The position numbers were made by a program, and so were the translations under genes. 64,000 nt of DNA from Cystobacter fuscus (GTDB taxonomy: Bacteria > Myxococcota > Myxococcia > Myxococcales > Myxococcaceae). The stretch lies in the NCBI RefSeq assembly GCF_002305875.1, contig NZ_CP022098.1, positions 62,001 through 126,000 of the forward strand, in the 5' to 3' direction. The notes under the pieces are model-generated. The model had not been told where the DNA came from and made no database searches. It saw nothing but the letters and a program-made list of their open reading frames with translations. Positions 1 through 64,000 of this stretch are shown piece after piece. Each line of letters opens with the position of its first letter. Positions within the stretch are counted from its first letter, which is position 1.

Positions 1-119
1 AACAGGGTGTGACGCGTGTCCGCCGGCAGCAGATCCATCTGCGCCTGCTGCGGGAACGGGACGTAGAGCGAGAAGGCTTGCGCCGGCTGCTCGGAGCTCA
101 CGGATTCAGTGAAAGCCAT
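1..119 (-). CDS. N-terminal fragment of an unidentified protein, cut by the window edge
   Basis: The first 119 bases read on the minus strand as an open frame beginning MAFTESVSSEQPAQAF and running off the left edge without a stop. Most third codon positions are G or C, as in the genes around it, and the overlapping plus-strand frame is Arg-rich and looks like a shadow. The 39 visible residues carry no recognisable domain, so no function is offered. An in-frame ATG eight codons upstream (base 143) is an alternative start, and a TAA at 174-176 closes the frame above it. The short stretch MLLAFQGC before the chosen ATG ends in Cys but is too short and lacks the basic residues of a lipoprotein signal. 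Confidence 0.42.
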   Translation of the reverse strand, partial: MAFTESVSSEQPAQAFSLYVPFPQQAQMDLLPADTRHTL

Positions 120-576
120 GCAGCCCTGGAATGCCAGAAGCATACCGGGAACGAGCCGTGTGATTCCGAGAGGTTACGGGGTTTCCCGAGGAGGAAGGCC
201 GTAGAAATGACAGGAATTTCAGGATTGGAGGAGTCCACCGGCGGACGGAGGGAGCCCCTTTCCCCCGGGTCGGGCAGTTTCCGAGCGGCCAGGGGTCCAC
301 ACTCCCTCCTGGAAGAATGAGGGGTCCTCCAAGGAGTGCGTGCACCCGGGGGCGGGCTGGGGTAATGCCGACCCTCGTGACGCGAACCCGGGAGATGGAT
401 GGACGGCTGTCGGCCCGGGTGGACGATCCGGTGGCGGCAGAAACCGGGAGTCACGCGAAGGAGCTCCCTTGGAGTTGAGTCCCCCCCGTGGCCCCCAGCC
501 CTACCGCGAAGCCCCTCTTAGTACGCATCAGGTCTCCGAGACCAGGGACAACCCGAGAGATTCCCTCGCGTCGACC
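120..576. other. Intergenic region without a convincing gene
   Basis: About 450 bases separate the partial minus-strand gene from the squalene/phytoene synthase. Several frames are open, including an 79-codon upstream extension of the synthase frame, but their composition (Gly, Arg and Pro runs) is what high-GC noncoding DNA gives. The region must contain the promoters of the two divergent genes; no clear promoter hexamers were found. Confidence 0.5.
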
Positions 577-1617
577 ATGCCGATGTTGAACGATTCTTCC
601 GCGCTCGCCTTCTGCCGCGAGGTGCTGCCGGCGGTGTCTCGCACCTTCGCGCTCAACATCCCCGTGCTGCCCGCGCCGCTGGATACGGCGGTGCTGGTGG
701 CCTACCTGCTGTGCCGGATCGCCGACACGCTGGAGGACGAGGTGCGGGGGCCGGCCAGCGCGGTGCTGCTCGCGGAGCTGGCGCGCCTGAGCACGCTGCC
801 CGAGGGGTGGCGGGAGGACGCCCGGCGCTTCACCGGGGAGGCGGCGCGGGAGCTGCGCGCCCAGGCGCCCGAGGCCGAGGTGCGGCTGGTGGAGGGCACG
901 GGTTTCGTGTTGGAGGCGCTCGGGGAGCACGCGGCGCCGGTGCGCGAGCACGTGGCCACGTGTCTGCGGCTGATGACCGAGGGCATGGGGCGCATGGGCA
1001 ACAAGGGCCGCGCCTCGGGTGGGGGCCTGGGCCTCGACTCGCTCGAGGAGACCCTGGAGTACTGCTACTACGTGGCGGGCACGGTGGGGGAGATGCTCAC
1101 CCGGCTCTTCGAGTGGTACTCGCCGGCCATCGCCGGACGCGCGCGCACGCTCGAGCCGCGCTCGGTGGCGTTCGGCAACGCGCTACAGCTCACCAACATC
1201 CTCAAGGACGTGCGCGAGGACCTGGAGCGGGGCTTCTGCTGGCTGCCCCGGCCGCTGCTGGCCGAGCACGGCCTGACGCCCGAGGTCCTGCTGGAGCCGG
1301 GCAACCGTGGCGCGGCGCTCGAGGCCCATGGCCGGCTGGTGGCGGTGGCGCACCGGGAGCTGCGCCAGGCGTTCGAGTACGTGCTGGGCCTGCCCCGCGA
1401 GGAGCACGGCATCCGCCTCTTCTGCCTGTGGCCGCTGTTCCTCGCGGTGATGACGCTGCGCAAGCTGTACGGCAATGGCCGGGTGCTCGAGCCCGGACCG
1501 GTGAAGGTGTCGCGGCGCACGGTGAAGTGGGTGGTGGCCGCGACGAAGCTGCTGGTGGCCCGGGATGGGGCGCTCAAGCTCATGTTCGCCGCGCTCACCG
1601 CCCCGCTGCCCGCGTGA
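577..1617 (+). CDS. Squalene/phytoene synthase family protein
   Basis: This is a 346-residue head-to-head prenyl synthase that would condense two C15 or C20 prenyl diphosphates. Both Asp-rich Mg-diphosphate motifs are visible: CRIADTLEDE (about residues 46-55) and LTNILKDVREDLERG (about 205-219). The segment EYCYYVAGTVGEMLTRLF and the late LFCLWPLFLAVMTLRKLY resemble squalene synthases more than carotenoid phytoene synthases, so a role in squalene (sterol or hopanoid) supply is likely but inferred. The start is the ATG at 577 because the protein family begins there; 583 is equally possible, and the frame upstream looks noncoding. It converges with the methyltransferase, with three bases between the stop codons. 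Confidence 0.85.
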   Translation: MPMLNDSSALAFCREVLPAVSRTFALNIPVLPAPLDTAVLVAYLLCRIADTLEDEVRGPASAVLLAELARLSTLPEGWREDARRFTGEAARELRAQAPEAEVRLVEGTGFVLEALGEHAAPVREHVATCLRLMTEGMGRMGNKGRASGGGLGLDSLEETLEYCYYVAGTVGEMLTRLFEWYSPAIAGRARTLEPRSVAFGNALQLTNILKDVREDLERGFCWLPRPLLAEHGLTPEVLLEPGNRGAALEAHGRLVAVAHRELRQAFEYVLGLPREEHGIRLFCLWPLFLAVMTLRKLYGNGRVLEPGPVKVSRRTVKWVVAATKLLVARDGALKLMFAALTAPLPA

Positions 1618-1620
1618 GCC

Positions 1621-2220
1621 TCACCCCGCCCGGGCGCGGAACACCACGGTGAGGTTGTTGCTGGGCATCTCGATGACGCGCTCGCGCTCGAGGCCGTGCC
1701 GCCGCGCCTCGGCGGTGACGGCGCCCAGCTCGCGCACGCCCCAGGAGGGGTTGCGCTCGCGCAGCGAGGCGTCGAAGGCGAGGTTGCTCGGCGCCGGGGT
1801 TTGTCCCTCGATGAACCAGGCGCCGTAGAGCACGAGCGGCGCGCCCGGAGCGAGCACCCGCCCCGCGCCCCGGAGCAGCCCCTGGCAGGCCTCCCAGGGG
1901 GAGATGTGCACCAGGTTGATGGCCACGAGCGCGTCCGCGCGTTCCACGGGCCAGGGCTCGGCCAGCACGTCCAGCGCGAGCGGGGCACGCAGGTTGGGCG
2001 GGCCCTCCTCCTGGCGCCAGGCCTCGATGCTCGCGAGCGCGGTGGGATCCACGTCGGTGGGCTGCCAGGTGAGCCCGGGAAGGGCGCGCGCGAAGAAGAC
2101 GGCGTGCTGGCCGGTGCCGCTCGCCAGCTCCAGCACGGTGCCCTGGGCGGGCAGCACCTCGCGCAGCACGGGCAGCAGGGGGTCCCGGTTGCGCTCGGCG
2201 GAAGGGGCGTGGCGCTTCAT
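1621..2220 (-). CDS. DUF938 family SAM-dependent methyltransferase
   Basis: This 199-residue protein starts MKRHAPSAERNRDPLLPVL, the usual N-terminal signature of DUF938 proteins. It has a Rossmann-type SAM-binding motif I (VLELASGTGQHAVFFA, about residues 29-44) and an acidic residue at the end of beta-2 (PTDVDP). Substrates of the family are unknown. The length matches the family. The start ATG overlaps the stop codon of the upstream kinase gene as ATGA (2217-2220), so the two are translationally coupled and share an operon. A much longer frame reaches to 2391, but it runs inside the kinase gene and its composition is that of a shadow. Confidence 0.85.
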   Translation of the reverse strand: MKRHAPSAERNRDPLLPVLREVLPAQGTVLELASGTGQHAVFFARALPGLTWQPTDVDPTALASIEAWRQEEGPPNLRAPLALDVLAEPWPVERADALVAINLVHISPWEACQGLLRGAGRVLAPGAPLVLYGAWFIEGQTPAPSNLAFDASLRERNPSWGVRELGAVTAEARRHGLERERVIEMPSNNLTVVFRARAG

Positions 2221-4163
2221 GGAGCCTTGGAGCCCTCGGGGCCCGGCGAGGCGGCGGGCGGGGCCGCCTGGGCGGCCGGGGAAGGCAGCAGCCACGAGGA
2301 CACCAGACCTCCGTCCCAGCGCAGGGCGATGAACATCGCCGCGAGCCCCAGCAGCCCCAGCAGCACCAGCAGGGCCACCCGGAGCCCCCACCCGGAGCGC
2401 GAGGCCGCGATGGAGTGGGTGCCCGAGGACAGCAGGAGCTCCTCCTCGGTCCTCGGCGCGCGGGCGCGCGGGGGGAGGGAGGGAAGGGTCTGGTAGGGGA
2501 GGGTGGGGTATTCCGACGAGTCCTCGCTCGTGTCGTCGGGCAGGAGGGGCAGGGCGGGACGGCGGTGGGGCCGGGTGGTCTCCTCGTCCGGTTCCACGTC
2601 GGAGGGTGGCGCGGCGGTGGATGCGCGGGGGGACGCGTCCGGAGTGGGGATGCGCATGGCGCGCGTGGGCAGGGCGCGGGAGGAGGGAGCCTCGGGGGAG
2701 GCGGGGCGGCTCTCGGCGGGGGAGCGGGAAGCGGGGGCCTCGGGGGAGGCGGGGCGGCTCTCGGCGGCAGAGGAGGCGCGGTGCTCGGAAGTCATGGAGC
2801 GCCGGGATCGGACGAGGGCCGTCTTCTCCGGCTCCCGCGCCTCCTCGGGGGCGGGAGGGGGGTCCACGCGGCCCGGCGGGCGTGGCCGGGTGGGTGGAGG
2901 CAGCACGGGCCGTGAGCGCTCCATGGAGGCACGCGCGGGTGCGCGGGGCGCGGGAGAGGCGGCGCGGGGCTCACCCGCGGCGACGGGAGCCGCCGGAGGA
3001 GGCACCAGGGGCGAGTAGGGGACGATGTCCGTGTTGGACGACGAGGGCCCGCGCGAGGCCTGCGGAGGAGCGGGGGAGACGGTGGGCAGGCGGGGCGCCG
3101 GAGCGGGAGGGGCCGGGGTGGCGCCTTCGCGGGAATCGGCCGGGGCGGCGGACAGCTTCACCTCGCCCGTGGACGTCCGGGCGCCCGCGAGCACCTGCCG
3201 CGTCTGCTCGCGCCGCTCGGCGAAGAGGCGCCGCAGGAGCGCCCCGCTCTGCTCGGGCAGCCAGATGAGGCCGCTCACGGCGCGCTCCAGCTCGCGCGCG
3301 AACTCCAGCGTCGTCGCGTACCGGTCCTCGCGCTGGCGCGCCAGGGCCTTGAGCACGATGGCGTCCAGCTCGGGGGGCACGGCCTTGTTGGCGCGCGAGG
3401 GCTCGGGGATGGGGCCGCGCAGCACCGCGTTCATCACCGCCGCGGGCGCCTTGCCCGGAAACAGCCGCGCCCCCGTGAGACACTCGTGCAGCACCACCCC
3501 CAGGCTGAACAGATCGCTGCGCGCGTCCAGCGGCTGGCCGAGGATCTGCTCCGGCGACATGTAGCCGCTCGTGCCCTTCACCATGCCCACCTGGGTGCGG
3601 CTCACCTCCATCACGCTCTTGGCGATGCCGAAGTCCAGCAGCTTGGTGACGCCCTCGTACGTCACCATGATGTTCTTCTCGGCCACGTCCCGGTGGATGA
3701 CGGGCGAGGGCTCGCCCAGCGCGTCCGTGAAGGTGTGCGCGTAGTGCAGCGCCAGCGCCGTGTCGCGCACCGCCGCGAGCCCCAGCCCCATGGGCATGGG
3801 CTCCTTGGCCGCCAGGCACGCGCGCGCCACTTCCAGGAGCGTCGCGCCCGGCACGAACTCCATGGCCAGGAACAGCTCGTCCCCGGCCACGTCCAGATCG
3901 AATACCTGCGCGATGTTCGGGTGGTTGAAGGCCGCGGTGACGCGCGCCTCGTCCAGGAACATCTGGACGAACTCCTCCTGGCCCTGGATGTCCGGGAGGA
4001 TCTTCTTGAGCACCACCGGCTTGTGGAACCCCGCCAGGCCACGCCTGGAGGCGAGGAAGATTTCCGCCATGCCTCCCGTGGACAGGCGGCAGAGCACCTC
4101 GTAGTTGCCCATCTGCCGGCCGCGCACATCGTCCTGCGCGGAGGGAAGCATCGAACCAGCCAT
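2217..4163 (-). CDS. Membrane-anchored Ser/Thr protein kinase
   Basis: A 648-residue Hanks-type kinase. The catalytic domain covers about residues 20-290: a glycine loop around LSTGGMAEIF, the VLKK lysine (53/54), a catalytic loop with HRD at 157-159 and Asn164, DFG at 177-179, and SPEQ in the P+1 region. The loop reads HRDVAEKN rather than HRDLKPEN; the catalytic Asp and Asn are kept. A Pro/Ala/Ser/Arg-rich linker of about 300 residues follows. One membrane helix (WGLRVALLVLLGLLGLAAMF, about 590-612) leaves a short C-terminal tail outside. The kinase is therefore cytoplasmic and tethered. No Shine-Dalgarno precedes the ATG, but a TAGGCT hexamer lies 12 bases upstream. The DUF938 gene overlaps its stop codon. 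Confidence 0.93.
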   Translation of the reverse strand: MAGSMLPSAQDDVRGRQMGNYEVLCRLSTGGMAEIFLASRRGLAGFHKPVVLKKILPDIQGQEEFVQMFLDEARVTAAFNHPNIAQVFDLDVAGDELFLAMEFVPGATLLEVARACLAAKEPMPMGLGLAAVRDTALALHYAHTFTDALGEPSPVIHRDVAEKNIMVTYEGVTKLLDFGIAKSVMEVSRTQVGMVKGTSGYMSPEQILGQPLDARSDLFSLGVVLHECLTGARLFPGKAPAAVMNAVLRGPIPEPSRANKAVPPELDAIVLKALARQREDRYATTLEFARELERAVSGLIWLPEQSGALLRRLFAERREQTRQVLAGARTSTGEVKLSAAPADSREGATPAPPAPAPRLPTVSPAPPQASRGPSSSNTDIVPYSPLVPPPAAPVAAGEPRAASPAPRAPARASMERSRPVLPPPTRPRPPGRVDPPPAPEEAREPEKTALVRSRRSMTSEHRASSAAESRPASPEAPASRSPAESRPASPEAPSSRALPTRAMRIPTPDASPRASTAAPPSDVEPDEETTRPHRRPALPLLPDDTSEDSSEYPTLPYQTLPSLPPRARAPRTEEELLLSSGTHSIAASRSGWGLRVALLVLLGLLGLAAMFIALRWDGGLVSSWLLPSPAAQAAPPAASPGPEGSKAP

Positions 4164-4552
4164 TCGAGAAATCCAAGCCTATAGGACCCGCCGCCCCAGG
4201 CGGAAGCCATCCCCATGTTTTTCGCGTGAGAGCGTAACCGGAGTGCATTCCAGTGAAACCTTGAACGCGGGTTTTCCTGCTTTGAACGGATCAGGAACAC
4301 GAGTTTTTCTTGGTTTTTGAGACACCCGGGGATGGCGGGAAAGAGTTGGCGAGGTGTCAGAAGGCGTCCGCCCTGCGCACGAGGGGGCGAAGGAGCAAGC
4401 CCCTCCCGAAGGACAGGGAAGATGTCGTCGGGTGAGCACCTGCGGGGGGGCCGATGGGTGCTCGACGATTGGAGGGCCCGGCGACATCCGGTGAGGCTGC
4501 ACAAGCCGGGGAGTGTGTCCACATTGGCGGAATTCCGAAGGTGGAGTTCCCC
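4164..4552. other. Divergent promoter region between the kinase and PilZ genes
   Basis: These 389 bases separate the divergently transcribed kinase and PilZ genes. The part at 4200-4320 is clearly richer in A/T than the flanking genes, with T-runs near 4215, 4272 and 4304-4318, and TTGAACG occurs twice (4262 and 4281). No gene is visible. Both promoters are expected here. Confidence 0.55.
4176..4181 (-). promoter_or_regulatory. Candidate -10 hexamer (TAGGCT) for the kinase gene
   Basis: On the minus strand TAGGCT ends 12 bases before the kinase ATG, which has no Shine-Dalgarno. The same hexamer type precedes several other genes in the window at a similar distance. Transcription would start close to the ATG. 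No -35 element is obvious, so this is only a candidate. Confidence 0.35.
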
Positions 4553-6619
4553 ATGGCGACGAAAAAGGTGGCGGAGCGCATGCGTGCCCGAGACAGCGTC
4601 CTGGGCTATCGCATGGGTCCGGGGTTGGCGGCGGTGGCGTCCGTGGAAGGTGAACGTTCTCCGGAGGGACGGTTGGTTCAACTGTCGCCGGAGCATTTGA
4701 CGGTGTGCCTGCAGAGGACTCCGGCACTCAAGCCGGGGCAGCGGGCCAACGTGGTGTTGGGGGTGGGAGGGGAGGCAACGGCCCTGAGGGCCGAGGTGAT
4801 GAAGATCCATCGGCCGGCGCCCGAGGCGCTGCCGGAGCTGAGTCTGCGCTTCGTGGCGCCGCCGCTCGCACAGGGTCGCCACATCGTCTCCATGCTGGAG
4901 GGCTGGCGAGACGAGGGCCACCTGGAGCTGCCGCACGCCAGCCCCATCTGGAAGGAGCGGATCGTGCGCGCGGATCGCATCGGCCGCATCTTCGAGGCGC
5001 TCGTGGCGCGGCGCTGCCGGGGCAGGGCGCGCTCGGAGCATGGGGACGTGGAGCTGTCCGCGGCGCTCTTCGACAAGTACGACGCCCGGGTGGCCTGGGA
5101 GGTGCGTGGGGGCGTGCTGCCGCCCGGCCCCTTCCTGCTGGAGGTGTATGGCTTCAGCTCCGTGCTGCGCTTCCAGGTGGACGAGGCGCAGCACGAGGAC
5201 GGGCTGTGGAGCGTGAAGCTGCCCTCCGAGCTGGTGCGCTACCGCCACCGTCGGCTGCGCCGCGCCCCGGCGTGGGGCGGCTGCGTGGCGCGCTTCGCCC
5301 ATCCGCTCTGGCCCCAGGTTCGCGTGCAGCGCGAGCTGATGGACATCAGCTACGAGGGCCTGTCCTTCGCCACCGAGCCGGGGGAGGACCTGCTCTACCC
5401 GGGGCTCGTGCTGAGCGAGATGGAGGTGGAGCTGCCGGGCCGCGCCCCGGTGTACGTCAAGGCGGAGGTGCGCAACATCAGCGGCACCAGCGCCGGCCGC
5501 CGCTGCGGCATGAAGGTGGAGCCGATCGGCGACGGGGCGGCCTGGCGCATGCTCGTGGAGGAGCTGAGCCACCCGAACACCCGCGTGTCCGGACAGTGGG
5601 ATCAGGGCACGTGGGATCTCTACGAGCGCTCGGGCTACTTCCGGCTGTCGGGCAAGACGCCCGCGGACTTCGAGCGCATGAAGGCCGAGTACCGCGAGGC
5701 ACACGAGCGCCTGGAGCGGGCGCCCCGGCTGGGCTACCGCGTGGTGCGGCCCGTGCCCCAGAGCGACACGGTGGAGGCGAGCCTGTCCTGGCTCAAGCCG
5801 TACTCGGGCAGTTGGATGGCACACCACCTGGCGCGGCACCTGCCCGCGGGCGAGCGCTGCCGCGGCACGGCGCGCGAGGCCCTGCGCGACATCTACCTGC
5901 GCGGCTTCGAGCCGGCGCAGACGGATCCGGACATCAAGTGGTTCCTCGCGTACTGCGAGGCGAACGTGCGCTGGGTGCGCTTCACGGCGCTCGACTTCGC
6001 CGAGTGGTACCAGCACACGGGCCAGGCATGCGTGCTCAACTTCCACCTGATGGAGGCGGACGCGCGCCGGGAGTGGGTGATGCCCGAGGGCTTCAGTCTG
6101 GGCGAGCCCACGGACGAGGAGAAGCAGGCGCTGTTCGCGCGGCTCGAGCGCACACGCCCGGTGGCCTACCGCGAGGCGTTGGACCTGGTGCCCGAGCGCT
6201 TCGACTTGTCGGGGCTCAAGCAGCAGTGGAGCGGGGCCCGGCTGGGCCGCGAGCGCCACGTGCTGGTGGCGCGCAAGGACGGCCGCGCGGTGGCGGTGGG
6301 CATCATGGAGGCGGCGCACGCGGGGCTCAACCTGTTCCACGTGCTCAACGGGCTGCGCATCATCCCCCTGGTGGACGCGTCGCTGCCCGAGGCTCAGCAG
6401 GCGATGCTGGCGCTGCTGGCTGGCGCCGCGGAGTGGTACCGGGCGCGCGGCCTGGACGTGTTCATCCACTACGTGGAGGAGGAGCACCGGGACTACCTGG
6501 GCGAGGCCCGGCTCACGGACCTGGGCGAGGGACGCATCTGGATCCTCTCCGCCCAGCTGCTGCCGGACTTCATCGAGCACCTGTGCGAGGCGACGACGCC
6601 CCGGGGAGGCGATGCATGA
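4553..6619 (+). CDS. PilZ domain protein with a GNAT-like C-terminal half
   Basis: This 688-residue cytoplasmic protein has a PilZ-type segment at about 225-330, containing the basic RYRHRRLRR stretch and the D-x-S-x-x-G motif in MDISYEGLSF. An earlier weaker PilZ-like segment lies at about 30-90. PilZ domains usually bind cyclic di-GMP through RxxxR and DxSxxG, and both are present here. The C-terminal 320 residues (from about YRVVRPVP, then SWMAHHLAR, VLNFHLMEAD and HVLNGLRIIP) look like an acetyltransferase-fold domain seen in myxobacterial PilZ proteins; catalysis is not shown. The start is the ATG at 4553, with GGAG ten bases upstream; a frame open from 4454 has no supporting signal. A strong hairpin follows the stop. 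Confidence 0.8.
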   Translation: MATKKVAERMRARDSVLGYRMGPGLAAVASVEGERSPEGRLVQLSPEHLTVCLQRTPALKPGQRANVVLGVGGEATALRAEVMKIHRPAPEALPELSLRFVAPPLAQGRHIVSMLEGWRDEGHLELPHASPIWKERIVRADRIGRIFEALVARRCRGRARSEHGDVELSAALFDKYDARVAWEVRGGVLPPGPFLLEVYGFSSVLRFQVDEAQHEDGLWSVKLPSELVRYRHRRLRRAPAWGGCVARFAHPLWPQVRVQRELMDISYEGLSFATEPGEDLLYPGLVLSEMEVELPGRAPVYVKAEVRNISGTSAGRRCGMKVEPIGDGAAWRMLVEELSHPNTRVSGQWDQGTWDLYERSGYFRLSGKTPADFERMKAEYREAHERLERAPRLGYRVVRPVPQSDTVEASLSWLKPYSGSWMAHHLARHLPAGERCRGTAREALRDIYLRGFEPAQTDPDIKWFLAYCEANVRWVRFTALDFAEWYQHTGQACVLNFHLMEADARREWVMPEGFSLGEPTDEEKQALFARLERTRPVAYREALDLVPERFDLSGLKQQWSGARLGRERHVLVARKDGRAVAVGIMEAAHAGLNLFHVLNGLRIIPLVDASLPEAQQAMLALLAGAAEWYRARGLDVFIHYVEEEHRDYLGEARLTDLGEGRIWILSAQLLPDFIEHLCEATTPRGGDA

Positions 6620-6620
6620 G

Positions 6621-6656
6621 GCACCGCCCCCCGGGGGCTTTCCGGGGGGCGGGTGC
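6621..6656. terminator. Bidirectional hairpin terminator between convergent genes
   Basis: GCACCGCCCCCCGG (6621-6634) pairs with CCGGGGGGCGGGTGC (6642-6656), with one bulged G and a 7-base loop GGGCTTT. It fills the 37-base gap between the stop of the PilZ gene and the stop of the convergent kelch lipoprotein gene. There is no long T tract, so efficient intrinsic termination is likely but inferred. Confidence 0.7.
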
Positions 6657-9488
6657 TCAGGGGGAGTAGGACTCGGTGGAGGCGGAGTCGTGGTTGCTCA
6701 CGCCTCCCACCGCGAGCACCGTGCCATCGCCCAGGAGCGTGGCGGTGTGGCCGTAGCGGTCCACGTTCATGGGGGCCGTGTCGCTCCAGGTGCCGCTGAC
6801 GGGGTCGAACCGCTCCGCGGTGGTGAGAATGCCCGTGGAGGGATGGTAGCCACCCGCCACGAGCACCTCGCCGCCGGGCAGCAGCGTGGCCGTGTGCGCG
6901 CGGCGGGGCGTGCGCACGGGGCCCGTGGTCGTCCAGGTGTCCGTGGTGGAGTCATACAGCTCGGCGCTCGCGGCGGACGGGACGCCAGGGGCCAGGCCGC
7001 CCACCACGAGCACCCGGCCATCGGCCAGCGCGGTGGCGGTATGCACGCCGTGGCCCACCCGGGTGGCGCTCACGGGCGAGAAGCTCCCCGTGGCGGGGTC
7101 GAACACCTCGGCCGAGGCCAGGGAGTTGCCCGAGCCATCCACGCCGCCCACGACGAGCACCCGGCCGTCGGGCAGGAGCGTGGCCGTGTGCCGCGAGCGA
7201 GCGGTGCCCAGTGTGCCCGTGAGCGACCAGGTGTCGTGGGCGGGGTCGTACAGCTCGCTGGAGCCCAGCATCCCGCCACCGTCCTCGGAGGTGGCGCCGC
7301 CCACGACGAGCACCCGGCCATCGGGCAGGAGCGTGGCCGTGGGGTGGTAGCGCAACTTGTGGAGAAGTCCCGCCGCCCTCCACTCGCCGAGCGCCGGGAC
7401 ATACAGCTCGGCGTTGGCGCGGGTGGAGCCGCCCACGAGCAGCACCCGGCCATCGGCGAGCCGGGTCATGGCGTGGCCGCGATGCGGGACGAGGGTGCTC
7501 GCGGTGGCCGACCAGGTCGCGCCGAGGGGATCGTACACCTCCGCCGTGCGGTTGAAGCCGCCAGCCACCAGCACCCGGCCATCCGCCAGGAGGGCCGCGG
7601 CGTGCATCAGCCGGGGCAGGAGCAGGTCGCCGCGGCGCACCCACGTCCTGCTCGGAGAAGGGGCGCACCGCGGGCCCGCGTCCAAGGAGGCGGCGTTGTT
7701 GCCCTCGTCGCACTCCAGCTCGCGGCCCGCCCCCGGAGTGCCGTCGTCATCGGCCACGGCCCAGAGCCGGGCGCTCGGATCCGGGGCGGTGGTGAGCTTC
7801 AACGTGGCGCTCGCCTCGCCCGCCGGGGGCAGGGCCTGGGGCAGCGAGGCGACTCCCAGCAACTGGCCGCCCGAGGCGGGAGCTCCCTGGTAGAAGGCCA
7901 CCTTCAACCCGGCCGAGGTCGCCGCGTCCCCCGTGTTGCGCACGCGGGCCTGGAGCGTCAGCGTCCAGGTCGTGGCGTCACACGTGGCGGTGAGGTCCGA
8001 AACCCTGACATCGGGCGCAGCGAAGGCGGACGTGCCGGGGCTGCCCTGGCTGTTGGAACGAAAGGAATTGAAGCCGCTCAACCAGGCGGTGGCGGGGTGG
8101 GTGGGGAGGGTGCCATCCTCGTTCACGTGGGTGATGGAGTAGGCGTGCTGGTTCCAGACGCGCCGGGTGTTCACCCACCCGTCCTTCCTGTCCCGGTACA
8201 GGCGCAGGCCCGCGAACGAGCCGAAGCCACAGGTGGTGTTCTGCGCCACGAGCAGCTCGGCGTTGTGGTCTCCATCCACGTCGGCGACGATGGGCTGCTC
8301 GTAGGCGGTGCAGGAGCTGTGGGGCACCTCGAAGCGCACCGCGCCGGTGGTGCCGTCGTAGATGCGCAGCCGCACCTCGTCCGCGTAGGCGATCTCCGAG
8401 CGCCCATCCCCCTCGAAGTCGAAGGTGGACGAGCCCGTGCGGTTGGAGCTGTGATCGCGCATGGTACTCGTCCACTTCACGCTGCCGTCCGCCTCGAAGA
8501 CGGTGTAGCGGTCCGTGCCCGCGACGCCGATCTCCGGCTGGCCGTCTCCGTCGAAGTCCGCGATGTTGGGGGTGCCACCCACGCCGCCACCCGGAATGGG
8601 CATGGTCCACAAGGACTGGCAGAGATCATCCATCAACGTCACATAGCCGCTCCACACCACCACCACCTCGCCCTGGGGATCGGCGTCGAAGTTGGCCACC
8701 GCCGCGAGCCCATGGCCGATGTCGGTGTTCACGCACCGCGGCTGCCCGTCGTATTGGTAGATGGCCCGGCCGTTGATCACCTCGAGCTTGCCATCCTGAT
8801 CGATGTCCACCGCGAAGGAGATCGGGCCGTTGGTGGTGCCTCCCGGGCCGTCGCTGCCCAACCACTTGAGCGCTCCCGTGTGGTCGAAGACGGCATGGCC
8901 GTTGATGATCTCCACCTGCCCGTCTCCCTCGAGGTCCGCCAGCGACGGGCCCCCCCAGTTGTTGCCCGGCCCCACGGTGCGGAACTTGAAGGTGCCGTCG
9001 TGCTCGAAGCACAAGAGGCCCCGGCTGTCCTGGGCCACGGTGCAGATCTCCACCCGCCCGTCCCCGTCGAGGTCACCCGCCGCGATGCTCGACGCGCCGC
9101 GCACCCGGTGCTCCTGCTTCGTCACCGCCCACAGCTCCACGCCCGTGGCGCCATCCACCGCGCGCAGGATGCCATCGCTGATGTAGTTCTCTCCCGCGTA
9201 GGAGTTGAAGACGACGTCCGGAACGCCATCCCCGTTGGTGTCCACCACCACGGGCGCCATCATCACGTTGGTGTGCGAGGGCATGACATCGCTGCCCGTC
9301 CAGGCCCACTCCAGCTCGGGCTCGAAGACAGGGGGCACGGGAGGCCTCACCTCACAGCTTCCCGTGAGGAGTCCGCTCCGGGCACCGGGTGCTTCCCCGC
9401 CACTCGAGGCCTTCTGCCCGCAGCCGGCCAACGCCAACACCATCAGGCTTCCGCGGATACACCCGCGGACGATCCTCTTCTTGTCCAT
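6657..9488 (-). CDS. Large surface lipoprotein: FG-GAP/VCBS repeats, CARDB domain, kelch repeats
   Basis: The 943-residue product has a lipoprotein signal (MDKKRIVRGCIRGSLMVLAL then AGC) and should sit in the outer membrane or outside. Residues about 60-430 carry FG-GAP/VCBS-type beta-propeller repeats with Ca-loop motifs such as DTNGDGVPDVVF, DLDGDGRVEI and DFDGDGQPEIG. A CARDB-like Ig domain lies at about 490-600, and residues 620-943 hold about six kelch-type repeats of the form TATLLPDGRVLVVGG. The architecture suggests a binding or adhesion role; no enzyme site is seen. The start ATG at 9488 is preceded by GGGGAGAG; longer upstream readings lack a signal peptide. Adjacent repeat units are similar in DNA, so copy number may vary. 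Confidence 0.88.
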   Translation of the reverse strand: MDKKRIVRGCIRGSLMVLALAGCGQKASSGGEAPGARSGLLTGSCEVRPPVPPVFEPELEWAWTGSDVMPSHTNVMMAPVVVDTNGDGVPDVVFNSYAGENYISDGILRAVDGATGVELWAVTKQEHRVRGASSIAAGDLDGDGRVEICTVAQDSRGLLCFEHDGTFKFRTVGPGNNWGGPSLADLEGDGQVEIINGHAVFDHTGALKWLGSDGPGGTTNGPISFAVDIDQDGKLEVINGRAIYQYDGQPRCVNTDIGHGLAAVANFDADPQGEVVVVWSGYVTLMDDLCQSLWTMPIPGGGVGGTPNIADFDGDGQPEIGVAGTDRYTVFEADGSVKWTSTMRDHSSNRTGSSTFDFEGDGRSEIAYADEVRLRIYDGTTGAVRFEVPHSSCTAYEQPIVADVDGDHNAELLVAQNTTCGFGSFAGLRLYRDRKDGWVNTRRVWNQHAYSITHVNEDGTLPTHPATAWLSGFNSFRSNSQGSPGTSAFAAPDVRVSDLTATCDATTWTLTLQARVRNTGDAATSAGLKVAFYQGAPASGGQLLGVASLPQALPPAGEASATLKLTTAPDPSARLWAVADDDGTPGAGRELECDEGNNAASLDAGPRCAPSPSRTWVRRGDLLLPRLMHAAALLADGRVLVAGGFNRTAEVYDPLGATWSATASTLVPHRGHAMTRLADGRVLLVGGSTRANAELYVPALGEWRAAGLLHKLRYHPTATLLPDGRVLVVGGATSEDGGGMLGSSELYDPAHDTWSLTGTLGTARSRHTATLLPDGRVLVVGGVDGSGNSLASAEVFDPATGSFSPVSATRVGHGVHTATALADGRVLVVGGLAPGVPSAASAELYDSTTDTWTTTGPVRTPRRAHTATLLPGGEVLVAGGYHPSTGILTTAERFDPVSGTWSDTAPMNVDRYGHTATLLGDGTVLAVGGVSNHDSASTESYSP

Positions 9489-9753
9489 GGCTCTCCCCCC
9501 ATGCACGGCGCAGCCGGTCGCTCGTTCGCGGTCCACCTGCGCCGACTTCCGCCGACAACAATCAATACATAAAGATGTACAACCCGGATAAATTGGAAAC
9601 TCATGGTGTGAGAAAAGACTCAACTCGGGCAGGGGTGCGGACGGGCCCTTCGTCCTGAACCCTTCACATGTGAGCCTTATCGGAGCGGGTTTTGTTGGAC
9701 GGACGGCAGCGGGAGCAGCAGGGTATTGCCTTGGATTTTCGTGGAGAAGGGTG
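9489..9753. other. A/T-rich divergent intergenic region
   Basis: This 265-base divergent spacer between the kelch lipoprotein and the next plus-strand gene contains the stretch 9555-9625, markedly A/T-rich for this genome (AATCAATACATAAAGATG and nearby). It is the likely promoter region of one or both genes. No confident hexamer pair is assigned. Confidence 0.45.
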
Positions 9754-10848
9754 ATGCCCTCGATGATCCTCGTGCTGTGTCTCGCGGCGGTACTGGGCGG
9801 TGCGCCGGGCGGAGGCGGCTCTCCTTCCGCCGACGAGCGTGTCCAGGAACTGTTCCAGACGATGCACGACGTGGAGGTCTCGATCGAGCCGCTGCCCCGG
9901 CCCGGGGAGCCGCCCGGGGACGCGGAGGACCGGTGCCCGGTGGGAGCGGACGTGAAGATCTCCCTGCGAGAGCCCTGGCGTCAGGGGGTGGCCTGCTGGC
10001 TGCCGGCGAGGGACGACGACACGCGGCGCACGCTCTGCGCGGCCGTGACGCGGGGCGCGCCTGGAAGCAGGATCGTGAGCAGGTGCCTGGGCCGCCGGAC
10101 CCCCGTGTGCAGCCGGACGCCCCTGGACTGCTCACCCCGCCAGGTGAAGCGGATGCCTTCCGAGCTGGCGCCGCTGGCCGGGCTCCACGCGCGGCTGCCG
10201 CCCCACGCGCTGCCACCCGCCGAGGTGATGGCGTTGAAGGCCCTGGCCTTCCGGGCCTCGGGCAGGCTGGCCTGGCGCCGACCTCCCTCGGGTGCGCCCT
10301 CGGCCCTCATGCACGTGGGGCGGGACAGCCCCTTCGGCTTCCTGTTGAAGGACGGACGCCGCTATCGCTTCCAGGACGATCCCCGGTACGAGACCGCTCC
10401 CCTGTGGGTGCTCGACGTGACGTCGCTCGTGGGACGGCCCGCGCATGCCTTCCTCTCCTATACGAGGCAGGAGGAGCCGGAGGGGAGCCGGGGAGACGTC
10501 TGGCTGCGCATCCTGGAGTTCGACGAGGCGGCGGGCGCGCGTCAGCTCGCGGTGAAGAAGGTGGGGATGTGGTTTGGCGCCGGGAGGGAGCGGCGCCAGC
10601 GGATCCGCGGCTCTCCCTGCGCGTTCATGGGGTGCTCGCGCCGCCGGGGCCTCGCGGGCGAGGCGTGGCTCGTACCGGTGATGGCCTCGTCCGGCCAGCT
10701 CGAGCTGCGCCTGCCCCGGGGAATGTCCTGGCTCGGGGAGGGACGCGCGCGGACGGGCTGGCGGGGTGACGGGGGATTGAAGGAGCTGCGCGGCGAGGTG
10801 GGCGCGTGGTGCTGGACGGGCGAGGAGTTGAGCCGTTGCCCACGGTAG
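9754..10848 (+). CDS. Secreted protein of unknown function
   Basis: The 364-residue product starts MPSMILVLCLAAVLGGAPGG, a plausible Sec signal peptide, so it is probably periplasmic or secreted. The mature part has scattered Cys residues, several in pairs (RCLGRRTPVC, RTPLDCS, FMGCSRRRG, GAWCWTGEELSRC), which would suit disulfides outside the cytoplasm. I do not recognise a family. The start is set at ATG 9754 because GGAGAAGG sits seven bases upstream and the signal peptide begins there; an open frame from 9670 has neither. The stop codon TAG (10846-10848) is also part of a TAGGAT hexamer that lies just before the next gene. Confidence 0.7.
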   Translation: MPSMILVLCLAAVLGGAPGGGGSPSADERVQELFQTMHDVEVSIEPLPRPGEPPGDAEDRCPVGADVKISLREPWRQGVACWLPARDDDTRRTLCAAVTRGAPGSRIVSRCLGRRTPVCSRTPLDCSPRQVKRMPSELAPLAGLHARLPPHALPPAEVMALKALAFRASGRLAWRRPPSGAPSALMHVGRDSPFGFLLKDGRRYRFQDDPRYETAPLWVLDVTSLVGRPAHAFLSYTRQEEPEGSRGDVWLRILEFDEAAGARQLAVKKVGMWFGAGRERRQRIRGSPCAFMGCSRRRGLAGEAWLVPVMASSGQLELRLPRGMSWLGEGRARTGWRGDGGLKELRGEVGAWCWTGEELSRCPR

Positions 10849-10851
10849 GAT
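10846..10851 (+). promoter_or_regulatory. Possible -10 hexamer (TAGGAT) before the ycaQ-like gene
   Basis: TAGGAT ends nine bases before the GTG start of the glycosylase gene, which lacks a Shine-Dalgarno. The first three bases are the stop codon of the upstream gene, so the match may be coincidental. It is listed because four other genes here show the same arrangement. Confidence 0.22.
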
Positions 10852-10860
10852 GAGCGGCCC

Positions 10861-12045
10861 GTGCCGAAGACGACTCCTCCCGCCGTGACGCTGCCCGCCG
10901 AGCAGGCGCGCGCGTTCCTCGTCAGCCACCTCGCCCTCGCCGCGCCCGTGCATCCCCCGGGCGCCGAGGGCGTGCGCGCGCTGCTGCGCCACTTGCGCCA
11001 CATCCAGTTGGATCCCCTCGACGTCATCGGCACCAACGCGGACCTGGTGGCGCTCGCGCGGGTGGACGGCCTCGTACGGGGGGACGTGTACCGCCACCTC
11101 TACCCGGGCCATGCCTTCGAGCATTGGGCGAAGGAGCGCTGCCTGCTGCCCGCCGATGCCTTTCCCCACTACCGCGAGCGCTCCCTGGAGGCGCCGTGGT
11201 GGAGGCACGCCACGCGGCTCGAGCGGCTGCCCGCGACCGTGCTGGGCGCCGTGCTGGAGGAGCTGGAGGCCCATGGCCCGCTGACGGCCGCGGAGCTCAC
11301 CGACCACGGCGCGGTGGATCCCCTCGACTGGAGTGGGTGGAAGGGCACGGCGAAGGCCACCACCATGGCGCTCGAGGTGCTGTGGACGCGCTGTGACATC
11401 GTCGTGTGCGGCCGGACTCCCGGGGGCAAGCGCTACGACGTGCCGCGCCGGGCCCTGCCGGAGGTGGCGCATGTCTCGCCGGGGTACACCACGGAGGAAG
11501 GCTTCATGCGCTGGGCCCTCGGCGAGCGCGTGGAGGCGGCGGGCCTGCTGTCGCGCGCGGCGGGGGCGCACTGGTCCATGCTGTCCCCGGTGAGAGGCTC
11601 GGCCCTGCCGGAGGCCCTGGTGCGCGAGGGCGTGCTGGAAGAGGTGGTGTTGCCTGACTCACCGCGGCGCTACCTGACTCCGGCGGGCTTCCGCTCCCGG
11701 CCGGTGACGGCGCCGGACGAGCGGATGCGGATAGTGGGCCCGTTGGATCCACTGCTGTGGGACCGGACGCTGGTGAAGCAGCTCTTCGGCTTCGAGTACG
11801 TCTGGGAGGTGTACAAACCCGGGGAGCAGAGGCGCTGGGGCTGGTACGTGTGCCCGCTGCTGCACCGTGGACAACTTGTGGGCAGGTTGGAGGCGCGCGT
11901 GAAGGAGGACGTGCTGTCTGTGGAGAAGTTGTGGAGGGAGAAGGGCGTGAAGCTGGACGACGCGGCGCTCGACGAGGCCCTGGCGCGACATGCGCGGGCG
12001 TGCGGCGCGCGGAAGGTGCGCCGGCCCCGGGCCCGGGTGGGGTGA
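10861..12045 (+). CDS. YcaQ/AlkX-type winged-helix DNA glycosylase
   Basis: This 394-residue protein belongs to the HTH_42 (YcaQ/AlkZ) superfamily of tandem winged-helix DNA glycosylases, which unhook interstrand crosslinks and remove bulky alkylated bases. The motif RHIQLDPLDV puts Gln49-Leu-Asp51 at the catalytic position. Known AlkX/YcaQ enzymes carry Q-hydrophobic-D here, and AlkZ proteins carry Q-hydrophobic-Q, so this fits the AlkX branch. Other family landmarks are FEHWAKERCLLP and, near the C-terminus, GPLDPLLWDR and RWGWYVCPLLHRGQLVGRLE. The start is GTG 10861 without a Shine-Dalgarno. Crosslink repair is inferred from the family. Members in antibiotic clusters give self-resistance, but no such cluster is seen here. 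Confidence 0.85.
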   Translation: MPKTTPPAVTLPAEQARAFLVSHLALAAPVHPPGAEGVRALLRHLRHIQLDPLDVIGTNADLVALARVDGLVRGDVYRHLYPGHAFEHWAKERCLLPADAFPHYRERSLEAPWWRHATRLERLPATVLGAVLEELEAHGPLTAAELTDHGAVDPLDWSGWKGTAKATTMALEVLWTRCDIVVCGRTPGGKRYDVPRRALPEVAHVSPGYTTEEGFMRWALGERVEAAGLLSRAAGAHWSMLSPVRGSALPEALVREGVLEEVVLPDSPRRYLTPAGFRSRPVTAPDERMRIVGPLDPLLWDRTLVKQLFGFEYVWEVYKPGEQRRWGWYVCPLLHRGQLVGRLEARVKEDVLSVEKLWREKGVKLDDAALDEALARHARACGARKVRRPRARVG

Positions 12046-12255
12046 CGGTGGCAATGATTGACAGTCCCGGGTGTTAGACAATTCGAAGGGAGTGAGGTGT
12101 CGGGAAGAGTCCTTTGACTTTCCCCCGGGTAGCTCCCGCGTACCCCTTGGGTCCGCCCTGTTCGTCCACCGCTCGCGGCCTGAAGGGAGGGGGACCTCGT
12201 GTAAAGCCTTGCGCCGGCGTTAGGGTGTCCCCGCCTGACCCTGGGAGGTATGGAC

Positions 12256-13359
12256 ATGAAGATGACGTGGACGTGGCGATCGCTCGCCAACACGGCTCTG
12301 GTTGTGCTCGCGCTGGGATTGTTTCTTGGACAGGGGGATCCGGCGCTCGCGGCCGGATGGAATTGCCAGGGCAATCGGATCCCGGTGGCGCTCGCGCCAG
12401 ACCTGCCCAGGAACCAGCAGGTGTTCGCGCGTCTGTGTTTGCCAGAGGGCCCATCCCCCGGCACGGTGCAACTGCTCGTGCACGGCGCCACGTATACTCA
12501 TCTGTATTGGGATTTCCCGGACCCCACCGGTGGCACCCGACGCTACTCCTACGTGAACGCGGCGCTGGACGCGGGCTTCGCCACCCTGGCGATGGATCGC
12601 ATTGGCAGCGGAGCGAGCTCCCGCCCTCCAGGCGAGCTCGTCACCATCGAGGCCAACGCCTACGTCGTCCACCAGGTGGTCCAGGCACTGCGCGCGGGCA
12701 CGGTGTGGGGGCCCAAGGGCGCGCTGGGCTTCCAGAAGGTGGTGCTCGTCGGCCACTCCTATGGCTCTTTGACCTCCTGGTACGAGGTGACCGACTACCA
12801 GGATGTCGATGCCGTCATCCTCAGTGGCGCGAGCCATACCCCCGTGCCCTCTGGTGTGGAGAATTTCAAAAGGTCCCTGCATCCCGCCGAGGTAGATCCG
12901 ATCCTTTCTGGCAGAGGCTATGCTTCGACGTACCTGACCACCATGCCCGGCACGCGCGAGGCCGTGTTCTATCTTCCGAGCCGGGCCGACCCCGCGGTGA
13001 TTGCCCTCGACGAGCGGACCAAGAGCACGAGCACTCTCGCCGAGCTGTCCGCCGTGCCCGCCATCTTCGCGCGCCCGCTGGACATCCGCGTCCCGGTGCT
13101 GCTCGTCAATGGCACCGAGGACAGGATCTTCTGTGGTCCCACTCCCAGCGGCATCTGCTCGGATGCTCGGACATTGATCGCCGCCGAGACGCCCCGGCTC
13201 GGTCCCCGGGTGCCGTGTGTCGAGGCCCGGGTGTTGCCCGGAGAGGGTCATATGCTCAACCTCATTCCAGACGCGCCCCGGTGGTTCGCCGTGGCCCAGG
13301 AGTGGGCCACGCGGATCGTGGGAGCGGAGAAGGGTCCCGCGCCCGGCTGCGCGCCGTGA
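12256..13359 (+). CDS. Secreted alpha/beta hydrolase
   Basis: The 367-residue protein begins MKMTWTWRSLANTALVVL and continues with a hydrophobic core ending near ALAAG, a Sec signal peptide, so it acts outside the cytoplasm. The alpha/beta-hydrolase fold is shown by the oxyanion-side LLVHGATYTH, the nucleophile elbow VGHSYGS (Ser within about 170-176), the acid-strand region VLLVNGTEDRIF and the catalytic His in GEGHMLN. Substrate cannot be told; esters or lipids are likely. ATG 12256 is preferred to ATG 12250 because GGGAGG then lies seven bases upstream. A TAGGGT hexamer at 12221-12226 may be its -10 element. It converges on the membrane gene at 13369. Confidence 0.82.
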   Translation: MKMTWTWRSLANTALVVLALGLFLGQGDPALAAGWNCQGNRIPVALAPDLPRNQQVFARLCLPEGPSPGTVQLLVHGATYTHLYWDFPDPTGGTRRYSYVNAALDAGFATLAMDRIGSGASSRPPGELVTIEANAYVVHQVVQALRAGTVWGPKGALGFQKVVLVGHSYGSLTSWYEVTDYQDVDAVILSGASHTPVPSGVENFKRSLHPAEVDPILSGRGYASTYLTTMPGTREAVFYLPSRADPAVIALDERTKSTSTLAELSAVPAIFARPLDIRVPVLLVNGTEDRIFCGPTPSGICSDARTLIAAETPRLGPRVPCVEARVLPGEGHMLNLIPDAPRWFAVAQEWATRIVGAEKGPAPGCAP

Positions 13360-13368
13360 AATCCCTGC

Positions 13369-13695
13369 TCAATCGCTCTTCACGGGCGGCGCGGAGGTGA
13401 GGGCAACCGCGCGCCGCGTGTTCGATTCGATCTCGACCTGGCAGAGCGCCTGCTGTGCCTGGAGTTGGTAGACGAACGCGCGGCCCCGGCCGATGCTGAT
13501 GCCAATCAGGGTGCCGAACAGGGCGCCCACGAGGGTGAGCACCGTGTTGCTCGGGGAGTTGTTCGATGCGACGCCCAGGGCCCCGGCGCCCATGATGAGC
13601 CCCATGATGCCGGAGGTGAAAACGATGCGCGAGGCCCGGCGGTAGAGCGCTTGGGCATGTTGGGCGATGATCTTCGGATCGTACTGCACGGCCAT
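13369..13695 (-). CDS. Small membrane protein of unknown function
   Basis: The 108-residue product starts MAVQYDPKIIAQHAQALYRR and has two hydrophobic helices (about residues 27-46, IVFTSGIMGLIMGAGALGVA, and 53-72, VLTLVGALFGTLIGISIGRG) joined by a short NNSPSN turn, followed by a soluble tail rich in Gln. It is probably an inner-membrane hairpin protein. The start is supported by AAAGGAG seven bases upstream; the reading frame stays open for another 60 codons but with poor composition. No family is recognised. It is convergent with the secreted hydrolase, nine bases away. Confidence 0.78.
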   Translation of the reverse strand: MAVQYDPKIIAQHAQALYRRASRIVFTSGIMGLIMGAGALGVASNNSPSNTVLTLVGALFGTLIGISIGRGRAFVYQLQAQQALCQVEIESNTRRAVALTSAPPVKSD

Positions 13696-13806
13696 GCTGT
13701 CTCCTTTGAACAGTACGGCCGTCATAGGGAATTCATTTCGCTCCGGCCATGCCCCCAACGGAGTAGAGTCAAGGGCCTCGGATTGAACAACACCCTTTGA
13801 GGAGCC

Positions 13807-14313
13807 ATGCACTCCAGTCCACGCGAATTGCAGCAGTTGCTCGCCGAAGCCAGGAACCTGGAGCTGGGCAGTCCCCAGCAATTAAAGCTGCTCGAAACCC
13901 TCCGGGCCCGTTGTCCAACATTCGTGCCCGCCCTCCTGCTGGCAAGTCGGGCCCAACTCTGGGGTCCGGACGACGCGGAGCGAGCGGATGCCGTCTTCGA
14001 GCAGGTCGAGCGGATGCTTCATGACGCCGTCGACGCCTCCGGCAGGTCCCCTGAATCCCTCATGGGACTGGCTCGGTTCATGAGCGTCGTGCGTGCTTCT
14101 CCCGAGGCCGCGGAAGCGCTCTACCGCGAAGCCTCCACGCGGGCGTTGGAAATATTGGAAGAATCCTGGTCGGGCCTCATCGAGGCACTCGGTGAGCAGG
14201 AAAAGACGGAGGAGGCCACGCTCATCTCCGAGCGTGCCCGCCAGGTACTTCCTGGCTCCAAACAGCTCACCGAGGCCCGCGCCTTCGCGAAGATTGACCC
14301 TCGGTCCGCCTGA
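13807..14313 (+). CDS. Cytoplasmic helical protein, TPR-like
   Basis: This 168-residue protein (start MHSSPRELQQLLAEARNLEL) is predicted to be all helical, with two to three degenerate TPR-like pairs, for example around LLETLRARCPTFVPALLLAS and EALYREASTRALEILEESW. No signal peptide or membrane segment is seen. GAGGAG lies close before the ATG, and a TAGAGT hexamer (13764-13769) may be the -10 element. The hydrolase gene begins 36 bases after the stop on the same strand, so the two may be co-transcribed. No precise role can be given. Confidence 0.68.
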   Translation: MHSSPRELQQLLAEARNLELGSPQQLKLLETLRARCPTFVPALLLASRAQLWGPDDAERADAVFEQVERMLHDAVDASGRSPESLMGLARFMSVVRASPEAAEALYREASTRALEILEESWSGLIEALGEQEKTEEATLISERARQVLPGSKQLTEARAFAKIDPRSA

Positions 14314-14349
14314 CATGAACGGACGTGTTGTGGCAGGGTTGTCGGCGCC

Positions 14350-14952
14350 ATGACCCCCCATCTCCTGTTCCTGCCCGGTGCCAGTGGTGCCGCGTCCTTC
14401 TGGCATCCGCTCGGCGCGCTGCTGCCGACGAGCTGGCGTAAGACCTACCTGAACTGGCCAGGTCTCGGCCACGAGCCGCATGAGCCCGTCATCCAGAACC
14501 TCGATGATGCGCTCGCCCATGCCGCCAGCAAGCTGGAAAATCCGAGCGTGGTCGTGGCCCAATCCATGGGTGGCCTTGTCGCCGTGCGGCTGGCGCTCGC
14601 CCATCCAGAGCGGATCAGCCATCTGGTCCTGGTGGCCACCTCCGGCGGCGTCGATGTCACGAGCCTGGGTGGCAGTGATTGGCGGAGTGCCTACCGCGCG
14701 GAGTATCCCAGGGCGGCGGAGTGGATCCTGTCCGAGCGGACGGATCTCACCGCGCAACTCCACCGGATCTCCATCCCGACGTTGCTCCTCTGGGGCGATG
14801 CCGATCCGATCAGCCCCGTGGGGGTCGGTCGCCGTCTCGAGCAACTGCTGCCCAGGGCTCGGATGCGGGTGCTCGCTGGCGGAGACCACATGTTCGCCCG
14901 GGATCGCGCCGCCGAGATCGTGGAGTGGGTCACGGCGCATCTCCACACCTGA
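14350..14952 (+). CDS. Small alpha/beta hydrolase
   Basis: A 200-residue cytoplasmic alpha/beta hydrolase, compact for the fold and without a clear lid. The N-terminal LLFLPGASGAASFW holds the oxyanion hole, VVAQSMGG the nucleophile elbow (Ser about 73), LLLWGDADPISP the acid (Asp) and AGGDHMFA the catalytic His. Substrate is unknown. It follows the helical protein gene by 36 bases on the same strand. The ATG is preceded only by a weak purine stretch. Confidence 0.82.
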   Translation: MTPHLLFLPGASGAASFWHPLGALLPTSWRKTYLNWPGLGHEPHEPVIQNLDDALAHAASKLENPSVVVAQSMGGLVAVRLALAHPERISHLVLVATSGGVDVTSLGGSDWRSAYRAEYPRAAEWILSERTDLTAQLHRISIPTLLLWGDADPISPVGVGRRLEQLLPRARMRVLAGGDHMFARDRAAEIVEWVTAHLHT

Positions 14953-15058
14953 ACATTCCGGGGCCTCGTGCGCGGCGCTCCGGGTGAGGCGCCCCGCTTG
15001 CTCGGGAGGCGGCCCGGACCGGTCTACTCCTTTCGGGGGATGGGCGGAGGGCCCCACC

Positions 15059-16183
15059 ATGAGCTTTCTCCGTCTCGGGCGATGGAGGGCCCGCACCATG
15101 GACCTGCCGGACTTCAACAAGAAGCAGCACCTGCTCGCCTATGAGTTGATGCATGCCTTCCTCGACTCATGGACCTTGTCGGAGCTCCACGAGTCCACGG
15201 AGGCCGACCTGGCGAGGCTCTTCCAAGCGGACCATGTGGCGCTGTGCCTCATGGATCCATCGCTCCCCACGGGCTTCGATTGGAAGGCGAGGGAGACGGC
15301 TTCCTTCCTCCAGGGCTACTACCAGTGGTTCCAGGAGGACTTCGTCTTCCAATGGCTCTCCCGACAGCCCAACACGGCGCTGAGCGACACGGAGATGCTC
15401 CGGGGGGAGAAGCTCGAGAACACGGAGACGTACCGGCGCAGCCGTCAGGCGCACCTGCGGCTGCGACATGTCCTGTCGGTCTTGATCTCCCCCGAGAGCC
15501 AGCAGGGCCAGGGCGCGGTCGCGCTGTACAGTGATCGCTCCAAGCCCTTCTCCGAGGAGCACCGGCTCATCCTCCAGTGGTTCACGCCCTTTCTGAAGAG
15601 CGCGTTCCACAATGTCATGCGGCTCGCCTCCCTGGGCTTCCGCCAACAACTCCTGGAGGCGCTCGCGCATCAGACCTCCGCGTCCCTGGTGTTGACGGAG
15701 CAATCGCGGGAGCTGCTGCGAACGGCGCCCGTCACCCCGTTGCTGGAGAAATGGTTCTCCCGCTCCTCGCTCAATCTCGCGGGGATTCCCCGCGACTGGG
15801 TGGAGCGGTTGACCGAGCTGGTGCGCACGGAGCGCGACCCGGTTCCGGGGAGGGACACGTGGAGGAGCAACCGCCCGGGTGAGGAGCTGAAGGTGACGTT
15901 CAGGCGCCTTCCGCGCTTGGAGAATGGCCGGTTCTGGGAAGTCACGATGGAGGAGTTCATGCTGCTGCCCAGGGAATGGCTTCGGATCCTGACCCCGCGG
16001 CAGATCGAGGTGGCCACCTGCCTGGTGCGCGAGGGATGCGATGATGAGGAATTGACCCGGCTGCTCAAGGGGGAGCGCGAGAAGTACTCCGTGGAAACGG
16101 TGAAGACCCACCTGCGGGCCATCTACAAGCGAGTAGGGGCGGAGGGCCGGACGGACTTCATCTCCCGGGCCCTGCGTCCCTGA
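15059..16183 (+). CDS. LuxR-type transcriptional regulator
   Basis: The 374-residue protein ends in a LuxR/GerE-type HTH (about 310-370): LTPRQIEVATCLVREG, then a slightly expanded loop CDDEELTRLLKGEREK, then YSVETVKTHLRAIYKRVGAEGR. The recognition helix SVETVKTHLRAIY matches the family. The N-terminal 300 residues form a sensory region with GAF-like features that I cannot assign to a ligand; no autoinducer-binding signature is obvious. Start ATG 15059 has GGAGGG eight bases upstream; MDLPDF at 15101 is an alternative. Its 3' end overlaps the convergent haem-oxygenase-like gene by 26 bases, so the two could be linked by antisense transcription. Confidence 0.8.
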   Translation: MSFLRLGRWRARTMDLPDFNKKQHLLAYELMHAFLDSWTLSELHESTEADLARLFQADHVALCLMDPSLPTGFDWKARETASFLQGYYQWFQEDFVFQWLSRQPNTALSDTEMLRGEKLENTETYRRSRQAHLRLRHVLSVLISPESQQGQGAVALYSDRSKPFSEEHRLILQWFTPFLKSAFHNVMRLASLGFRQQLLEALAHQTSASLVLTEQSRELLRTAPVTPLLEKWFSRSSLNLAGIPRDWVERLTELVRTERDPVPGRDTWRSNRPGEELKVTFRRLPRLENGRFWEVTMEEFMLLPREWLRILTPRQIEVATCLVREGCDDEELTRLLKGEREKYSVETVKTHLRAIYKRVGAEGRTDFISRALRP

Positions 16184-16889
16184 GGCACTCCGCCGCGTCC
16201 TCGTGCATCCCTTGCGCGAAGAGTCCCAGGTAGAGGACGCGGGTGGTGCGCGCGGACAGCAGCAGCGCGGACTGTTCCTCCGGATCCGTCAGGGGACTCA
16301 ACAGGGAGGTCAGCTCCTCCACGTGCCCGACATCCGCGCTTCCGTGCGCGCGCAGGAAGGTGACGGCCTTGTGGATGAGGGGAATTCGCCTGGCCGCGAG
16401 CAGCCGCTCCACGGCTCGGCTGGCGCGGTGCACGGACAGGTACTCCAGCACGTAGGCCGTGCCGAGGAACGCCTCGGGCCTGCCATGGCGCGAGGTGAAG
16501 CGATTCCACGCGACGTAGGCGCTGACCGCGGGGCCAGGTTCCGTCCGCTCGACGCGCTCGGCCGACCAGCCCAGGTTCTTCAGATCCGCCAGCAGCCAGC
16601 GCTCATGCCCGTGCTCCTCGGAGGCCTTCTGAAGCAGCAGTTGTCCCAACGCGGCGTGCTGGCCCAGGCGCAGCATGCGCTTGCCCGCCTCGACCAGGAG
16701 CGGCGTGCTCCACCGCGCGTAGTGGTACGTCTGCACCAGGTAGTGCGCGTAGCTCTCCGTGTCGATGCTTCCCTCGAAGAGCCGCCGGGCGGCGGGATGC
16801 GCGTCCAATGCATCCAGCAGCGCGCGCGCCTCGTGCTCCAAGGTGTTGATCCAGTTCATCGAGGAAGGGTTTTCGCCTGGCGTGGACAT
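16158..16889 (-). CDS. Iron-containing redox enzyme family (haem-oxygenase-like fold) protein
   Basis: The 243-residue protein has the all-helical TenA/PqqC/haem-oxygenase-like signature: YLVQTYHYARWSTPLL, then KASEEHGHERWLLADLKNLG, then AYVLEYLSVHRASRAVERL. The His/Glu residues in those helices (EEHGHE, Y-x-x-x-Y, EYLSVH) are typical of the iron-containing redox family that includes oxidative decarboxylases and N-oxygenases. The reaction is not predictable. GGAGACGTCC precedes the ATG. The last 26 bases overlap the end of the LuxR-type gene on the other strand, which suggests a functional pairing of a regulator and a small oxidase. Confidence 0.78.
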   Translation of the reverse strand: MSTPGENPSSMNWINTLEHEARALLDALDAHPAARRLFEGSIDTESYAHYLVQTYHYARWSTPLLVEAGKRMLRLGQHAALGQLLLQKASEEHGHERWLLADLKNLGWSAERVERTEPGPAVSAYVAWNRFTSRHGRPEAFLGTAYVLEYLSVHRASRAVERLLAARRIPLIHKAVTFLRAHGSADVGHVEELTSLLSPLTDPEEQSALLLSARTTRVLYLGLFAQGMHEDAAECLRDAGPGR

Positions 16890-18119
16890 GGACGTCTCCT
16901 GTTCGGGCTTCGAGAGGGGGACACGGTGGGCGGGTGGTGTGCGCCCCGCGCCGTGCCTTCATTCCTCCTTCGTCGCCGAAGGCCCGAGTTCGCCGAGCCC
17001 TTGAGACAAGAGACGCGCTTCGGATGGGGTGGGTAGGCCGGTCCTCGCGACTTGACTGTGCCGTCAAGGACCGGCTCCCCAATCCCTTTCCCCATACCCC
17101 GAGCCGTCTTCACGAGTGGCTTTCGCCGCTCGTCACATCCGTACCGCCCCGACCCGCCCAACCCCGTACCGCCCCGACCCGCCCAACCCCGTACCGCCCC
17201 GACCCGCCCAACCCCGTACCGCCCCGACCCGCCCAACCCCGTACCGCCCCGACCCGCCCAACCCCGTACCGCCCCGTACTGCCCGACCTGCCCCGTACTT
17301 CGTGTCGACCCCTGTCGACCACGGGGAAGAGCCATAGCATTCGTCGTGCCGAGCCCTCGTGGCGCTTGAAAGCCGAGTCATTTCAAGGGGATGAGGAAAT
17401 GAGCGGGGGACGACTCCGGGACAATTGCGTGGACATCCTGTAAAAAACTCACCTCCCTTCGTCCCGTCCCTTTCAGGTCGCGACTCGCTTCCTGGTCGCA
17501 ATCACATAGCCAGGCGTCGATGAGCGCTGGATGCGTCCAGAGGCATCACGGCGATTGTTTAATGTTGAATAAATGTCTGGCATGAAGGCCGAGACGCTCG
17601 GTACGTGGCCACGTGCGTATGGCTTGACCCTCTGGTAAGTCCGGGGATGCCTGCTTGGTAGAGAGCCGGGGGCAGGCTGGGGGCGACCGAGGCGGCCCTT
17701 GTCCGTCACCCAGACAAGATGCCTGGACCTCAGGCGAGTTCACGATGTATTTACACGCCGCGCGAAACTCCCACCCACGCCACGTCTTCATGCGAGAGAG
17801 GCTCTCAGGAGCCGAGAGACGAGCGGAAGTGGGTGGGCTCCGAGGGCACCGGTGCCACGATGCCAAGGGGAGCGCATCTCGGGGAAGAGGGAAGTGGCGG
17901 ACTCCGCCACATGTTCCTCCGAGCCCCGTTTCCACGAGGGCTGCCCGTGATTCCGGGGACGAGAAGGAACGAGCAGGTGCCTCCCTCGGCCACTGTTTTC
18001 CAGGGGAGGGAGGCCAGCCAGCCCTGCTCTACTTCGGCTGGAGACTGTGCCATGATGCCCTCCCCACGTGATGGCCGCTGTCACGTTTCACCCCCACCGA
18101 TTCACCCTCCAGCGAGGCC
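16890..18119. other. Gene-poor 1.2-kb region holding a minisatellite
   Basis: No convincing gene was found between the haem-oxygenase-like gene and the kinase-cyclase fusion. Many overlapping frames are open on both strands, but none has a Shine-Dalgarno, recognisable domain or normal codon composition. Besides the 25-bp repeat array at 17141-17275 it has A/T-richer patches near 17435 (TAAAAAACTCACC) and 17557-17575 (TTTAATGTTGAATAAATG), which may be promoter or decayed DNA. A small unannotated RNA cannot be excluded. Confidence 0.55.
17141..17275. repeat. Five tandem copies of a 25-bp repeat plus a partial copy
   Basis: The unit GTACCGCCCCGACCCGCCCA followed by ACCCC (25 bp) begins at 17141, 17166, 17191, 17216 and 17241, identical in all five copies. 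A sixth copy at 17266 diverges after ten bases, and degenerate pieces (GTACTGCCC, GACCTGCCCCGTACT) continue to about 17299. There are no spacers, so it is a minisatellite and not CRISPR. Because 25 is not a multiple of three, the unit stays open in several frames and generates long spurious reading frames. Confidence 0.95.
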
Positions 18120-20132
18120 TTGACGCGCTTGTCCATGTCCAGACGGCTGATTGCTAGCAGGTATAGCTTGGAGCACAACCTGGGGGGTGGTGGCATGGGG
18201 GCCATCTGGGTGGCTCTGGACTCGCAACTCCAGCGGCGGGTCGCGGTCAAGCTGATGGCCTCGCACTTCGTCGCCTCACCCTCGGCCCGCTACCAGTTCG
18301 AGCAGGAAGCGAAGGCCGTGGCCCGGCTGCACAACCCGCACGTGGTGCAGATCCACGATTATGGCGTCGATCAGGACACGCCCTACATCGTGATGGAGCT
18401 GCTCGAGGGAGAGGATCTCGAGAACCGCCTCGGCCGGCAGGGCCGGCTCCCGCTGGCGGTGGTCTCCTCGCTGCTCAACCAGGTGGCCAGGGCCCTGGCC
18501 TCCGCGCATGCGGCGGGCATCATCCACCGGGATCTCAAGCCCGCCAACCTCTTCCTGGCCCGGGTCGACACCGAGGAAGTGGTGAAGGTGCTCGACTTCG
18601 GGTTGGCGCGGCTGGGCACCAGCGGCGCGGTCGCGATGAAGCCGCCCCGGGAGGTGATGGGGACGCCGCGCTACATGAGTCCCGAGCAGCTGTCGGGGGG
18701 AGCCGGCATCGATCACCGCAGTGATCTCTGGTCGCTCGCGGTGGTGGCCTACCGGGCGCTCACCGGTTTCTTTCCCTTTGGCGATGACGTCCCCGGCGCG
18801 CTCGTCTCCCGGGGGATCCCCCTTGTCGCCGAGCCCCCCTCGAGCCTGCTGCCCGAGCTGGGCAAGGAGGTGGATGCCTTCTTCAAACGCGCCCTGGAAA
18901 CGGAGCCCGCGCGCCGCTTCCAGTCCGCGAGCGAGATGGCGGCGGCCTTCGCCGCGCTGGTGGATCAGCGCCGCACCTCCCGGGCGGCGAAGATCCTGGT
19001 CATCGATGATGAACCGGATGTGCAGCTGTTGATGAAGCAGCGCTTCCGCAAGCAGATCCGCGAGTCGCTCTACGAGTTCGTCTTCGCCTGCGATGGCGAG
19101 GACGCCCTGGAGAAGCTGCGCCAGCATCCCGACACGGATGTGGTGCTCTCCGATCTCAACATGCCGCGGATGGACGGGCTCACGTTCCTCTCGCGGGTGG
19201 GGGAGGTCAATCCGCTCGTCAAGGTCATCATCGTCTCCGCCTACAGCGACATGAACAACATCCGGGTGGCGATGAATCGCGGTGCGTTCGATTTCCTCGT
19301 CAAGCCCATCGACTTCCAGGATCTCGAGGCGACGATCTCCAAGACGATCCAGCACGTGAAGAAGTCCCGCCAGATGCTGCACTCCATGGAGGAGAACCTG
19401 CTGTTCCGGATGTTCGTCCACAGCGGCATCATCGAGCGGGCGCTGCCCCTGCTGCGCGGCCCCGACGTGGTGTTGGGCGAGCGGGTGGAGGCGACGGTGG
19501 CCTTCATCGACGTGAAGGACTTCACGCAGGTCGCGCGCCAGGAGCAGCCCGACGCCGCCATCCGCAGGTTGAACGCCAACTTCGAGGTCATCGTCCCCGA
19601 GCTGCTCGCCCGGGGGGGCGTGGTGGACAAGTTCGTGGGCGACGCGGTGATGGCCGTGTTCCGCGACGCGGGGCACCTGGAGCGGGCGCTGGTGGCCTGC
19701 GTGGCGGCCCGCGACCAGCTGCGCACGATGGCCTCGCGCTATGGCGAGCACTCCCCCTATGTCCATGGGGCCAGCATCGGTCTGGACTCGGGGGAGTTGC
19801 TCTCCGGCAGCATTGGCGCCAAGGGGCTGGGTCGATTGGATTACACGGTGCTCGGGGACGCGGTGAACACCGCGGCGCGATTGGCCTCATCGGCCGAGCG
19901 GGATCAGATCCTCATCCAAGACAGGCTTCGCCAGCAGGTGGAGTACAGCTTCGAGTGCGTGGGGGCCGGTGAGAGAAGGCTGCCTGGAACGAAGGAGCCG
20001 GTGACCGTCTACGACGTGCGCTACTACAAGAAGAAGGAAAAGGAAGAGGTGTCCACCTCGGAGTCGACCGCTTCCGTCCTGATCGCCAATGGCGAGCAGG
20101 TGCCTCCTTCGCGGGCCAGTGGGGGGGGGTAG
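18120..20132 (+). CDS. Ser/Thr kinase - receiver - class III nucleotide cyclase fusion protein
   Basis: A 670-residue soluble protein joining three signalling modules (numbering from the TTG). Kinase, 14-280: LGGGGMG loop, Lys44, HRD 136-138, DFG 159-161, GTPRYMSPEQ. Receiver, 291-410: acidic pair Asp296-297, phospho-acceptor Asp345, Ser373, Lys395. Class III cyclase, about 455-600: metal Asp464 and Asp468-region motif FIDVKDFT, Lys504 in DKFVGD, Thr576 in DYTVLGD, Asn583 and Arg587. Thr at the second base-selecting position is the pattern of class IIIb (often bicarbonate-responsive) adenylyl cyclases. All catalytic residues look intact. The start is uncertain: TTG 18120, TTG 18129 (GAGG ten bases upstream) or ATG 18135 are all in frame. 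Confidence 0.9.
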   Translation: MTRLSMSRRLIASRYSLEHNLGGGGMGAIWVALDSQLQRRVAVKLMASHFVASPSARYQFEQEAKAVARLHNPHVVQIHDYGVDQDTPYIVMELLEGEDLENRLGRQGRLPLAVVSSLLNQVARALASAHAAGIIHRDLKPANLFLARVDTEEVVKVLDFGLARLGTSGAVAMKPPREVMGTPRYMSPEQLSGGAGIDHRSDLWSLAVVAYRALTGFFPFGDDVPGALVSRGIPLVAEPPSSLLPELGKEVDAFFKRALETEPARRFQSASEMAAAFAALVDQRRTSRAAKILVIDDEPDVQLLMKQRFRKQIRESLYEFVFACDGEDALEKLRQHPDTDVVLSDLNMPRMDGLTFLSRVGEVNPLVKVIIVSAYSDMNNIRVAMNRGAFDFLVKPIDFQDLEATISKTIQHVKKSRQMLHSMEENLLFRMFVHSGIIERALPLLRGPDVVLGERVEATVAFIDVKDFTQVARQEQPDAAIRRLNANFEVIVPELLARGGVVDKFVGDAVMAVFRDAGHLERALVACVAARDQLRTMASRYGEHSPYVHGASIGLDSGELLSGSIGAKGLGRLDYTVLGDAVNTAARLASSAERDQILIQDRLRQQVEYSFECVGAGERRLPGTKEPVTVYDVRYYKKKEKEEVSTSESTASVLIANGEQVPPSRASGGG

Positions 20133-20171
20133 TCTGGAGCTGAGCGGGTTGAAGCCTCGTCATCCCGCCAT

Positions 20172-21344
20172 TCAGATTCCGCCGATCCTCAATGGCAGAC
20201 GGACGGGGCCGTGCACGTGGATCGCCCGGCGCGGCTCCCAGGGTGCGTTGCTCGCGAGCTCGAAGTGTTTCACCCGCTCGAGGAACACGCCCAGGGTGAT
20301 CCGCGCCTCCAGCCGTGACAGCGGAGCCCCGATGCAGAAGTGGATGCCATGGCCAAACGCGAGGTGCGGGTTCGGGTCTCGCGTGATGTCGAAGCGGTGC
20401 GCCTCGGGGAACCTGCGCGGATCCCGGTTCGCCGAGCCAATCATCGGCATCACCAGCTTGCCGGCGGGAATCACCTGGCCGTGCATTGCAACGTCCCGCC
20501 TCGTCACGCGGAACATCGTCTGGACGGGCGAGCGGTAGCGCAGCACCTCCTCGATCGCCAGGGGCAACAGGCCCGGGTCCGCCCGTAGACGGGCGAGCTG
20601 CTCCGGATGCTCGAGCAGGCAGAGCACGGTGTTGCTGATGAGGTTCGTCGTCGTCTCGTGCCCCGCCGACAGCAGCAACTGGAAGAAGCCGAGCAGATCC
20701 TCCTCCGTCAGCCGCTCGCCATCCACCTCGGCCGCGACGAGCTGGGTGAGCAGATCCTCCCTCGGCTCCGCCCGCCGCTGGGCAATCAGCTCCGTGAGAT
20801 ACGCTTGCATCTCGTCCGTCACCTCGCGGAACTCCCGCCCCGCCCGCTCGGCCTCCGCTCCTCCCGCGAGGAAGTAGCTCAGCGCCATGATCGCATCACT
20901 CCAGTGCTTGAACCGTGGCAGATCCTCCTGGGGCGCGCCGAGCATCTGGGTGATCACCCTCAATGGCAGGGGGACCGACAGCTCCTCGACGAGGTCCATG
21001 CTCTCCCGCTCGAGTGGCCCATCCAGGAGCTGGGACGACCACTCCCGGATACGAGGCTCGAGGTTGGCCACGGCACGCGGGGTGAAGGCTCGCATGATGA
21101 GGGCACGCAGCTTCGTGTGGCGCGGCGCATCGGTGAAGACGAGCCAGCGGGAAGTCTTGTTGTCCGGCGGTGACACGACCGAGCTGAAGGTCTCGTGCTC
21201 GTGGAGCGCGCGCTTGACGCCCTCGTGGTCGAAAATCATCCACGCATCCGCGCTCGGCTCGTGAAGCACGGGGGAGACGTCGCGCGCCCGGTCATACGCG
21301 GGATGGGGATCGCGGCGCAGCTCATCGGACAGTAGGTTCATCAT
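20172..21344 (-). CDS. Cytochrome P450
   Basis: A 390-residue soluble bacterial P450 monooxygenase. The I-helix oxygen-activation motif is AGHETT (227-232), the K-helix E-x-x-R is Glu266-Arg269, and the haem-thiolate loop is FGHGIHFCIG with ligand Cys337. Length and the DAPRHTKLR and NRDPRRFP segments are typical of class I enzymes that need separate ferredoxin partners, none of which lies nearby. The substrate is unknown. AGGAG precedes the first of two adjacent ATG codons. It is divergent from an AraC-type regulator with only 53 bases between the starts, so that regulator is its most likely controller. Confidence 0.93.
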   Translation of the reverse strand: MMNLLSDELRRDPHPAYDRARDVSPVLHEPSADAWMIFDHEGVKRALHEHETFSSVVSPPDNKTSRWLVFTDAPRHTKLRALIMRAFTPRAVANLEPRIREWSSQLLDGPLERESMDLVEELSVPLPLRVITQMLGAPQEDLPRFKHWSDAIMALSYFLAGGAEAERAGREFREVTDEMQAYLTELIAQRRAEPREDLLTQLVAAEVDGERLTEEDLLGFFQLLLSAGHETTTNLISNTVLCLLEHPEQLARLRADPGLLPLAIEEVLRYRSPVQTMFRVTRRDVAMHGQVIPAGKLVMPMIGSANRDPRRFPEAHRFDITRDPNPHLAFGHGIHFCIGAPLSRLEARITLGVFLERVKHFELASNAPWEPRRAIHVHGPVRLPLRIGGI

Positions 21345-21382
21345 GGCGCACTCCTCCAGGGCTCGGCACCGGCGGGGGACGC

Positions 21383-21388
21383 TAGGCT
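21383..21388 (+). promoter_or_regulatory. Candidate -10 hexamer (TAGGCT) for the AraC-type regulator gene
   Basis: TAGGCT within GCTAGGCT ends nine bases before the ATG at 21398, and no Shine-Dalgarno lies between. A start of transcription about seven bases downstream would make a nearly leaderless message. The whole divergent spacer is 53 bases, so P450 and regulator promoters must overlap here. Confidence 0.4.
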
Positions 21389-21397
21389 TCGAGCCCC

Positions 21398-22207
21398 ATG
21401 GAGCGCTTGAACGAATCGCGGATCGGAGCCCTCATCACCGACACCTACGCGGTGCGCGCCTCCACCGGCGTGTCATCGACGCTCCATGCCCAGCACGGCG
21501 TGGCGATCCTCATCGGCCTGGACGCCGACGTGACGGTGATGGAGCCGGGGCGCGGGACGGTGAGCGGGCGCGTGGTGGTGGTGCCTCCCCATGTGCGGCA
21601 CGCCACCTCGAGTCCCGGACCCACGCTCGCGCTCCTCCATGACCCACTGGCGGCGCCGCACATCGCCGACTACTCACGTCTGCGCGGAGGGGCCTTCGTG
21701 CTCGAGTCCCACCTCGCGCGGAGGCTCGAGGACGCCTCGGCCGCGCATGGCGCGTGGCTGACGCGCGCGGAGGTGCTCGATGGCCTCGCCCGCGAGTCGG
21801 CAACGTGGCTCGCCCGGGAGCTGCCTCGCCGCCGGCCCGATATCCGCGTGGCCCGGGTGCTCGAGGCCCTGAAGGATCCGTCCGCCGATCCGCGCCTCGT
21901 CCTCGCGCGCACGGGTCTGTCCCGGGCGCACCTCCGGGCGCTGTTCGTGCGCGAGGTGGGCATGCCCATGCGGACCTATCAGCTCTGGCGCAGGCTGCTC
22001 GTCGCGCTGGGGGCCTTCGCGCGCCTGGACGCCACGAGTGCCGCCCACTTCGCGGGCTTCGCCGACCTCGCCCACTTCTCGCGCACCTGCCGCCGCATGC
22101 TGGGCTACTCGCCCACCCTGCTGCGCGGGCAGCTCCTCCGGGAGGAGGGGGCCCGGCTCAACTCGCGCGGCGCTCCTCGCCCCGGCGACGCACGGCCCGC
22201 CAGGTGA
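21398..22207 (+). CDS. AraC family transcriptional regulator
   Basis: This 269-residue protein has a C-terminal AraC/XylS double HTH (about 155-250): PRLVLARTGLSRAHLRALFVREVGMPMRTYQLWRR is spread over the first helices and linker, and HFAGFADLAHFSRTCRRMLGYSP over the second motif. The N-terminal part is a short cupin-like sensor region (HAQHGVAILIGLDADVTVM, VVVVPPHVRHA) that probably binds a small molecule. It is divergent from the P450 gene and likely regulates it. Its 3' end overlaps the convergent membrane-protein gene by 50 bases. Confidence 0.87.
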   Translation: MERLNESRIGALITDTYAVRASTGVSSTLHAQHGVAILIGLDADVTVMEPGRGTVSGRVVVVPPHVRHATSSPGPTLALLHDPLAAPHIADYSRLRGGAFVLESHLARRLEDASAAHGAWLTRAEVLDGLARESATWLARELPRRRPDIRVARVLEALKDPSADPRLVLARTGLSRAHLRALFVREVGMPMRTYQLWRRLLVALGAFARLDATSAAHFAGFADLAHFSRTCRRMLGYSPTLLRGQLLREEGARLNSRGAPRPGDARPAR

Positions 22208-22703
22208 GCCACAGCCCGAAGAGCATCACGAGGGTGGCCGTCGCGGTGAACAGGACGCCGATGCGGCTGGCACGGGGCCGGTCGTCGTGCCACATGCTGA
22301 AGCCGGGCGCTCCGGGCGTGCTCAGGAAGCGATCCACGGAGACGGTGGCGCTCCGGGCCTGCTTCTCCTGCTCCATCCAATGAGCGGCGATGGGGAAGTC
22401 GCCCCGCGTGGTGACGAGCATGGGCCGGTAGATGCTCTCGTCCTCGCCCCGGGAGCTGCGGCGCCGATCGATGCGCGTGCCCTGCAACTCGCCGAGCTGG
22501 AAGGTGGTGGGTGCCTCGCGCGTGAGCCAGCCCACGCGGGTGTGGGTGCAGGGGCCGCCTCGCTCGCACTTCAGCTCGATGCGCGCCTTGGTGTCGAGGA
22601 AGCCCAGGCCGAAGACGAAGAAGGGCACCGAGAGCAGCAGGAAGCTGGCGCCTCCGATGAACAGGGAGCGTGAGGAGGTTTTCGGGGAAGGGGTATCGCT
22701 CAC
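22158..22703 (-). CDS. Two-TM membrane protein of unknown function
   Basis: The 181-residue product begins VSDTPSPKTSSRS (GTG read as Met) and has one membrane helix near the N-terminus (about 14-34, LFIGGASFLLLSVPFFVFGL) and one near the C-terminus (about 146-166, GVLFTATATLVMLFGLWLTW) ending in RRRGEERR. The 110 residues between them (with CERGGPC) would face the periplasm. This layout is shared by DUF3592-like proteins, but I cannot assign it. GGGGAG precedes the GTG. It overlaps the end of the AraC-type gene by 50 bases, convergently. Confidence 0.7.
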   Translation of the reverse strand: MSDTPSPKTSSRSLFIGGASFLLLSVPFFVFGLGFLDTKARIELKCERGGPCTHTRVGWLTREAPTTFQLGELQGTRIDRRRSSRGEDESIYRPMLVTTRGDFPIAAHWMEQEKQARSATVSVDRFLSTPGAPGFSMWHDDRPRASRIGVLFTATATLVMLFGLWLTWRAVRRRGEERRAS

Positions 22704-22879
22704 GCTCCCCTCATAGACCTGGACCCGGGGTCGGGGCACGCGAGAAACGCGCGGGCGGGCCCTGTTGACCGGTGCGCATCCGGGGAGACCGAGTGTCCAC
22801 CACCCGGAGGGGATGGGCCCAAGGGGGCTGCGCCAGGGGGCGAGGTGATGCACGACAGGGGCCCACGGGAGGTGGTGCG

Positions 22880-23974
22880 ATGAAGGCGGTGGTGCTGTTC
22901 CCCAAGGAAGGGAAGGTCAAGGTCATCGATGTGCCCGAGCCGCGGCTGGGCTCGCCCGGCCAGGTGCGGGTGCGCACGCTGGAGGTGGGGGTGTGCGGCA
23001 CCGACCGGGAGGTGGCGCGGGGCGAGCATGGCCGGGCCCCCGAGGGAGAGGACTACCTCATCGTCGGCCACGAGTGCCTGGGCGAGGTGGTGGAGGTGGG
23101 CGCGGAGGTGAAGGACCTGAAGCCCGGGGACCTGGTGGTGCCGCGGGTGCGCCGGCCCTGTGCGAGCGAGCAGTGCACGCCGTGCCGCGAGGGCCACGCG
23201 GACTTCTGCGTGACGGGGGAGTACACGGAGCGGGGCATTCAGGGCGCGCACGGCTTCTGCGCGGAGTTCTTCGTGGAGGACGCGCGCTACCTGCACCGGG
23301 TGCCGCGCGAGCTGCGCGAGGTGGCCGTGCTCACCGAGCCGCTGACCATCGCGGAGAAGAGCCTGCGCCAGGTGAAGCTCATCCAGCAGCGGGTGCCCTC
23401 CAAGGACGAGCGGGCCTCGCACGCGGTGGTGCTGGGCGCGGGGCCGGTGGGGTTGCTCGGGGCCATGGCGCTGGTGCGCGCGGGTTACCAGACGACCGTG
23501 TACTCGCATTCCCGCAAGCCCAACAAGAAGGCGGAGCTGAGCGAGGCGGTGGGCGTGCCCTACGTGTCCTCCGAGGAGTACTCCGTGAAGGAGCTCGTGA
23601 AACAGCGGGGGCGGGCGGACGTGGTGTATGAGGCGGCGGGCGTGGCGAGCGCCGCCTTCGCGCTGCTCGAGGGGCTCGCGCCCAACGGGGTGTTCGTCTT
23701 CACCGGCGTGCCGCCGAGCGAGAAGCAGAAGGTGGACGAGGGCGCGCTGATGAAGCGCGTGGTTCTCGACAACCAGGTGCTGCTCGGCACGGTGAACGCC
23801 GCGGCGGAGGATTTCGACGCGGCGATCGAGGACCTGTTTCACTTCCAGAGCAGGTGGCGCGGGCCGCTCGAATCCCTCATCACCGCGCGCCATCCTCCCG
23901 AGGACTACGCCGAGGTGGTGGAGGGCGACAAAAAGAGCGGCGTCAAGGACGTCATCGCCTTTTCCCGAGGGTGA
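22880..23974 (+). CDS. Zinc-dependent glucose 1-dehydrogenase-like alcohol dehydrogenase
   Basis: A 364-residue medium-chain dehydrogenase. The catalytic zinc region is visible in GVCGTDRE (Cys) and IVGHECLGEV (His-Glu), the structural zinc in CASEQCTPCREGHADFC (four Cys), and the NAD(P) Rossmann loop in VVLGAGPVGLLGAMAL. The C-terminal GTVNAAAEDFDAAIEDL stretch matches the glucose dehydrogenase subgroup, which oxidises aldoses such as glucose to lactones. GGGAGG lies seven bases before ATG 22880. The GH15 glycosidase gene is 860 bases downstream on the same strand, so released glucose could be its substrate, by inference. Confidence 0.87.
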   Translation: MKAVVLFPKEGKVKVIDVPEPRLGSPGQVRVRTLEVGVCGTDREVARGEHGRAPEGEDYLIVGHECLGEVVEVGAEVKDLKPGDLVVPRVRRPCASEQCTPCREGHADFCVTGEYTERGIQGAHGFCAEFFVEDARYLHRVPRELREVAVLTEPLTIAEKSLRQVKLIQQRVPSKDERASHAVVLGAGPVGLLGAMALVRAGYQTTVYSHSRKPNKKAELSEAVGVPYVSSEEYSVKELVKQRGRADVVYEAAGVASAAFALLEGLAPNGVFVFTGVPPSEKQKVDEGALMKRVVLDNQVLLGTVNAAAEDFDAAIEDLFHFQSRWRGPLESLITARHPPEDYAEVVEGDKKSGVKDVIAFSRG

Positions 23975-24065
23975 GAAGCGGGTGACAATGCGTCCATCGC
24001 CTCGCGGGGGGAGGGGAATTAGGGTGTGGTGCTGGGGGCCCGTCTGACCACTCAAGGAGGAACGC

Positions 24066-24704
24066 ATGCAAGGAGCCTGGCTGGACATCTCGATACCGTT
24101 CGCGGAGGAGCCGTCCGGGCAAGAAGTGGTCGCGGGGCGGACGGGGATGCCCGAGAGCGCCGCGGAACAGGCCGAGTGGTTGAAGCGGGCCGCGTGGATG
24201 GGGACGTATGTGACGGCGCCGCCGAGTCTGGAATTGGACCTGGAGGACACCGAGCGGCTGCCCTTGAGCGCGACGGTGGGCAAGGCGCGCGTGCTGCACC
24301 TGGATGACGTGGACTGCATCCGGGCCGACTCGCTGGCCGAGTACGAGCCGCGCGAGGGAGAGCGGTTGCTCTTGCGCACGCGCAACTCCTCGCGCGAGTG
24401 GTGGAAGCGGCCGCACGGCGAGGACTTCGTGATGCTGTCGGACGCGGCGGCGCAGTTGCTCGTGGAGCGGCGCGTGGCGTGCGTGGGCGTGGACTACGTG
24501 TCGCGCGCGGGCTTCCACACCGAGGGCCTCGGCGTGCACCAGCGCCTGCGCGAGGCCGGGATGTGGCTCATCGAGGGGCTGGACCTGAGCGAGGTGAAGG
24601 TGGGCGTGCACGAGCTGGTGTGTCTGCCCTTGAAGGTGAAGGCCCAGTGGGGCTCTCCCGCGCGGGCACTCGTGCGCACGCTCCGGGAAGCGTCCCTCGG
24701 GTAG
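24066..24704 (+). CDS. Cyclase-family (kynurenine formamidase-like) protein lacking the metal motif
   Basis: The 212-residue protein has the overall pattern of the cyclase (PF04199) family: WLDISIPFAEE at the start, ARVLHLDDVD, GERLLLRTRN, SDAAAQLLVERRVACVGVDYVS and HELVCLPLKV. The family's metal-binding signature HxGTHxDxPxH reads WMGTYVTAPPS here (about residues 45-55), so all three His and the Asp are replaced. It is therefore probably not a metal-dependent hydrolase of the usual kind. GGAGGAACGC lies directly before the ATG, and a TAGGGT hexamer at 24020-24025 is a likely -10 element. It stands between the sugar dehydrogenase and GH15 genes. Confidence 0.75.
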   Translation: MQGAWLDISIPFAEEPSGQEVVAGRTGMPESAAEQAEWLKRAAWMGTYVTAPPSLELDLEDTERLPLSATVGKARVLHLDDVDCIRADSLAEYEPREGERLLLRTRNSSREWWKRPHGEDFVMLSDAAAQLLVERRVACVGVDYVSRAGFHTEGLGVHQRLREAGMWLIEGLDLSEVKVGVHELVCLPLKVKAQWGSPARALVRTLREASLG

Positions 24705-24833
24705 CCAGCCGCCCGGCGCGCTGGAGGGTCGGCGTGCGGACATCTGGAGGATTCCCAGCGCGTCCGTGAGCACTTCGGGCTGGCGGACGCCGGGGTCCAC
24801 TCCCTACTTCGAAGTACAGCGAGGGAGAGGCCC

Positions 24834-26693
24834 ATGAACGGGGAGAAGACAGCGCGATCACCCGCCATCGAGGACCATGGTGTGATTGGGGATCTGCGCA
24901 CGGTGGCGCTGGTGGCGACCGACGGCACCTTGGATTGGTTGTGCTTTCCGCACTTCGACAGCCCGAGCGTCTTCGCCGCGTTGTTGGACGCGGACAAGGG
25001 CGGCCACTTCTTCATCCGGCCGGAGCGCCTGCCGGGCCAGCCGGAGGTGGTGCACAAGCAGTTCTACTGGCCGGACACCAACGTGCTGGTGACTCGCTTC
25101 TACAGCGAGAACGGCGTGGGTGAGCTGGTGGACTTCATGCCCCTGGGCACCCAGGCGCCGGTGCGCATGGTGGTGCGGCGCATCCGCGTGGTGCGCGGGG
25201 AGATGCCCTTTCGCATGGAGTGTCTGCCCGCCTTCAACTACGCGCGGGACGAGCACTCGGTGCGGATGCTCGACCATGGGGTGAGCTTCCTGTCCCCCAC
25301 GCTCAGCCTGACGCTCGCCACGAAGGCGAAGCTGGAGACGGACGGCAAGCGTGTCACCTCGCGCTTCACCCTGCGCGAGGGCCAGTCCATGGTGTTCTCC
25401 CTGATCGAGGGCGCGCCCTCGTCCTGCGCCAGGCAGGCCATGGGGCACGAGTCCGCCGAGGAGTTGTTCCGCGACACGGTGAGCTACTGGCGGCACTGGC
25501 TGTCGCAGTGCACCTACCGGGGGCGCTGGCGCGAGGTGGTGTATCGCTCGGCGCTCGCGCTCAAGCTGATGACGTTCGAGCCCTCGGGGGCCATCGTGGC
25601 CGCGCCCACGTGCAGTCTGCCGGAGTCCCCCGGCGGCGGACGCAACTGGGACTACCGCTTCGTGTGGATCCGCGACGCGGCCTTCACGGTGTACGCGCTG
25701 TTGCGCATCGGGTTCTCGGACGAGGCGGGCGCGTTCATGCGCTGGTTGGAGCAGCGCATCGCGGAGCTGGGCGAGAACGAGCCGCTCCCGCTCATGTTCG
25801 CGCTGGATGGCACCAAGGTGCCCCTGGAGGAGGAGCTGTCGCACCTGGCGGGCTATCGCGACTCACGTCCGGTGCGCATCGGCAACGAGGCGGCGCACAA
25901 CCACCTCCAGCTCGACATCTACGGCGAGCTGATGGACGGCGTGTACCTGTACAACAAGCACGGCGCGCCCATCAGCTATGACTTCTGGAGCCACCTGCGC
26001 CGGCTGATGAACTGGCTGTGCGACAACTGGCGGCGCAAGGACGAGAGCATCTGGGAGGTGCGCTCGGGGCGGCAGCACTTCGTGTACTCGAAGATGATGT
26101 GCTGGGTGGCGTTGGACCGGGCCATCCGCCTGGCCGGCAAGCGCAGCTTCCCCTCGGACCTGGCCCGGTGGATCCACGAGCGTGACGCCATGTTCGAGGA
26201 GATCATGAACGAGGGCTGGTGCCAGGAGCGGAGCACCTTCGTGCAGTACTACGGCGCCCAGGCCCTGGACGCCTCCGTGCTGCTCATGCCGCTGGTCTTC
26301 TTCCTGTCGCCGGTGGATCCGCGCATCCTCTCCACCGTGGAGCTCATCCGCAAGCCGCCGAAGGAGGGAGGGCTCACGTCGGACGGGCTCGTGTTCCGCT
26401 ACGACACGGAGGCCAGCCAGGACGGGCTCACCGGCCGCGAGGGCACGTTCAACCTGTGCACCTTCTGGCTCGTGGAGGCGATGACGCGCGCGAGCGTCAC
26501 CCGGCCGGACTTGCTGGACGAGGCCCGGCTCCTCTTCGAGCGGATGCTCGGCTACGCCAGCCACCTGGGCCTGTTCGCCGAGCAGACGGGACCGGCTGGC
26601 GAGGCCCTCGGCAACTTCCCCCAGGCCCTCACCCACCTGTCGCTCATCAGCGCCGCGTACAACCTGGACCGGGCGCTCGGCGCGGGCGACTGA
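24834..26693 (+). CDS. Glycoside hydrolase family 15 protein (glucoamylase or trehalase type)
   Basis: A 619-residue protein with the N-terminal beta-sandwich of bacterial GH15 enzymes ([20 protein letters not shown] to about 230) and an (alpha/alpha)6 barrel. The barrel shows [16 protein letters not shown], the acid region [10 protein letters not shown] (Glu408) and the base region [12 protein letters not shown] (Glu536). Length and motifs are those of intracellular enzymes that act on trehalose or alpha-glucans and release glucose. There is no signal peptide. GGGAGAGG precedes the ATG. The upstream dehydrogenase could oxidise the product. Trehalase and glucoamylase activity cannot be told apart from sequence. 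Confidence 0.9.
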
Positions 26694-26833
26694 GCGCTCT
26701 CGGGGGGCCGACGGCGTGCCAGGAGTGTCCCGGGGATGTCACGGCGACGTCACGCGCGTCCGGTGTAGAGTGGGGACACGCGCTGCCCCCATTCAGGCGG
26801 AGTGCCAGGGCGGGGGGGCGCCGGGAGCGCTCG

Positions 26834-27769
26834 ATGAATCCACTGGATTGGAATGGGCAGCAGTTCCTCGCCATGTACGGGCCGTTCCTCCTGTTCGTCT
26901 GCGTGGGGGCGGTGATCTGGAAACGCCTGCTCAACCGGCCGTCTGACGTCCCCACGCCCGCCGAGCTGGACCTGAACCCCTATCTGGCGGCCACGCTGGA
27001 GAGCGAGGACACGGCGGTGAGGGCGGCCGTGGTGGCGCTCGTGCACGACGGCGCGCTGAAGTTCGGGGAAGAGGATGAGGAGTTGAGCGTCGCCAAGGCC
27101 CTGCCCACGCGGGCGCTGGAGCTCGAGCGGGTCGTGCATGCCGCGGTGGCCCAGGGCAAGACGTCGCTCGGGGAGTTGCGCGAGGCGGCCCAGACGGAGC
27201 TCTCCCGGATCGTGCAGTCCCTGCGGGCGCGAGGCTTCATGCGCACGCCCGAGCAGGACTCGCGCTACAGGCACCATCCCCGGCTGTTCCTGCTCGCGGC
27301 GCTCGCGCTCGGGGTCATGAAGGTGATGGTGGGCCTGTCCCGGGACAGGCCCGTGGGCTTCCTCGTGCTGCAGATCCTCCTGGGAGGAGGGGTGGGGTTC
27401 GCGTTGCTGAGTGGCGGCTCCCGGCTCACTCCCCGAGGCCGGGAGGCGCTGAGGCTGCTGCGCAAGCGTCATGAGCCCCTGCGCACCACCGCCGCCTCGG
27501 AGGGCAGTGCCCAGACGATGAGCACGCGCGACGTGGCCCTGGCGATGGCGCTCTTCGGGGTGGGCGGGCTCGCGCTGGTCGGCGGCCATTCCCTCCTGCG
27601 CGACTACCTGTTTCCCCCGAGCCCCGCGGGAGGTGGCGGTTCCGGAGGGGACGGCTCGAGCAGCAGCAGCTCGAGCAGTTGCAGCAGCTCGAGCAGTTGC
27701 AGCAGCTCGAGCAGTTGCAGCGGCGGAAGCAGCGGCTGCGGCGGCTGTGGAGGAGGCGGCGGGGATTGA
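26834..27769 (+). CDS. TIGR04222-type membrane protein with a Ser/Cys/Gly-rich tail
   Basis: The 311-residue protein has about four membrane helices (11-30, 151-167, 175-195, 235-251) and a cytoplasmic-looking segment (40-145) with winged-helix-like content (TLESEDTAVRAAVVALVHDG). It ends in a low-complexity tail of Gly and Ser with Cys at 283, 289, 295, 302 and 305, the first three spaced every six residues in SSSSSC units. This matches the TIGR04222 type of bacterial protein, whose function is unknown. The stop codon overlaps the TTG start of the DUF692 gene. GGGAG lies before the ATG. The tail looks like a candidate for enzymatic modification by the next gene's product, which is inference. 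Confidence 0.82.
   Translation: MNPLDWNGQQFLAMYGPFLLFVCVGAVIWKRLLNRPSDVPTPAELDLNPYLAATLESEDTAVRAAVVALVHDGALKFGEEDEELSVAKALPTRALELERVVHAAVAQGKTSLGELREAAQTELSRIVQSLRARGFMRTPEQDSRYRHHPRLFLLAALALGVMKVMVGLSRDRPVGFLVLQILLGGGVGFALLSGGSRLTPRGREALRLLRKRHEPLRTTAASEGSAQTMSTRDVALAMALFGVGGLALVGGHSLLRDYLFPPSPAGGGGSGGDGSSSSSSSSCSSSSSCSSSSSCSGGSSGCGGCGGGGGD
27665..27718 (+). repeat. Three tandem 18-bp repeats encoding SSSSSC in the Cys tail
   Basis: AGCAGCTCGAGCAGTTGC occurs three times in a row (27665, 27683, 27701) inside the TIGR04222-type gene. Each copy encodes Ser5-Cys. The copies are identical in DNA, so tail length can change by slippage. The repeats also read open in the other plus frames, which produces spurious Gln/Leu-rich frames. 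Confidence 0.93.
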
Positions 27770-28596
27770 AGCGGCTCGAGGGCGTGGGAGTAGGCTGGCG
27801 GCGGCAGCTCGCGCACTTCCTCGACACCTGGGAGGGACTGGGTTTCGTGGAGGTGCTGGCCGAGCAGTTCGATGACCGGGGCGCCCTGCCCGAGCCGCTC
27901 CTCCAGCTCAAGGAGCGTGGGGTGCCGGTGGTGGTGCACGGGGTGTCACTGGGGCTGGGTGGCGCCGAGCCTCCCTCGCCCGCGCGGCTCTCCCGGCTGG
28001 CGCGGCTCGCCGAGCGGCTGGGCGCGGTGTGTGTGAGCGAGCACCTGGCCTTCGTGCGCGCGGGGGGCCTGGAGTCCGGGCACCTGCTGCCGGTGGCGCG
28101 CCACGAGCAGTCCCTGGAGGTGCTCGCGGACAACATCCGGCGGGCCGAGGCGGCGCTCCCGGTACCCCTGGCGCTGGAGAACGTGGCGAGCCTCTTCGAG
28201 TGGCCCGCTCCCGCCTTCTCCGAGGCGGGGCTGCTCACGGGGGTGCTCGAGCGCACGGGGGCGGGGGTGCTGCTGGACGTGGCCAACCTGTACGCCAACG
28301 CGCTCAACCTGGGCACGGACGCGCGAGCGGTGCTGGCGGCGGTGCCGCGCGAGCGCCTCTTCTACGTGCACGTGGCGGGCGGGGTGCGGCACGGCGGGCT
28401 GTACCACGACACCCATGCGCACGCGCTGCCCGAGGGACCCCTGGCCCTCCTGGAGGAGCTGACGGCGCGGGTGGGAGCGGTGCCGGCGCTGCTGGAGCGG
28501 GATGATCGCTTCCCGCCCGTGGAGGAGCTCGTGGGCGAGCTGGAGGCCATTCGGGGGGCGATGGCCCGGGGCGTGGCGCGCCGGGAGACGGCATGA
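27766..28596 (+). CDS. DUF692 (MbnB/TglH-like) multinuclear iron enzyme
   Basis: The 276-residue protein is a TIM-barrel DUF692 family member. Relatives MbnB, TglH and ChrH oxidatively modify Cys residues of peptides with a di- or tri-iron centre. Likely iron ligands are all visible: His58 (VVVHGVS), Glu92/His93 (SEHLAF), Glu138-Asn139 (LENVAS), Asp171 and Asn174 (LDVANLY), His202 (VHVAGG), Asp215 and His217/219 (DTHAHALP), Glu244. The start is TTG 27766, overlapping the upstream stop as TTGA, with GGAGGAGG nine bases before it. It also overlaps the next gene by ATGA. The upstream Cys-rich tail is the obvious candidate substrate, by inference. Confidence 0.88.
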   Translation: MKRLEGVGVGWRRQLAHFLDTWEGLGFVEVLAEQFDDRGALPEPLLQLKERGVPVVVHGVSLGLGGAEPPSPARLSRLARLAERLGAVCVSEHLAFVRAGGLESGHLLPVARHEQSLEVLADNIRRAEAALPVPLALENVASLFEWPAPAFSEAGLLTGVLERTGAGVLLDVANLYANALNLGTDARAVLAAVPRERLFYVHVAGGVRHGGLYHDTHAHALPEGPLALLEELTARVGAVPALLERDDRFPPVEELVGELEAIRGAMARGVARRETA

Positions 28597-29081
28597 GCCG
28601 CGCGCGCGAGGAGCTGGCCCGGGCGCAGGCGGAGCTGATGCGCGCGTTGGAGCTGGGGGAGCCGGTGCCCACGGGCTTCGACGCCGAGCGGGTCCGGGCC
28701 ACGGCGGACACGCTGCTCGCCAAGCGTCGGCGGGGAGTGCGGCGCGCGTGGCCCGTGCTCGAGCGGGCGCTCGGGGAGGCCTTCGCCGGGGAGTTCGATG
28801 CCTGGGCCCGGGCCCATCCCCCGCGCGCCTTCGAGCCCCACGCGGGCGTGGAGGGCTACCGCTTCGCCCTGGCGCTGCACGACCAGGGACGTCTTCCCCG
28901 GGAGGCGGAGGCGGAGGTGCTCGGCTTCGGGGTGCGCTGGCGGATCACCCCCACGGGGGGACTGGCCCCGCGATGGGGGCTCGTCTTCCGGATGCTGCGG
29001 ATGGGGGAGCGGCGGCGGTGGAATTGGGCGGTGCGGCTGCCCGGGGGGCGCGTGCTTCGGGGGCGGCTACCTGGCGGGTGA
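28593..29081 (+). CDS. SCO6045-like partner of the DUF692 enzyme
   Basis: The 162-residue protein starts MSRAREELARAQAELMRALE and continues with PVPTGFDAERVRATADTLLAKRR and ARAHPPRAFEPHAGVEGYRF. This resembles the small proteins (SCO6045 type) found beside DUF692 genes in streptomycetes, by memory and not by search. The N-terminal part is helical, and the C-terminal GVRWRITPTGGLAPRWGL to RLPGGRVLRGRLPGG is beta-rich. It probably acts as a binding partner, like MbnC for MbnB, or as the leader-recognition subunit. Its ATG overlaps the DUF692 stop (28593-28596), and the end overlaps the convergent TetR gene by 15 bases. Confidence 0.7.
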   Translation: MSRAREELARAQAELMRALELGEPVPTGFDAERVRATADTLLAKRRRGVRRAWPVLERALGEAFAGEFDAWARAHPPRAFEPHAGVEGYRFALALHDQGRLPREAEAEVLGFGVRWRITPTGGLAPRWGLVFRMLRMGERRRWNWAVRLPGGRVLRGRLPGG

Positions 29082-29678
29082 GGCCTGGTCCGGCGGCGCG
29101 ATGCCCCGCCAGAGCATGTTGAGCAGGCGCTCCACGAACGGATCCTCCTCCTCCGTGGGGACGCGCTGCTGCGTGATGTGGGCGAGGAAGTAGCGGTATT
29201 GCACCCCCGCCATGAAGAGGCCGGCCATGAGGCTCGGGTCTCCCTCGCGCAGCAGGCCCCGCTCCTGGGCCCGCTTGAACCAGCCCGTCATCGAGTCCTG
29301 GGCCCGCGCCGCCGGAGAGTCCTCCGAGTCTCCCCGGATTTCCTGGGGCGTGAGGCCCGCCTCGCGCAGCACCGAGAAGGCCGGCACCATCTTGCGGAAG
29401 AAGGCATCGATGGTGAGGGCCAGCTCGCGCAGCTGCACGGAGATGTCCCGTTCATCCGGCCCCTCCTCCACCATGGGCAGCCACGGGGGAGCGCTTCCCA
29501 CGGCGAAGGCCGCCTTGAGCAGCTCCCGCTTGCTGCCGAAGCGCTTGAGCAGTGCCGGACCGGAGACGCCCAGGCGCGACGCGATCGTCTCCGTGCTCAC
29601 GGAGGCGCCGTGCTCGATGAAGCAGGCGCGTGCCGCTTCCAGAATCTCCTCGTCCAGGACCTGTCGGGGACGCCCCAT
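29067..29678 (-). CDS. TetR family transcriptional regulator
   Basis: The 203-residue protein has an N-terminal TetR HTH (MGRPRQVLDEEILEAARACF to about residue 50, with IASRLGVSGPALLKRFGSKRELL as recognition helix and anchor) and a helical ligand-binding C-terminal domain. A near-perfect dyad GTTAGC-TATT-GCTAAC lies 20 bases upstream of its start, so it probably represses itself. The next plus-strand gene is 540 bases away, and the regulator is convergent with the DUF692 cassette, so its other targets are unclear. Confidence 0.88.
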   Translation of the reverse strand: MGRPRQVLDEEILEAARACFIEHGASVSTETIASRLGVSGPALLKRFGSKRELLKAAFAVGSAPPWLPMVEEGPDERDISVQLRELALTIDAFFRKMVPAFSVLREAGLTPQEIRGDSEDSPAARAQDSMTGWFKRAQERGLLREGDPSLMAGLFMAGVQYRYFLAHITQQRVPTEEEDPFVERLLNMLWRGIAPPDQASPAR

Positions 29679-29697
29679 GAACCCGCCCGCTGAATTG

Positions 29698-29713
29698 GTT
29701 AGCTATTGCTAAC
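29698..29713. promoter_or_regulatory. Inverted repeat, probable TetR operator
   Basis: GTTAGC and GCTAAC are perfect complements separated by TATT, in an A/T-rich island. The dyad extends imperfectly to both sides, and AACTAACTAACC follows it. It lies just upstream of the TetR gene start (29678), where such regulators usually bind to control themselves. Confidence 0.65.
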
Positions 29714-30220
29714 TAACTAACCCCGCGCAGGGGGCGGAATCAAGGGCACGTCACATCGGCCAACGTCTTGGGAGGGGTAACTGGCGAGCGACGAGGCGAG
29801 CGTGAGGCGACTGGTCCCGGCGGGACGGTGCCCCACTTCCCGTCTTCCTGGATGCAAGGCCTGTCCCGTTTTGGAGCGTGGACGTCATTTTTACCGCCCC
29901 GGACGGGGCCCGGGCGCTCGGGAGAAACGTAAGTACCTGGAATCACGAGAGCGGCTGGGGGCACCACCCCTGGCACGCGGAGTGCTTTACCCCTGCTCGA
30001 GACGGGGGATGGTCGAGGGCGGCGGGTCGGTGGGCGGCGGGTTGGACGGGCGGTCAGGTCGAGGGTGGCGGGTCGGGGATTCGTTTCAACGCTTCAACAT
30101 GGGGAGGGCGTGCGGAGCAGTGCACTCGGGGGAGTGCAGGGGGAAGTGAGTCGGGGGGGAGTCGCGGGGGCGGCTCCTCCCCGATTCCTTTTGCGGGCCT
30201 TTGCTAGGGTCCGCCGGACG
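29714..30220. other. Intergenic region between TetR and elyC-like genes
   Basis: About 500 bases with no convincing gene. A frame from 29878 (GTG, 109 codons) is open but shows no family and is dominated by Gly/Trp/Arg. The stretch GTCGAGGGCGGCGGGTCGG (near 30010) recurs with one change near 30057. The end carries the promoter candidate of the next gene. Confidence 0.45.
30205..30210 (+). promoter_or_regulatory. Candidate -10 hexamer (TAGGGT) for the elyC-like gene
   Basis: TAGGGT in TTTGCTAGGGT ends ten bases before ATG 30221, and no Shine-Dalgarno is present in between. This suggests a leaderless or nearly leaderless transcript. A matching -35 element was not found. Confidence 0.42.
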
Positions 30221-30862
30221 ATGCCTCCACTCGCGCTGCGTCAGACGCCAGGTTCCCTCCGGCGCGGGCTGCTGCTGGGCCTGGGCGCCATGACCGGGGG
30301 GCTGTTCGGCCTGGCCTTCGTGGTGGACCGGTTCGGCCAGAAGGAGCGGGCGGTCGCCGCCGAGGTGGTGGTGGTGCTCGGGGCCCGGGTGCTGCCCGGA
30401 GGCGAGCCCTCGTCGGCCCTGCGCGCGCGGGTCGAGCGGGCGGTGGCGCTCTACCACCAGGGGCTGGCACCCCGGCTGCTCTTCTCCGGGGGCGTGGGCC
30501 TGCACCCGCCCGCCGAGGCCCACGTCATGCGCGAGCTGGCGATGCGGCTCGGGGTCCCCGGTCATGCCTGCCTGCTGGAGGACCAGAGCCGCTCCACCGA
30601 GGAGAACGCGCGGCTGTGCGCGCGGGTGCTGGGGACGCTCGGGGTGCGGCGCGCGGTGGTGGTGTCGGATCCCTTCCACCTGCTCAGGGCCCGCCAGTAC
30701 TTCCGGCTCCACGGCCTGGAGGTGGCCACGAGTCCCGCGCTCGTGCCCGGACGCGCCCTGCGCGCCACGGATCGCTTCTACTGGACACTGCGCGAGGCGG
30801 CCGCGCTGCTGCTCCATCCGCGGGTGCTCCTGGCGCGTGCGCCCACCCGGGCACGCGGGTGA
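30221..30862 (+). CDS. ElyC/SanA/YdcF (DUF218) family membrane-anchored protein
   Basis: The 213-residue protein has an N-terminal membrane anchor (about 15-35, LLLGLGAMTGGLFGLAFVVD) and a DUF218 domain: EVVVVLGARVLPGG, RVERAVALYHQGLAPRLLFSGG, EAHVMRELAMRLGVP, LLEDQSRSTEENARLCARVL and AVVVSDPFHLLRARQYFRLHG. E. coli relatives (ElyC, SanA, YdcF) influence envelope integrity or have unknown catalysis; the motif residues are kept here. ATG 30221 is used because the anchor starts there. The App1 gene follows after 54 bases on the same strand. Confidence 0.85.
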   Translation: MPPLALRQTPGSLRRGLLLGLGAMTGGLFGLAFVVDRFGQKERAVAAEVVVVLGARVLPGGEPSSALRARVERAVALYHQGLAPRLLFSGGVGLHPPAEAHVMRELAMRLGVPGHACLLEDQSRSTEENARLCARVLGTLGVRRAVVVSDPFHLLRARQYFRLHGLEVATSPALVPGRALRATDRFYWTLREAAALLLHPRVLLARAPTRARG

Positions 30863-30916
30863 GAACCCAGGGCTGGGCCATTGTCACCACGGGCGGAAGT
30901 CAGTAGCTCTAGGTCC

Positions 30917-32080
30917 ATGACCCGCAAACGGCCCAACGCCCTGGTCCGGCTCGCCTTCCAGGTCGAGCACCACGCCGAGACCTTGAGCTGGAGGCTGCGG
31001 CACAAGCTCCGGCTGGCGCGTCCTCCACGAATCCTCCCCTACCGGGGCTATGGGACGACGCGCGCGAGCCTCATCAAGGCGCGCGTGCTGGAGGACCGCA
31101 AGGTGCGCCCGCCCTGGAAGCGCTACACGCTCGTGGGCAGCGCCATCGCCTCGTGGAAGCGCTACATGACGCTGGAGATTCCCAACGCCCGGGTGGCGGT
31201 GCGCTGGGGAGACAAGCGTTGGGAGGGGACGACGGACGAGGAGGGCTTCCTCGAGCTGTGGGTGGAGCCTCCCGAGGGGGTGAAGGCGGGCTGGCACGAC
31301 GTGGAGCTGGAGCTGCTCTCGCCCGTGTCGCGGCGGGGGGTGACGCGCGTGTGCGCCCCGGTGCTGGTGTCCGGCCCCGAGGCGGAGCTGGGCGTCATCA
31401 GCGACATCGACGACACCGTCATCGTCACCGAGGTCACCAACGTCCTCAAGCGCTTCTGGACGCTCTTCCTCACCGAGCACCGCACGCGCCTGCCCTTCGA
31501 GGGCGTGGATGCCTTCTACCAGGCGCTGAGCCAGGGCAGCACGGGCTCGGCGTACAACCCCATCTTCTACGTCTCCTCGAGCCCCTGGAACCTGTACGAG
31601 CACCTGGACGAGTTCCTCGGCCTGCACCACATCCCCGCGGGGCCGCTGCTGTTGCGGGACTGGGGCTTGAGCCGCACGGGCTTCGCGCCCGGGGGAGGGC
31701 ATGGCCACAAGCTGGAGAAGATCCGCGGCCTGATGGACGCGTTCGCCCCGCTGCCCTTCCTGCTCATCGGGGACAGCGGACAGGAGGACGCCGAGCACTA
31801 CCGCACCATCGTGCGCGAGTACCCCGGCCGCGTGCGCTGCGTGTACATCCGCAATGTGTGGCATCGCTCGGGCCGCGAGCGCGAGCTGGCGGCCATCGCC
31901 GAGGACATCCGCGCCGCGGGCAGTCAGATGCTCACCGTGGACGACACCGTCACCGCCGCGCGCCATGCCGCCAGCCAGGGATGGATCCGCCGTCAGGAGG
32001 TGGCCGAGGTCCAGGCCCACCGCCAGGAGGATCTCCAGGCGCGCACCGCCCTGGACGCGCTGGATCGCGAGCCCTCGTGA
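30917..32080 (+). CDS. App1 family (DUF2183) phosphatase-like protein
   Basis: This 387-residue protein matches the App1 family of phosphatidate phosphatases (HAD superfamily). The nucleophile motif DIDDT is at 163-167, preceded by SGPEAELGVIS. Further motifs are FYVSSSPWNLYEHLDEFL (about 221-238) and HKLEKIRGLM to LPFLLIGDSGQEDAEHY (Lys, then GDSGQED). An N-terminal beta-rich segment (about 35-150) with a GYGTT motif is typical of bacterial members. Lipid phosphatase activity is inferred from the yeast relative. No signal peptide is seen. It may be co-transcribed with the elyC-like gene. Confidence 0.86.
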   Translation: MTRKRPNALVRLAFQVEHHAETLSWRLRHKLRLARPPRILPYRGYGTTRASLIKARVLEDRKVRPPWKRYTLVGSAIASWKRYMTLEIPNARVAVRWGDKRWEGTTDEEGFLELWVEPPEGVKAGWHDVELELLSPVSRRGVTRVCAPVLVSGPEAELGVISDIDDTVIVTEVTNVLKRFWTLFLTEHRTRLPFEGVDAFYQALSQGSTGSAYNPIFYVSSSPWNLYEHLDEFLGLHHIPAGPLLLRDWGLSRTGFAPGGGHGHKLEKIRGLMDAFAPLPFLLIGDSGQEDAEHYRTIVREYPGRVRCVYIRNVWHRSGRERELAAIAEDIRAAGSQMLTVDDTVTAARHAASQGWIRRQEVAEVQAHRQEDLQARTALDALDREPS

Positions 32081-32099
32081 GGCCCATTCCTTCTCATGA

Positions 32100-32112
32100 A
32101 ATGATTCTCATT
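32100..32112. promoter_or_regulatory. A/T-rich dyad AATGA-TTC-TCATT, possible Fur-like operator
   Basis: AATGA and TCATT are perfect complements around TTC, within CATGAAATGATTCTCATTCC. It resembles the core of Fur boxes and stands out in a 70% GC context. It lies 68 bases before the lipoprotein start at 32180, a suitable distance for control. Binding by Fur is speculative. Confidence 0.35.
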
Positions 32113-32179
32113 CCTGTCACTTGAATTCAGGGGAGGCGCGTGACACATGGCATTGGCTTTCAACTCGAGAGGGTGTCCG

Positions 32180-32722
32180 ATGATGCGTCACGTGATGAAG
32201 ACGTTGAGCCTGGTGTCGGTGGCCGTGCTGGCGGCGTGCGGTGGCGGTGTGGAGACCTCGCGCGAGGAGCCGGCGGCCCAGGTGGGCCAGGGCCTCGCGG
32301 AGCTGTCGCTGTCCGAGGGCTCCATCACCTCGGCGCTCCAGTCGACGCTCAACACGGGCAACGCGAAGTACCGCTGGACGGAGGGCTCGCTGCGCCGCTT
32401 CGACTTCTCGGGCTCGGCGACCCTCGCCCAGGCGGACGCGGCCGTCCTCGGGTTCCAGGAGTACGAGGCGTATGCCTACTTCGGCTCGACCCAGGCCATC
32501 TCCTACGCGGACTGGAAGAACACCCTGTACTCGGAGTTCCAGCCGCTGCACTCGCAGATCCTCTCCACCTACTCGAACGGGACGGAGACGGTGCAGGTGG
32601 TGACGCACTACTACGAGCAGCTCGTGGCGGCGGGCTCGACGGGCTGGTTCCGGCTGACCGTCATCCTCTTCCCCCAGTCGCGCAAGGTCATCGTCTTCGA
32701 GCAGACCGGCTACGAGGTCTGA
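32180..32722 (+). CDS. Lipoprotein of unknown function
   Basis: The 180-residue product carries a lipoprotein signal, MMRHVMKTLSLVSVAVLAAC, with the lipobox L-A-A-C. The mature protein (from GGGVETSREEPAAQ) has conserved-looking aromatic segments such as EYEAYAYFGSTQAISYADWK and VTHYYEQLVAAGSTGWFRLT, but I do not recognise a family. GAGAGGG precedes ATG 32180 (32183 is also possible). A Fur-like dyad lies upstream. The convergent Cys-rich lipoprotein gene ends 85 bases beyond its stop. Confidence 0.75.
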   Translation: MMRHVMKTLSLVSVAVLAACGGGVETSREEPAAQVGQGLAELSLSEGSITSALQSTLNTGNAKYRWTEGSLRRFDFSGSATLAQADAAVLGFQEYEAYAYFGSTQAISYADWKNTLYSEFQPLHSQILSTYSNGTETVQVVTHYYEQLVAAGSTGWFRLTVILFPQSRKVIVFEQTGYEV

Positions 32723-32807
32723 GCCAGACGTCTGAGCCAGACAATGACGTGAGGACGTGCGCGGGCGCCGGTGTTCCCCTGGGGGGAGCCCGGCGCTTCG
32801 TGTTTCG

Positions 32808-34928
32808 TCACGGGCCGGCGGCGTCCTCGGAGATGTGCAGCGTGTAGCGGATGGGCCAGGCGGTGTCGCTCCGGGCCATGCCGTCCACCACCACGAGCAC
32901 CGTGCGCCCCTTCTCCAGGGTGAGCTTCACCCGGGGCGCGCCCGTGCGGCTCGACGCGCACGCGAGCTCCTGGCCCCGGCACCCGGTGAGCACGTACAGC
33001 GCGTTGCCGTCACTGCCCGAGGTATCGAAGACGAAGGTGCCATCCCGGGGCGCGGTCCACAGGTGCGCCCGATCCTGCTGAAGGAGCTCCCCGCACGTGC
33101 CCTGGAAGCCGTCCCCCGCGTGCACCGTGTCGCCGAGGAACGTGACGGGCAGGGCGCTGCCCAGGTTGATGTCCGAGCACCCGCGCCCGTCACACAGCAC
33201 GTCTCCCTGGCAGTCCGTGTCCGCGCAGTCCACCCACCGGTCCCCGTCATTGTCCGCGCCGTCGAAGCAACTGGCGGCCTCGGCGGCCGTCTGCTGGGTG
33301 ATGTGCAGCTCGAAGTCCCCCTCGCTGAAGTCGCCACCCTGGGGGGAGTCCACCCCCACCAGCACCCGCTGTCCCGCGGTGAGGCGCACCGACACCCGGG
33401 CCCCGCCGCCATAGCTGATGCCACCCGTGGCGCACGCGAGCTCCGCGCCCCCACAGCCTCCCTGCCGCACGCTCACCAGGGTGTGCATCGCCGAGCGCGC
33501 CGTGTCGAAGCCGTAGGTGCCCGTGCGCGGCGCCGTCCACAGGAAGCCCCGGTCGGGCGCTCCCAGGCCGCCACAGGAGGCCTGGTGGTCATCGCGGGCG
33601 TGGCGCGTGCTGCCCTTGAGCCGCACGGGCAGCGCGCTGCCCAGGTCCTGATCCACGCACACGCTGGCCGTCTGCTCGCACACGTTGGCGCCGCCCGCGC
33701 CGCCGCCACACGTCTCGCCCGCCGAGCAGGTGCCGCACTCGAGCGTGCCCCCACACCCGTCCGCCACCGTGCCGCACGTCTTGCCCAGCAGGCCGCACGA
33801 GGAGGGCCTGCACCCGGCCACCGCGCAGACGTTGGGGGTGCCGCCACCGCCGCACGTCTCGCCCGCCGAGCAGGTGCCGCAGTCCAGCATGCCGCCGCAG
33901 CCGTCCGGCACGAGGCCACAGTCCTTGCCCAGCTCCTCGCACGTGGAAGGCAGACAATGCGCGCTGCCACAGACATTGGGCACGCCGCCGCCGCCGCACG
34001 TCTGGCCGCCGTAGCACATGCCGCAATCGAGCAGGCCGCCACAGCCATTGGAGACCAGTCCGCAATTCTTTCCCTGGGCGGCGCACGTGGCGGGGCTGCA
34101 CGAGGCCGGGCCGCACGTGTTGGGGGTGCCGCCGCCGCCGCACGTCTCGCCCGCCGAGCAGGTGCCACAGTCCAGCACGGCGTCACTGCATCCATCCGGC
34201 AGCAGGCCACACTCCTGCTTCATCTCCGAGCAGGTATGGGGCACGCACGGGGGTTGGCCGCACGTGTTGGGCACGCCCCCGCCGCCACACGTCGCGTTGC
34301 CGGTGCAGGTGCCGCACTCGAGCGTCCCTCCACAGCCATCCGAGAGGGTGCCGCAATTCTTGCCCAGTGCCGCGCAGGTGGTGGGCGTGCAGGGCGCCTG
34401 GCCACAGACATTGGGCGCGCCGCCGCCGCCGCACGTCTCGTCCGCGGCGCAGGTGCCGCACTCGAGCGTCCCTCCACAGCCATCCGAGAGGGTGCCGCAA
34501 TTCTTGCCCAGCGCCGCGCAGGTGGTGGGTGTGCAGGGGGCCCGGCCACAGACATGGGCCACGCCGCCGCCGCCGCAGGTGTCTGGCGAGGTGCACGCGC
34601 CGCAGTGCAACCGTCCGCCGCAGCCATCCGGCACGTCGCCACAGTTGGCACCCAGGGAGTCGCAGGTGGCGGGAGTGCAGGTGGCCGGGCCGCACACGTT
34701 GGGCTGGCCGCCTCCACCGCACGCCTCACCCGAGGCACAGGTGCCACAGCGCAGCACGCCCCCGCAGCCGTCGATGGTCACTCCACAGTCGAAGCCCTGC
34801 TCCTCACACGTTCGCGGCTGACAGAGCCCGCCACTCGTCTGGGAGGGATCCTCGAGCGTCCCGCCGCAGGCCAGCCATACCACCGCGAGGCTCACCCATG
34901 CCCACGCACTCCACCACCGGTTGCCCAT
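32808..34928 (-). CDS. Lipoprotein-like secreted protein with eight Cys-rich repeats and two beta domains
   Basis: The 706-residue protein begins MGNRWWSAWAWVSLAVVWLA then CGG, a signal peptide with a weak lipobox. Residues about 35-410 contain eight tandem repeats of 48 residues, each with eight Cys (pattern CTPTTC, KNCG, DGCGG, CGTC, TCGGGG, NVCG), which should form disulfide-rich units on the cell surface. Two pre-peptidase-like beta domains follow, separated by the Ca-loop segment CFDGADNDGDRWVDCADTDC. GGAGG precedes the ATG. Repeats 3 and 4 are nearly identical in DNA. Binding or spore/biofilm surface roles are possible; no enzyme motif is seen. Confidence 0.83.
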   Translation of the reverse strand: MGNRWWSAWAWVSLAVVWLACGGTLEDPSQTSGGLCQPRTCEEQGFDCGVTIDGCGGVLRCGTCASGEACGGGGQPNVCGPATCTPATCDSLGANCGDVPDGCGGRLHCGACTSPDTCGGGGVAHVCGRAPCTPTTCAALGKNCGTLSDGCGGTLECGTCAADETCGGGGAPNVCGQAPCTPTTCAALGKNCGTLSDGCGGTLECGTCTGNATCGGGGVPNTCGQPPCVPHTCSEMKQECGLLPDGCSDAVLDCGTCSAGETCGGGGTPNTCGPASCSPATCAAQGKNCGLVSNGCGGLLDCGMCYGGQTCGGGGVPNVCGSAHCLPSTCEELGKDCGLVPDGCGGMLDCGTCSAGETCGGGGTPNVCAVAGCRPSSCGLLGKTCGTVADGCGGTLECGTCSAGETCGGGAGGANVCEQTASVCVDQDLGSALPVRLKGSTRHARDDHQASCGGLGAPDRGFLWTAPRTGTYGFDTARSAMHTLVSVRQGGCGGAELACATGGISYGGGARVSVRLTAGQRVLVGVDSPQGGDFSEGDFELHITQQTAAEAASCFDGADNDGDRWVDCADTDCQGDVLCDGRGCSDINLGSALPVTFLGDTVHAGDGFQGTCGELLQQDRAHLWTAPRDGTFVFDTSGSDGNALYVLTGCRGQELACASSRTGAPRVKLTLEKGRTVLVVVDGMARSDTAWPIRYTLHISEDAAGP
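34305..34555 (-). repeat. Recently duplicated 144-bp units in the Cys-rich gene
   Basis: About 60 bases beginning at 34305 are repeated without change at 34449, an offset of 144 bp or 48 codons, and the match continues with few differences to about 34555. These are repeats 3 and 4 of the Cys-rich protein. The other units are more diverged. The pattern indicates recent in-frame duplication or gene conversion. Confidence 0.85.
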
Positions 34929-35322
34929 GCCCCGACCTCCACCCGGCCTCCGAGTGGTCCACGAGGTGCCAACCTGGGACGCCCGCTCGCCTCGCGGAAG
35001 GGCTCGGGCAGGCTGCCGCCCGGTGGTGAACGGACGCGAACCCACCGCGGTGGGGGGTGAAGGTGTCCTGGCCAACACCGTGGGGCCCGTGCCCTGCCCG
35101 GGAGTCGTGGACGCGGCGACGTCGGGGAGCTTGCGGGCCTCGTTGGACGGGAGTCCGAGGGAGCAACCTGGGGTCACGGGAGGCGTTCATTGCTGAACGT
35201 CCCGAGGGAGTGGGGCGTCGGGAAGTGGATGCCTGTCTCCGCCTTCCGGGAGGGGAGCGAGGGGCGCGTTGAACGAGGGGATGGATCGGTTCACGCTGGG
35301 TGGCGATCACGAGGTGAGTGTC
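34929..35322. other. Divergent region between the Cys-rich lipoprotein and receiver-like genes
   Basis: Nearly 400 bases without a recognised gene. The minus-strand frame extends beyond the lipoprotein start for 80 codons but has no signal or SD. The 3' part overlaps possible longer starts of the receiver-like gene (TTG 35269, ATG 35281). Confidence 0.4.
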
Positions 35323-36084
35323 ATGGTGAAGCTGGCCCTTCTGGGAGAGTCCTTTCCGTCGCAGCTGCGGGAGAATCCGCAGGCGCTTCGGGACGTGCAG
35401 GTGGTGTGGTCGGGAACGTCGATCGAGGCCTTCCGGAACGAAGTGCCGGCAAAGCGGCCGGACGTGCTGGCCCTGGACTTCCTGGAGCTGAACGCGGTGC
35501 AGTCGGACGTGGTGCCGGCGCTGCTGGAGAACTCGCGGGCCAGGCACGCCATCGTGACGTACCGCTTCGCGCGGCGCGGGGTGTTGCAGCAGTATCCGGA
35601 GGGCAAGGTGCGGCTGCTGCAGGGGCCCATTTCGCTCTCGCTGCTGCGGGCACACGTGCACCTGGCGGTGCTGGACGACGTGTTGAAGCCCCAGACGGTC
35701 CCGGCGCTGGAGATTGTCCGGACGCCTCCGCCTCCACCCACGCCGCCTCCGGCGCCGGTCTCGCCCATCCAGATGAACGCGCCGGGCTCGGCCACGATGG
35801 CCACGGTGACGGTGCTGGCCAGGCCCAAGCCGCCGCGCTATACGCAGGAGCAGTTGGGCACGCTGCTGGAGTACGCGAGCAGCGTGAAGTGCGAGTGCCC
35901 CAATCACTTGTCACAAATCGTGAGCAGCCTGCAGGCCTTCGAGGAGTACTCGAAGCAGTGCGAGAACCGGAACGACGCGGACCGCGAGGTGCACGGACTG
36001 CTCTACCGGTACACGGCGAGCGCGCGCGCGGTGATGGAGGAGGCGCTCGACGCGCTGGTGAAGCACGAGAACATCCCGCTGTGA
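35323..36084 (+). CDS. Receiver-like protein with a helical C-terminal domain
   Basis: The 253-residue product begins MVKLALLGESFPSQLRENP, and its first 120 residues follow a flavodoxin/receiver-like alternation (VVWSG, PDVLALDFLEL, AIVTYRFARRG, VRLLQGPIS). The position of the phospho-acceptor is occupied by ALDF, and the usual acidic pair at the N-terminus is absent, so phosphorylation is doubtful. A Pro-rich linker (about 135-170) leads to a helical domain (YTQEQLGTLLEYASSVKCEC onwards) with four Cys. ATG 35323 is preferred because GAGGTGAG lies just upstream; TTG 35269 or ATG 35281 would add 14-18 residues. A pseudo-receiver role is inferred. Confidence 0.65.
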   Translation: MVKLALLGESFPSQLRENPQALRDVQVVWSGTSIEAFRNEVPAKRPDVLALDFLELNAVQSDVVPALLENSRARHAIVTYRFARRGVLQQYPEGKVRLLQGPISLSLLRAHVHLAVLDDVLKPQTVPALEIVRTPPPPPTPPPAPVSPIQMNAPGSATMATVTVLARPKPPRYTQEQLGTLLEYASSVKCECPNHLSQIVSSLQAFEEYSKQCENRNDADREVHGLLYRYTASARAVMEEALDALVKHENIPL

Positions 36085-36152
36085 GTGGGAGGCGGGGTTG
36101 ATGGAAAGGCCAGGCGCTTCGGGCGTCTGGCCTTTTCTATTCCTCCAACGCA

Positions 36153-36941
36153 TTACGACTCCAAGGGTGGTCTGTCGAGGCCCGCCAGGTTCTCCTCGGC
36201 CATCTGGCGGTATTGCGGCACGACCTCCACGGCGAGTACGTCCCGCATCTGCTGGCGCGCACCTTCGAGATCCCCCGCGTCTCGGAGGCTCGTCATCCGG
36301 AACAGGGCGCGGGTGATCCGCTCCCGGCCGTCACGGAAGCGCGAAAGAATCATTCCCATGAGGGACTCGGCGCCTCCCGGGCTCTTCAGAGTCTCTTCTG
36401 TCTCGGCCTCACTGATTCCAGCAGTGGGCGCGGTTCGATGCAGAAGGGCGCGCAGGTCGTCGGTGAGTTCCAGTGCGTGCCCTTGCTGAACGCGGTGCAC
36501 GAGAACGGCGAGCTGTGGCCGGTCGGGCAGGTCCGCACTCACGCGCCCGGTTGCGGCCACCTCCGACAGTTGGGTCAACTCCTTGAGTCTTTTGTCGGCC
36601 TGCTTGCGGTAGAGGGGAACAACCTCCACGGCGAGTACGTCGCGCATCTGCTGGCAGGCACCGTCGAGGTCCCCTTTGTCCCGTAGATCGGACATCCGGC
36701 GTAGTGCTCGGGTAATCCGGTCGGAGCCGTCGTTGATGCGCCGCATGGCCTCTTTTAGCAGCGTGGTGGCCGTATCCACGCCTCGGAGGGCATCCTCTGT
36801 CTCTTGCTGACTGATGCCCACCTCTAGAGCGGTCCTGAGCAAGAGAACCCGCGTGTCTTCCGTCAGTTCCAGCGGATTGCCGTGTTCAAGCACTCGTCGG
36901 GCTAGTGCACGAATGGAATCCCAATTGATCTTGGCCGACAT
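36153..36941 (-). CDS. DUSAM domain protein, copy A
   Basis: The 262-residue protein is built from two similar halves of about 120 residues. Each has the DUSAM pattern (TIGR02267, a domain known mainly from myxobacteria): LEHGNPLELTEDTRVLLLRT with VGISQQETEDALRG in the first, and QQGHALELTDDLRALLHRT with AGISEAETEETLKS in the second. Each ends in a GDL-(D/E)GA-QQMRDVLAVEVVP segment. The function of DUSAM is unknown. It is all helical and cytoplasmic. The ATG is two bases after the stop of the lipoprotein pseudogene, so both belong to one transcript. A second, diverged copy lies just upstream (37478-38263). Confidence 0.85.
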   Translation of the reverse strand: MSAKINWDSIRALARRVLEHGNPLELTEDTRVLLLRTALEVGISQQETEDALRGVDTATTLLKEAMRRINDGSDRITRALRRMSDLRDKGDLDGACQQMRDVLAVEVVPLYRKQADKRLKELTQLSEVAATGRVSADLPDRPQLAVLVHRVQQGHALELTDDLRALLHRTAPTAGISEAETEETLKSPGGAESLMGMILSRFRDGRERITRALFRMTSLRDAGDLEGARQQMRDVLAVEVVPQYRQMAEENLAGLDRPPLES

Positions 36942-36943
36942 GG

Positions 36944-37327
36944 TTATTCGTCTTCTGGTGGAGGGCACATGTCCGCAGGCCATTTGTGCTGGCCCTCACA
37001 GCGACGGATGCAGTCGTAACATGGCCCGCCCCAATTGTCGTCCTGGCACCTGACGTAGTTCTTGATGCACTCCTGCTTCCACTCCGGAAGGTCTTTGTTG
37101 TTCTCGAACTCCTCATCGTCGATCTTCAGCGAAATGTCCCGTAGGACCCGGATCACGTCCGAGCGGCTGGCGGTGCAGTTCTCCAGAGGGCTCAGCGGGT
37201 ACTTCTTGATGCAGCAGTCCACCGTGGAGTCTCACGGTCGGCACGCGATGGCCGCTGCACAGCCCGAAACGAGCCCACCCACCAGCACCGCTACCCAGAG
37301 GCGTGGGGTACAATTCAGTTTTTTCAC
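36944..37327 (-). pseudogene. Lipoprotein gene A interrupted by an in-frame TGA
   Basis: A frame from GTG 37327 encodes a lipoprotein signal (MKKLNCTPRLWVAVLVGG, then LVSGC) and continues ACRP, then TGA (37232-37234), then DSTVDCCIKK and a Cys-rich C-terminal domain containing LPEWKQECIKNYVRCQDDNW, CYDCIRRCEG and WPADMC. This domain is common beside DUSAM genes in myxobacteria. In the neighbouring copy B the residue at the TGA is Gly (CRPGDST), so a single GGA to TGA change explains the break. The 92 codons after the stop can be read only from an internal GTG, without a signal peptide. A sequencing error is the main alternative. Confidence 0.72.
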
Positions 37328-37477
37328 GCGTCCAAGGCTAGGTCAGTCAACTGGGGAACGATAGCCGGGGACAGGGCGTGATGGGCTGTCCGCCGCCAAC
37401 TTGTTCTGGTCATTAGCGACGCGTTACGAGGCTCCTGCGATGGGTGCCCCGCTCCCGCCGCCGGTCTCGAGGACTCA

Positions 37478-38263
37478 CTACTCTGGGGGTGGGCTGTCGA
37501 GGCCCCTTAGCTGCTCCTCGGCCATCTCGCGGTATATCGGCACGACCTCCACGGCGAGCACGTCGCGCATCTGCTGGCGTGTGCCTTCAAGGTCTCCCGC
37601 GTCCCGGAGGCTCGTCATCCGATACATCGAGCGCAGGAATCGACGCTCTCCCTTCTGGAAGCGCGAGAGAATCATCCCGATGAGGGTTTCGGCGCCTTCG
37701 GGGCTCTTGAGGGCCTCTTCCGTCTCGGCCTCGCTGATAGCTGCCGTGGGGGTGGTCCGGCGTAGGAGGACGCGCAAGTCGTCGGTGAGTTCCAGGGCGT
37801 GCCCCTGCTGGATGCGTTGAGCGAGAACGGCAAGCTGCGGCCGATCGGGCAGGTCTGGATTGAGCCGCCCGGTTGCGCGCACCTCCATCAGTCCGGTCAA
37901 CTCCTCAAGCTGGACTTCGGCGTGCTTCCGGTAGAGGGGGACCACCTCCACGGCGAGCAGGTCGCGCATGGCCTGCTGTGCCCCGTCGAGGTCCCCTTTC
38001 CTTTGGCGTGTGCCCGCCCGGTCCAAGGCATCCCCAAGTCGATGCGACCCATCCCGGATGCGCTGGCGGATTTCCCTGAGCAACGTCGTCGCGGTGGACA
38101 GGCCGCGCAAAGCGTCTTCCGCGTCCTGCTGGCTGATGGCCACCTGCTGAGCGGTCCGCGAAAGAAGGGCGCGCGTCTCGTCGGTGAGTTCCAACGGGGC
38201 GCCACTTTCGAAAACATCCTGAGCCAGTGTCCGGAGTTCTTCCCAGTCCGTTTCTTCGGTCAT
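37478..38263 (-). CDS. DUSAM domain protein, copy B
   Basis: A 261-residue paralogue of copy A with the same two-half DUSAM structure: FESGAPLELTDETRALLSRT with VAISQQDAEDALRG, then QQGHALELTDDLRVLLRRT with AAISEAETEEALKS. The halves end in GDLDGAQQAMRDLLAVEVVP and GDLEGTRQQMRDVLAVEVVP. The C-terminal halves of A and B are more alike than the N-terminal halves. Its ATG overlaps the frame of the truncated lipoprotein gene B, where the deletion fused the two genes. The intact pair was probably duplicated in tandem. Function is unknown. Confidence 0.85.
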   Translation of the reverse strand: MTEETDWEELRTLAQDVFESGAPLELTDETRALLSRTAQQVAISQQDAEDALRGLSTATTLLREIRQRIRDGSHRLGDALDRAGTRQRKGDLDGAQQAMRDLLAVEVVPLYRKHAEVQLEELTGLMEVRATGRLNPDLPDRPQLAVLAQRIQQGHALELTDDLRVLLRRTTPTAAISEAETEEALKSPEGAETLIGMILSRFQKGERRFLRSMYRMTSLRDAGDLEGTRQQMRDVLAVEVVPIYREMAEEQLRGLDSPPPE

Positions 38264-38465
38264 TCGTCTTGATGCAACAGGACATTGTTGAGTCGCCGGG
38301 GCGGCAGTCCATCGTGGCCGCTTGCGTCAGGAGTATGGGGCGCTTCGAGGTACAGTGCGTCCCACCGGAACAGGTGGAGTGCGCCCTACTGGCCGAGCAA
38401 CCAGACACGAACAGCCCCCAAAGCAGGGCCACACTCACGAACGCAACGGAAGTCAAGTGTTTCAT
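38264..38465 (-). pseudogene. Lipoprotein gene B truncated by a deletion at its 3' end
   Basis: From ATG 38465 the frame encodes a lipoprotein signal (MKHLTSVAFVSVALLWGLFV then SGC) and reaches DCRPGDSTMSCCIK, as in gene A. The C-terminal domain that follows in A (92 residues with WKQECIKNY) is missing. After CCIK the sequence jumps straight to AAGACGAAT and the start of DUSAM gene B, and the frame then runs out of phase through that gene to 37905. In gene A the same AAGACGAAT stands at the 3' end of the lipoprotein gene, so the break looks like a deletion between short matching sequences. Confidence 0.7.
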
Positions 38466-38547
38466 GCTGCCAGCGCAGGGTAGTCTCTTTTCGAGACGCT
38501 ACGATGGGCTCTCGCACAGATGACTGGCCGCTCGCGCTCCTTATCTG

Positions 38548-38561
38548 GTAGGTTCACCTAC
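38548..38561. promoter_or_regulatory. Perfect inverted repeat GTAGGT-TC-ACCTAC
   Basis: The 14-base dyad ends three bases before the ATG at 38565 of the DUF2381 gene. Its position over the translation start region suits an operator or an RNA hairpin that hides the start site. No binding protein can be named. Confidence 0.4.
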
Positions 38562-38564
38562 AGG

Positions 38565-39509
38565 ATGTGGAACTTCTTACCTCCCCGGTCTGCTCTTCTT
38601 CTCGTCCTCTTGGCGTCGGCGGCCATGGCTCGTGGACGTGATGTCAACGTGCGGAGTGCCTACATTTTTGGCCGCCATGACGAGGGGGTTGATCGGCTGT
38701 ACGTGACCCCTGACGCAGCAACCATCCTCCGGTTTCAGCAACCATGCGATGCGGCGGGAACGAAGATGTTGGGATGGGAAGGTCGCTTTGAACCGGTAGG
38801 CTGTACCGGGAAATCGGTGGTCGTCGTGCCGCTGGTTCGCATTGAGCCCGAGGACCGATTTCTTCTGGTGGTGAGGCTTGCGGATGGGACAGAAGTACCT
38901 TTCACCTTGTCAGGTGCCACAAGGAAGGAGGGCGAGTGGCCGGACCAGCAGGTGAACGTCTTCCTTGCGCCGGATACCCGAGAGGAACTCAAGGACCAGT
39001 TGAAAACCGCCCGTGAGATGCGAGACGGCTTGATGGATGACGTGCGCCGTTTCTATCGGGAAGACACGCCAGACCATGCGCTCGCAAAACTCCTGGCTGC
39101 GGGTGCCAGCAAGCAGACCCCGTTCAAACTGCTGAAGAAGCGCGTCATCAAGAGCGAAGGTGAGGAAACGACTGTTCGCATCTACAAGGGCAAAGCAAAG
39201 GCTGCGGTCCTTTTCACCGTGACGAACCATGACCCATCGAAGCCGTGGAATCTGCTTGAAGCTCGTTTGGTGACGATTCGGCCGGGGGAGAACCCGGAGC
39301 CCTACGTATTTGGTGACAAGAAGCCATTCGCCTTACGTGCGGACCGGGACGAAATCGCACCCGGCGAATCCGGAAACGTGGCCGTCGTCGTGGACCGGAG
39401 CGCGTTCACGACGGAGAACGGAAACGCGGAACTGATTTTGGAAATCTACCGGAAGGACGGTTGGAGGCAGGCTTACGTCGTTCTAGATGAACGCCTCACG
39501 CGCCAGTAG
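38565..39509 (+). CDS. DUF2381 family protein
   Basis: The 314-residue protein has a Sec signal peptide (MWNFLPPRSALLLVLLASAA then MARG) and a mature part typical of the DUF2381 (TIGR02268) paralogous family of myxobacteria: a cupredoxin-like N-terminal sandwich (VRSAYIFGRHDEGVDRLYV, VPLVRIEPEDRFLLVVRL), a helical insert and a C-terminal beta domain (FTVTNHDPSKPWNLLEARL). Family members usually sit next to kinase genes and small lipoproteins; here only the lipoprotein is present. Local GC is about half (31 of 60 at 39121-39180), unlike the core genome, so the locus was probably acquired. An earlier start at 38520 is open but lacks a signal peptide. Confidence 0.82.
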   Translation: MWNFLPPRSALLLVLLASAAMARGRDVNVRSAYIFGRHDEGVDRLYVTPDAATILRFQQPCDAAGTKMLGWEGRFEPVGCTGKSVVVVPLVRIEPEDRFLLVVRLADGTEVPFTLSGATRKEGEWPDQQVNVFLAPDTREELKDQLKTAREMRDGLMDDVRRFYREDTPDHALAKLLAAGASKQTPFKLLKKRVIKSEGEETTVRIYKGKAKAAVLFTVTNHDPSKPWNLLEARLVTIRPGENPEPYVFGDKKPFALRADRDEIAPGESGNVAVVVDRSAFTTENGNAELILEIYRKDGWRQAYVVLDERLTRQ

Positions 39510-39520
39510 GAGCGCCCATC

Positions 39521-40009
39521 ATGTCAGCGAATAGAGCACCCCTACTTCCCATTATTGGCCTGATTCTTATGTCCCTTGGCTGTCCGTCGGCGGGAGTGCC
39601 CCTGAGAGCGGATGGTACTCCTGGACCGGAGAAGTGTCCGGAAGAAGCCCTGAAAACGATGCGGATTCTTCGGATGCACGTCAGTGACGCTGCGGACGTG
39701 GAACTCGACGCCAACCAGATTGGCGCAAGGCCCATTACCCTCTATGAGGGGCCGGTCGAGAGCGTCCTTGACGGCTCGCTTGGTACGCTCGATCCCGCCA
39801 CGCGGCTTTATGGGCGGGTGTGGACGAGTGGACCACAGGTTGTCGTTCGGTACTACGAAGCGAAACCACCGGACGGGGATACCGTGCCCATTTGCGCGGT
39901 GGCCCGACTCGGGGATGGTCAACTCAGGAAACGCCCCGAGTCGAAGCCCGGGACGGCCATTATCGAGTTCTCCAATGCCTCGGTCTTTGTCGTGGACTCG
40001 TTTCGTTGA
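39521..40009 (+). CDS. Small lipoprotein downstream of DUF2381
   Basis: The 162-residue product starts MSANRAPLLPIIGLILMSLG and has Cys21 in a L-M-S-L-G-C lipobox. The mature protein has a repeated-beta look (ADVELDANQIGARPITLYEG, LYGRVWTSGPQVVVRYYEAK) with IEFSNASVFVVDSF at the end. Such lipoproteins accompany DUF2381 genes in myxobacteria, and the 11-base gap points to one operon. The product may bind the DUF2381 protein at the outer membrane, by inference. Base composition is low-GC like its neighbour. Confidence 0.72.
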   Translation: MSANRAPLLPIIGLILMSLGCPSAGVPLRADGTPGPEKCPEEALKTMRILRMHVSDAADVELDANQIGARPITLYEGPVESVLDGSLGTLDPATRLYGRVWTSGPQVVVRYYEAKPPDGDTVPICAVARLGDGQLRKRPESKPGTAIIEFSNASVFVVDSFR

Positions 40010-40055
40010 ACCGTCCCACCGGGCCACCTCGTCCAAGCGCTCTCGGTAATGGCGC

Positions 40056-41393
40056 TCAAAGAGGTAGTCGTTCCCGGAGTGCTTCCAGCGCCTCCTTGCC
40101 TTGTCTGGCGAGGGCCCGGAAACCATCGCTGAGCGCCTCGTGCTCGATGACCCGGGTCCAGAACAGGCTCGCGTGGTGGGCGGCCTCCGGCCAGATGTCG
40201 AGCGTTCTCGCGGTGGGAGGATCCGGCACGAAGGGGCGATCAACCACCGCTGTCGTCGAGGGCACGAACCTCATCGGTAGCATGTCATACGCGGGCGCGA
40301 GCCGAAGCCGACCCTCGCCTGTTTCCAGAAAGCTCAGATTGCCAAAGTGGCGATCATCGTTGCCGGTGAGCTGTCCGAAGACATCGAGCCACCGCATGCG
40401 CCTTGCATCCTCGGCTTGGATGAATCCTGCCGCCTGGAGCTTTGGTGCAACACTCGTCCACGAGGACCCAGGGCCCATGTCTCCGATGTATTCGTTGTCC
40501 AGGGCCTTGAGTGAGATCATCCCGCGTCTTCCTCTCTCCCCCACGCGGTCGAAGCGCTCGACCTCCAGGAAGCGGTAGTCGCCCTCGTCGAACCAGTGTG
40601 CCGTGGCGGCTTCGATGCCCGCCTCTCGAATCACCTCGAGCGAGAGGCTCTCGCACACCAGCAGATCCCTCCATCGGCGGGCAATCGCGCCCTCATCGTC
40701 GCTCGCGAACTTGACCAGCACATGCCGTCCTTCCGAGTACGTGAGGAACTTGGGGTGTTCTCCTCCCGCGGAGGAACCGGGCTGCTCCCGGTCGGAGCGG
40801 CGGGCCAGCTCCGGGTACGCGCTGCGATCGGTTGGTTCGCGTGGGTGGGCGAGCCACTGATTCAGCGAGTCCTCACCCAGGATGAGGTCGCCGACGCAAT
40901 CCGCCCCATGCACGGCCAGGGCGATGAGGTGGTGATCATCGTTCCAATCTCCAAGGCGGAGCGGCAATCCCAACTCGGGGTGCTGCCTGCTGAATGTCCG
41001 CCCCACGTACCCCTGTGGGCACATGTCGACGATGAAGGGCGGGAGTCCCTCGAACAGGGAGCCGGTGCCCGCGGGCAGGTGAAGCCAGGAACGTCCTTGC
41101 TCCAGTGTGAACCAATGACGCCCTCCCTCCAGCAGGTGCACTTCCCCGAACCGCTCCACCTTCCCCGTCTCGCTGATGCGGTGGAGGGGCTGCCGGGTGC
41201 CGAGCCGGGGCAGTGTGCGCGTGCGGGCGTAGCGGGTGGCTCGCGTCTGGCCCATCCGGCACACCCGCTCGCCCGCTTCCTGGATGAGGCGTGACACCGT
41301 GGGTTGGGACACGCCCAGCTCGCTCGCCAGGTCCTTCGCCTGCGCCACCTGCAGGCGGGACAGCACCCCCAGCATCCGTTCGAGCGAACTCAT
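40056..41393 (-). CDS. HipA-family kinase (YjjJ type) with N-terminal HTH
   Basis: A 445-residue HipA-like Ser/Thr kinase. An N-terminal HTH (about 5-45, LSRLQVAQAKDLASELGVSQ with PTVSRLIQEA) is fused to the kinase fold. Kinase landmarks are the P-loop-like GGEHPKFL (211-218), Lys228 in VLVKF, the catalytic loop LTGNDDRHFGN with Asp347, and YDMLP with Asp370 in the DFG place. All are intact. Classical HipA phosphorylates glutamyl-tRNA synthetase and needs a HipB antitoxin; the YjjJ type has the HTH built in, and no separate hipB is seen. Three TGAATAGAAA repeats lie in the promoter. Growth control is inferred from the family. Confidence 0.85.
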   Translation of the reverse strand: MSSLERMLGVLSRLQVAQAKDLASELGVSQPTVSRLIQEAGERVCRMGQTRATRYARTRTLPRLGTRQPLHRISETGKVERFGEVHLLEGGRHWFTLEQGRSWLHLPAGTGSLFEGLPPFIVDMCPQGYVGRTFSRQHPELGLPLRLGDWNDDHHLIALAVHGADCVGDLILGEDSLNQWLAHPREPTDRSAYPELARRSDREQPGSSAGGEHPKFLTYSEGRHVLVKFASDDEGAIARRWRDLLVCESLSLEVIREAGIEAATAHWFDEGDYRFLEVERFDRVGERGRRGMISLKALDNEYIGDMGPGSSWTSVAPKLQAAGFIQAEDARRMRWLDVFGQLTGNDDRHFGNLSFLETGEGRLRLAPAYDMLPMRFVPSTTAVVDRPFVPDPPTARTLDIWPEAAHHASLFWTRVIEHEALSDGFRALARQGKEALEALRERLPL

Positions 41394-41491
41394 GAATAGA
41401 AAGGTGAATAGAAACCAGCGGCTCGCTGGTGCTCCAACCCCTCGGAATCTAACGGTTCTTCCGCTTGGGCACCAGGAAACGTGAATAGAAA
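41393..41491. promoter_or_regulatory. Three TGAATAGAAA direct repeats and a dyad upstream of hipA-like gene
   Basis: TGAATAGAAA occurs at 41393, 41405 and 41482, the first touching the hipA start codon. Between them ACCAGC and GCTGGT (41414-41430) form a perfect dyad with a 5-base loop. The set probably contains the promoter and operator sites, possibly bound by the fused HTH of the kinase itself. Confidence 0.5.
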
Positions 41492-41510
41492 TGCCGCCGG
41501 AACGGGCGGC

Positions 41511-42356
41511 TCAGTGGGGCAGGTGGGCGCTCAGGAACTCCTCCACCAGCTCGAACACCTTTTCCTTGCCGGGGTCGTTGTGGGGCTCGTGGTAGCCGCC
41601 CGGCACCAGGTGCAGCTTCTTGTCCGTCAGCTTCACCGCGTCGAAGAAGCGCCGCGAGCCCTCCACGGTGTTGATGCGGTCCTCGGCGCCGTGGAGCATC
41701 AGCAGGGGCACGCGCAGCTCCGCGGCGTGGGCCTTGATCCACTCGTTGGCGTCGAGGGCCTCCACCGCCCAGCGCGCCGTGCCCTTGCGGTGCACCAGCG
41801 GATCCTCCCGGTAGCGCTTCACCCAGGCCGGATCGCTGCTCAGCGCCTCGGCTTCCAGGGGCACCGGGAGCGGCAGCCGGGGCAAGAGGCGGGAGAAGAC
41901 CCGCGCCGAGTTCACCAGCCACGGCTTCGCCACCCCCACGGACTCCAGCGCCGCGCCGCTGATGATGATGCCCGCGAGCCCCTCGGGGTAGCGCAGCACG
42001 TAGTCCAGAACCACCAGGCCCCCCATGCTGTGGCCGTACAGGAAGACGGGCTTGCCGGGCTCGCTCGTGGAGATCCGCTTCAGGAAGGCGCGCATGTCGT
42101 CCTGGTACTCGGACCAGGACCTCACATGGCCACGCTGCCCCGACGAGCGGCCATACCCCCGGAGATCGAACGCATGGACCGCATGGCCCCTCGAGACGAG
42201 TGCTTCCACCACGTTCGTGAACCGGCCACCGTGCTCGCCCACTCCGTGGACGATTCCCACCACCGAGCGCGGCTCGCCTGAGGGCCGCCAGGCCTGGCCG
42301 TGCAGCCGTACCCCCGGTGTGCTCTCGAAGAACCCTTCCTCATGCGCAATCGACAT
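41511..42356 (-). CDS. Lysophospholipase/monoacylglycerol lipase-type alpha/beta hydrolase
   Basis: The 281-residue protein has the PldB/monoglyceride-lipase signature: VVGIVHGVGEHGGRF (oxyanion HG), FDLRGYGRSSGQRGHV, the nucleophile GHSMGG (Ser about 114), LLMLHGAEDRI (Asp) and HLVPGGYHEPHND (His). Such enzymes cleave fatty acids from lysophospholipids or monoacylglycerols. No signal peptide. The start at 42356 (MSIAHEEGFF) has a TAGGAT hexamer seven bases upstream and no clear Shine-Dalgarno. The methyltransferase gene ends 29 bases upstream on the same strand, so it may also be read as part of an operon. Confidence 0.88.
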   Translation of the reverse strand: MSIAHEEGFFESTPGVRLHGQAWRPSGEPRSVVGIVHGVGEHGGRFTNVVEALVSRGHAVHAFDLRGYGRSSGQRGHVRSWSEYQDDMRAFLKRISTSEPGKPVFLYGHSMGGLVVLDYVLRYPEGLAGIIISGAALESVGVAKPWLVNSARVFSRLLPRLPLPVPLEAEALSSDPAWVKRYREDPLVHRKGTARWAVEALDANEWIKAHAAELRVPLLMLHGAEDRINTVEGSRRFFDAVKLTDKKLHLVPGGYHEPHNDPGKEKVFELVEEFLSAHLPH

Positions 42357-42363
42357 GCGCCCC

Positions 42364-42369
42364 ATCCTA
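42364..42369 (-). promoter_or_regulatory. Candidate -10 hexamer (TAGGAT) for the lysophospholipase-like gene
   Basis: On the minus strand TAGGAT in CCTAGGATGGGG ends seven bases before the ATG, in the 29-base gap after the methyltransferase gene. It follows the pattern seen at four other starts in this window. CCTAGG is also self-complementary. Confidence 0.35.
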
Positions 42370-42385
42370 GGCACCCCCGAGTCCC

Positions 42386-43207
42386 TCAGGGACCCGGTTT
42401 GATGCCGCGCACCACCATGCCGGCCATGCAGCCGTAGAAGCTGTCATTCTTCTCGCCTTCCTTGAGGAACTGGAGCCAGGCGTCCACCTGCTCGCGCGTC
42501 ACCACCCTCTCGGCGATGGCCTTCTCCAGCACCGGGTACATGCCGAACGTCTCCAGCATGCGCGGCACCCACGTGCCCACCACGGGTCGCATGGCCACCT
42601 GGTCCACCCCCAGCGAGTGGAACATCCGCGGCAACTGCCGGCCAATCCACGGGTTGCGCAGTTGATCCGTCCAGAAGTGGATCAGCGCGCGCACCACCCC
42701 CCGATCCGGTCCGTCCAACGCCCAGGTGTCGAACTCGGGTTCGAAGAGCACCACCGCCCCGCCTGGACGCGTGAGCCGGAGCAGCTCGCTCAGCGCCTTG
42801 CGCGGATCATCCAGATAGATGAAGACGCGCGAGGAGCGGCAGCGATCGAAGCTCTCCGAGGGAAAGTCCAGGGTGTGCAGGTCTCCCTTGCGGTACTCCA
42901 CGGACAGCCCCGTGCCCTGCGTGCGCGCGCGGGCCTCGGCCAGCAGCGCCTCGCTCAGGTCCACGCCCACCACGTGGCCCCGAGGGCCCACCAGCGTGGC
43001 CAGATCCCGGGTGACATCGCCCACGCCGCAGCCCGCGTCCAGGATGCGCTGGCCGGGCGCCACTCCCAGCATGAGGTGCGTGAGCTGCTGCATCTCCTGC
43101 ACCTGCTGAGACGTGTTCAGCGCATCCAGGAAGCGCACGGCCTCTTTCGAGGTCGTGGCCTGATCGAGGTCATGGAAATCCGAAAAGATGGTTGAAGTAG
43201 CGTTCAC
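42386..43207 (-). CDS. SAM-dependent methyltransferase (class I)
   Basis: The 273-residue protein is a class I methyltransferase: motif I ILDAGCGVGDVTRDLA (55-70), the acidic end of beta-2 in VVGVDLSEALLAEA, motif II region FDRCRSSRVFIYLDDP, and the late LRLTRPGGAVVLFEPEFDTW. It resembles the UbiE/menaquinone-type and natural-product methyltransferases; the substrate cannot be told. The start is a GTG at 43207, with GGGAGGGG close upstream. It precedes the lysophospholipase-like gene on the same strand. Confidence 0.85.
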   Translation of the reverse strand: MNATSTIFSDFHDLDQATTSKEAVRFLDALNTSQQVQEMQQLTHLMLGVAPGQRILDAGCGVGDVTRDLATLVGPRGHVVGVDLSEALLAEARARTQGTGLSVEYRKGDLHTLDFPSESFDRCRSSRVFIYLDDPRKALSELLRLTRPGGAVVLFEPEFDTWALDGPDRGVVRALIHFWTDQLRNPWIGRQLPRMFHSLGVDQVAMRPVVGTWVPRMLETFGMYPVLEKAIAERVVTREQVDAWLQFLKEGEKNDSFYGCMAGMVVRGIKPGP

Positions 43208-43357
43208 AGGCCCCTCCCAGGCGAGTGATGGATTGACTGTCCATCATCGCATGCGAGGAGCCGTCCACTGAATCCCCCGGGCTCAAAGACATACAATCCG
43301 TCTTTCCCGGGTACTCTGGAAGTGCGCGAAACGCCGGGTTGAACCGTGTCAATGTCC

Positions 43358-44278
43358 TCAAGTGGGCAGGGAGGGCTCCGTCAGGCCTGTCTCGGGCCGC
43401 ACCGAGCCCAGGCCGCGCAGGGCATGTTCCTCGTGGAAGCGCGCATCTTCCTCCAGGCGTTCGAACTCCACGGCGTCATGCGCGCAGAACACCTTCACGT
43501 CCCGGTCGTGGTGGCGCACCAGCGCGCGCAGCCGCTCCTGGTTGAGCCGGCGCATCCGCCCATCCTTCTGCATCAGCTCCTGGTACAGCAGGAGCCCCGG
43601 CGTGCACGTGGGACGATCCGGATTCATCTCCTGATGGTGGAAGTACGCGTCCCCCGCGTGCAGCAGCCAGCCGTCCGGCTGTTGGATGGCCACGCCCGCG
43701 TGTCCCAGCGTGTGCCCCACCAGGGGCACCAGGAGGATCTCCGGCGGCAGGCCCGACAGCTCGCGCACGCACTCGAAGCCGAACCAGCGCTCGCCTCCGC
43801 GTGGCATCGCGTACGTCACCCAGTGCGGCTGCGTCCTCCACTGCCTCGGCCGGAAGCGCTCGCGGTCCAGCCACGTGCGCTGCGCCGCCGCGGCCTCCAC
43901 CTCGGCGTTCATCACGTGCACCCGCGCCATCGGGAAGTCATCCAGTCCTCCCGCGTGGTCGAAGTCCAGGTGCGTGAGCACGATGTGCCGCACGTCACTG
44001 GCCTTGAAACCCAGACGCTCGATCTGCCGCACCGCCGTCAGGCCCTCGTGGAGCTGCGGCCGGTTGAGCCCGAGGAAGAAGGAGCTCAGCCGGGGCCTCG
44101 GGTGCAGCACGTCCTGCAGGCCAAAGCCCGTGTCCACCAGCAACAGCCCCTGCTCCGTCTCCACCAGCAGGCAGTGGCACACCAGGGCCGCCGGGACTCC
44201 CTTGGGCCGCTGTCGGCCATCCATCAACGCTCCGCCAGGGGGACACATGGTCACGCAATTCAGATGATGGATGCGCAT
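43358..44278 (-). CDS. Metallo-beta-lactamase-fold hydrolase, lactonase-like
   Basis: The 306-residue protein has the dinuclear zinc signature HLDFDHAGG (His103, Asp105, Asp107, His108). The other likely ligands are His in VPLVGHTLGH, Asp in LLHAGDAYFH and His in KVFCAHD. The N-terminal MRIHHLNCVTMCPPGG and the DTGFGLQDV segment are like those of N-acyl-homoserine-lactone lactonases and related quorum-quenching enzymes, but function needs assay. No signal peptide. It lies on the same strand as the P-type ATPase gene, 183 bases downstream of it. Confidence 0.86.
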   Translation of the reverse strand: MRIHHLNCVTMCPPGGALMDGRQRPKGVPAALVCHCLLVETEQGLLLVDTGFGLQDVLHPRPRLSSFFLGLNRPQLHEGLTAVRQIERLGFKASDVRHIVLTHLDFDHAGGLDDFPMARVHVMNAEVEAAAAQRTWLDRERFRPRQWRTQPHWVTYAMPRGGERWFGFECVRELSGLPPEILLVPLVGHTLGHAGVAIQQPDGWLLHAGDAYFHHQEMNPDRPTCTPGLLLYQELMQKDGRMRRLNQERLRALVRHHDRDVKVFCAHDAVEFERLEEDARFHEEHALRGLGSVRPETGLTEPSLPT

Positions 44279-44461
44279 CCCGCGACTCTCTCTCTGTGGG
44301 GGGACCCGGACGGACCCCTGCCGGTGTACGCACGAGAAAGTGGGGAGGACTCCCCGACAGGACCAGCGTCCCCGGGTGCAGCCCGCTTGGCGGGCGGGCC
44401 GGAGAGCAGTGGGGAAGAGGGGACCCGGCTCCGGTGGAGGAGCCAGGCCCGCGCCCCGTCC

Positions 44462-47101
44462 CTAGCCCGCCGTGGGCTGACCGATGGCGGGCGCCTCGGA
44501 CACGTCGCGTGGACCCGAGGACTTGTAGCCGAGCAGGCGCAAGCCGTTGGCGACCACCAGGAGCGTGCTGCCCTCGTGGAGCACCACCGCCTCGCTGATC
44601 CGCGTGAGCCCGAGGATGGCGGCGATGATCAGCACGCCACTGACTCCCAGGGCGATCATCAGGTTCTGCCGCATCACCGACGTGGCGGCGCGGGCGAGGC
44701 CCAGGGCGAAGGGCAGCCGGGAGAGGTCATCGCTCATGAGCACCACGTCGGCGGTCTCCAGCGCCGCGTCCGAGCCGGCGCCACCCATGGCCACGCCCAC
44801 CGCGGCGGCGGCGAGCGCGGGCGCGTCGTTCACCCCATCGCCGACCATCGCCACCGAGCGCTCCTTGCCCAGCTCGCGCACCGCGGTGACCTTGTCCGCG
44901 GGCATGAGCGGCGCACGCGCCTCGTCGAGCCCCACCCGCGAGGCGATGGAGCGGGCGACGCGCGCGTTGTCTCCGGAGAGCATCACCGTGCGCTCGATGC
45001 CCGCTGCCTTGAGCTCCTGGACGGTGCGCTGCGCGCCCGAGCGCAGCGTGTCCGCCACCCCGAGCACGCCGAGGAAGCGTCCCGCGCGGCGCACCACCAT
45101 GGTCGTCTGCCCCGCCTCCTCGAGCCGGTTCACCTCGGGGGTGAGCTCGGGGGGAAGGGACTGGCCCGCGAAGAGCGCGAGGCTGCCCACCTCCACGGCC
45201 TCCTCGCCGAGCTTCGCGCGGATGCCCTGGCCGTGGATGGCCTCGAGATCCTTCGCGCCCGGGGGCAGGGAGAGGCCCTCGCGCGAGGCGGCCTGCACCA
45301 CGGCGTGGGCGAGCGGATGGGCGGAGAGCGACTCGACGGCCGCGGCGGTGCCGAGCAGCTCCTCGCGGGACACGCCCGGGGTGGGCGAGGCGGTGAGGAG
45401 CTGGGGCCGGCCCACGGTGAGCGTGCCCGTCTTGTCGAAGGCGATGGCGCGCACGCCCGCGAGCAGCTCCAGGTAGATGCCGCCCTTGACGAGCACGCCG
45501 CCGCGCGCCGCCGCCGCCACCGCGGACAGCACCGCCGAGGGCGTGGAGATGGCGAGCGCGCAGGGAGAGGCCGCCACGAGCAGTGCCACCGCGCGCAGCA
45601 CGGCCTCCTTGAGCGGGGTGCCGAGCAGGATGAGCACCACCGGGAAGACGAGCGCGGCGATCATCACCAGGGGAGCGAAGGTGCGCTCCAGGCGTTGGGC
45701 GAAGCGCTGGTTGGGGCCCTTCTGGGCCTCGGCCTGGGCGACCATGTCCACCACCCGCGCGAGCACCGACTCCGAGGCGGGCCGCGTCACCTCCACCTCG
45801 AGCAGGGCCTCGCAGTTGATGGTGCCGCTGAACACCTCGTCGCCGGGTTGTTTGGCCACGGGGATGGACTCGCCAGTGATGGCGGCCTGGTCCAGTGAGC
45901 TCTTGCCCTCGCGGATGATGCCGTCCAGGGGCACGCGGTCGCCGGGGCGCACGACGATGCGCGCGCCCTGGGCCACCTCTTCCACGGGAAGCTCGACGAG
46001 CTCCTCGCCCCGGCGCACGCGCGCCACCTCGGGACGCAGGGCGCTGAGCGACTCGATGGACCGGCGTGCCTTGTCCATCGCCCGGTGCTCGAGCGCATGG
46101 CCCGCGCTGAAGAGGAAGAGCAGGAAGGCGCCCTCGAACCAGGCGCCGAGCACCGCCGCGCCCAGGGCGGCCACCACCATCATGGTCTCGATGTCGATGC
46201 GCCGCTGGAGCAGCGACTGCACCGAGCCCTTGATGGCGAAGAAGCCACCACTGGCCATGGACAGGGCCCAGACGAGGGTGGGGACGAGGGCGGGCACGGG
46301 GGCGAAGCGCTCGAGCAGCCAGCCTGTGGCGAGCAGCACGCCGGCGGCCACGACGAGGGGCATCTCGAGCAGGGGCGCGAGGCCACCGCCATGGGCGTGG
46401 TGCGAGCAGACATGGCCCGCGGTGGGCACCTCCAGCCCGTAGCCGAGCGCCTTCACGCGCGCCTCGACGTCCTCGAGGGTGAGGGACTCGCGGTCGTACT
46501 CGATGACGAGCCGCTCGCTGGCGTACGCCACGCTCGCGGAGAGGATGCCGTTCATGCGGCTCACGGCGTGCTCGATGACGGCCGCCGCGTCGCCCGAGTC
46601 CATGCCGCGCACGAACCAGGTGTGCTGGTGGTAGCGCTCGGCGACGGTGGCGCTGGTGAGCTGGGCGAGCGTGAGCAGTTGCTGGGGCGCCACGCCCTCG
46701 GGCTGGTAGTGGATGCACACCTCGGTGTGGCCCGCGTCGCGGCGCAGGTGCACGTCGGTGACACCGTGGTGGGACTTCAGGGCCGCTTCCAGCTTCTCGA
46801 AGCGGCCGACTTCATCGGTCTCGCCCGGGAGCGCGCCTTCCAGGTCCAATTGGAGCGCCGTGCCTCCACCTTCCGCGGGTCGGTTGCCGGGCGGGCGGAT
46901 CCGCTTCGGCCGGGGCGCGTGGTGGTCGTGGTCATGATCATGGTTGCAGCCGGGGCCGTGCACGTGCGGCTTGGCCTCGTGGACATGGGCATGACCGTGG
47001 TCGTGGTCATGATCATGGTCGTGCTTGCAGCCGGGGCCGTGCACGTGGGGCTTCTTCTCCCGGATGTTGCTGAAGCGGGCGCTCTTCTTGGGCTCGGACA
47101 T
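44462..47101 (-). CDS. P1B-4-type heavy-metal ATPase with a His-rich N-terminus
   Basis: An 879-residue metal-exporting P-type ATPase. The TGES loop, the phosphorylation motif DKTGT, MVGDGVNDAP and the HP-like LSAHPLAHAV are all present. The membrane metal motif is SPC (Cys514) and the C-terminal membrane motif HEGST (from His842), the pair that defines the P1B-4 group (Co, Fe and sometimes Zn). The N-terminus has a His/Asp-rich stretch (19-61) with two KPHVHGPGC units, followed by a degenerate HMA-like pair of domains, unlike most P1B-4 pumps, which lack them. AGGAG precedes ATG 47101. Start candidates further upstream are Ser/Arg-rich and noncoding in look. Confidence 0.88.
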   Translation of the reverse strand: MSEPKKSARFSNIREKKPHVHGPGCKHDHDHDHDHGHAHVHEAKPHVHGPGCNHDHDHDHHAPRPKRIRPPGNRPAEGGGTALQLDLEGALPGETDEVGRFEKLEAALKSHHGVTDVHLRRDAGHTEVCIHYQPEGVAPQQLLTLAQLTSATVAERYHQHTWFVRGMDSGDAAAVIEHAVSRMNGILSASVAYASERLVIEYDRESLTLEDVEARVKALGYGLEVPTAGHVCSHHAHGGGLAPLLEMPLVVAAGVLLATGWLLERFAPVPALVPTLVWALSMASGGFFAIKGSVQSLLQRRIDIETMMVVAALGAAVLGAWFEGAFLLFLFSAGHALEHRAMDKARRSIESLSALRPEVARVRRGEELVELPVEEVAQGARIVVRPGDRVPLDGIIREGKSSLDQAAITGESIPVAKQPGDEVFSGTINCEALLEVEVTRPASESVLARVVDMVAQAEAQKGPNQRFAQRLERTFAPLVMIAALVFPVVLILLGTPLKEAVLRAVALLVAASPCALAISTPSAVLSAVAAAARGGVLVKGGIYLELLAGVRAIAFDKTGTLTVGRPQLLTASPTPGVSREELLGTAAAVESLSAHPLAHAVVQAASREGLSLPPGAKDLEAIHGQGIRAKLGEEAVEVGSLALFAGQSLPPELTPEVNRLEEAGQTTMVVRRAGRFLGVLGVADTLRSGAQRTVQELKAAGIERTVMLSGDNARVARSIASRVGLDEARAPLMPADKVTAVRELGKERSVAMVGDGVNDAPALAAAAVGVAMGGAGSDAALETADVVLMSDDLSRLPFALGLARAATSVMRQNLMIALGVSGVLIIAAILGLTRISEAVVLHEGSTLLVVANGLRLLGYKSSGPRDVSEAPAIGQPTAG

Positions 47102-47500
47102 GGGGCTCCTAAGCACCTGGATATCAATGGAGGTACGAAGACAGGCGGGCGCGATTCCGAGAGGGGAACCGAGCACCAGCTGCTGGCAGGCGGTGGCGCG
47201 GGTAGGTCGACAAGTTGCTGCTGGCGGCCATGGGCTGGAACTGGCCTCGATACTACTCGGTAGTTCCCTTCGGCGGGGCGCGGCCCTTCTCTGGCGAGAA
47301 CTGAGGGAACTGGAGGAATGGGTCCATCTCCCTCGGACGCTCGAGCCGCCAGCCAACAGCTCTAGCCCTCTGCGTTCCCCTGCTGGGAGGGCGGCCAGGC
47401 GCGGTGTTCCTGGTGGGGAGGTGCGCTCAAGGCGAGGTGGCGCGGCTGTTCGGGGAGCGCGCTTGTCCGCACTCCACCCAGGTCAGCCACTGCCTCCCTC
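47102..47500. other. Intergenic region upstream of the metal ATPase with a dyad
   Basis: No gene is seen in about 400 bases. ACTAC-TCG-GTAGT (47252-47264) is a perfect small dyad nested in a wider one (GGAACT at 47237-47242 with AGTTCC at 47262-47267), about 150 bases from the ATPase start. It could be a metal-regulator site, but its distance from the start and unknown promoter leave this open. Confidence 0.3.
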
Positions 47501-47683
47501 TCATGCCCCAATGCCCTGGGGTTCATTTCTCGGGAGGTTCTTCTCCGAGCCTTCCTCGGGCTGTTTGGGGGGGGCATCCTCCAGCGACTCAAGGCCTCGT
47601 GCCTGCCGCAGCCACTGCGGCCAGTGACGAATCTCCTCCTTGGCGTCATCGATCTGTGCTTTGAGCCATCCCGGCTTACTCAC
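47501..47683 (-). CDS. Small 60-residue protein overlapping the dCTP deaminase gene
   Basis: The frame starts with GTG 47683 (VSKPGWLKAQIDDAKEEIRH) and overlaps the last eight bases of the deaminase gene (GTGAGTAA). GAGGAG sits seven bases upstream of the GTG, inside the deaminase gene, so translational coupling is likely. The product is hydrophilic with an N-terminal helix containing WLKAQ and HWPQWLRQARGLESL and a charged tail. I do not recognise it. Its place suggests an accessory or inhibitor of the deaminase, by inference only. Confidence 0.6.
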   Translation of the reverse strand: MSKPGWLKAQIDDAKEEIRHWPQWLRQARGLESLEDAPPKQPEEGSEKNLPRNEPQGIGA

Positions 47684-49307
47684 TGGAGTCCTCCTCACCT
47701 GATTCTGCTGCCGTCCTGAAGTTAAGTCCGATTCGTTCCACGATGGAGGCGAATCGACCAAGATGTTCGACCTCCATGCTCTGGTACACAGTGTAGTTTC
47801 CTGAATGCTTCGGAACCACCTCCGTGGGCACCCAGGCGATCACACTGCCGTCTTTGTCCTTCCGCTCTCCCTTGAGTTCGAAGAACTCCATGTACCGCCT
47901 CGGCGCAACACCCACGAACGGCGAGAAGATGAGCTTCCCGGTGGAGCCTCCCTCCGAGCCCTCCAGGGAAACGGAATCCGAGTAGAGGTCCGCCGCGAGG
48001 CTCTTGGGGTAGGGATCGACATAGACGACCCGGGAGATGCCCGCGGCGATGATGTGCCGTGCACACTCATGGCAGGGGAAGGTCGTGACGTACATCACGC
48101 TGCCTTGGACGGATACACCGCGCCGCGCGGCCTCCATGAGCGAGGCCATCTCCGCGTGAACGGGACGCATGAACTCGATGAGATTCGTCACTCGCGAGTC
48201 CCGCCAGGGTCCTGTTCCCACCGCGTCCTTCTTCAAGACCTGCGTGCGCAGCTCCTGGACATCCATCGAGCGGTAGGCCTCGGATAGCCACTGCTTTTCC
48301 TGCAAGAGCCGGAGGAGTTCGGAGATGAGATCGTGCTTGTGCCGGTCACTCGTATCCACACCTCCCACGAAGTCTCGTCCATCTGGCTCGTCGCCCTCCC
48401 AGTACAAACCTCCGCCGGCCTTGGGGACTTCATTGGTGCCCACGGCGAGGAGTTCCCCTGTTGGGGTCGTGATGGCTGAACCCACCTGCCGTCCCAAAGC
48501 GGCGGAGCGCATGGCCGCGGCCTTCGCGAAGAAAATGCCCCATTCACTCCGAGTTGGCGTGTGGAAGCGGTGACCAAAGATGAGCCGGACGAAGCGCCGG
48601 ATACTGAGGTCCATTTCCCTCGGATTCGTCGCGTCGATGAAAACATCCGCCTCCGGAAAGGCTCGTTGAACGTCCTGACCCATGGGCTCGTCCAGGTCGC
48701 GTTCATCGGTACGCACGAGGGCTTCGGCCTCGCTGCGTAGATCCATTGGACGCCATTGACCGCGACTCTCGGAGATGCTCCGTGAGAGCTTGTCGACTCG
48801 CTTGTCCCTCGGGGCATAAGCCGACATGAGGAAGAACGCCGACCCGTAGATTTCCCGGAGCGACTCGACCTCTTCCCGTCGCTTGAGCGAATGCAGGATG
48901 TACGCGCGCCGCCCATTGCGGCGATCCGCCATGAGCATCTCGGTTCTCGCTTGCCGGATGGCACTCAAGGCCAGCCATGCCATCGCGTCCGGGCGCTCCA
49001 TCTTCTGGCGCAGTCGGGTTCCTGCCTCCATGTGCTTCTCGTAATAGGTGAGCTTGTCCCCCTTTGAGTTCAGGTCGACGCCAAGTCCTTCGATTTCGTG
49101 CAGCAAGGACGAGAGCCGGATGGTTCTCGCCTGATAGGCCGCCTCTGCCATCAAGGCCGTGGAAAGCACCTTGGAGACTGCTTCCAGGTCTGTCCCGATG
49201 GCGCCAACCAGGCCAATGACAAGCTCCGGCGCTGATTGCGCGGCGCGTCGATTGAACTCATCTTTTTTGTCTTTGGACAGATTGTGCGGCGTTCCTTCGC
49301 TGGCCAT
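47676..49307 (-). CDS. Anti-phage dCTP deaminase
   Basis: The 543-residue protein has the two-part structure of the phage-defence deaminases (DCD/AvcD type), which deplete dCTP when phage infects. The N-terminal half has a P-loop-kinase-like fold beginning ELVIGLVGAIGTDLEAV (28-44). The C-terminal half is a cytidine/dCMP-deaminase domain with the zinc motif HAE (384-386) and PCHEC (411-415), preceded by RPV. All zinc ligands and the catalytic Glu386 are present. In Vibrio the AvcD homologue is controlled by an sRNA; no such RNA is recognisable here. GC is near 60% against about 78% in rtcB nearby (60-base samples), which suggests acquisition. ATG 49307 is used (GAGGGG upstream). Confidence 0.88.
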   Translation of the reverse strand: MASEGTPHNLSKDKKDEFNRRAAQSAPELVIGLVGAIGTDLEAVSKVLSTALMAEAAYQARTIRLSSLLHEIEGLGVDLNSKGDKLTYYEKHMEAGTRLRQKMERPDAMAWLALSAIRQARTEMLMADRRNGRRAYILHSLKRREEVESLREIYGSAFFLMSAYAPRDKRVDKLSRSISESRGQWRPMDLRSEAEALVRTDERDLDEPMGQDVQRAFPEADVFIDATNPREMDLSIRRFVRLIFGHRFHTPTRSEWGIFFAKAAAMRSAALGRQVGSAITTPTGELLAVGTNEVPKAGGGLYWEGDEPDGRDFVGGVDTSDRHKHDLISELLRLLQEKQWLSEAYRSMDVQELRTQVLKKDAVGTGPWRDSRVTNLIEFMRPVHAEMASLMEAARRGVSVQGSVMYVTTFPCHECARHIIAAGISRVVYVDPYPKSLAADLYSDSVSLEGSEGGSTGKLIFSPFVGVAPRRYMEFFELKGERKDKDGSVIAWVPTEVVPKHSGNYTVYQSMEVEHLGRFASIVERIGLNFRTAAESGEEDSSE

Positions 49308-49362
49308 CTCATCGCCCCTCACATCGCGGTCGTAGCGCTGTTCACAAGCTGCCCAGAGAGGG

Positions 49363-49395
49363 GCTACCACGCTTCCATCCGACCGCTATGGTAGC
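49363..49395. promoter_or_regulatory. Inverted repeat upstream of the dCTP deaminase gene
   Basis: GCTACCA (49363-49369) and TGGTAGC (49389-49395) are perfect complements separated by 19 bases, in the 119-base gap between the VWA gene and the deaminase gene, 55 bases before the deaminase start. It could be an operator or an RNA hairpin. It shows that the deaminase may have its own promoter. Confidence 0.45.
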
Positions 49396-49426
49396 ACCCT
49401 CCTCCTGACCTTGGAAGTCGCGACGG

Positions 49427-50404
49427 CTAATGGCCGTGGCCGCGGTGCTTCTTGCGGGGGGCGGGGGAGCTCACCGGCTCGGGCTCGGGGGCGCGCTCCT
49501 CCTCGTGGTGGTCCTCATCCTCCTCGTGCTCCTCGGGGATGGGCTGGGTGAAGCGCTGGCCCGCGACCTCCAGGGTGAAGGCCTTGCACGTGGCGGGCAC
49601 GTCGAACTCGAGCACCGCGGGCAGTCGGCCCTCGTAGGCCTTCAGGGTGTTGCCCTGCTCGTCATACACGGTGCCGCCGGCGGCGACCGTCATGGTCTCG
49701 TCCACGAGCACCGCGACGAGCTCCGCCATCTCCTCCATGCGGTCGGCGATGCGGTGGCACCACAGGTGGCCCACTCCCGGGTAGGTCTCGTGGGAGATCT
49801 CCTCCATCTGCTCCTCGTCCACCTGCTCACCCACGCCGACGAACACGAAGTTCATCCGCGGCAGGCGGCCGGAGGCGATCTCCTTGGCCACCTGCGTGGC
49901 GTAGGCCATGACATTGGGCGCGTCGGAGATCTGCGAGTCGGTGACGATGACGGCCAGGCCCCGCCGGGCGCCCACCTGGACCTGCTGCTTCATGTGGGCC
50001 ACGAAGTCACGCAGCACGGGCAGCATCACCGTGGCCTTGCCGTAGGCACGCGGGCCGGGAAAGCGGAAGTCCTTGGCCTGGGGGCCGGTCAGCTCGCCCA
50101 CCTCCTCGAGCTGGCTGCCGTCCCCCGTGGCCCAGTAGGCCACGCGCACCTTGCCGTCCCGGTCCTTGTTGGCCAGGTACTCGAGCATCCAGCGCATCTG
50201 CGGCTCGACCAGGTTCTTCACCGGCGCGAGCCTGGCGAGGATGCCGCGCGGTCCGTACTCGTCCTCCATGCTCGCCGAGCCGTCCATGTAGAGGGCCACG
50301 TCGAGCCCCTCCACCGTCGGATCATGCAGCAGCGTGGCCACCACCTTGTTGCCCAGGCGGTGCACGTCCGAGAACGGCTTCATGATGACTTCGTGGCCGG
50401 CCAT
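49427..50404 (-). CDS. VWA domain protein, second of a pair
   Basis: The 325-residue protein has a von Willebrand A domain with an intact MIDAS: DGSASM (about 41-46), a Thr in GKATVML, and Asp in VIVTDSQISDAP. It lacks a signal peptide. The C-terminus (from about 285) is acidic and His-rich (EEHEEDEDHHEEE) and then basic (RKKHRGHGH), which may bind metal. It is a paralogue of the gene just upstream, whose stop codon shares one base with its ATG (TGATG). It probably forms a metal-dependent complex with the other VWA protein and the WMxDF protein; this is inference. Confidence 0.85.
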   Translation of the reverse strand: MAGHEVIMKPFSDVHRLGNKVVATLLHDPTVEGLDVALYMDGSASMEDEYGPRGILARLAPVKNLVEPQMRWMLEYLANKDRDGKVRVAYWATGDGSQLEEVGELTGPQAKDFRFPGPRAYGKATVMLPVLRDFVAHMKQQVQVGARRGLAVIVTDSQISDAPNVMAYATQVAKEIASGRLPRMNFVFVGVGEQVDEEQMEEISHETYPGVGHLWCHRIADRMEEMAELVAVLVDETMTVAAGGTVYDEQGNTLKAYEGRLPAVLEFDVPATCKAFTLEVAGQRFTQPIPEEHEEDEDHHEEERAPEPEPVSSPAPRKKHRGHGH

Positions 50405-51348
50405 CAGTGGTGATCCTCGTCTTCGTCTTCGTCGTGGTGGTCGTCCTCGTCGGGCAGCGGCTGGGTGAAGCGCTGGCCGTTGACCTCGAGGGTGAAGCTC
50501 TGGGTGCCCTCGGGGACGTCGAACTCGAGCACCGCGGGCAGGCGGCCCTCGTACGTCTTCACCACCCGGCCCTTGTCGTCATAGAGGGTGCCGCCCGCGG
50601 CGACGGTCATGTTCTCGTCCACGAGCACCGCGACGAGCTCGGCCACCTGGGTGATTTCCTGGGCGATGCGGTGGCACCACAGGTGACCCACGCCGGGGAA
50701 CTCCTGGTGGGCGATGTCCTCGAGCTGCTCCTCGTCGATGTTGTCCCCCACGCCGACGAGCACGAAGTTGAGCCGGGGTAGCTTGCCGGAGGCGATGTCC
50801 TTGGCGACCTTCGCCGAGAACTTCTTCACCTCGTCCGCGTCATTCAGACGGCCATCGGTCACGATGACGGCGCAGCCACGACGGGCGCCCTGGGACACCT
50901 GTTCCTTGAGGTAGCTCACGTAGTCGCGCAGCGCGGGCTCGAGGTACGTGTGGTTGCCGAGCCGCTGGGGACCGGGGAACTTGTGCTGCTTGACGTCCGT
51001 GCCCTTGTACTCGCCGAGCACGTCGACATCCCGGCCCGAGGCGCCGCAGGCCCAGTAGGCCACGCGCAGCAGTCCGTTGCGATCCTTGGTGGCCAGGTAC
51101 TCGAGCATCCAGCGCACCTGGGGCTCGACCTGGTTGGACTCCTCCTTGAGCGGCGCGTCCTGCAACCACTCCAGGAAGGAGCGCTTGGGACGCGTATACG
51201 TGTACTCCTCCTTCATGCTGCCCGAGGCGTCCATGTAGATGGCCATGTCCAGGCCCTCCACCGTGGGATCGTGCAGCAACACCGCGCGGACCTTTCCGTC
51301 CTCGACGTGGAGATCGGAGAACGGTTCGACTGGTTTTTCGTGTCCCAT
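50404..51348 (-). CDS. VWA domain protein, first of a pair
   Basis: The 314-residue paralogue of the following gene has the MIDAS DASGSM (about 41-46), GNHTYL, and VIVTDGRLNDAD. The two proteins are similar over most of their length (for example EPQ-RWMLEYLA-KDR and GRLPAVLEFDVP), with an insert near residue 55 (EYTYTRPKRSFLEWLQDAPL) here. The tail PDEDDHHDEDEDEDHH is purely acidic/His and ends the protein. TerY-like or RNP-associated VWA proteins are possible relatives. The 59-base gap to the upstream gene and the single-base overlap with the downstream one place it in the rtcB operon. Confidence 0.85.
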   Translation of the reverse strand: MGHEKPVEPFSDLHVEDGKVRAVLLHDPTVEGLDMAIYMDASGSMKEEYTYTRPKRSFLEWLQDAPLKEESNQVEPQVRWMLEYLATKDRNGLLRVAYWACGASGRDVDVLGEYKGTDVKQHKFPGPQRLGNHTYLEPALRDYVSYLKEQVSQGARRGCAVIVTDGRLNDADEVKKFSAKVAKDIASGKLPRLNFVLVGVGDNIDEEQLEDIAHQEFPGVGHLWCHRIAQEITQVAELVAVLVDENMTVAAGGTLYDDKGRVVKTYEGRLPAVLEFDVPEGTQSFTLEVNGQRFTQPLPDEDDHHDEDEDEDHH

Positions 51349-51406
51349 GTGTCCCCTCCTTTTGCGCCCGGACGCTAACGCTCGACGGGGGCGGGCGACA
51401 ATCGGG

Positions 51407-52711
51407 TCAGTCCTCGAAATCCGACATCCACTCTGGCTTGGACGTCTGCTCTGGCGCGGAGGTGGCGGGCCTGGCTTTCGGCGCGGGCTTCGAGGGCTTC
51501 GCGGGCTCTGGGGCGAAGTCCTTCATCCACTCCGCGGAGGTGGCGGGCCGGGGAGGCGTGACGGCCGCGCGCGAGCGGGTGATGCGTGGCTGGGTGCCAC
51601 CCGGGCGGGCGTGCGCGTCGAGGAAGTCCTGCATCCAGTCGCTCGGGCGGGCGGGGGCGGGCGGAGCGCGGGGCGGCAGGGGCGCGGGAGGCGGGCGTGG
51701 CGCGGAGGGCGCGAGGGGCGTGGGGCTCGGGACGGTGATTGGACCGGCGCGTTCCCGGGAGCGCAGCGCGCGCTCCGTCTCGCTCGGCCATCCCGGAAGT
51801 ACGTCCAGGGCCTGACGCGCCAGGTCGAGGAACTCGGGCGTGCCGGCCTCGCGGGGGACGGTGAGCTTCTCGGGGTTGAGCCACTCGGCGAGCCGGTTCA
51901 CGAGCCCCGGGTGCTTGCGGCGGAGGATGGCCACGTCGCCCTTCACCTCGTAGCCGCGCGACTCCAGCTCCGCGATGGCCAGCATGCGGCTGGGCACGGG
52001 CAGCTCCAGCTCCGCGAGGGCCCGGGGACCCCCGTGCGCGCGGGCGGCGTGCTGGAGCGCCTCGAGCACCTCGTGCAGGAGCGTCGCGACGAGGGGGCCA
52101 TTGCCGGCGTGGCGCGTCTGCATGTCCAGGGGCACCGCGGGATAGGCGAGCACCAGTCCCTCGCCCTGGGCGAGGTGCTCGGGCCGATCGCCGGGCAGCA
52201 GCGCGTGCCAGGCGCGCGGGGGCAGCCGGCTCTCGGGATCATGCGCGTAGTGCAGGGCGTCGGCGGCGCCGTGGACGAGCCCGGCGAGCAAATCTCCCCG
52301 CGTCACGGTGAGCTGGCCCGGGACGCGCTCGGGCGTGGCGCCGGGATGGGGACCCGAGAGGCGCCCGTAGAGGTAGACGGGATCATTCACGCCCTGGGCG
52401 TCCGCGGGGTGCTCGACGAGCTCCACGGACAAGAGGAAGAGGGCGGGGGCGAGGATGCGCCGGGGGGTGCGGCCGGAGACGAGCTCGTGGTGGGTGAACT
52501 GGGCACGGGTACTGGCCGGCAGGTGCTCACGCTCCTCGGCGGGCACGCAGACGAGGTCTCCGGTGATGTCGGTGCACACGAGCCACTCCCGCTCGCCCGA
52601 GGGCCCGGCGAGGCGGAACGCGTCCACGGCGTGCACGACGGCGGAGAGGTCGAGCGCGAGGGGCTCGGCGGGGCTGGTGGCGTGGGGGACGAAGTAGCGG
52701 GGAGGGCGCAC
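51407..52711 (-). CDS. Protein of unknown function with three C-terminal WMxDF motifs
   Basis: The 434-residue protein is soluble. The N-terminal 300 residues contain beta-rich and helical parts (EREWLVCTDITGDLVCVPAEE, LLHEVLEALQHAARAHGG, RGYEVKGDVAILRRKHPGLV) that I do not recognise. The Pro/Ala-rich tail contains SDWMQDF (Trp359), AEWMKDF (Trp395) and PEWMSDF (Trp428), the last at the C-terminus, which looks like an array of short binding motifs. The start is taken as GTG 52711 because it is the first in-frame start after the rtcB gene; no Shine-Dalgarno is clear. It is located between rtcB and the VWA pair. Confidence 0.72.
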   Translation of the reverse strand: MRPPRYFVPHATSPAEPLALDLSAVVHAVDAFRLAGPSGEREWLVCTDITGDLVCVPAEEREHLPASTRAQFTHHELVSGRTPRRILAPALFLLSVELVEHPADAQGVNDPVYLYGRLSGPHPGATPERVPGQLTVTRGDLLAGLVHGAADALHYAHDPESRLPPRAWHALLPGDRPEHLAQGEGLVLAYPAVPLDMQTRHAGNGPLVATLLHEVLEALQHAARAHGGPRALAELELPVPSRMLAIAELESRGYEVKGDVAILRRKHPGLVNRLAEWLNPEKLTVPREAGTPEFLDLARQALDVLPGWPSETERALRSRERAGPITVPSPTPLAPSAPRPPPAPLPPRAPPAPARPSDWMQDFLDAHARPGGTQPRITRSRAAVTPPRPATSAEWMKDFAPEPAKPSKPAPKARPATSAPEQTSKPEWMSDFED

Positions 52712-52761
52712 GGGACGGGCCGCGAGCGTCCCCCAAACCGGGCAGCAGGGGCAAGCTCCCG

Positions 52762-54114
52762 TCAGTCCGCGCCCTTGATGCAGGCCACCGGCTTGAGTCG
52801 CCGGGCCACCGTGGCCAGGCCCGCCATCTCCACCGTGTTCAACACGTCGTCGAGGTTCTTGTAGCAGGGGCCCGACTCGTCCAGCGGCGTGGTGCGCGTG
52901 TTGAGGAGGATGTCGGCCTCCATCATGCGCAGGTCCGTCTCGTCCTGATCCAACACCCGTCGCGCCTCGCCGCGCGACAGCCGCCGCCCCGCGCCGTGGT
53001 TCACCGAGTAGATGGACTGCTCGGCCCCCTTCTCGGCGAAGAGGATGGCGCTGCCGGTCTCCATGGAGCCGGGGATGAGGATGGGATGGCCGCTCTTGGC
53101 CCAGGGCGTGCCGGTGAGGGCGGGGTGGCCGCCGGGGAAGGCGCGCGTGGCGCCCTTGCGCGCCACGAACCGGCCCGACTCCTTCTGGATGAGGTTGTGG
53201 GAGATCTCGTAGTAGATGCTCGCCGTGCCGCCGAACACGTCCTCGAGCGCGCCGCACACCGCCTCGCCGATGAGCAGCCGGTTGGCCACCGCGAAGTTGG
53301 CCGCCATGTTGTGCAGGTTCCAGTATTCCTTGCCCAGGCGGCTGCTGGCGTCGAGCCAGATGAAGTCCTCGCTGTGCTTGCCGAGCCCCAGCGCCGCCGC
53401 GCCCTCCACGAAGAAGTGCTTGGCGATGTTCCAGCCGAAGCCGCGGCTGCCCGTGTGCAGCATCACCCACACGCGCCCGGACTCATCCACCTGCATCTCG
53501 GTGAAGTGGTTGCCACCCCCGAGGCTGCCGAGCTGCTCGCGCTTCTCGTAGGCCCGCGTGGGGATGTCCACCCGATCGTCCTCCACCGGGAGGAAGTCGC
53601 GCTCGGTGGCGGACGCGTGACGGCCGAGCGCCTGGGCCCCGTGCCGCACGACCTCGGCGAAGGTGCGCGCGTCGATGCGGCGCTGCTTCTGTACCCGTGA
53701 CGCGCCCACGCCCACCGCGATGCGCCGGGTGACCTCGTCGATCCACTGGCGGCGTTTGGCGGGGTCGGCCACGTCCTCGGCGGTGAGGGTGGTCTGCAAT
53801 TGCACCATGCCGCAGCCGATGTCGTAGCCGGCCGCGGTGGGCAGCAGCACGCCCTCGGTCTCCACCACCGTGCCGATGGGCACGCCGTAGCCCACGTGGC
53901 AGTCCGGCGTCACCGCCACGCGCGTGACACCCGGGAAGGAGGCGGCGTTGACCACCTGGTTGAAGACGGCCTCCTCGAGCCCGGGAGACTCGGGGCCCTC
54001 GCCCCACAAGAGCTTGTCCGAGAGGAAGAGGTGGGCCTCCACCCGCATCGTCTTCGTCTTTGGCAGCACGAAGTGCCCCGGCGCGACCTTCTCCAACTGT
54101 TGCGTCCAACTCAT
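52762..54114 (-). CDS. rtcB: RtcB family RNA ligase
   Basis: The 450-residue protein is an RtcB-type GTP-dependent RNA ligase that joins 3'-phosphate (or 2',3'-cyclic phosphate) and 5'-OH ends in tRNA and other RNA repair. Metal-binding residues are visible in AGYDIGCGM (Asp, Cys), SLGGGNHF (His), MLHTGSRGFG (His) and YEISHNLIQKE (His). The guanylylated His is in SVNHGAGRRLSR. Length fits the family. GGAGGGAGAACGCC stands before ATG 54114. It leads a same-strand group with the WMxDF protein and the VWA pair; no archease or rtcR gene is beside it. Confidence 0.93.
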   Translation of the reverse strand: MSWTQQLEKVAPGHFVLPKTKTMRVEAHLFLSDKLLWGEGPESPGLEEAVFNQVVNAASFPGVTRVAVTPDCHVGYGVPIGTVVETEGVLLPTAAGYDIGCGMVQLQTTLTAEDVADPAKRRQWIDEVTRRIAVGVGASRVQKQRRIDARTFAEVVRHGAQALGRHASATERDFLPVEDDRVDIPTRAYEKREQLGSLGGGNHFTEMQVDESGRVWVMLHTGSRGFGWNIAKHFFVEGAAALGLGKHSEDFIWLDASSRLGKEYWNLHNMAANFAVANRLLIGEAVCGALEDVFGGTASIYYEISHNLIQKESGRFVARKGATRAFPGGHPALTGTPWAKSGHPILIPGSMETGSAILFAEKGAEQSIYSVNHGAGRRLSRGEARRVLDQDETDLRMMEADILLNTRTTPLDESGPCYKNLDDVLNTVEMAGLATVARRLKPVACIKGAD

Positions 54115-54319
54115 GGCGTTCTCCCTCCCTGGGCCTTTTTCAACACCCGCCAGCGACGCGAGCGTCCAGGGGTCCTGACGAAGGCGAGCGGCCAGCCGTG
54201 CGCCTGTCCCATGCCCGCGTGCACCGCATGGCACCGTACGCGAGCGCCAGTTGCACCGGCGCGGGAGAATTCCCACTTATTTCGCGAGTGGTGGCGTGGT
54301 GCATCAAGGGGGTAGGGAG

Positions 54320-54613
54320 ATGGGGCTTTTCGGAGCGTTGGTGGTGGCGATGGCGGTGCAGGCGGGTCCGGTCGAAGTGAAGGCGGCGCCGGTGTTCAAC
54401 CCTTCGCTGTGCGCGAAGAAGCGCGTGGACTCGTGCGGTTGCCATCACGTCTACGGGGTGCGTCACTGTCACAGCAAGCGGCAGAGCGAGCACTGCGAGG
54501 GCATGGTGCGGGTGGACGATGCCTCCCAGCGCGGCGCCTCCCAGGTGGACGACTTCCTCTCCACGCTGCCCGACACCGCCGCGCACGAGCACGAGGACAC
54601 GGCGACACTCTGA
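54320..54613 (+). CDS. Small secreted Cys/His-containing protein
   Basis: The 97-residue product starts MGLFGALVVAMAVQAGPVEV, a signal peptide cleaved near VKA-AP. The mature part has CAKKRVDSCGCHHVYGVRHC followed by HSKRQSEHC, five Cys and several His, which may bind metal. The tail is acidic (DDFLSTLPDTAAHEHEDTATL). AGGGGG lies before the ATG. It is divergent from rtcB, with about 200 bases between. No family is recognised. Confidence 0.6.
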   Translation: MGLFGALVVAMAVQAGPVEVKAAPVFNPSLCAKKRVDSCGCHHVYGVRHCHSKRQSEHCEGMVRVDDASQRGASQVDDFLSTLPDTAAHEHEDTATL

Positions 54614-54727
54614 GTCGTCCGCCAGGTCTGTCGGGCGGTGAAAGGGCTCCCGACCCCTTGCCGACCCACCTTCGGGCCTCCATCTTCCATCATGGAGGAA
54701 AAGACCCGACATGAAGGGCCGTGCTGC

Positions 54728-55099
54728 ATGAGTGCATCGACTTCCAGCATCCTGCTGGTCGAGGATGATCCGGACATTCGCGACACGGTGTCCGAGCTGC
54801 TGGAGCTGGAAGGCTACCAGATGGTCACTTCCCCCAACGGGCAGGAGGCCCTGGAGCAGTTGCAGCACATGAAGCGCCCCTGTCTCATCCTGCTGGACGT
54901 GATGATGCCCGTCATGGATGGCTATGCGTTCATGAGGGGGATGCGGGCGGACGGACAGCTCGCGGACATTCCGGTGGTGGTGACGTCGGCGAGCCACAAG
55001 CCGCCCGAGGGGGCATGTGCCTACGTGCCCAAGCCCATCGACGTGGACCGGCTGCTCGCGGTGGTGAAGACGTACTGCCGCTCCGGCACGTGCGAGTGA
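54728..55099 (+). CDS. Stand-alone response regulator (CheY-like)
   Basis: The 123-residue protein is a single receiver domain: acidic pair in LVEDDPD, phospho-acceptor Asp in LILLDVMMPVMDG, Thr/Ser in VVVTSASH and the conserved Lys in VPKPIDV. There is no output domain, so it signals by protein contact. ATG 54728 follows MEEKTRHEG codons (ATG 54692) that could form a longer start. No histidine kinase gene lies in the window. A short minus-strand gene follows convergently. Confidence 0.9.
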   Translation: MSASTSSILLVEDDPDIRDTVSELLELEGYQMVTSPNGQEALEQLQHMKRPCLILLDVMMPVMDGYAFMRGMRADGQLADIPVVVTSASHKPPEGACAYVPKPIDVDRLLAVVKTYCRSGTCE

Positions 55100-55121
55100 C
55101 GGGGAGCGGCGGCGCGCGGAC

Positions 55122-55307
55122 TCATGGGTGGGCCACGGGCTCCACGTTGGGCTCCTCGGAGGCGGGGTCCGTCTCATCGGCCTCGGGCGCCGAGGGATCG
55201 AACACCACCAGTCCGGACTTCGTGGGCTCCGGATGGCCCAGGGCCTTCTTGAGCTCCGTGTCCTCGATTCGGAGCGCCACGCTTCTCACGGAAACATCCA
55301 GTGACAT
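55122..55307 (-). CDS. Small 61-residue acidic protein
   Basis: The frame starts MSLDVSVRSVALRIEDTELK at ATG 55307, with AAAGGAAGGG just upstream, a good ribosome site. The tail is acidic and Pro-rich (PSAPEADETDPASEEPNVEP). No domain or signal peptide is seen. It is convergent with the response regulator, 22 bases apart. The ribosome site and codon use favour a real gene, of unknown role. Confidence 0.55.
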   Translation of the reverse strand: MSLDVSVRSVALRIEDTELKKALGHPEPTKSGLVVFDPSAPEADETDPASEEPNVEPVAHP

Positions 55308-55547
55308 GAGCCCTTCCTTTCGAAGTGGTACGGGGAGCACTCCGCGCCAAGCGTGGACATGGCTCCGCCGGGCAGCCAGTGCGTCCCCACCCGCGGGGGG
55401 CTCGGCTGCTTCTCCCGTTCACTGAGCGTGCGAGCCCCGAGCGTCCATTTGTGAATGGTCACGCCTGGAGGGAACCCGGGCAGGCGGGGCGGCGACCATT
55501 TGACCGATATCCAATTTGCCAAGAATCTAAGAGGAAGCCTTTCCCCC

Positions 55548-56345
55548 ATGGCTTCTTCCCCCTTTCCACGACGGCGTCACGAATCCGGTCAGGCCGCGGT
55601 GGAGGCGGCCTTGTGCCTGCCTTTGGTGGTGTTCCTCATCCTGGGCACGCTGCAACTGTTCATGCTGTTGCAGGCGCGCATCCTGGCCGAGGTGGCGGTG
55701 TACCGGGCGGTGCGCGCGGGCAGCCTCAATCACGCCAACTGCAAGGCAATGACGCATGCGGCCGTGGTGACGATGCTGCCCACGGTGTCGGCCACCACGT
55801 CGGGCGCGCAATTGGCGGAGGCCTTTCGGGATCGTCGGAATAACCGTTTGTACGCGCGCGGCTCGTCCGGGAAGTTGTTCACCGAGGGCCCCGTGGTGGA
55901 GATCGTCCGCGAGTCGCCCGACGTGGGCTGGGTGCGCGGGCTGTCCGGGGGCGAGGATCTGCTGTTCGACGCGCCCACGGACTCGGCGGCGGAGCTGCGG
56001 CGGCGCACGCTCGAGATCCGCATGGTGGCCTGGTACTACATGCGCATTCCGTTCGCGGACTGGGTGCTGAACCGCATGTTCCTCGCCCACTTCAAACTCA
56101 AGCGTTACACGGCCGCCAATCCGCTCATGCCCGCGCAGAGGAACGCGGGGGGCTGGGACGACGGTGGCGTGACGTTGCCGTCGGGTGGCTGGCCCGGCGG
56201 TGACCTGGGCGATCGGATGGTGGAATGGAGCGCACAGGGCCACTACCTGTTCCCCATCCAGGTACACGCGGCCATGAGGATGATGACTCCGGTGAAGGCC
56301 ACCCACTTCCAGGGAGGTGCCGCATGCCGTCTGCACTCCTTCTGA
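55548..56345 (+). CDS. TadE-like pilus/secretion protein
   Basis: The 265-residue protein has the TadE-type N-terminus: RRRHESGQAAVEAALCLPLV then VFLILGTLQLFMLLQARIL, a short basic leader and one membrane helix (about 13-43), with Glu19 in the GQAAVEAA motif that resembles a prepilin-type site. The rest is a large periplasmic domain. TadE/F/G pseudopilins assist Flp pilus or surface-structure assembly. GAGGAAG precedes the ATG. The next gene overlaps by 22 bases, so three such genes form one operon. Confidence 0.78.
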   Translation: MASSPFPRRRHESGQAAVEAALCLPLVVFLILGTLQLFMLLQARILAEVAVYRAVRAGSLNHANCKAMTHAAVVTMLPTVSATTSGAQLAEAFRDRRNNRLYARGSSGKLFTEGPVVEIVRESPDVGWVRGLSGGEDLLFDAPTDSAAELRRRTLEIRMVAWYYMRIPFADWVLNRMFLAHFKLKRYTAANPLMPAQRNAGGWDDGGVTLPSGGWPGGDLGDRMVEWSAQGHYLFPIQVHAAMRMMTPVKATHFQGGAACRLHSF

Positions 56346-57859
56346 GACGCGAGCGGGGACAGGCGATGGTCCTGTTCGCGCTCACGCTCCTCTTGCTCAC
56401 GCTGATGGTGCTGATGACGCTGGGCTTTGGCATGCGCGCCAAGGAGCGCGTGGAAATCCAGATGGCGGCGGACGCGGCGGCCTACAGCCAGGCGGTGTCG
56501 GTGGCGCGCACGTTCAACGCCATCGCGGTGATGAACCGCGCGCAGGTCGCTCACATGGTGGCGATGGCCGGCACCCAATCCCTCATCAGCTACGGCAGCC
56601 AGCAGTACGCGGCGATGATGCACGGCCCCTGCCCGATTCCCACGGCGGAATGGTCCAGCCTCGACGAGGCCGCGGCCACCCAGGTGCAGCAGCTCCAGGG
56701 ACGCGCGGGCGCCATGTACCGGGCGTCCCTGGCGCTCTACGGCAAGCTGCTCGGCAACCACCTGGCGGGGCAGCAGCTCGCCGCGCGCATGGCCCGGGAA
56801 GTCAACCCGGAGCTGCGCGCCCTCCCGGAGGGCGACCGCAAGTCATTGGCGGAAGTGAACGGTGGCAATGGCTCGCTGGATTACGACGACCTGATGGATC
56901 AGGAGCGTGACGGCACGGTGCCGAAGACGAGTGGCGCGGTGCTGCCGACCGGCGGCAACCAGGGCCGCGTCACCCTGAATGCCACCATGGGCAGCCTGGG
57001 CTGGACGTGGGTGCACAACCGCGAGTCGGGCAGCGCGGGCTTCGGCACCGGTGGCGCCGCGCAGAACCCCTCCTTCAAGCACTACGGCTCCGCGTCCCAG
57101 ATGGACTCGTCCACCTACAGCACCGTGTCCGGACGCAACTCGTGGGCGCACGATCATGGACGGGCGGTGCCCATCATCTGCCCGGACGGCTCCACCGTGC
57201 CGGACATCGAGGCGACGGACACGTGGGTGATGTCCGACGAGAAGCAGTCGAAGCAGGACCAGCACGTGTATGGCGCCAAGCCCCCTCCCGGCCAGGGCTC
57301 GGAGGGCGACACCACCGTGGACGAGCGGCACACGCTGGGCGCCTGCGTCGTCTGCCCCGGCATCTGGCCGTACTCGGTGGGCTTCAACGTGGGGCTGCTC
57401 CAGGGCAACGCGGCACGCAACGACTTCGGCCAGCCCAAGCTCTACACCGTGTTGTCGCGCGACTACGCGAGCCCCTCGCGCCGCAAGCGGCCGGATCCAT
57501 GGAACCTGTTCTTCCGCTTCCGCTTCGCCAACGACACCGTCGAGTTCGACAACGCCAGCTCCGAAGGGCGCATCCGCTCCACCGGCCGTGGGGACGTGCA
57601 GCGCAACCAGGTGGCCCTGTCCGCGGGGCTCGCCTACTACCACCGGCCCCGGCCAGCGGCGGAGGGCGGCGGCTGGAGGGAGCCTCCCAACTTCCTCAAC
57701 CCCTTCTGGCGCGCCACGCTGGTGAGCCCCGAGGGAGCCGACGACGACAAGCCCGCCAACAGTCTGGAGCAGGCGGGTTTCACGGAGCACGCGGGCGCGC
57801 TGCGCCGGCTGGACGGAGTGGGTTTCCGGGGTGGCAGCCCCGAGGGCGCGAGGTACTGA
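56324..57859 (+). CDS. TadG-like protein
   Basis: The 511-residue protein starts MPSALLLRRERGQAMVLFAL and has one membrane helix (about 13-37), followed by AKERVEIQMAADAAAYSQAVSVAR, the usual TadG start in which a short helix precedes a large periplasmic domain. VWA motifs of classic TadG are not evident, so it is called TadG-like. The ATG lies inside the end of the preceding gene with GGGAGGTG before it, so translation is coupled. The TadE-like gene at 57865 follows five bases after its stop. Confidence 0.75.
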   Translation: MPSALLLRRERGQAMVLFALTLLLLTLMVLMTLGFGMRAKERVEIQMAADAAAYSQAVSVARTFNAIAVMNRAQVAHMVAMAGTQSLISYGSQQYAAMMHGPCPIPTAEWSSLDEAAATQVQQLQGRAGAMYRASLALYGKLLGNHLAGQQLAARMAREVNPELRALPEGDRKSLAEVNGGNGSLDYDDLMDQERDGTVPKTSGAVLPTGGNQGRVTLNATMGSLGWTWVHNRESGSAGFGTGGAAQNPSFKHYGSASQMDSSTYSTVSGRNSWAHDHGRAVPIICPDGSTVPDIEATDTWVMSDEKQSKQDQHVYGAKPPPGQGSEGDTTVDERHTLGACVVCPGIWPYSVGFNVGLLQGNAARNDFGQPKLYTVLSRDYASPSRRKRPDPWNLFFRFRFANDTVEFDNASSEGRIRSTGRGDVQRNQVALSAGLAYYHRPRPAAEGGGWREPPNFLNPFWRATLVSPEGADDDKPANSLEQAGFTEHAGALRRLDGVGFRGGSPEGARY

Positions 57860-57864
57860 CGGCC

Positions 57865-58839
57865 ATGGCGAAGCGCGCGGCGGCTCGGCGGGGACAGGCG
57901 CTGGTGGAAACGGCGCTGGGGACGATGGTGTTCGTCACCATTCTCGTGTTCGGCATCTACTTCGCCGAGGTGGGCGCGTTGACGCTCAAGGTGCAGGAGG
58001 CGGCCAACTTCGCGCTCTGGGAGGCCACCGGCCACGTGCAGCACGATCCCCGGGAGGGGGCGTTCCAGCGGCGGGGCGCGGTGGCGCAGGCGGAAGCGGA
58101 GGCCAACCGGCGCTATCGCGACTTCGACGGACGCTCCAGTGAGGGGGGTGGCGCGATGACGGTTCAACTGGCCATCGCGCGCGCCAGGTCCCCGCGGGTG
58201 GTGTGCGAGCCGAGGCTGCCCGGAGGGGATCCGCTCATCGCGGGCATCCGGCCCTCGGACGCGAACGGGGGCTCGGCCGCGCTGGCGCAGGCGATGGACA
58301 TCCAATCGCCGGGCATGTCGTGCACGGCGTCCTCCGCGCTGCGAGGCGCGCGCATCGGCCGCTTCCTGGAGCCGGGGTTCTTCAAGGTGTCCCAGCGTCG
58401 CGCCAGCGCGCTCTTCACGGTGTGCGCCGCGGGGCGGGCCTCGGATGGCACCTGCGGCGGGAGCTTCTCGCTGCTGTTGGATGACTGGGGACTGGCCGGG
58501 GTGGACGAGGGGCGCTCGTGCGCGCTCAACATCAATAACAGGCGGAACTGCCAGAACCTCGATTACCACGACTGGGTGCAGCGCGTTTACCAGCGTAACG
58601 GCGGGGGCGGGAGCGCGGGCAGTGCACTCGCGTCCGCGACCCGGGCCGGTGCGGGCATCAACGAGGATCAATTCTTCATGAGCTTCCGGGGCGAGGAGGA
58701 CAAGTACGAGCAGGACATCGGCGCCTCGCACGCGGGCAACCAGACGCGCTGGGAGGTGACGCCCTTCCGCGTTCCGAATGGAGGTCAGAACTACACGGTC
58801 CACCGGGACAACCGCTGGCTCGGAGGCGTACCGCATTGA
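57865..58839 (+). CDS. TadE/TadG-like pseudopilin protein
   Basis: The 324-residue protein has the same start as its neighbours: MAKRAAARRGQALVETALGT then MVFVTILVFGIYFAEVGAL, a Glu-containing pseudopilin-type leader and one helix. The mature part contains several Cys (MSCTASSALRG, FTVCAAGRASDGTCGG, CALNINNRRNCQ). GAGG precedes the ATG by ten bases or so. Its stop overlaps the TTG start of the next gene (58836). It is the third member of the pseudopilin cluster. Confidence 0.72.
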   Translation: MAKRAAARRGQALVETALGTMVFVTILVFGIYFAEVGALTLKVQEAANFALWEATGHVQHDPREGAFQRRGAVAQAEAEANRRYRDFDGRSSEGGGAMTVQLAIARARSPRVVCEPRLPGGDPLIAGIRPSDANGGSAALAQAMDIQSPGMSCTASSALRGARIGRFLEPGFFKVSQRRASALFTVCAAGRASDGTCGGSFSLLLDDWGLAGVDEGRSCALNINNRRNCQNLDYHDWVQRVYQRNGGGGSAGSALASATRAGAGINEDQFFMSFRGEEDKYEQDIGASHAGNQTRWEVTPFRVPNGGQNYTVHRDNRWLGGVPH

Positions 58840-59534
58840 GCCGGGCCGTGCGAACGGTGGGGCGTGCGTGGGCGCTGCTCGTGGCGCTGTCGCTGCCGGC
58901 CTTGGCGGGGGACGGGGGGACTCCGGTGCCCGCGCGCTTCGCATGGCCGAAGCTCCAGGTGTTGGAGCAGGTGGAGTCGAATGAGATCGTGGAGGCGGGT
59001 GGCGTGCCGGTGGCGCTGCGCGCGGTGCACGTGAAGGAGTCCGCGCGCGAACTGGTGCAGCGTTTCGCGGATGCCTTTCGGGACGGAGGGCTCTACGTGC
59101 CGCCGGGGAAGGAGCAGCCGCAGCTCGCGAGCAACGCGGCCATGCTCACCGCGGTCGATCCCCGCCGCCGCATCACGTACACGGTCATCCTCCAGCCCCA
59201 ACCAGACGGCACCACCACGCTGTACCTGGGCGAGGCCAACCATGCGCTGGCGCGCGCGCCCGGCACGGAGACGGACTTCGCGCCGTTGCCTCCGGGAGCG
59301 CAGGGGGTGTTGCGCATCAACAGCGAGGGTTCGCGCACGTTGACCTTCCATGTGCCGCTCACGGGCGAGCAGGTGCGGACGTTCTACGACGGTGCGCTCG
59401 CCAAGGCCGGGTGGAAGCGCGGGGACGAGGCGGGTGTGTACACACGGGCGGGTGAGGAATTGCGGCTCGTGCACGAGCCCGGCGAGGGTGGCCAGCGCAC
59501 GGTGGTGCTGCTGCTCCAGGCACGCGCGCGCTGA
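58836..59534 (+). CDS. Secreted protein of the pseudopilin operon
   Basis: The 232-residue product starts at TTG 58836, overlapping the stop of the previous gene (TTGA), with MSRAVRTVGRAWALLVALSL as signal peptide, cleaved near ALAG. The mature protein has two similar alpha/beta parts (RELVQRFADAFRDGGLYVPP and GEQVRTFYDGALAKAGWKRG) that suggest a duplicated small domain. No family is recognised. Coupling by overlap shows it belongs with the pseudopilin genes. Confidence 0.7.
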   Translation: MSRAVRTVGRAWALLVALSLPALAGDGGTPVPARFAWPKLQVLEQVESNEIVEAGGVPVALRAVHVKESARELVQRFADAFRDGGLYVPPGKEQPQLASNAAMLTAVDPRRRITYTVILQPQPDGTTTLYLGEANHALARAPGTETDFAPLPPGAQGVLRINSEGSRTLTFHVPLTGEQVRTFYDGALAKAGWKRGDEAGVYTRAGEELRLVHEPGEGGQRTVVLLLQARAR

Positions 59535-59619
59535 GTCAGGGCCCTCGCTGTTTTACTGGCGGAGCGGGATTGTTCTCCCTGGGTGTGCTAGGCTGAGCCT
59601 GTCACTCCGGGGGGGAGCA

Positions 59620-59871
59620 ATGCACCGTGGTCACATTCTCGTCTTGCTGTGGGTCCTCTTCGCCAGTGCCGCCTGTCCGCATGCCTTTCGTAAGGGAGGC
59701 GCGATCGATCAGTCCATACTCAAGGACATGTACGAGTCCTTCAGACCGATGACTCGCACCGATTGTGAGCCAGCAACCCTTCGGACCGTGTGTCTCCCGG
59801 AAAAATTCGTGGACTGTGAGCGGCAATGCAAAGAGGACCTTGCGGCGAGCAATGAAGAGGAGGAAGGGTGA
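59620..59871 (+). CDS. Small lipoprotein with Cys-rich tail
   Basis: The 83-residue product has a signal MHRGHILVLLWVLFASAAC with a lipobox A-S-A-A-C. The mature part is short, with CEPATLRTVCLPEKFVDCER and QCKEDL (four Cys). GGGGGAG precedes the ATG, and a TAGGCT hexamer at 59589-59594 may be its -10 element. The next gene begins at GTG 59868, overlapping the stop (GTGA). Local GC is lower than in the pseudopilin genes, so the pair is probably a separate operon. Confidence 0.68.
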   Translation: MHRGHILVLLWVLFASAACPHAFRKGGAIDQSILKDMYESFRPMTRTDCEPATLRTVCLPEKFVDCERQCKEDLAASNEEEEG

Positions 59872-60752
59872 GGTGGCGGATTCCAGCCGCGATCCTGGTG
59901 GCAGTGTTGCTGCCAGCGCCCATCATGGCGATCATCTCCATTCATTGGCTTGAACCCCTCACGAAGCGCGTAGCGGAGCAGGCAAAGGCCGTGGTTCCGA
60001 TGCTTTCGTGGGAGCAGCGCAGCCAGCGCCCGACCTGGCGACAGGCTTGCCGGCGGAGCACTGACTGTGATTCGCCCCTGGCCTGCTTTCTCGACACGCA
60101 CGTTCATGGCTTCTACTGCACGGACAGCGAGTGCGAGACTGATTCCCAATGTCAGACGGGGTTTGTTTGCAGGAGCGTGGAGACCTGGGGCGGTGAGGTT
60201 CTGAATCGGTGCGTCTTGGAGGGAGATCGGCGGGAGGGAGAGCGCTGCAAGCCCCAGTCGAGAAAATACGCGAGCGCCTGCGCGGCGGGATTGCTCTGCG
60301 CCGATTGGTGTGGCCGGCCATGCGAACCCGAGGAACCAGGAAGTTGCCCCGAGGGTTTCTTCTGCCCGCCGGAGGGGGGCCCCCAGGGCTCCTCCTGTCT
60401 TCCCACCTGCGAGGCGCGTGGCTGCCCTCCGGGTCAGGCCTGCATCCGCTTCCGTCAGGGGATTTCGGTCTGCTCGGTGGTCCATGGCACGAACTGCCAG
60501 CAGTCCACCTGTCCCGAGTCGCAGGTGTGTGTGACGCATACCGTGCCGGAAAAGGCGGGAGCGGTCTGGATGCGGTGCGAGCTTCCATGCACGAGCGATG
60601 GCTCGTCCTGCCCGGAAGGCTTCTTCTGTCACCTGTCGCGTTGCGTGCGCGCCTGTGAGCCAGACGCGCCGGGAACCTGTGGACCGGGCGAGAAATGCGC
60701 GCGGCTCCGGGCCAGCGGGCTCCAGGCCTGTGTCTTCGATGAAGAGACCTGA
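59868..60752 (+). CDS. Cys-rich secreted or membrane-anchored protein
   Basis: The 294-residue product begins with a hydrophobic stretch RIPAAILVAVLLPAPIMAII (a signal or anchor). The mature part carries about 30 Cys in repeats resembling C-x4-DC-x3-LAC and C-x2-GFxC units (RRSTDCDSPLACFLD, DSQCQTGFVCR, CPEGFFCPPEGG, CPEGFFCHLSRC). This pattern is common in myxobacterial extracellular proteins and implies many disulfides. The start GTG overlaps the stop of the small lipoprotein, so they are co-translated. Function is unknown. Confidence 0.74.
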   Translation: MRWRIPAAILVAVLLPAPIMAIISIHWLEPLTKRVAEQAKAVVPMLSWEQRSQRPTWRQACRRSTDCDSPLACFLDTHVHGFYCTDSECETDSQCQTGFVCRSVETWGGEVLNRCVLEGDRREGERCKPQSRKYASACAAGLLCADWCGRPCEPEEPGSCPEGFFCPPEGGPQGSSCLPTCEARGCPPGQACIRFRQGISVCSVVHGTNCQQSTCPESQVCVTHTVPEKAGAVWMRCELPCTSDGSSCPEGFFCHLSRCVRACEPDAPGTCGPGEKCARLRASGLQACVFDEET

Positions 60753-60905
60753 GTCTTCGTTACCGGGAGCCGATCACTCCGTTCCTTGAAGGAAGGGAGG
60801 AAAATTCAGCAGGGGTGGCTTTTCTTGGGAATCAAAACTTGATAATGTTCACTTGCCGTGCGGATGCGAACCATCCGCTTCACACCCGGCCGAGGGGAGA
60901 ACTCC

Positions 60906-61253
60906 ATGCGCAATTTGTCTGTCGTGGCTGTCTTCACGGTGGTGATGATGTCGGTGGTGGGCTGTGGTGGCGTCGAAGCCGAGCAGCATGAGCTGTCGCG
61001 GCCGGGGGAACAGGTGGGCACTGCGGCCCTGGCGTCCCAGCAGTCGCGAGGCTTCATTTCCGACGGGCAGAACACCCAGGTGGAGGGACAGGTGTCCGCG
61101 CAGCAGGTGCAGCAGGCGACCCTGGCGGAGACCTGTTCCGGCTCGTGCAACGCCACCACGTGTTCGTGTTACGGCAGCTACGAGTGCTGCCTGGCGGGGT
61201 GCGTGGCGTGCTGGGAGGTGCTGGATACCCTCGAGCCCGCCACCGCGCCGTGA
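60906..61253 (+). CDS. Small lipoprotein with a Cys-cluster C-terminus
   Basis: The 115-residue product has a lipoprotein signal, MRNLSVVAVFTVVMMSVVGC. The middle (VEAEQHELSRPGEQVGTAAL) is polar, and the last 40 residues hold eight or more Cys (TCSGSCNATTCSCYGSYECC, then LAGCVACW). GAGGGGAG lies upstream of the ATG. A stand-alone gene. The dense Cys motif CSGSCNATTC followed by ECCLAGCVAC could be a metal site or a disulfide knot; no family is recognised. Confidence 0.65.
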   Translation: MRNLSVVAVFTVVMMSVVGCGGVEAEQHELSRPGEQVGTAALASQQSRGFISDGQNTQVEGQVSAQQVQQATLAETCSGSCNATTCSCYGSYECCLAGCVACWEVLDTLEPATAP

Positions 61254-61302
61254 GGTGAGCCGGGATGTCTGGCTTCAGCTGACTGGCTTCAGGAGGTGAG
61301 TC

Positions 61303-61968
61303 TCAGACACCGGGCTGGAACATCACCTCCCGCGGGTAGCTTCGCTCCGCCACCTGTTCGAGGTCATCCACCTCGTAGGTGAGCAGGGGCGTTTGCGAGG
61401 ACACCACGTACCAGGGCATGCCCGGCCCCACTCGCACCGCCAGGGCATTGTCCGACAGACGCCTCAGCTCTGGCTGGGGCGGCACGGCCTTGAGCGGCTC
61501 ACTCCGAGGCGCGCTCCTCTGCCACGTGCGCGGCTGCTCCCTCTCCTGGGGATACTCGAACAGTGCCTCGGGCGCTGTCACCGCGGTGGGCTGCGTTTCC
61601 TCCTCGTCCGCGGACGGCAGTGCCTCCAGCGCCCGCGTCACCTCTTTGTTCCGGGGATTCAACTCCAATGCTGCCTTCAGCGCCGCGCGTGCCCCGGTCT
61701 TGTCTCCTTGATCCAACAGCAGCTCGGCCGCCATCCGGAACGCGTTGAGGGCCTCGCGTCGCGAGCCCGCGCCCCGGTACGCCTCGGCCTGGCCCATATA
61801 CAGGGAAGGATCCCTCGGGTTGAGCTCGAGCAACCGCTCATAGGTCTGCACGCACTCGGTGAACCGCCGCTGGGCATACAGGTCCAGCGCTTCTTCCTTC
61901 AATTCCCTCACACCCACCGTCCCATCTCCCTCGGCTTCCGCCGCGAACGACTCACTCCAAGCAAGCAC
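61303..61968 (-). CDS. TPR-containing protein
   Basis: The 221-residue protein has two to three TPR units (EALDLYAQRRFTECVQTYER, LYMGQAEAYRGAGSRREALN, ARAALKAALELNPRNKEVTR), then a low-complexity linker and a C-terminal segment (ALAVRVGPGMPWYVVSSQTP, YEVDDLEQVAERSYP) that I do not recognise. It is cytoplasmic. The start (GTG 61968) is uncertain; an internal GTG before RELKEEAL is an alternative. Upstream there are about 300 bases of A/T-rich spacer. Confidence 0.7.
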   Translation of the reverse strand: MLAWSESFAAEAEGDGTVGVRELKEEALDLYAQRRFTECVQTYERLLELNPRDPSLYMGQAEAYRGAGSRREALNAFRMAAELLLDQGDKTGARAALKAALELNPRNKEVTRALEALPSADEEETQPTAVTAPEALFEYPQEREQPRTWQRSAPRSEPLKAVPPQPELRRLSDNALAVRVGPGMPWYVVSSQTPLLTYEVDDLEQVAERSYPREVMFQPGV

Positions 61969-62265
61969 GGGCCGTGCCGGGCGCCCGCTGTTCTCCCTCG
62001 CCGGACGCCGCCGCTCTTTGTCCGATCACGCACTCTGGATTTGTTCGCCTCCGGGCATCCGGTGGGATCTCGTACTTGCGAACACCTGAATATTGTCTTC
62101 TTCCCGTTCAAGCCGCCTTCTCGGACCCTGTAAGGATGACGGAAACGTCTCCTTTTGACGCCGTCATTCTTTCAGGCTGCGGTGTATGTCTTCCCCCCTC
62201 TCCCTGGCCGGAGAGTCATGAGAAGTGAACGCCCGGGCGTGTGGGGCCCCGCGCCCTGATGCGCG
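61969..62265. other. Intergenic region upstream of the TPR protein gene
   Basis: No gene is visible in these 297 bases. The part around 62035-62120 is relatively A/T-rich (ACACCTGAATATTGTCTTCT), which fits a promoter for the TPR gene at 61968. No element is assigned. Confidence 0.35.
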
Positions 62266-62988
62266 TCAGGCCGTCTCCCCGAGTCCGCGGCGCAGTGCTT
62301 CCACCAGCTCGGCGGGATCCCCCTCGCGCAGCGCGGCCCGTCCCGCCTCGAAGTCCGCCCGGGCTCCCTCCACGTCCCCCAGGCGCGCGCGCAACTCCCC
62401 CCGGTCGCGCAGCAACTCCGCGTCCACCGGGTCTCCCTCGGAGGCCGCGAGCGCGCGGGTGAGGTCTTCCACGGCCTCGCGCGTGCGCCCCAGCCGGGCC
62501 CGCGCGAGCGCGCGCCGGTGCAAGAGCCACGGGTTGCCCGCGTCCTCGTCGAGCGCGCGCGTCCAGTCGCGCTCGGCGTCCTCGTCCCGGCCGAGCACCT
62601 CCAGGGACTCGGCGCGCCGCATGTACAGCACCAGCGCCTTGCGGAACTCCCCCGCCGCGAGCGCGTCGAAGTCGGCCACGGCCTCGGCGTGGCGGCCGAG
62701 CCGCGCCAGGGCGAGCGCGCGGTGCAGGTGCCCCGAGGCGTGGCCCGGGGCCAGCTCCAGCGCGCGCTCGTACCAGGGCAGGGCCTCGGCGGGCCGTCCT
62801 CCCCAGATGGCGAGCGTCATCCCCATCTCCAAGAGGACGCGCACCTGTCGCGGATAGCTCTCGGTGAGCGCGCTCATGCGCGCGAGTGCTTCCCCGTACC
62901 GGCCGCCGCGCCGCAACCGATCCACCTTGCGCAGCAGCTCGGTGAGCTCCGGGGGCCACGCCTCGCGTCCGTTGCGCTCCTGGGTCAT
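62266..62988 (-). CDS. TPR-repeat protein
   Basis: The 240-residue protein is built from about six TPR units, such as EALPWYERALELAPGHASGH, EDAERDWTRALDEDAGNPWL and EAVEDLTRALAASEGDPVDA. No signal peptide. The ATG has GAGGGAGGGC before it and starts nine bases after the stop of the upstream gene, so the two are an operon. It probably serves as a scaffold or regulator for the kinase-like upstream product; this is inference. Confidence 0.8.
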   Translation of the reverse strand: MTQERNGREAWPPELTELLRKVDRLRRGGRYGEALARMSALTESYPRQVRVLLEMGMTLAIWGGRPAEALPWYERALELAPGHASGHLHRALALARLGRHAEAVADFDALAAGEFRKALVLYMRRAESLEVLGRDEDAERDWTRALDEDAGNPWLLHRRALARARLGRTREAVEDLTRALAASEGDPVDAELLRDRGELRARLGDVEGARADFEAGRAALREGDPAELVEALRRGLGETA

Positions 62989-62997
62989 GCCCTCCCT

Positions 62998-64000
62998 CTA
63001 CCCGTCGGAGGAGCGCTCGGCCAGCCACGCCTGGACCTGGGCGCGCAGTGCCTCGGTGCCCGAGCGCTCCAGGGTGAGCTCGGCCTCGCGGGCCAGCAGG
63101 CGGGCGCGGGCCGAGTCCGGGTGGGTGTCCCACAGGGCGCGGGCGAGGGCGAAGCGGGTCTCGGCGAGGGCCTCGGGGGGCACGGTGTGGGTGGCGCGCA
63201 GCACGAGGGCGCGCTCGAGGGGCGCGAGGGCCTCGGAGGCGCGGCCGAGCCGCAACAGCGCCTCGCCCTGGCCGGTGAGGGGCGCGGCCAGCTCCGGGTG
63301 CTGGGAGCCCAGAGCGCGCTCGCGCAGACGCAGGGCGCGGGTGAAGAGCGTCAGGGCCTCGCCGGGGCGTCCCTGGTCCACCAGCACCCGCCCCAGCGTG
63401 GTGCAGGGCTGGGCGGTGTCGGGGTGCTCGGGCCCCCGCGCCCGCTCCGACGCCTCCACCGCCCGGCGCAGCACCCGCCGCGCCTCCTCGCCCTGCCCAT
63501 CGCGCCACAGGGCCGCGCCCAGCGCGTCCAGCGCCGTCGCCTGGAAGGGGTGGTGGGGGGGCAGGCTGCGCGCCACGATGTCCACGCCTTGCCTCAGCGC
63601 GGTGATCGCCTCGGTGGGGCGGCCCAGGGCGCTCAGGGAGCCACCGATGCTCACCAGGGCGCTGCCCACGCGCGGGTGCTCCGCGCCGAGCGTCTGGAGG
63701 AAGGCCGCGTGCGCGCGCAGGTTCTCCGCCAGCGCCTCCGCGTGGCGCCCCTGGGCCGAGAGCGCCAGCCCCAGCCGGCGCAGCACGATGGCGCCCTCGG
63801 GGCTCTCCAGGGCGGAGGCCTTCTCCAGCTCGGCGAGGGCCTTGCGCTGGGAGGCCTCGGCGGCGAGCGGATCCCCCTGGGCGGCGTACACGAGCCCGTG
63901 GGCGCTCTCGAGCTCCGCGAGCAGCCGGCCCTGGCGCCGGGTGCGCGCGAGCAGGGCGCGCGCCTGCTGATAGAAGTCATGCCCGTCCTGGGCGCGCGCG
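62998..64000 (-). CDS. C-terminal TPR region of a larger protein, cut by the window edge
   Basis: The frame is open from the right edge and ends at 62998 (TAG). It encodes at least 333 residues of tandem TPR units with the pattern of myxobacterial kinase C-termini (RARGPEHPDTAQPCTTLGRV, LVDQGRPGEALTLFTRALRL, GSQHPELAAPLTGQGEALLR). The N-terminal part is missing, and the most likely identity is a Ser/Thr kinase with C-terminal TPRs, by family knowledge. An internal GTG at 63891 is not the start, since upstream codons (QQARALLARTRRQGRLLAEL) continue the TPR pattern. It is followed by the TPR gene nine bases on. Confidence 0.78.
   Translation of the reverse strand, partial: ARAQDGHDFYQQARALLARTRRQGRLLAELESAHGLVYAAQGDPLAAEASQRKALAELEKASALESPEGAIVLRRLGLALSAQGRHAEALAENLRAHAAFLQTLGAEHPRVGSALVSIGGSLSALGRPTEAITALRQGVDIVARSLPPHHPFQATALDALGAALWRDGQGEEARRVLRRAVEASERARGPEHPDTAQPCTTLGRVLVDQGRPGEALTLFTRALRLRERALGSQHPELAAPLTGQGEALLRLGRASEALAPLERALVLRATHTVPPEALAETRFALARALWDTHPDSARARLLAREAELTLERSGTEALRAQVQAWLAERSSDG

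Follow-up and report, generated by a model that had tools for sequence, protein, structure and literature searches.

Which protein is the substrate of the MNIO encoded in this part of the Cystobacter fuscus genome, and under what conditions would the enzyme be made? The window, that is the whole stretch of 64,000 nucleotides analysed here (contig NZ_CP022098.1, positions 62,001 to 126,000), carries three overlapping genes on the plus strand at 26834–29081, encoding a TIGR04222 membrane protein (gene A), an MNIO enzyme (gene B) and a 162-aa partner (gene C). MNIO is the current name of the former DUF692, a family of iron enzymes that work with a helper protein to alter cysteines chemically. Gene A runs from ATG 26834 to TGA 27767–27769; the TTG start of gene B at 27766 overlaps its stop (TTGA), and ATG 28593 of gene C overlaps the stop of gene B (ATGA). 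An earlier reading of the window, made from the sequence only, had described these genes as one coupled cassette, and both overlaps are seen as it described them.

The membrane protein and its cysteine-rich tail

Gene A (26834–27769, plus strand, 311 aa) belongs to the TIGR04222 family, scoring 142 bits against the NCBIfam cut-off of 43. In its AlphaFold2 model (mean pLDDT 85.3), helices span residues 8–33, 139–169, 175–192 and 231–245, and we read these as four membrane helices. The charge distribution over 54 rows of the family suggests that the lobe at about residues 32–155 is cytosolic. The candidate MNIO substrate is the Cys-rich Gly/Ser tail of residues 266–311 (27629–27766, plus strand), most of which is modelled with pLDDT below 50. 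An eight-Ser run ending in Cys is followed by two SSSSSC units and then by SGGSSGCGGCGGGGGD, placing cysteines at residues 283, 289, 295, 302 and 305. The sequence-only reading of a four-helix protein with SSSSSC repeats and further Cys thus agrees with the model and the tail.

The Ser/Cys part of the tail is encoded by an 18-nt tandem repeat at 27663–27721 on the plus strand (Tandem Repeats Finder, 3.3 copies, 100% match). Such a repeat can slip, and tail length differs among close relatives (63 residues in the window protein, 77 in L130 and 68 in L134), as would be expected if the tail were functionless low-complexity sequence in which a GC-rich repeat drifts neutrally. We regard this as highly improbable: in the 28 Myxococcota rows with a linked MNIO described below, cysteine accounts for 7.2% of the tail residues (118 of 1642) and 0.5% of the core residues (33 of 7000), a 15-fold excess, and all 28 have at least two tail Cys and a CGGC within the last 20 residues. 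Cys tails are also present in actinobacterial and planctomycete relatives.

A distant link of gene A to GPP34 is possible. Compared with seven actinobacterial GPP34 proteins, it gave E 9e-6 across 81 columns, and VIA-align placed GOLPH3/Vps74 at Z 8.3 to 6.3, alongside generic helix bundles with comparable values; Foldseek alone found nothing significant for the gene A model, and a GPP34 search of the C. fuscus genome gave no match. A winged-helix or RRE-type lobe was also considered. CRP/FNR-type domains matched weakly (E about 4e-4, profile positions 31–89), the lowest E in the same list being 2e-4 for a linker-type match at positions 231–289, and a profile-profile comparison against the partner family gave a negative result (E 0.59). 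On the weak CRP/FNR-type matches and the negative partner comparison, the idea that gene A brings its own RRE was dropped. The DUF2207_C domain (PF20990) weakly matches the TIGR04222 core in 19 of the 54 rows (best E 1.1e-5), the window protein scoring 22 bits against a curated cut-off of 33. DUF2207 tails are Gly/Ser-rich and are not known to carry Cys.

The MNIO and its predicted partner

Gene B (27766–28596, plus strand, TTG start) reaches 251 bits against PF05114 (cut-off 25), in agreement with its earlier assignment to DUF692, and has solved relatives in 3bww, 8hci (TglH) and 7dz9 (MbnB). Its sequence is that of an MNIO in which no conserved residue is lost: H58, H93, E138, D171, N174, H202, D215, H217, E244 and D246 are all present, and are 98–100% conserved in 105 cassette-type rows and 100% conserved in five other MNIOs of the same genome. 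It falls below the NCBIfam cut-offs for BufB (192 of 310 bits), HvfB (156 of 360), ApyH (102 of 400), ChrH (51 of 600) and MbnB (45 of 325). A plasmid search with this MNIO returned 311 records, every one below 60% identity.

Gene C (28593–29081, plus strand, ATG start) reached the cut-off of none of the Pfam or NCBIfam models. The sequence-only reading had called it SCO6045-like. The gene and its ATGA overlap stand, and the label is unconfirmed because gene C matched no Pfam or NCBIfam model of that name in the versions searched. Against DUF2063, the signature of PME-type 1 partners, it scores 13.1 bits (cut-off 27.2), and 11 of 60 relatives match that model weakly (E up to 1; best E 0.0013). 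With the AlphaFold2 model (pLDDT 92.8), the first six VIA-align ranks are chains of the known MNIO partners TglI, NGO1945 and MbnC, at Z 7.4 to 4.2, followed by Z 3.9 at rank 7, all below the caution level of 8. Foldseek alone returned nothing at E < 0.001, and a sequence-only PDB search with the partner gave nothing at E < 0.05, annexin-type rows ranking first. Since the six known partner chains rank first by fold, gene C is, by predicted fold and by its position after the MNIO, a PME-type 2 partner, and its earlier description as the small partner of a DUF692 enzyme is consistent with both.

Conservation of the module

TIGR04222, MNIO and partner form a conserved module. An MNIO lies directly downstream of TIGR04222 in 28 Myxococcota rows, counted with rebuilt profiles for both families; all 28 are Cys-tailed and 26 have the partner, whose position relative to the MNIO was taken from the first MNIO profile, seeded partly with antisense translations. 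Comparison of the gene order across genomes, suggested with the sequence-only reading as a check, thus finds its cassette recurring among Myxococcota, with tail and MNIO widely found together. A profile grown from gene C scores 100 bits or more in 29 of 195 Myxococcota genomes, each of which is one of the 32 with TIGR04222 over cut-off. A thirtieth match (G014, 32.6 bits) adjoins its TIGR04222 gene, and four genomes (G094, G096, G023 and G153) have matches of 22–34 bits without TIGR04222 over cut-off; the Fisher test of partner against TIGR04222 in Myxococcota leaves these four out and ignores kinship. Of 246 actinobacterial genomes drawn evenly, 11 have the partner, in every case with an MNIO adjoining or fused, and TIGR04222 is over cut-off in nine of these 11; conversely, the partner is present in nine of the ten genomes where TIGR04222 exceeds its cut-off. 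MNIO and partner are a single fused protein in seven actinobacterial loci. The module is split in G063 and G066, each with one partner match, where TIGR04222 stands with an MNIO and no partner at one locus (L104, L105) and with the partner and no MNIO at another (L119, L125).

The same survey bears on whether the tail is the substrate. It may instead be that the MNIO-partner pair acts on another protein encoded elsewhere and that gene A is a co-regulated scaffold with unmodified cysteines, present as thiols, disulfides or plain metal ligands. Such a scaffold would account for tails kept without the enzyme: of 16 Myxococcota TIGR04222 rows with no MNIO directly downstream, 12 still have at least two tail Cys, and for eight of these the locus as fetched contains no MNIO; the other four are two tandem-array copies, L111 (MNIO 0.8 kb away) and L114 (at a contig end). 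One genome (G056) has a five-Cys tail and no MNIO match at all, and another (G163), which lacks a partner match and has its only MNIO on a different contig, shows a six-Cys tail on a TIGR04222 match that reads through one stop. Among the 11 actinobacterial genomes with MNIO and partner, fusions included, the nearby TIGR04222 tail is Cys-free in four and TIGR04222 is undetected nearby in two. MNIO genes are also reported missing in a third of TIGR04222 genomes (PMC12452194). An unmodified scaffold nevertheless fits poorly with the tight coupling of the three genes, with tail Cys in all 28 MNIO-linked Myxococcota rows, with the restriction of the stronger Myxococcota partner matches to TIGR04222 genomes, and with the presence of TIGR04222 in most actinobacterial partner genomes. 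In three of the fusion genomes, moreover, second TIGR04222 copies (L208–L210) have a single tail Cys each, so that a substrate in trans is possible. We therefore consider the scaffold reading unlikely. Modification of the tail, which the sequence-only reading had inferred and which the survey supports in part, is preferred here, and it stays a proposal because Cys tails occur without an MNIO nearby and six of the 11 actinobacterial pairs have no Cys tail beside them.

A PHO-box-type site upstream of the cassette

A direct repeat of PHO-box type, TGTCAC-N5-CGTCAC with an 11-nt period, lies on the plus strand at 26737–26753, 97 nt upstream of the gene A start codon. It provides the two 11-nt direct repeats of a Pho regulon promoter, in the head-to-tail layout described for PHO boxes (PMC4415409). 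A weak -10-like hexamer, TAGAGT, read by eye, follows at 26766–26771 on the plus strand and is similar in an alignment of four close relatives (L130, L134, L106 and L107). The repeat pattern has 19 matches in the C. fuscus genome against one for the reversed control, with weaker enrichment in G128 (13 against 5), and it precedes phoB- and pstC-type genes of C. fuscus, and also Porin_O_P-, 5'-nucleotidase- and Ppx-type genes. A PhoB-type regulator is encoded at 12889–13602 of locus L259. A matrix made from sites of Pho-type genes alone places the window site above 99% of background and finds a site before 21 of the 28 MNIO-linked genes, in 16 as the exact repeat; the site is absent before the other seven, including that of the close relative L130. 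Its presence before most MNIO-linked genes points to phosphate starvation as the trigger of the cassette. An actinobacterial counterpart, the repeat GYTCA-N6-GYTCA upstream of TIGR04222, was dropped, as it was found in 0 of 159 plus-strand rows of other loci, among which L039 is myxobacterial.

Alternatively, the cassette could be a membrane-bound cousin of bufferin and captophorin copper protection, responsive to copper, with the GTCAC repeat serving a regulator other than PhoB. BufB and HvfB are indeed the named MNIO models closest to gene B, and the characterised 5-thiooxazole peptides are tied to copper detoxification (PMC13097082). Gene B is nevertheless below the cut-offs of these models, and both the 11-nt layout of the repeat and its recurrence before genes of Pho type speak for PhoB, so that we find a copper response improbable. 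Under the favoured phosphate reading, a PHO-box-type site before an MNIO cassette appears to be new here, a limited search of the literature on MNIOs with phosphate starvation having returned nothing relevant.

Comparison with known systems

Plesiocystis pacifica is also a myxobacterium. It is the source of one of the PME-type 2 models of Antoine et al. 2025 (PMC12452194), who proposed the extracytoplasmic Cys-rich tails of TIGR04222 proteins as MNIO substrates, so that the tail-as-substrate idea is already published as a proposal. Their TIGR04222-MNIO-PME-type 2 loci comprise the same protein families as the window cassette and carry the same proposal; TIGR04222 is found there mostly in Actinomycetota, whereas the window cassette is myxobacterial, and the main text has no word beginning "Myxo". 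PME-type 2 partners are reported for at least 10% of TIGR04222 clusters (PMC12452194), compared with 26 of the 28 MNIO-linked Myxococcota rows here. The PHO box, the MNIO-partner fusions and the split loci do not appear in the passages of PMC12452194 compared here.

The captophorins and bufferins (fontiphorin, oxazolin; PMC13097082) resemble the window system in that an MNIO and a partner act on Cys and a small residue is preferred after it; residues adjoining the tail Cys in the 28 MNIO-linked rows, the window included, are G, S and one A, never Lys. Their product is 5-thiooxazole, at minus 4 Da per site, which is only proposed for the window tail, and their precursors are peptides with PME-type 1 (DUF2063) partners (PMC13097082). 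The window candidate, by contrast, crosses the membrane several times, and its partner stays below the DUF2063 cut-off. The captophorin combination of a Lys-Cys or Cys-Lys motif with a PME-type 1 partner is accordingly absent from the 28 MNIO-linked rows and gene C. The residue following D246 is D247 in the window MNIO, and the one following Asp249 in FonB is Phe250, an equivalence taken from the ERD motif rather than from an alignment to FonB.

DAG-RiPPs and the C-terminally modified proteins of the ChrH subfamily (PMC12636315) are similar to the window system in that the MNIO recognises a C-terminal substrate motif and that some products are proteins above 30 kDa and some are lipid-anchored; membrane-bound MNIO products have been reported. 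They differ in their ChrH-type MNIO, a model that the window MNIO matches with 51 bits (cut-off 600), and in lipoprotein anchoring. The sequence-only reading had set a membrane-tethered product apart from known RiPPs, taken to have free-peptide precursors, a distinction that is out of date given the 2025 TIGR04222 proposal (PMC12452194) and the >30 kDa and lipoprotein-type products (PMC12636315).

A proposed maturation cassette

We infer a self-contained maturation cassette in which gene A provides a scaffold anchored in the membrane, with the cysteines to be modified in its C-terminal Gly/Ser tail. The cytosolic MNIO and its PME-type 2 partner, held together, would oxidatively modify these cysteines, most likely into heterocycles of the thiooxazole type, before the tail leaves the cytosol. 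Helix four would insert after modification and so place the tail on the outer side of the cytoplasmic membrane, where it would serve as a tethered ligand for soft metals, and PhoB-type regulation would switch on expression when phosphate is scarce, in most of the myxobacterial cassettes examined. This explanation as a whole, comprising tail modification, a tethered metal ligand and a PhoB-type switch, seems to us reasonably probable. More tentatively, a dedicated MNIO-PME2 pair induced by phosphate starvation may act on a multi-pass membrane protein and turn its outward Cys tail into a series of sulfur heterocycles. This membrane-tethered soft-metal ligand would be made as phosphate, and with it the chelation of metals by phosphate and polyphosphate, runs low. 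If this is true, it would have no precedent in the literature searched, either as an MNIO system controlled by Pho or as one proven to act on a multi-pass membrane protein.

Among proposed MNIO substrates the TIGR04222 tails form a large class, the modifications and roles of which remain to be investigated (PMC12452194). The conserved PHO-box-type site suggests low phosphate as a growth condition under which to seek the product in a myxobacterium, and the fused and split MNIO-partner arrangements are natural constructs for tying the partner to this enzyme. Modification of the tail would bring multi-pass membrane proteins within the reach of MNIO chemistry, and would extend that chemistry beyond copper stress to phosphate stress.

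A TIGR04222-MNIO-partner cassette

Three genes lie head to tail on the forward strand at 26834-29081, in a genome of 12.35 Mb. Gene A encodes a TIGR04222 membrane protein of 311 aa (142 bits against a cut-off of 43), gene B an MNIO enzyme (formerly DUF692; PF05114, 251 bits), and gene C a protein of 162 aa that falls below every Pfam and NCBIfam cut-off, its top Pfam match being DUF2063 at 13.1 bits against 27.2. The TTGA overlap of A with B and the ATGA overlap of B with C bear out the coupling of three genes claimed by the sequence-only reading. The genome has no TIGR04222 match apart from gene A, and eight MNIO matches; the nearest named MNIO match beyond this genome, from Archangium lansinium, is 80% identical. 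The cassette is genuine and well conserved, and exemplifies a class that has been proposed but is so far hypothetical. The survey by Antoine et al. 2025 (PMC12452194) already puts forward the tails of TIGR04222 proteins as substrates of MNIOs whose partners are of PME-type 2, i.e. those with an NGO1945/TglI-like fold and no DUF2063 signature, and PMC12636315 describes MNIO-modified proteins of more than 30 kDa and lipoprotein hybrids.

Gene C had been called SCO6045-like, a name found in one open literature library only in a gene table. Its model has a mean pLDDT of 92.8 (60 sequences), and Foldseek returned no match to it at E < 0.001. In a VIA-align comparison with 996 chains, where every Z is below the level for trusting one match alone, ranks 1-6 are all MNIO partners: TglI (8hi7, Z 7.4, 4.7 Å, 149 aligned; 8hci, Z 6.7), NGO1945 (3dee, Z 6.3) and MbnC (7dz9, Z 5.8; 7tcu, 5.0; 7fc0, 4.2). 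The next row has Z 3.9. TglI and MbnC chain names follow entry titles and passages of PMC12452194, the chain-by-chain assignment being our reading. Because the six top rows are all partner proteins, gene C is taken, by its modelled fold, to be an MNIO partner.

Solved relatives of gene B include 3bww, TglH and MbnB. Residues H58, H93, E138, D171, N174, H202, D215, H217, E244 and D246 are kept at 98-100% in 105 cassette-type rows, and this set is also present in five other MNIOs of the same genome (L142-L146). W11, H106, R112, N123, W146, H214, H219 and D247 are found at 91% or more in cassette MNIOs and are absent from L142-L146; as at least H214 also aligns in TglH, this second set distinguishes cassette MNIOs from L142-L146 rather than from MNIOs in general. 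A 60-MNIO tree, whose bootstrap had not converged, places six of the other seven enzymes of this genome in one group (support 99/94), joined by one cassette-type row (L095), while the seventh, L148, is an unplaced, very long branch. Some of these seven genes (L142-L148) adjoin bufferin-like or DUF2063-like genes, by eye.

Tail and topology of gene A

Residues 266-311 of gene A are rich in Gly, Ser and Cys (Cys 283, 289, 295, 302 and 305), and the Ser/Cys stretch is an 18-nt tandem repeat at the DNA level. The AlphaFold2 model (mean pLDDT 85.3, 54 sequences) contains four long helices that we take to span the membrane; a confidently modelled lobe separates helices 1 and 2, and pLDDT is below 50 over most of the tail. 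Across 54 aligned rows, Lys plus Arg per 100 residues is 12.5 and 18.4 in the two long loops, 0.7 in the N-terminus and 2.6 in the tail, and thus the positive-inside rule predicts a tail on the outside, where passages of PMC12452194 likewise put it. Lys and Arg are also frequent in the short loop that joins helices 2 and 3 (16.9 per 100), which counts against this topology. Separately, the TIGR04222 core (26834-27769, residues about 41-263) may be distantly related to GPP34 (GOLPH3/Vps74), with Z 8.3 and 7.8 in VIA-align, E 9e-6 across 81 columns in hhalign, and a best E of 0.0038 for Pfam GPP34, in 2 of 54 rows.

Distribution of the module

Among 195 Myxococcota genomes, TIGR04222 has a match in 42 and is over cut-off in 32; MNIO has a match in 126, including all of those 32 except G056. 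The partner profile matches 34 genomes, 29 of them at 100 bits or more, all 29 being TIGR04222 genomes. G014 has a match of 32.6 bits adjoining its TIGR04222 gene, and two genomes with TIGR04222, G056 and G163, have no match to the profile. Matches of 22-34 bits occur in G094, G096, G023 and G153, all without TIGR04222 over cut-off; as that of G023, the one whose position was looked at, lies 111 nt downstream of the MNIO there, such weak matches may represent partners that serve other MNIOs.

The 39 Myxococcota loci hold 44 TIGR04222 gene copies (rows), some of them fragments. In 28 rows, called MNIO-linked, an MNIO lies -60 to 200 nt downstream; every one of these has two or more Cys in the tail and CGGC among the final 20 residues, and for 26 of them the locus also contains the partner. 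The three-gene order and the pairing of Cys tail with DUF692 thus recur elsewhere, a comparison that the sequence-only reading had called for. Two or more tail Cys also occur in 12 of the remaining 16 rows. Of these 12, two belong to a tandem array as additional copies (L109), a third (L111) has an MNIO some 0.8 kb distant, and a fourth, L114 of G115, is close to a contig end; G115 has an MNIO and partner close to where a different contig ends (L211). In none of the other eight does the locus contain an MNIO, so a neighbouring MNIO is not required for a Cys tail.

Several loci have unusual arrangements. G093 (L109:6148-10041) has four tandem TIGR04222 genes, one without a Cys tail, alongside a single MNIO and a single partner. 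In L119, L125 and L139, which lack an MNIO and include a locus of G056, a small nucleotidyltransferase-like gene (by eye) overlaps the TIGR04222 start. At L106:7105-7491 (G091) and L107:5585-5992 (G092), second TIGR04222 copies without MNIO carry a PHO-box-type repeat, and a small protein that has four Cys and looks secreted comes after each copy.

In an even draw of 246 actinobacterial genomes, TIGR04222 matches 45, of which the 10 over cut-off were used, the partner 11 and MNIO 14. MNIO is beside or fused to the partner in all 11 partner genomes, and nine of the 10 TIGR04222 genomes have a partner; the exception is G210, whose TIGR04222 match is broken in two close to the end of a contig. 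A Cys tail lies beside the MNIO-partner pair in four of 10 re-fetched loci (L197, L198, L203, L204) and in L040 of G195. TIGR04222 has no tail Cys in the MNIO-partner loci L199-L202 and was not detected in L206 and L207. These cases provide the strongest evidence against a fixed substrate role. Several Pseudonocardiaceae loci among L040-L103 have two or three TIGR04222 paralogues with differing Cys tails and one MNIO.

Enzyme and partner are sometimes split and sometimes fused, which fits the two acting together. Both G063 and G066 have a locus that pairs TIGR04222 with MNIO and lacks a partner (L104, L105), and another that pairs TIGR04222 with the partner and lacks an MNIO (L119, L125). Each genome has a single partner match, against seven MNIO matches in G063 and three in G066, so the partner could serve any of several MNIOs. 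In seven actinobacterial loci (L197, L199-L202, L206, L207) MNIO and partner form one open reading frame. A partner match is found in 92 of 94 loci with MNIO, most loci having been picked by similarity to the window MNIO. The seven fusions lie near HemY-/HemQ-like heme-synthesis genes, by eye, with HemQ in only some of them.

A PHO-box-type site upstream of the module

A direct repeat, TGTCAC-N5-CGTCAC, lies upstream of gene A at 26737-26753. The PHO box consists of two 11-nt direct repeat units, with CTGTCAT in E. coli, according to passages of a review (PMC4415409). GTCAY-N6-GTCAY occurs within 250 nt upstream, at 83-101 nt, in 19 of the 44 Myxococcota rows, 16 of them MNIO-linked; of 7800 random 250-nt segments of these loci, 45 contain it. 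With a matrix made from nine Pho-type sites only, 24 of the 44 upstream stretches outscore 99% of 2340 background stretches, and 21 of these belong to the 28 MNIO-linked rows. Among 159 rows from the remaining loci, no GYTCA repeat precedes TIGR04222, and so Pho-type regulation is claimed for Myxococcota only.

YGTCAC-N5-YGTCAC has 19 matches in the C. fuscus genome against one for the reversed pattern. Apart from gene A, it precedes, by Pfam, a phoB-type response regulator, as two overlapping boxes, and a permease that we read as pstC, whose locus also encodes an ABC ATPase and a phosphate-binding-type protein. In G062 (15 against one) it precedes close homologues, by eye, of both genes, as well as Porin_O_P, 5'-nucleotidase and a second receiver, and in G128 (13 against five) a Ppx-GppA gene and the TIGR04222 gene. 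Many other matches are within genes, or before genes without an evident phosphate role. The repeat likely marks the Pho regulon in the myxobacterial genomes G000 and G062, and more weakly in G128. Besides 26737-26753, likely Pho regulon loci with this repeat are L217, L216, L241, L243, L245, L251, L252 and L255.

Modification of the gene A tail by the MNIO enzyme is the best reading of the cassette, and one we consider somewhat favoured, although it has clear exceptions. What was not found in print is the phosphate link, one open literature library having nothing related to MNIO and phosphate starvation. It is also the most readily testable part of the cassette reading.
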